Positions 1 to 12,916 of a stretch of DNA of 12,916 nucleotides are shown here, one piece after another. Source of the stretch: Thermoplasmata archaeon (GTDB lineage: Archaea; Thermoplasmatota; Thermoplasmata; Thermoplasmatales; Thermoplasmataceae); the NCBI GenBank assembly GCA_021835265.1, contig JAKBQK010000533.1, positions 1 through 12,916 of the forward strand. The letters run 5' to 3'. Below the pieces are notes generated by a model. It was not told the origin of the DNA and did not search any database. It saw only the letters and a program-made list of their open reading frames with translations. Each line of letters starts with the position of its first letter. The stretch's first letter is position 1. A program made the translations under genes and the position numbers.

Positions 1-273
1 AAGGACCTGGAATGCGTAAGTATAATATCCTCCAGAGGTCCTGAACCTTTTGGACAGCTGCATTACCACAAGGCCGTTGATCAGCACGAGCAGAGTGCCA
101 ATCACCATTATCAGCGGTGACAACAACCCCCCATAGGTCAGTGCTACCGCCCCATAGGTCAACAGGCTCAGCAGTGGCGACATTCCGCCAAAGGAAAGAA
201 AGAAGACATCCCTGAATGAAAGGTGTCTTGGAAGGTCAGACTCAGGTCTTACCTCAGAGTTCTGATTGTTCAT
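1..273 (-). CDS. APC-family amino-acid permease, N-terminal part (runs off left edge)
   Basis: The reverse strand is open from an ATG at 273 to the window edge (91 codons). The product begins with a short polar N-terminus, then a juxtamembrane LPRHLSFRDVFFLSFGGMSP segment. The FGGM glycines match the unwound helix 1 of amino acid-polyamine-organocation (APC) transporters. Two strongly hydrophobic spans follow (about residues 30-50 and 52-72), then RFRTSGGYYTYA, the conserved start of helix 3 in this superfamily. By family, it would import an amino acid or related solute across the cytoplasmic membrane; the substrate cannot be told from this part. It is probably host chromosome outside the mobile element. 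A TATA-like stretch lies about 35 bp upstream. Confidence 0.85.
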   Translation of the reverse strand, partial: MNNQNSEVRPESDLPRHLSFRDVFFLSFGGMSPLLSLLTYGAVALTYGGLLSPLIMVIGTLLVLINGLVVMQLSKRFRTSGGYYTYAFQVL

Positions 274-302
274 AGTGACTCTTTTTGTGCATACATCACA
301 GC

Positions 303-316
303 ATAAAATATGATCT
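303..316 (-). promoter_or_regulatory. TATA-like box for the permease gene
   Basis: On the reverse strand this reads GATCATATTTTATG, an AT-rich archaeal TATA-like element about 30-40 bp before the permease ATG at 273. It lies inside the 5' part of the open frame at 285-653, one reason to doubt the longest start of that frame. Confidence 0.35.
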
Positions 317-389
317 TTCAAATTTCATAATATCGATTTCAACCTTTGATAGATTATTGAACATTCAGGGCGCCACTGTATGCTTAACA

Positions 390-653
390 ATGTTTACGCA
401 TCAGTTCAAAAAAAATGATTCTGGAATCCGGATTAAAAAAACAGATTTTATTACTATTGAAAATTATCATATCTGGTTGAAGCCCGATACAGCGAAATTA
501 TTAATTGAAAAAACCAAAGAGAATTTCAATAGAAAGTACTGGTTCAACAATAAACAGCGTACGTTTGAGAATATAATGTTCGAGAATACAAGAATATTGG
601 GAAAATATTTGAGTGGAAAATCAAATGTGCTAGAATTCAGCATTCCAGCTTAG
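390..653 (+). CDS. Small hypothetical protein (87 aa from ATG 390)
   Basis: I do not recognise this product. The open frame extends back to a TTG at 285, but that start is only 12 bp from the divergent permease ATG and would overlap its promoter, so I prefer the ATG at 390. The protein is basic and hydrophilic. It contains a coherent segment, YHIWLKPDTAKLLIEKTKE, followed by an asparagine- and lysine-rich helix-forming stretch and ends LEFSIPA. Nothing suggests a signal peptide or membrane span. The region just downstream (654-836) looks like decayed coding sequence, so this could be the surviving front part of a longer gene. Moderately sure it is or was coding. Confidence 0.4.
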   Translation: MFTHQFKKNDSGIRIKKTDFITIENYHIWLKPDTAKLLIEKTKENFNRKYWFNNKQRTFENIMFENTRILGKYLSGKSNVLEFSIPA

Positions 654-836
654 AAGATTACTAGGGTGGACAGCAAAGATATATAACCAAAGATTATGGC
701 ATTTACCCCGAAAAAGGAAAGAGTCGGGAATCAACAAATCCACATTGTAGTGTCAGCAAAAGAAAGTTAAAGAAGGTAATATAATTAAAGTCTACGGAAA
801 GACAAAGGTGAAGATCCAATAAGCGATGGTATACCA
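654..836 (+). other. Degenerate stretch upstream of the CBS-HEPN gene
   Basis: No intact gene. Protein-like runs occur in different frames and are cut by stops: GIYPEKGKSRESTNPHC near 699-750 and KVKEGNIIKVYGKTKVKIQ near 763-820. This suggests a frameshifted remnant of a lysine-rich gene, which I cannot identify. AT-rich candidates for a promoter of the downstream unit are AGATATATAACC (around 678-689) and AATATAATTAAAG (around 778-790); I cannot decide between them. Confidence 0.35.
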
Positions 837-1619
837 GTGGACTATGTACTTTTCAAGCTAAATGAAATGTTCAATGTGAAAGATATCTCTAACGTACTAG
901 AAACTGCTGCAAATATTGATGATGCCAAAAAGGTCCATTCCGAAAGAGATTTTGACAGAGTTCCAATAAAAAAGGCTGGAAATATCGATAGCTTTTATGA
1001 TTCTAATTCCGATTCGGAAGTCCAGATTAAACCTGAATATACCTTATCTGAGTCAACTGGTATTTTTGAAACTTTGAGTTATCTCTCGAAGAGAGATTTC
1101 TACTTTATTCTTATTGGGAATGGCATATCCCGAATGGTGCATTACTCAGACCTAAACAATCCATTGGTTTCTATAGGCGTATACACACAAATTGCTTATT
1201 GTGAGGTAGCAGTGCGAAACTTTGCTAGATCTAAAAATCCTAACAAACTGGATTTTGGTGAAAAATTCCTAAATGATGTGAATAATTCTTCCGACGTAAA
1301 CATAAATGTTGCGAGGGCCAAAGGTCAATTCCAAAATAAGAAGAGTTTAAAGACAGAAACTGACTTGTTTGATGAACTTTACTTTGACGAGGAATTGATT
1401 CTGTTCAGAGAAATTATCAAGTTTACTTTGGATGCCAACAAAAGTGAAAATTTTGAGAATTTCATCAACCTTGAAGATGCCAAAATCAAGTCTTTTAAGG
1501 ATATGAGAAACGAGGTTATGCACTCAAAACCTGAGATTATAAAAAAACCTTCTGACATTATTGAATGGTTGAAGTTTTTACAAGATTGTCAAAAAATAAT
1601 AAGTGTTATTGGTGGCTAG
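837..1619 (+). CDS. CBS-domain pair fused to a HEPN domain (putative ligand-controlled ribonuclease)
   Basis: Residues about 15-60 read as a CBS motif (VLETAANIDDA, then DFDRVPI). A second CBS-like unit follows at about 68-112 (TGIFETLSYLSKRDFYFI, then a YSDL end). Such pairs usually bind adenine nucleotides or related ligands. The helical C-terminal half ends in RNEVMH (R224 to H229), an exact RX4H signature of HEPN RNases. The start is GTG at 837 because the frame has no upstream ATG and a stop at 786; ATG 867 is the alternative and would trim little of the CBS unit. The gene ends 11 bp before the restriction-modification gene on the same strand, so the two are probably cotranscribed. I infer a HEPN effector gated by a ligand; no activity can be shown from sequence. 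Confidence 0.65.
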   Translation: MDYVLFKLNEMFNVKDISNVLETAANIDDAKKVHSERDFDRVPIKKAGNIDSFYDSNSDSEVQIKPEYTLSESTGIFETLSYLSKRDFYFILIGNGISRMVHYSDLNNPLVSIGVYTQIAYCEVAVRNFARSKNPNKLDFGEKFLNDVNNSSDVNINVARAKGQFQNKKSLKTETDLFDELYFDEELILFREIIKFTLDANKSENFENFINLEDAKIKSFKDMRNEVMHSKPEIIKKPSDIIEWLKFLQDCQKIISVIGG

Positions 1620-1630
1620 ACGGTGTTTGA

Positions 1631-4390
1631 ATGAACAAGAAAGATGCAAATGCAACAGATGATTATGGTATTGATTTTGAAAGAGTTGTAGAACTCATAT
1701 CCAAATATGAACAGAGAAAAAAATCAGGGGAAATCAAGCGATTGGGTGAAACTGAGACCAGAGAGGATTTTATCAATCCCTTGTTCAAAGCTCTTGGTTG
1801 GAATATGGAAAATAGGCTTAACAGAAATGACTCAGTAAACAAGGAAGAAAATATAGCCGGTAAAAGAAGCGATTACAGTTTCAGGATTAATGGCATTCCT
1901 AAGTTTTTCCTTGAAGCAAAATCATTGAAAGAGGAGAATATACAAACAAATTCAAAATATGTTGACCAGGCAATTAACTACGCATGGATGAAATCATGTT
2001 CATGGGCAATACTGTGTAATTTTGAGACTATTGCAGTATTCAACGCAGATTGGAAGGGATCTAATTTTGGAAGCAACCTTCTATTTGTTTTGCACCCTAG
2101 TGATTTTCTTTCTGATAAGAGATTTGAGCATCTGTCAAAGGCGGCGTTTCTAAACAATGAGCTCGACAAGATTGCATCTCAATACGGTAAAAAACAAACA
2201 AAGAACCCAATCAACAAACAGCTATTGCAGGATATGATCCATTTTCGCGAAATTCTATCAAAAGATATCATACGAAATAACCAAAACAGGCAGTTGTCTC
2301 AAGATGACCTTGATGAATCAGTCCAGAGAATTCTTGACCGTCTAATTTTCATAAGGAATGCCGAGGACAGAGAGCTCGAAGAAAATCGTCTGCAATCCAA
2401 CGTAAGGCAATGGGCATCTAGGGGAAAGGGTCAATTAGTTAAGGAAATTTCTAAAGTATACTCATATTATGATGATGAGTACAACAGCAAACTCTTTGCT
2501 AAGCGGCTTTGTGATGAACTATACCTTGACAATGAGGTTTTGCTGGAGGTAATTGAGGGGTTAAATCACTCTAAAGATAACTCATATAGGTATGATTTCT
2601 CTATAATTGAGTCTGACGTTCTTGGAAACATCTATGAACAATACCTGGGAAATATTCTCAAGGCCACATCAAAGAGGGCAAATCTATCGGAATCCAAGAC
2701 ACATAGGAAAGAGCAGGGCATTTATTACACGCCCTCAAATGTTGTGGATTACATTGTCAAGAACACCGTTGGTGAATATCTTAAAACTCACACTCCAGAC
2801 GAAATCAAAAATGTCAAAATACTTGACCCCGCATGCGGTTCTGGAAGCTTTCTTATACGTGTATACAAAGAGCTTGAGAATTATTGGAAAGAGGAGTTGA
2901 AGCTTGATAAAAGTGGTTTGAAACAAACGAGTTTTGATATGGAGAATTCAGAGAAAGTGTATACCCTTAAAACAAAAATTCTAATAAACAACATTTTTGG
3001 CGTTGACCTTGACCCAAAAGCAGTGGAAATTGCTCAGTTGAATTTGTTATTACAGATTTCTGAAAGAAAACATAGGTTGCCTGAACTTCAAAGAAATATC
3101 AAGATTGGAAATAGTTTGATAGATGATTCTGCAGTTAGCGATAGGGCTTTCAAATGGGAAGAAGAATTCCCGGAAATCATGAGAGAAGGTGGCTTTGATA
3201 TTGTAATTGGAAATCCTCCATATGGCGCAGACTTAACGAGTGCTGAACTTGATTACTTGAATGTTAATTACTTGACAAATAGTAAGAAGAATTACGACAC
3301 CTATCCTCTGTTCATGGAAAGAGCTAATTCAGTTCTTTTGAGAGGCGGGTATTTCTCCTTCATTGTTCCTGACACCTTCTTACGGAAGAATGATTTTAGA
3401 CCTTTTCGAGATTTTTTGTTGTCAAGATTCCAAATCAAAAAGATATTCGAAGTTGGACATGTATTTGATGACGCTAAGGCAACTGAAAATGCAATTTTCA
3501 TAGGATTAAAATGCGAAAAAGATCACCAGGATTATTCATTTCAACATATGTTCCTGAGTAAAAAAAAGCAAAGAGATGTAAGATTAGCGATGATATCAAA
3601 CGAGGACTCTGATATTAACAATGCTGTTTCTTATTCTACAATTGAAGACCTTGAACAGAAAGATTTTCGTTTATTTAACGGCAGTCAGTTCTTAAGTTTA
3701 ATAAACAAAATTGAAAAATTTCCAAGACTCGACCGTATAGACGGAGTGAAAATATCACGTGGGAGTGAAGGGGGTAAAAACTTGATTTCTTTGTCAAATA
3801 CCTCCTTTAAAATGAAACCTATTCTGATTCCTGATGATATCTGGAAGTTTGGATATAGATATAGCAACAGATATTTTCCCATAAATGATCCGTCAAGTCT
3901 TAAATATCAAAAACCAAAAATAATGGTGATAAGAATAAGGAATGATAGTTTAAAAGACAGGATTATTGCGTCTTACGACGAATCTGGGTATTTCACCTTG
4001 AAGACTATTCAAATTCTCAATGTTCAAGATGATAACAAGAATGAGTTGAAATTCTTGCTTGCTATTCTAAACTCCAAATTAATGAACTTCTATTGCACCC
4101 ATCGTTTATCTGACGATATGAACAAAGCGTATTTGTCAGCCCTTAGAGTCCCACAACCAACGGAGAAGGCTGATTTGCAAATAAGAGATAGTATAGTATC
4201 CAAGGTAGGTAATCTACTTGACATCAATAAAGAACTGAATGACATAAAAGGAAATGTCACAGATAGATCATCTGAACTAACAGAAAAGGAATTGGACATC
4301 AAAATGGACATTGACAAGTTGGTGTACTCGTTGTACGGGTTAACCAATAAGGAAATTTCACTTTTGGAAAATGCGGAAGAAGTCATTTAG
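1631..4390 (+). CDS. Type IIG restriction-modification enzyme (fused nuclease, N6-adenine methyltransferase and target recognition)
   Basis: A 919-aa single chain. The N-terminal nuclease domain has the family lead-in TREDFINPLFKALGW (about 43-57) and a PD-(D/E)xK site: D81 in KRSDYSF, then E95 and K97 in FFLEAKS. A helical connector covers about 200-350. The methyltransferase core has motif X-like GIYYTP (363-368), motif I DPACGSGSF (399-407), an NNIFGVDLDPKAVEIA motif II region (about 453-468) and motif IV NPPY (528-531), the order and catalytic tetrad of gamma-class N6-adenine methyltransferases. The last ~300 residues carry the target recognition region. Length fits the Eco57I/Type IIG range. 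It would methylate and cut foreign DNA without separate subunits. The ATG follows the CBS-HEPN stop by 11 bp. The reading frame is intact, and all key nuclease and methylase residues are present. Confidence 0.93.
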   Translation: MNKKDANATDDYGIDFERVVELISKYEQRKKSGEIKRLGETETREDFINPLFKALGWNMENRLNRNDSVNKEENIAGKRSDYSFRINGIPKFFLEAKSLKEENIQTNSKYVDQAINYAWMKSCSWAILCNFETIAVFNADWKGSNFGSNLLFVLHPSDFLSDKRFEHLSKAAFLNNELDKIASQYGKKQTKNPINKQLLQDMIHFREILSKDIIRNNQNRQLSQDDLDESVQRILDRLIFIRNAEDRELEENRLQSNVRQWASRGKGQLVKEISKVYSYYDDEYNSKLFAKRLCDELYLDNEVLLEVIEGLNHSKDNSYRYDFSIIESDVLGNIYEQYLGNILKATSKRANLSESKTHRKEQGIYYTPSNVVDYIVKNTVGEYLKTHTPDEIKNVKILDPACGSGSFLIRVYKELENYWKEELKLDKSGLKQTSFDMENSEKVYTLKTKILINNIFGVDLDPKAVEIAQLNLLLQISERKHRLPELQRNIKIGNSLIDDSAVSDRAFKWEEEFPEIMREGGFDIVIGNPPYGADLTSAELDYLNVNYLTNSKKNYDTYPLFMERANSVLLRGGYFSFIVPDTFLRKNDFRPFRDFLLSRFQIKKIFEVGHVFDDAKATENAIFIGLKCEKDHQDYSFQHMFLSKKKQRDVRLAMISNEDSDINNAVSYSTIEDLEQKDFRLFNGSQFLSLINKIEKFPRLDRIDGVKISRGSEGGKNLISLSNTSFKMKPILIPDDIWKFGYRYSNRYFPINDPSSLKYQKPKIMVIRIRNDSLKDRIIASYDESGYFTLKTIQILNVQDDNKNELKFLLAILNSKLMNFYCTHRLSDDMNKAYLSALRVPQPTEKADLQIRDSIVSKVGNLLDINKELNDIKGNVTDRSSELTEKELDIKMDIDKLVYSLYGLTNKEISLLENAEEVI

Positions 4391-4523
4391 GATAAATTCT
4401 TTCCAAGGACACTATTAAAAGAAAACCTATCCATCAAATTTCTTCAGTTCATAGTGATTAGAAACTAAAATTTTTGAGTTGAGATATAAAAAGCGACACA
4501 TTTTTGGTCTTATCTATTTCCCC
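4391..4523. other. Intergenic between RM gene and att repeat
   Basis: AT-rich and without a gene. GAGATATAAAAAGCG at 4482-4496 could be a plus-strand TATA box with nothing obvious to drive. Read on the minus strand it gives CGCTTTTTATATC. Before integration this would have lain about 30 nt beyond the tRNA 3' flank, so it may instead be the old tRNA terminator. Confidence 0.3.
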
Positions 4524-4541
4524 CATAGAACAGATGGGGCT
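4524..4541 (-). repeat. Left attachment-site copy (att core, 18-bp direct repeat)
   Basis: CATAGAACAGATGGGGCT occurs here and again at 12874-12891, an exact 18-bp match 8350 bp apart. On the minus strand the first seven bases (AGCCCCA) are the 3' end of the tRNA at the right edge. The same six codons (HRTDGA) form part of the integrase reading frame at the right copy. No other tRNA sequence is present at this left copy, as expected for the displaced att site of a tRNA-integrated element. Confidence 0.8.
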
Positions 4542-4571
4542 TCCAGATCAACAGCTTTTCCTATGACATAA
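4524..4571 (+). pseudogene. Orphaned 3' tail of the integrase gene
   Basis: Reading the att core in the same frame as the integrase at the other end gives HRTDGA, and the frame continues here as SRSTAFPMT to a TAA at 4569-4571. If the element were circularised by recombination between the two 18-bp repeats, this would become the integrase C-terminus and supply its stop codon. The join is an inference from the repeats and the exact frame match. Confidence 0.55.
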
Positions 4572-4646
4572 GGGAGTTCAGAACGCACGGAATCAAATGA
4601 GAGGTTTGGCATTATTGCCCTAAATCTTTACAATTCAATAATTTTG

Positions 4647-4869
4647 TCAATGAGCGAATTCTTTTTCCACAACAAAGAGCACCTTTTCTTGAATCAAAAT
4701 TTGACCCATTTCGCGGTTCAAATCTGGAAAATGAGTTTCTTTGAATCCATACATAGGGCAACCCAAATCTGAAAACCTCTTTAGACTCTGTAATTCAACG
4801 GTGCAATTCGTGTACACTGCAAATGGATGACTGGAATGTTTCGCCCAGTCAAGAGAATCCGAATAAAAA
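4647..4869 (-). pseudogene. Frameshifted C-terminal extension of the TGT-like gene
   Basis: Directly past the TGT-like stop (4870-4872), another minus-strand frame is open for about 75 codons and ends at TGA 4649-4647. It begins YFDFYSDSLDWAKHSSHP and ends VVEKEFAH. The frame is reached from the main one by skipping one base in the A-run of ACAAAATTATTTTG (around 4871-4885). It has no upstream start of its own: a TGA closes it about 35 nt earlier, inside the main gene. It therefore reads best as the original C-terminus cut off by a one-base insertion. Programmed frameshifting or a sequencing error are the alternatives. I do not recognise a domain in it. Confidence 0.45.
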
Positions 4870-6060
4870 TCAAAATAATTTTGTCTGGTTCCTCAAAGTT
4901 TGGGAATCAAATGTTTCAGAAAGAACAGGAATGACGTGTCTCCTCTCCTTTAGGTCCTCCAAGAGTTTTCCATTATGAAACAATCCACTGGAGCGTTCTA
5001 CAAATGTATGAACTCCAAACACATCGTGGATTTTGAATGCGTCTGCAAGGCTTCCTTCATATTCTGCTGCAACATCATCTATGGATGAACCTGTACATAT
5101 GGGGCAATTACATGAAGCAAGAGATGACCCGTGTATATCTTTATGAAGAGGGATTGGTAGATACCCCCCAGTTAGATGATCGTATCTCCTAGCATTTCTT
5201 CTTTCGTTCGCTATTTTTTTTGCCTTTTCAGCTGTATTAGTCTGCTTAACCTTTTCTTTATTCTTTTCTTGGGTACCAAATGGTGGTCTTCTAAATACAG
5301 GAGAGGCGAAATCGGATGCTAAAAAGCTAAGTGGGTAAAGCCCACCTGAGCTCTTCCTATTTGGATAAGTTTTCTCGACGCCAGAGATTATTCTTAACAA
5401 CGTCTCTTTGGATCTCATTTCAGAAAATTTGTCATAATTTCGATAAGAAAGTCTGTAATCTGCATAAAGGCCAACTATTCCTGAAACCACTTCTCCCATG
5501 ATATCAATCTTCAATGAGAACAAATTCTCTTCAGTATCCATAGGGATCGCGTATAATGGTATTTTCCCATTGTCGATTATATTCTTAGTAAGGTATGTAG
5601 CAATTGTTTTCATTTCCTCAGTTGGAATAATTAAGGAGTCCAATATCGTCACAAAGTCTAATTGGGTATTTAGCTGCATTTTAACAAGTGCTTCTATCAA
5701 TTTTCGTGAGATTCTAACGTTTTTGTCTATAATAGGGACATAATAGCTAGCTCTTGTTTGCGAATATGATTTCGCAAAAGATACATTTTGGTTGATAGTA
5801 TCAGAATGTTTGTCTCTACCTTCCAGGTTAATTATTCTATCCTCGATGTGTGATCCCAGAAGAAAATCTTGATTTTCAAACACCTTGTTTGGGAAATGAA
5901 TGTCTATCGCAAAATCACTAGTAATTCGGCTGGCGCGAGTTAAATCTGATTTGGTTACTGAAGTTACTGGAGTTCGTATAAATTGATTCCCAATAAAAAC
6001 TGAGCCTCTTCTCTCGCCGAATACGAATTCGTCATCTATGTCTATTTCAATTTTGAACAT
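4870..6060 (-). CDS. TGT-like (DpdA/archaeosine transglycosylase-like) base-exchange protein
   Basis: 396 aa. The back half aligns by eye with tRNA-guanine transglycosylases: LDFVTILDSLIIPTEE (134-149) resembles the D-x-V-M-x-L-D-E-C-x-P-x-P segment; FLASDFASP (246-254) matches the nucleophile region FDxxxP, making D250 the candidate nucleophile. YDHLTGGYLPIP precedes a zinc site CNCPIC (C317, C319, C322) and H345 in KIHDVFGV, with the 23-residue Cys-His spacing of archaeal TGT. The usual DSGGFQ loop is not evident, so it is a divergent member, as DpdA proteins of 7-deazaguanine DNA modification are. The expected chemistry is guanine exchange for a 7-deazaguanine in DNA or RNA; the substrate is unknown and no precursor-synthesis genes are nearby. 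The ATG overlaps the upstream gene by 14 bp: last gene of a four-gene operon. The C-terminus may be truncated by a frameshift. Confidence 0.6.
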   Translation of the reverse strand: MFKIEIDIDDEFVFGERRGSVFIGNQFIRTPVTSVTKSDLTRASRITSDFAIDIHFPNKVFENQDFLLGSHIEDRIINLEGRDKHSDTINQNVSFAKSYSQTRASYYVPIIDKNVRISRKLIEALVKMQLNTQLDFVTILDSLIIPTEEMKTIATYLTKNIIDNGKIPLYAIPMDTEENLFSLKIDIMGEVVSGIVGLYADYRLSYRNYDKFSEMRSKETLLRIISGVEKTYPNRKSSGGLYPLSFLASDFASPVFRRPPFGTQEKNKEKVKQTNTAEKAKKIANERRNARRYDHLTGGYLPIPLHKDIHGSSLASCNCPICTGSSIDDVAAEYEGSLADAFKIHDVFGVHTFVERSSGLFHNGKLLEDLKERRHVIPVLSETFDSQTLRNQTKLF

Positions 6061-6349
6061 TCACTTCCTCCACATCATTTTCCTTGACTACCAATTCAAA
6101 TATTTGTTCATAAGGTGTCAGTCTATAGATTCTCTTCCTAGCATCTTTTGGATCAAAGTTCGTTGCAACCCATCCTGATTTTCGTAGCTCTGATAGGAGA
6201 AGCGTCACTAGTTTTTTACTGTCGGAAAATTTTGTTCTAGCCAATAAATCGGCAGCTTCATCTAGCGTGAAATTTCTATCACGTAAATTCTCCCACAGAA
6301 CCAAGTAACGTTTCATAAGCCATTTAGAAAGTAATTGAATATTTGACAT
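6047..6349 (-). CDS. Small winged-helix-like protein
   Basis: About 100 aa from ATG 6349 (MSNIQLLSKWLMKRY). An ATG at 6394 would add 15 residues but overlap the previous gene by 41 bp, whereas 6349 lies 4 nt after that gene's stop. The pattern is helix (NLRDRNFTLDEAADLLA), helix (DSKKLVTLLLSELRKSGWV), then a beta wing (RKRIYRLTPYEQI), a winged helix-turn-helix layout. It overlaps the TGT-like start by 14 bp, so the two are translationally coupled. Likely a DNA-binding regulator or targeting partner of the operon; which of these is not visible. Confidence 0.55.
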   Translation of the reverse strand: MSNIQLLSKWLMKRYLVLWENLRDRNFTLDEAADLLARTKFSDSKKLVTLLLSELRKSGWVATNFDPKDARKRIYRLTPYEQIFELVVKENDVEEVNVQN

Positions 6350-6353
6350 GTAA

Positions 6354-6605
6354 TTACTTATTGGATATGTAAACCCATTTAATAAGTTTTCCATTCCAAT
6401 TTTCTATGTCTGATAGGACATCAATCTCTCTCTTGAACCTGCGATATCTGGCAATAGCATAGTGCGTACAATAACCTATACCATAGATTGAAACATATGT
6501 TTTCCACTCCTCACATGGATCCTCATGTTTCCAGTTTTTTTTCCACTCCTTTTCTTGCTTTACAAGGTCTAACACTTTCTCATGATGTCGACTAAACTGT
6601 GTCAC
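6354..6605 (-). CDS. 83-aa hypothetical protein, operon member
   Basis: It starts at a GTG whose bases overlap the stop of the DUF2080 gene (GTGA, 4-bp overlap) and ends 4 nt before the next start, so coupling supports it as a real gene. The protein is rich in Trp, Lys and aromatic residues (EKEWKKNWKHEDPCEEW; two Cys; YAIARYRRFKRE) with a likely helical front. I do not recognise a family. Its position suggests it works with the TGT-like and winged-helix products. Confidence 0.55.
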   Translation of the reverse strand: MTQFSRHHEKVLDLVKQEKEWKKNWKHEDPCEEWKTYVSIYGIGYCTHYAIARYRRFKREIDVLSDIENWNGKLIKWVYISNK

Positions 6606-6769
6606 TTAATCACCATCACTAAGACTCTCTTTCCTACCCATTCTTTTGGGACATACACTTTGCCAGCATTGTTAGAATTCTGAGAAACGACTTTCTCATA
6701 AATCTCAACATTTTCAACGTTTATGCGTAGTTCTGAGAGGTCTATTTTTATAGGTTTTGATTTTGACAT
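6602..6769 (-). CDS. DUF2080-family small transposase-associated protein (AbrB-like)
   Basis: 55 aa, found by reading the minus strand from ATG 6769 to TGA 6602. The C-terminal half (EKVVSQNSNNAGKVYVPKEW, then VGKRVLVMVIK) matches the DUF2080 signature: an asparagine/glycine turn followed by (K/R)VYVPKEWxGKxVxV. Members are small beta-rich proteins resembling AbrB swapped hairpins, common in archaea beside mobile elements. It is the first gene of the leftward operon and overlaps the next gene by 4 bp. A perfect inverted repeat sits at its start codon, so it could bind its own promoter; that role is inference. Confidence 0.75.
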   Translation of the reverse strand: MSKSKPIKIDLSELRINVENVEIYEKVVSQNSNNAGKVYVPKEWVGKRVLVMVIK

Positions 6770-6791
6770 AGTAGCTAATTTATAGCTACTA
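6769..6791. promoter_or_regulatory. Operator-like 8-bp inverted repeat at the start of the leftward operon
   Basis: TAGTAGCT (6769-6776) and AGCTACTA (6784-6791) are perfect reverse complements separated by 7 nt. The repeat fills the space between the TATA-like box and the DUF2080 ATG and includes the first base of that ATG. If transcripts are leaderless, a bound repressor here would block initiation. Confidence 0.55.
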
Positions 6792-6795
6792 ATTA

Positions 6796-6805
6796 ACTAT
6801 AAAGT
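6796..6805. promoter_or_regulatory. Shared divergent TATA-like box
   Basis: ACTATAAAGT on the plus strand reads ACTTTATAGT on the minus strand, a TATA-like sequence in both directions. It lies about 30 bp before the DUF2080 ATG (6769) on one side and about 26 bp before the TTG at 6830 of the zinc-ribbon gene on the other, spacing that suits leaderless archaeal transcripts. Confidence 0.45.
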
Positions 6806-6829
6806 TTTCCACTACAATAAAATTCAAAA

Positions 6830-7080
6830 TTGCCTACTCAGAGAGTTTCTGTTGAAATTCCATCCCTTGGGTTCATAGAATTGCTGAATGTCCAAACTGC
6901 AATTCCAAAGTCTACATTGTAGAGAAGAAAGCCAAACTCAAAGGTTTTGAAGTTAAATGCAACCATTGCAATTATGCTTGGGAGTTCACTGACTCATCAA
7001 AGAGAACAACATGCCTAAATTGTGAACAGAAGGTTGACACCGAAAAGAATAAGTCCCAGATTCTGATGATAAAAATGTAA
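6830..7080 (+). pseudogene. Zinc-ribbon protein gene with three CxxC motifs, frameshifted
   Basis: The frame at 6856-7080 encodes HRIAECPNCNSKVYI, then KCNHCNYAW, then TCLNCEQKV: three CxxC pairs in 74 residues, but no usable start codon before an in-frame TGA at 6853. One frame over, TTG 6830 begins PTQRVSVEIPSLGF, which leads smoothly into HRIAEC if one G is added to the GGG at 6869-6871. The likely ancestor is one protein of about 83 aa disrupted by a single-base deletion (or a sequencing error). Zinc ribbons of this kind bind nucleic acids or protein partners. It is divergent from the DUF2080 gene and shares the promoter region. Confidence 0.5.
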
Positions 7081-7320
7081 CTGTTTGAAACGTTCTCAAG
7101 GACGGTGAAGTACACTTGAGAGGACAACATTATTTTCTTCTTGTATTACTGTTAAATATGACATTTGTATTCTCTTTTTCCACCACTTCCAACTTTTCTT
7201 GTATTATATAGATAAGAAATTCGCGTCTAGATAATCGATGCCAGTTTTTGGAGAAGCAAACATGACCATTGGACAAAAGTATTATCTTAAGAGTTTGTTT
7301 TAAGAACTTAATGCACATTT
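7081..7320. other. Intergenic with a stem-loop
   Basis: No gene. TCTCAAG (7094-7100) and CTTGAGA (7115-7121) form a perfect 7-bp stem with a 14-nt loop just past the zinc-ribbon stop; it may end that transcript or be part of an old insertion-sequence end. AT-rich TATA candidates for the following cassette lie near 7279-7290 and 7300-7312. The minus-strand open frame here has poor coding character. Confidence 0.3.
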
Positions 7321-7794
7321 ATGATATGGATCGGTGTAGAAATGTCAGAAACTAGGTCCATTGATTTTGATACAGTCAAAGAAGTTTGGAATTCTTATGA
7401 ATTGAATGATAAGAATACGATTATGGTGAAGTCTGTGGTAACTAATATCCTTAAGAAACTGACGACGGATTATGTTACAGGGTTTCCAGAGTATGTTGGG
7501 CAAGTAAATACTGTCGTTCGCGTAAGCAGCAAAACCCTAAATAAGGATAAAACAGGAGAAATCCCAAGTAAGGATACATGGCCATCTATACCAAAAGAAC
7601 AGATGAGAGTTAAAAAGGTTCTAAAAGAAGACTGGAATGCATATGAAGTTGATGACGGTTATATATTCCAACTTAAGCCAGTAGTTGTTGATGTTTACAA
7701 ATTCACCGATTTATTTGACCAGAACGGTCTTCCTTTCTATGTAGTACAGACGATACCGGTTGGGCGAACAGTGAAAAAGAATGTCGATAAGTAG
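7321..7794 (+). CDS. Hypothetical protein made of two copies of one ~50-residue domain
   Basis: 157 aa from ATG 7321 (or 150 from ATG 7342, preceded by GGTG). Residues 22-71 and 104-153 align without gaps at an offset of 82. Shared positions include W, N, Y, E, D, K, VV, K, then G-x-P-x-YV-x-Q, V, R and K, 17 identities in 50. Each unit looks beta-rich with a hydrophobic VV strand and a G-x-P turn, suggesting an internally duplicated small barrel. No catalytic motif is seen and I know no name for the family. It is the first gene of a three-gene unit: its end overlaps the next start by 14 bp. It could be a scaffold, binding or antitoxin-like subunit; this is not shown. Confidence 0.7.
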   Translation: MIWIGVEMSETRSIDFDTVKEVWNSYELNDKNTIMVKSVVTNILKKLTTDYVTGFPEYVGQVNTVVRVSSKTLNKDKTGEIPSKDTWPSIPKEQMRVKKVLKEDWNAYEVDDGYIFQLKPVVVDVYKFTDLFDQNGLPFYVVQTIPVGRTVKKNVDK

Positions 7795-8515
7795 TACAGT
7801 TCCTACAATGGAAAATACTCCCCCATCCTGGGTCAACACCGGCGAAGTGCGTGTTACCAATGTGAGTGCTATTGTATCTGAATCTCTTTTCTCTTTCGAT
7901 TATTTTGTCGTAGATAACAAAATGGAGACAGTTATATCTGTAGAAGTAAAGGTTAATCGACATGGTTCCTCGCATATGAGATCCCCGCGTATGTTTAGTG
8001 TGAAACCTGACATGATCATTGCTTCTTCGAGATGCGAACTTGAGTCCTTATTTCCAACTGAACTGGAGCTAACATATCACGAGACGAATCCAAATATAGA
8101 AACATCCATCATTACTGCTCGAGCTTCAAAAAGGGGGCTAAAGTTAAGTGATATAATACTTGAAACCGGGATTGCTAAGGTAAACCCAGCTAAAATTGAA
8201 GAATTTGACAGAGTGTCCCATCTTTTTATGGGTGGTGGTTCCAATTATTTTATTGAAGACTTGAAGTCAGCCATTTCCTGCGTAAATTATGAGTTGGTAA
8301 AGACAGGCAAGAAGAACAATAGCGATTACAAAATTGAAGTGGATGTCTCTATTGATCCGGAGGTCAAGTCATGGACAAACTTCCCACTTGTCGTTAAGCT
8401 GAGGGAAGAAAGGGTGGAAAAGTTGCTGGAATTATGGGAGTCCTTGAACTTTAAGTGTTGCCCTAAAAAGACTTCGGAAACCTTGTTATTCGTGGATGTA
8501 GTTTTTTGGGACTAA
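7781..8515 (+). CDS. Hypothetical protein, middle gene of HEPN cassette (244 aa)
   Basis: Starts at ATG 7781 inside the end of the previous gene (14-bp overlap) and ends 6 nt before the HEPN gene. I do not recognise it. The N-terminal third is beta-rich (GEVRVTNVSAIVSESLFSFDYFVV; ETVISVEVKVNRHG). A mixed middle contains FMGGGSNYFIEDLKSAIS, and the C-terminus has a DYKIEVDVSIDPEVKSW strand pair followed by a charged helix (REERVEKLLELWESL). It has no membrane span or signal peptide. Coupling on both sides says it works with its neighbours, perhaps as the partner that holds the HEPN protein in check or targets it. Confidence 0.65.
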   Translation: MSISSTVPTMENTPPSWVNTGEVRVTNVSAIVSESLFSFDYFVVDNKMETVISVEVKVNRHGSSHMRSPRMFSVKPDMIIASSRCELESLFPTELELTYHETNPNIETSIITARASKRGLKLSDIILETGIAKVNPAKIEEFDRVSHLFMGGGSNYFIEDLKSAISCVNYELVKTGKKNNSDYKIEVDVSIDPEVKSWTNFPLVVKLREERVEKLLELWESLNFKCCPKKTSETLLFVDVVFWD

Positions 8516-8521
8516 GTATAG

Positions 8522-8911
8522 ATGAACCCTAAAGAATTCATGAAATTTTCTGAAAGACTGTTGAATGATCACTCTTCATATCCCGGAGACATGTCCGAGG
8601 GAATGTGTAGAACAGTCATAGACCGTTATTATTATTATGTTTTTTTAACACTTAGGTCGTGTTTAGAAAGCTTGGGGTACAATATAAGTAGAAAGGCCGA
8701 GGCACACAAAGAGGTGATGGAGCACGTTGACAACTTATTTGGTGTGGGCAACTTGTTTACTACTTTACGATTCACAAGAGATGACGCTACATACGATTTG
8801 AATAAAAGATATACTTTGAAGGAAGCCACTCTCTTCAAAGCCAAAGTGGAAAAGTTTATTTCGACTGTTACTTCCAATCCGAACTATAAATCATTTTCTG
8901 ACTGCTTATAA
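8522..8911 (+). CDS. HEPN-domain protein (UPF0332-like)
   Basis: 129 aa, nearly all helical. RTVIDRYYYYVFLTLRSCLE (30-49) matches the sRaYYavF helix of UPF0332/HEPN proteins. An AHKEV segment follows (61-65), then TLRFTRDDATYDL (81-93), matching the R-x(n)-DY motif. The usual RX4H is R86-DDAT-Y91 here, so the catalytic histidine is replaced by tyrosine as in many UPF0332 members. This may mean weak, altered or absent RNase activity. Related HEPN proteins act as toxins, effectors or RNA-binding partners in defence and toxin-antitoxin loci. It is the last gene of the cassette, 6 nt after its neighbour. Confidence 0.7.
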   Translation: MNPKEFMKFSERLLNDHSSYPGDMSEGMCRTVIDRYYYYVFLTLRSCLESLGYNISRKAEAHKEVMEHVDNLFGVGNLFTTLRFTRDDATYDLNKRYTLKEATLFKAKVEKFISTVTSNPNYKSFSDCL

Positions 8912-8966
8912 TTCTTTCATGAACATAGAAACTTGAATTTTGGTAACATAAAAACATAGTATAATC

Positions 8967-8986
8967 GGGAAATTTTCTGGTTTCCC
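8967..8986. terminator. Hairpin between the HEPN cassette and the 370-aa gene
   Basis: GGGAAA (8967-8972) pairs with TTTCCC (8981-8986) across an 8-nt loop. A shorter alternative stem CTGG/CCAG (8977-8988) overlaps it. It could end the cassette transcript or lie in the leader of the next gene, since TATA-like AGTATAATCGG sits just before it. Confidence 0.3.
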
Positions 8987-9023
8987 AGTTTAAGTATTGA
9001 AATTATAATAAGATTTCTTCAGG

Positions 9024-10136
9024 TTGTACCAATACTATGACACACAAATTATATATCTCTTATGGGCATTATTCTTGCGCACTTTGGGCATAAGAAGTTT
9101 TTTGGACAATCTCGACGATGATGCATATAATTTGATTCTAAGTGACTCACTTATGTGGATAGAGTCTGCTTTGGAGGATCTGAAGGTATATGGTAGGATT
9201 CGTCAACAAAATGATATTTCTTTCCCAGTTAGTATTGAGTTCATACAAAGGGCTTTAGAGAAGGCTATAAAGATAAATGTTCATTTTTTTAAAATGATAC
9301 TCTTGGTTGCCAATCTTGGTTCTCAAATCCCATTCGAAGAAAAGTTGAAAGAACAACCAATAAATGAAAGCTTTACCCAAGACACCTTAACCTTCTTCGG
9401 TTCTGTTTTTGAAACTTTCCGTGGTCTTCAAGACCCAAAAAATTTAGGGCACACTCCATGCAATGTAATGCTCAAGAGATTGTCGAAGCTGGTTCCCAAT
9501 AATTCAAAACTTCTTCGAATATTAGAAAATGAAAAGAACGCGATGGATGAATTGATCTCAAATGATATCGTCTCTAGACCGGATGCTGAACTCTACTTTA
9601 GTTACGCGAGCAGATTAAGAAAATATCATTTGCAGGTTTTGAAAGAAACTCCAACTGGAATCATAACATTTGATGAAACCGTAAAAAGAGTGAAAAAACT
9701 GCAAGAAAATGCTCCGAAAGATGAATTTGGCCTTTTGGTATATGCGGTTATTCATAGTCGCTTGATACACCACACACTTACTCGGATTGTAACACTTACT
9801 CCAATGCAGAAATATGAATCAGATTTGAAACAAATTGACTTGGTATTGGCTGAAATCCACAATGAAATGGTCCAAGAAAGAATGAATTCGGTTTTTTATA
9901 AGGGAATGAAAGAATTTTTTAATGGGATATTCATTATTTCAAAGTTTTTTCCACTTTGTAATTTCCTCGGCAGGAATTATACCAAATTAAAGTACCCCCT
10001 TGACAGTTCATCCTCCACACACGGAGAAAAAATATTTGGGAATGAAAACATAGATAAGTTAAATTCATTTTTCATTTCTGTCGCAGAAGACCTAAATGAA
10101 GCACTTAAAGGAATTTCACTATGGTTAAAATCTTAA
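9024..10136 (+). CDS. 370-aa hypothetical helical protein
   Basis: The only start choice near the front of the open frame is TTG 9024 (a TAA closes it at 9009), so the true start is uncertain. TATA-like sequences occur at 8958-8966 and 9003-9011; the first gives sensible spacing for TTG 9024, the second does not. The product is mostly alpha-helical, with a hydrophobic start (IIYLLWALFLRTLG), possible hydrophobic patches at about 88-96 and 300-320, and a charged middle. HSRLIHHTLTRI and the long helices hint at an Abi- or HEPN-like fold, but no RX4H motif is present and I do not recognise a family. Its codon use and AT content resemble the preceding cassette, so it may be the fourth cargo gene. 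The IS lies 58 bp past its stop. Confidence 0.6.
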   Translation: MYQYYDTQIIYLLWALFLRTLGIRSFLDNLDDDAYNLILSDSLMWIESALEDLKVYGRIRQQNDISFPVSIEFIQRALEKAIKINVHFFKMILLVANLGSQIPFEEKLKEQPINESFTQDTLTFFGSVFETFRGLQDPKNLGHTPCNVMLKRLSKLVPNNSKLLRILENEKNAMDELISNDIVSRPDAELYFSYASRLRKYHLQVLKETPTGIITFDETVKRVKKLQENAPKDEFGLLVYAVIHSRLIHHTLTRIVTLTPMQKYESDLKQIDLVLAEIHNEMVQERMNSVFYKGMKEFFNGIFIISKFFPLCNFLGRNYTKLKYPLDSSSSTHGEKIFGNENIDKLNSFFISVAEDLNEALKGISLWLKS

Positions 10137-10186
10137 AATAATGGTAATTTGTTATTAGACAATACTATCATATTGTTTATACTTCT

Positions 10187-10194
10187 CATAAAAT
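10187..10194 (+). repeat. Target-site duplication, left copy
   Basis: CATAAAAT flanks the IS on both sides (here and at 11685-11692). The 8-bp length is the one typical for IS66-family insertion. Confidence 0.7.
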
Positions 10195-11684
10195 GTATAG
10201 GTCAGTTTGATGTGCACTAACCCGGATGGGCTTCTTTCCTGTTGTTCGACGCCGGCACATCCCTTATAGTGCTCTTTTTCCTCAGCTTCTGTGTGTAGAA
10301 TATGGATGAGAGCGTTGCATATGCTTCCGCTCCCCGACCGATCTGGATCCACCGGAGACCTTCCTGTATATTACGGCGGGTCTCAGAGCCCTCTCCGCCC
10401 GGTTGTTGGTCGATTCCACCTCCGGATCGACAACGAACCTGAAGAGCCAGTCCCTTCTCCGCATGAGAAGGTTGTTCACAAACTTCCTTAATCTTCTGTG
10501 TGCGTAATCCCTGCTCAGGAGGAATACGAGAACCCCGTAAAGGCGATCCACATCCTCCATTGTACCATGGCCACGGAAGGATTTAGCCTCTTCATGCACC
10601 TTCTCCAGGGATTCCTTGATAATCCTTCCCTCGTAACCGTAGAATCCCTCAAGTTCCTTTGCGTCACAGATTATGTGCGATCAGCAGTACTGCTGGGGAT
10701 TCTTCGTCTTTCCCGCGAGGGTTTCGAACGTACTTTGTCTGTTATGGACATCCGTGTCACTGTGTTTTCCCAGCAGATCGAGGGCAACCTTATGGTTATT
10801 GCTCCCTGAGACATAGAATATGGCCCCTCTTTGGTGACAAAGACCCAGAGTGCATGGTTCCCGCCGTTCTTCCTCCAGGTTGTTGTGTCCGTGTACCTGG
10901 AGGGGGCTTTCCTTATGGATTCCACAAGGCTGTCATATTCCGACCCGAGGGCATGCGACAGCTGGTATACTATCTCCTGGATCTCGCCTTCCGAGATGCG
11001 GATGCCGAATATCTCCCTCATGGCAGAGGAGACAGATTCAACGCTCATCCTCGCCGTCTGATTCAGGTATGCTGCAATGAGCATGGTACGCAACGATAAT
11101 CTTGCTGAGGTAAGGGCATCCGGGATCTCAGGTTCCACAACCTTTCCGCAGGATCTGCAGTACATCCTCTCGATCCTGTACTGTAAAACGCGCGGAGATA
11201 TCTCAGGAATACCCTAGATCACCCTTGTACGCATGCCCTTCCTCACTAGGATGGGGGGCATTCAGGGCAGGTGAACTGATCCGCATGGACCTTGATGCGC
11301 TCCGTGATCCCCGGAATCTTCCTGTAATGTCCCCTATGGCCGTGCTGTCCTCTTGGTTTTCTTTTCGCATGAGTGGTATCCGGGGCGGAAGATTCCTCCC
11401 TGATCGCGTATGGATGGCTGTTCTTCACGTCCACTGTGGAAGGATGCCTCTTCCCGTATTCTTCCAGTTCCTCCATGAGTTCTCTGTTCTCTTCCTGCAG
11501 ACGATCGACAATCTTCTTGAGGTTCTCGTAAGCCCTCTGGAATTTCTCGATCATCTCCTGGTCACGCGGTGTTTCTGCAAGAAGCCGGATCATATTGCTA
11601 ATATAATGTACTAGGGATATATGGATCTTTTGCGTATCAGAACTGGTAAAATAAGATCAGCGTGCACAGAAGACTGACCAGTAA
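10195..11684 (-). mobile_element. IS66-like insertion sequence (about 1.49 kb), decayed
   Basis: Terminal inverted repeats: GGTCAGTTTGATGTGCAC at 10200-10217 against the reverse complement of 11662-11679, GGTCAGTCTTCTGTGCAC. Extended to the 8-bp direct repeats, 17 of 23 end positions agree. The interior is clearly more GC-rich than its surroundings and carries one transposase gene on the minus strand. The insertion is 58 bp past the stop of the 370-aa gene. The exact direct repeats show it arrived by normal transposition and has not been rearranged since. Confidence 0.82.
10217..11593 (-). pseudogene. IS66-like transposase, multiply frameshifted and with nonsense codons
   Basis: Order on the minus strand from ATG 11593: a coiled-coil N-terminus (EKFQRAYENLKKIVDRLQEE), an H/R-rich linker (RGQHGHRGHYRK), a zinc-finger part (CPEC, later YCRSCGK), a helical DNA-binding region, the first catalytic Asp region YTDTTTWRKNGG, a QQYC(W)SHIICDAKEL block, and ESTNNRAERALRPAVIYRK with the catalytic Glu, ending at TAG 10217-10219. 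Lesions: a shift in a C6 run near 11250; an in-frame TAG near 11220; a shift in a G-run near 10826; TGA in place of the expected Trp near 10680; and a shift near 10340. The gene cannot make active transposase. Confidence 0.85.
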
Positions 11685-11692
11685 CATAAAAT
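11685..11692 (+). repeat. Target-site duplication, right copy
   Basis: CATAAAAT, identical to 10187-10194. Together they mark the exact ends of the IS. Confidence 0.7.
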
Positions 11693-12216
11693 CTTAGTTA
11701 TTTATACCCAGTTCATCTTCACAAAAAATAGTCATTGCCAGAGATGAGTGAACCAACTACTTCTTTAATACATTAATTAGAATCGCATCAAGAATGGGCT
11801 TTACAGCAAACTTATCTCTGAACTAATAGCATTGATCTCGAAACTGACAGACAACTCAATTTTATAAAAGAATAGATAGACCGGTTGGAGAATTAGTTAT
11901 ATTTATTTTATGTGGTGTATGGCACTCTATGGAATGTCAGTTAAATATCGAACATTATTATGACAATCGAAATTATGAGATATGTCCGAAAAGCATATCT
12001 TATGTATTATGGGAGTGATAGACCAGATAGTTTCCCTTGATCTTAGAAGGAGGAAGTATTCTGTTTCTCATATCCTGAAGTTCCTGATTATATTGCAGAC
12101 TTTCAGGGTCACCTACAGAACGGTCAGGATACCCCTTCCCAGCCATGAGGAATACCAAAATTGATTGGACTGAATGAAATAATCAAACCCAGATCCTCCA
12201 GGGAGGGTAAAATTGC
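11693..12216 (+). other. Degenerate stretch upstream of the integrase catalytic domain
   Basis: About the first 290 bp are AT-rich, without a gene. A TATA-like ATATTTATTTTATG lies at 11899-11912. A 60-codon frame (11982-12164, MSEKHILC, then RRRKYSVSHILKF) is open but unrecognised. The integrase frame can be followed back to ATG 12145 (MRNTKIDWTE), but it contains TGA at 12175-12177 and TAA at 12208-12210. Short protein-like runs in all three frames (GLNEIIKPRSSREGKIAW in another) fit a decayed N-terminal arm-binding domain of the integrase. Confidence 0.45.
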
Positions 12217-12916
12217 TTGGCTCTTCCAAAGCTGAGAGAGCCTCCGGTTCCGGATCCCTGGATTCCCTCAAACACAGAGGTAGAAACCATCCTGCACGCA
12301 GCAGGGCATATGAGTGCAAGGAAGGAAGTGAACCTCAGGAACTCAATCATTGCACACATTGCATTTTTCGGCGGAGCCAGGATAGGAGAGATAGTCCAGA
12401 TCAATCTCGTTGACATACAGGATAACGGCATAAGAATAAGGTCAGAGAAAGGCGAGGCAGAACGGATCATAGGGCTGCCGGACAAGATCATGAACGACGT
12501 AAGGAAATACATCATGGATTACAGGCCCAACACTGATCAGACAGCGCTTTTCACCACACCAAAAGGGAGAATGACCTACGACTACATCAGAAATATTGCC
12601 AAAAGGATCGGGGCTTTCACGGGGATCAAAAAGTTCCACTGGCATGCCGCAAGGCACTGGTGTGCTACGGCCCTGTTAAAAGGCTACCGGGGAGCAAAAC
12701 CAATCGATATTCGCATGGTCCAAATCCATCTCGGCCACAGGTCACTCAGGACCACTCAGCGCTATACTCACGTTTCACAGCATGAAGTTGCGGAGGTGGT
12801 TAGATCCCGGCTTGGGGAGATATTTCAAGGAAGTGGAAAAATGACGGAATTGGCACGGATGCATGAATCCGGACATAGAACAGATGGGGCTGCCCGGATT
12901 TGGACCGGAGTCTCAG
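12217..12916 (+). CDS. Tyrosine recombinase/integrase catalytic domain (runs off right edge)
   Basis: The frame is open from just after TAA 12210 to the edge; TTG 12217 is the first plausible start. Counting from it, all catalytic residues of tyrosine recombinases are present: R55 in GGARIGE, K78 in RSEKGE, H143 and R146 in HAARH, H174 in LGHRS, and the nucleophile Y183 in QRYTHVS. The N-terminal core-binding/SAM-like domain is missing or broken by stops upstream. The family catalyses site-specific integration and excision. The gene points at the tRNA, and its last visible codons pass through the att core (HRTDGA) and antisense into the tRNA 3' half, so the current C-terminus is chromosome-derived. 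It is more GC-rich than the AT-rich cargo. Confidence 0.82.
   Translation, partial: MALPKLREPPVPDPWIPSNTEVETILHAAGHMSARKEVNLRNSIIAHIAFFGGARIGEIVQINLVDIQDNGIRIRSEKGEAERIIGLPDKIMNDVRKYIMDYRPNTDQTALFTTPKGRMTYDYIRNIAKRIGAFTGIKKFHWHAARHWCATALLKGYRGAKPIDIRMVQIHLGHRSLRTTQRYTHVSQHEVAEVVRSRLGEIFQGSGKMTELARMHESGHRTDGAARIWTGVS
12874..12891 (-). repeat. Right attachment-site copy (att core, 18-bp direct repeat)
   Basis: Identical to 4524-4541. It covers tRNA positions 67-73 (AGCCCCA on the minus strand) and 11 nt past the tRNA end. It falls exactly on six integrase codons, in frame. Confidence 0.8.
12885..12916 (-). tRNA. tRNA gene, 3' part only (isotype not visible)
   Basis: On the minus strand, a T-stem TCCGG, a 7-nt loop TCCAAAT and a T-stem CCGGG (four Watson-Crick pairs and one T-G) are followed by acceptor strand CAGCCCC and discriminator A. 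The 5' end should therefore be GGGGCTG. The anticodon lies beyond the window, so the isotype is unknown. Position 55 of the T-loop reads C instead of the usual T. It is the likely integration target of the element. Confidence 0.75.

Follow-up and report, generated by a model that had tools for sequence, protein, structure and literature searches.

A mobile four-gene cassette of Thermoplasmatota carrying a relative of tRNA-guanine transglycosylase that lacks the catalytic aspartates, possibly a toxin-antitoxin-like or defence module

The described systems closest to the locus considered here include the tRNA-guanine transglycosylases (TGTs), DpdA, and type II toxin-antitoxin pairs. The roles of the two catalytic aspartates of TGT are treated in the consulted portion of PMC6165067, DpdA is described from phages and archaeal viruses in excerpts of PMC6884629, and, in parts of PMC10440598, the validated pairs of nuclease toxins and antitoxins include DUF2080 as the antitoxin SpnP2. 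The window, i.e. the whole stretch of 12,916 nucleotides analyzed here, carries a DUF2080 gene coupled to a gene for a TGT-like protein, and a first-pass annotation had held that no described system has its four parts. This view is borne out at the listing level of the open-access literature, in which no paper naming the four parts together surfaced; none of the terms sought occurs in PMC4158269, on archaeal dark-matter islands. All four open reading frames (ORFs) are found on the minus strand at 6769–4870, the place given in the first-pass annotation, and the features of the locus are as follows.

6602..6769, minus strand: gene 1, 55-amino acid DUF2080 protein (PF09853)
6354..6605, minus strand: gene 2, 83-amino acid protein with a GTG start, without an assigned family
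6047..6349, minus strand: gene 3, probable winged-helix protein of ~100 amino acids, ATG at 6349
4870..6060, minus strand: gene 4, 396-amino acid TGT-fold protein (predicted TIM barrel and C-terminal zinc subdomain), Ser-253 at the place of the TGT nucleophile
5026..5112, minus strand: zinc motif codons Cys-317, Cys-319, Cys-322 ... His-345 of gene 4, aligned by sequence with the TgtA CxCxxC...H motif
6769..6791, no strand: inverted repeat, putative operator, half-sites the same in loci L001 and L003
6797..6803, minus strand: putative TATA box (TTTATAG), from sequence, ~31 nt before the ATG
4849..6829, minus strand: extent of the mobile cassette, from DNA similarity to L001

Genes 1 and 2 overlap in a GTGA, genes 2 and 3 are separated by 4 nt when the start at 6349 is used, and genes 3 and 4 overlap by 14 nt, exactly the overlaps and gap from which one coupled unit had been proposed. 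The start at 6349 was picked by comparison with L003, and an in-frame ATG at 6394 provides an alternative upstream start of gene 3. The operon of four genes is genuine. Its genes recur in identical order in L001 (JAMDDH010000061.1, a Candidatus Thermoplasmatota metagenome-assembled genome), where the gene 4 protein is 91% identical to that of the window, and in L003 (genome G397, of the same taxonomic order as the genome of L001), where it is 33% identical. Conservation of the gene order, on which the first-pass annotation had staked its proposal, is thus found, and its recurrence in the divergent L003 as well as in L001 indicates, together with window/L001 dN/dS values below 1 for all four genes, that the order is beyond chance. 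In context the four-gene form counts three copies (window, L001, and L003), two of them near-identical, with protein entries P0004, P0005, and P0007–P0011 outside this count. Comparison of window positions 4849–6829 with L001 3542–5523 by blastn resulted in 92.6% DNA identity over 1985 columns, and beyond this the 12.9-kb window shared just one match, of 23 nt (E 0.46), with the 7.9-kb L001 contig. The shared block of ~2 kb comprises the operon with 60 bp upstream and 21 bp downstream, and because the identity stops at the operon edges and the flanks are unrelated, the block is read as a mobile cassette, in agreement with the mobility that had been suggested for it.

The distribution of the gene 4 family is patchy. 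A protein search with gene 4 returned five entries initially and eleven once a distant member had been added. Among 400 genomes of the class, E values below 1e-50 were obtained only for the two genomes with the operon, the next match being at 6.5e-4; the 117 genomes of their order returned the same two together with two weak short matches, the 77 genomes of the family of G001 gave one match, and the 389 genomes of the phylum added genome G428 beside one weak match. The weak matches of the class scan were the genome's own archaeal TGT (arcTGT), matched at the CxCxxC site, in all 13 loci read (of 18); L011, L014, L015, L017, L020, L023, L024, L027–L030, and L069, as well as G356 and G374, fell outside this reading. 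Profile searches of viral contigs with the TGT-like family, the 83-amino acid family, and TgtA found no relatives, tblastn in phages and plasmids gave nothing but one chance match at E 2, sequence searches of the PDB with proteins and profiles gave chance-level matches only, and an Rfam search of the window gave none.

A direct search with the gene 4 protein in Pfam, NCBIfam, PADLOC, and PDB sequences found no TGT or other family above chance. Comparison of the gene 4 family with TgtA by hhalign resulted in a probability of 95% (pairwise E 3.6e-8) and a score of 64.6, whereas 100 column-shuffled controls reached at most 23.2 and the reversed control scored 19.6. Residues 301–396, the zinc subdomain, gave a pairwise E of 1.1e-8 with TgtA, and residues 1–300 alone gave pairwise E values of 0.04–0.2 in seven comparisons with TGT, which are not significant (0.2–0.6 when reversed). 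The N-terminal part is predicted to be a TIM barrel in a model made without any TGT in the alignment, block pLDDT values being 27–60 from residue 231 on, and the absence of TGT among the 50 matches listed in each of two structure comparisons says only that this barrel is generic. No TGT match was obtained for 12 members of the family or for the second of the two members in G428 (G428b), and the first G428 member lies under the cut-offs at 12.2 bits versus 26.3 for PF01702 and 11.3 versus 350 for the TgtA model. By profile comparison the gene 4 protein is a relative of TGT, with the kinship shown for the C-terminal zinc subdomain. The TGT-like call of the first-pass annotation therefore stands through the zinc subdomain and not through direct search with the window protein, and the structure and profile check it had proposed likewise yielded the zinc match and a modelled barrel, with no TGT among the 50 structural matches listed.

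The residues of the family were compared in an alignment of 14 members, of which three share 89% identity or more with the window protein; the 260-amino acid fragment P0003 was left out. The position of the TGT nucleophile is occupied by Ser in 13 of the 14 and by Thr in one, most clearly as GIDSFS and GLDTFT in the two G428 members, whereas the 19 reference TGTs all have the nucleophile Asp of GxDxFD (by pattern) and all have TDSG. Asp-250 was considered as the nucleophile and dropped; the G428 members give the register D-x-F-[S/T] versus D-x-F-D, which places Ser-253 there. The motif of the second catalytic aspartate, TDSG[GTA]F, is absent in register from all 14, P0005 and P0011 having an unrelated DSG elsewhere. 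The zinc set CxCxxC...H is complete in 8 of the 14 (Cys-317, Cys-319, Cys-322, and His-345 in the window protein), partial in two, and lost in four. The reference set required the zinc motif, so the host arcTGTs L032 and L033 lie outside it and were read separately; in these two full-length proteins both aspartates remain (GVDVFD and GVDVVD; TDSG) although the zinc cysteines are lost, and zinc loss alone therefore does not mark a dead enzyme. It is the loss of the aspartates that, as judged from the alignment, sets the gene 4 family apart from TGTs. Because both catalytic aspartates are absent in the 14 members, canonical base exchange by the gene 4 protein is unlikely, and other chemistry or pure binding is possible. 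Seven residues, Pro-31, Asn-58, Glu-62, Pro-109, Gln-129, Tyr-199, and Ser-226, are invariant in all 14.

Gene 1 matches DUF2080 in Pfam (E 1.6e-6) and in NCBIfam (NF033496, E 1.6e-8), as does its copy in L001 (E 6.2e-6), and the L003 copy, 31% identical to that of the window, is under the cut-off (E 0.029). Gene 2 has no convincing family match, the best NCBIfam E of 0.011 being far under the cut-off; its protein is 90% identical to the L001 copy and 48% to the L003 copy, and His-27, Cys-31, Cys-46, and His-48 are kept in all three. Gene 3 is 95% and 46% identical to the L001 and L003 orthologues, respectively, and looks like a winged-helix protein from matches that are all under curated cut-offs (HTH_27, E 0.011; MsvR, E 0.0006; also MarR/PadR-like). 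Upstream lies a 23-bp inverted repeat, TAGTAGCT-N7-AGCTACTA, with 8-bp arms and a 7-bp spacer, whose 3' end is the A of the gene 1 ATG. It is found at the first start codon in all three loci, and in L003 all 16 arm bases and 19 of the 23 positions are kept, with only 15 matches in the 48 bp upstream. A pattern search of 400 genomes located it once in G001 and once in G397, both at the operon, and nowhere else. When the 73-bp region was shuffled with its composition kept, 45 of 2000 shuffles also had perfect arms of at least 8 bp, so the weight of the repeat lies in its conservation. The repeat is a likely operator, and the TATA box ~31 nt before the ATG is likely to belong to a leaderless archaeal promoter. 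Genome G397 has nine further DUF2080 copies, several adjoining putative transposase ORFs, and five of the six insertion sequence-type genes examined among these nine have perfect inverted repeats with 8-bp arms of other sequence, some of the copies being paralogues and some of the repeats AT-rich. These repeats sit in the reading frame itself or in the 120 bp before it, and shuffles of the same stretches give such arms in 5–9% of cases, which hints, and no more than hints, that DUF2080 is the binder of the inverted repeat.

The two gene 4 family members of G428 are 20–27% identical to most others in local alignments and 27% identical to each other (E 1e-27). Each sits behind a zinc-ribbon/winged-helix gene, at gaps of 0 and 10 nt, and these two partner genes are paralogues (29% identical, E 2e-26). 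The first partner matches the MqsA antitoxin (E 0.0045) and HTH_45 (E 4.2e-5), and the second matches DUF4364 (E 0.0046), DarG (E 0.008), and the MqsA-type TIGR03830 (E 0.03), all under cut-offs. Ahead of the first, with a 4-nt overlap, lies a gene resembling DUF4258 (E 7.9e-5, 23.3 bits versus a cut-off of 25). The 244-amino acid G428 partner has no detectable relation to genes 1–3, and neither a DUF2080 nor an 83-amino acid gene is among the ORFs listed at the G428 loci (at least 50 and at least 60 amino acids, the second of which a 55-amino acid gene could escape). Near the cassettes, the window has a type IIG restriction-modification enzyme (PADLOC E 4.6e-110), L001 an NgoFVII-type phospholipase D (PLD) nuclease and an OLD/GajA-like TOPRIM protein, and G397 a SIR2-like protein (PADLOC Aga_SIR2, E 3.3e-21) with an ATPase; defence-type genes thus lie near all three cassettes, a small number of loci.

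We tentatively favour a cassette of Thermoplasmatota that regulates itself, moves horizontally, and acts in defence or in the manner of a toxin-antitoxin system, with a TGT-fold protein retooled as its effector. Its main support is that the TGT-fold gene swaps partners yet stays with zinc, winged-helix, and antitoxin-like genes. Of the features of type II toxin-antitoxin systems, the antitoxin-type gene DUF2080, the overlapping genes, and the inverted repeat at the promoter, a putative binding site, are present. The DUF2080 protein, the winged-helix protein, or both would bind the repeat between the TATA box and the start codon and repress the operon. The TGT-fold protein would be the main effector: in a cell under infection or stress, the barrel and zinc subdomain of this protein would bind tRNA or some other structured RNA, which it would block, sequester, or alter without 7-deazaguanine exchange; tRNA would be the most likely target. 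The small upstream proteins would restrain or deliver the TGT-fold protein, and the 83-amino acid protein may serve either as a small partner that binds metal or, together with DUF2080, as a second toxin. Weak points of the toxin-antitoxin or defence reading are that the matches to MqsA, HTH_45, DUF4258, MsvR, and HTH_27, like that of the L003 protein to DUF2080, are all under curated cut-offs, and that the partners are not strictly conserved, that of G428 being unrelated to genes 1–3.

A more doubtful alternative is that the gene 4 protein is a catalytically dead TGT relative that serves the winged-helix regulator solely as a scaffold or as a sensor of RNA (tRNA), with DUF2080 and the 83-amino acid protein as the true toxin-antitoxin pair and the TGT-fold protein not the effector. 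The nucleophile and the TDSG motif are missing in 14 of 14 members, the overlapping genes 1 and 2 resemble a type II pair in how large they are and how they are arranged, the precedent for DUF2080 as an antitoxin in the parts of PMC10440598 consulted points the same way, and a DUF4258-like gene stands ahead of the unit in one G428 locus. However, the TGT-fold gene is the part common to every operon form seen, that of G428 included, and Asn-58, Glu-62, Gln-129, Tyr-199, and Ser-226 are invariant as those of an active site might be.

It is unlikely that the genes are transposon passengers or accessory genes, with DUF2080 marking an insertion element and the block transposing without any defence role, although DUF2080 is labelled transposase-associated by NCBIfam, several of its nine further G397 copies lie by putative transposases, the block moves as a unit, and transposase genes or remnants occur within ~4 kb of each cassette (window, L001, and L057). 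Against this, no transposase match was found among the four genes of 4849–6829, a search for terminal repeats of the block found none that was convincing, and defence-type neighbours are present at all three loci; an insertion sequence proper was rejected on the first two of these observations. Comparison of the window with L001 by the Nei-Gojobori method resulted in dN/dS values of 0.16, 0.35, 0.10, and 0.21 for genes 1–4, respectively, all four below 1, the value for gene 2 resting on 13 differences only (5 synonymous and 8 other).

A rather improbable extension of the effector idea is a new toxin class, in which a TGT fold without the covalent nucleophile would have passed from base exchange to base removal and would strip purines from the tRNA, or from other RNA, of archaeal cells under infection, checked by exchangeable antitoxins (DUF2080, the 83-amino acid protein, and the winged helix here; the MqsA-like zinc-ribbon/winged-helix protein elsewhere).

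The first-pass annotation had suggested DpdA-like insertion of 7-deazaguanine into DNA, for which the TGT kinship of gene 4, the QueC-family genes in the two host genomes, and the restriction gene close by could speak, but which we consider very improbable. Comparison of the family with seven phage DpdA proteins by hhalign resulted in a probability of 0.1% and a score of 11.9, below the 17.7 of the reversed control, and DpdA was rejected as a match within the scope of these seven phage proteins; the same seven match arcTGT at 60% probability and keep DSG[AG][FY]-type motifs without CxCxxC...H. With no DSG in register in any of the 14 members and Ser or Thr in place of the nucleophile Asp, the DNA half of the suggestion is not supported. 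Its broader half, an antiviral RNA function, is possible. A scan of 15 of the 52 ORFs listed for the window found no 7-deazaguanine genes. The supply of preQ0 by the host, also part of that suggestion, survives to the extent that preQ0 may exist in the hosts given their QueC-family genes and own arcTGT, and nothing ties it to the operon. Deazaguanine insertion of either the TGT or the DpdA type by gene 4 is, from its motifs, unlikely. That gene 4 is an additional tRNA-guanine transglycosylase in archaeosine synthesis is scarcely credible, for although archaeal TgtA is the nearest profile relative found, both host genomes retain a full-length arcTGT with both aspartates, gene 4 is without the catalytic residues (a plain TGT paralogue was rejected on their loss in 14 of 14 members), and the distribution is patchy and the cassette mobile.

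It is accordingly more probable that the cassette is a defence or toxin-antitoxin module of a new kind than that it modifies DNA. If this reading holds, mobile cassettes coupled to regulators and situated near archaeal defence genes have taken up a tRNA base-exchange fold that lacks its catalytic aspartates. Archaeal immunity would then gain an effector type directed at RNA, and a concrete case of a modification enzyme turned toxin or sensor would be at hand. TGT-like genes on mobile DNA need not imply DNA deazaguanylation.

Compared with arcTGT/TgtA (PF01702), the gene 4 protein shares the CxCxxC...H zinc subdomain and the stretch behind it, a TIM barrel as predicted, a weak colinear similarity that takes in the TP following the N-terminal hairpin, and the spacing Q-x11-D, the pattern used for which is found in 15 of the 19 reference TGTs. 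In contrast to arcTGT, it has Ser or Thr for the nucleophile Asp, is without TDSG, lies under every TGT model cut-off, and is shorter, encoded in an operon, and mobile. ArcTGT has a PUA-type extension, for which the gene 4 protein has no room. DpdA proteins, often encoded on mobile or viral DNA, are likewise relatives of TGT that have diverged from it, whereas the gene 4 family shows the opposite motif pattern (zinc motif, no DSG) to the seven phage DpdA proteins and no detectable similarity to these. A role of TGT in defence is known from Dpd as well as from the systems considered next. The BREX-related capture (BRC) systems, as described in parts of PMC12839542, also place a TGT-family protein in the setting of defence, in archaea as well, but have PglZ, DUF6079, a STAND NTPase, DUF4007, and HerA, none of which is among the 15 window ORFs scanned; in Pfam, PglZ, HerA/FtsK, DUF6079, and DUF4007 were found neither in these nor in 10 neighbours from L001 and L057. 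The non-catalytic eukaryotic TGT subunit QTRT2, in the sections of PMC6165067 consulted, likewise has a TGT fold with both catalytic aspartates replaced, and differs in that it partners an active TGT whereas the partners of gene 4 are regulator-like. Although the cassette differs from type II toxin-antitoxin systems with DUF2080 (SpnP2) or MqsA-type antitoxins in having four genes with a large TGT-fold protein, for which no toxin activity is known, it resembles them in its small overlapping genes, its inverted repeat at the start codon, and its antitoxin-type domains.

The 83-aa protein encoded by the second gene of the cassette (window 6354-6605, minus strand) contains four residues, His-27, Cys-31, Cys-46, and His-48, that are conserved in all three copies and may form a metal site. 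The presence of inverted repeats near the starts of five of the six IS-type DUF2080 genes examined (L047, L048, L050, L051, and L052, all outside the cassette in G397, the genome with a divergent cassette copy) suggests that DUF2080 may bind DNA. The repeat sequence at these five genes differs from the cassette inverted repeat.

The arcTGTs of both operon-bearing genomes (L032 and L033) have lost the CxCxxC zinc ligands and retain both catalytic aspartates. G397 additionally encodes a bacterial-type TGT of 391 aa (L031), which was either acquired by gene transfer or lies on a contig from another organism that was binned with this genome. In G428, a zinc-ribbon/winged-helix gene and a TGT-fold gene occur together as two paralogous pairs (L068 208-2100 and L072 352-2610), one of which is headed by a DUF4258-like gene.

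The surroundings of the cassette include the following features.

Window 837-1619, plus strand: possible HEPN protein (weak HEPN_Apea match, E = 0.037)
Window 1631-4390, plus strand: large type IIG restriction-modification enzyme (HSDR_N, Eco57I, and TaqI_C domains; PADLOC E = 4.6e-110)
Window 8522-8911, plus strand: possible HEPN protein (weak PADLOC HEPN_IX match, E = 2.2e-5)
Window 10282-11165, minus strand: broken fragments of an IS66-type transposase (Pfam E = 1.5e-10 and 2.4e-5)
L057 15777-19124, minus strand, downstream of the G397 cassette: consecutive genes for an ATPase, an uncharacterized 336-aa protein, and a SIR2-like protein

Three plus-strand ORFs of 157, 244, and 370 aa (window 7321-8515 and 9024-10136) gave no significant match in Pfam, NCBIfam, or PADLOC. 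The gene row in L057, the G397 locus around the cassette, looks like a defence operon.
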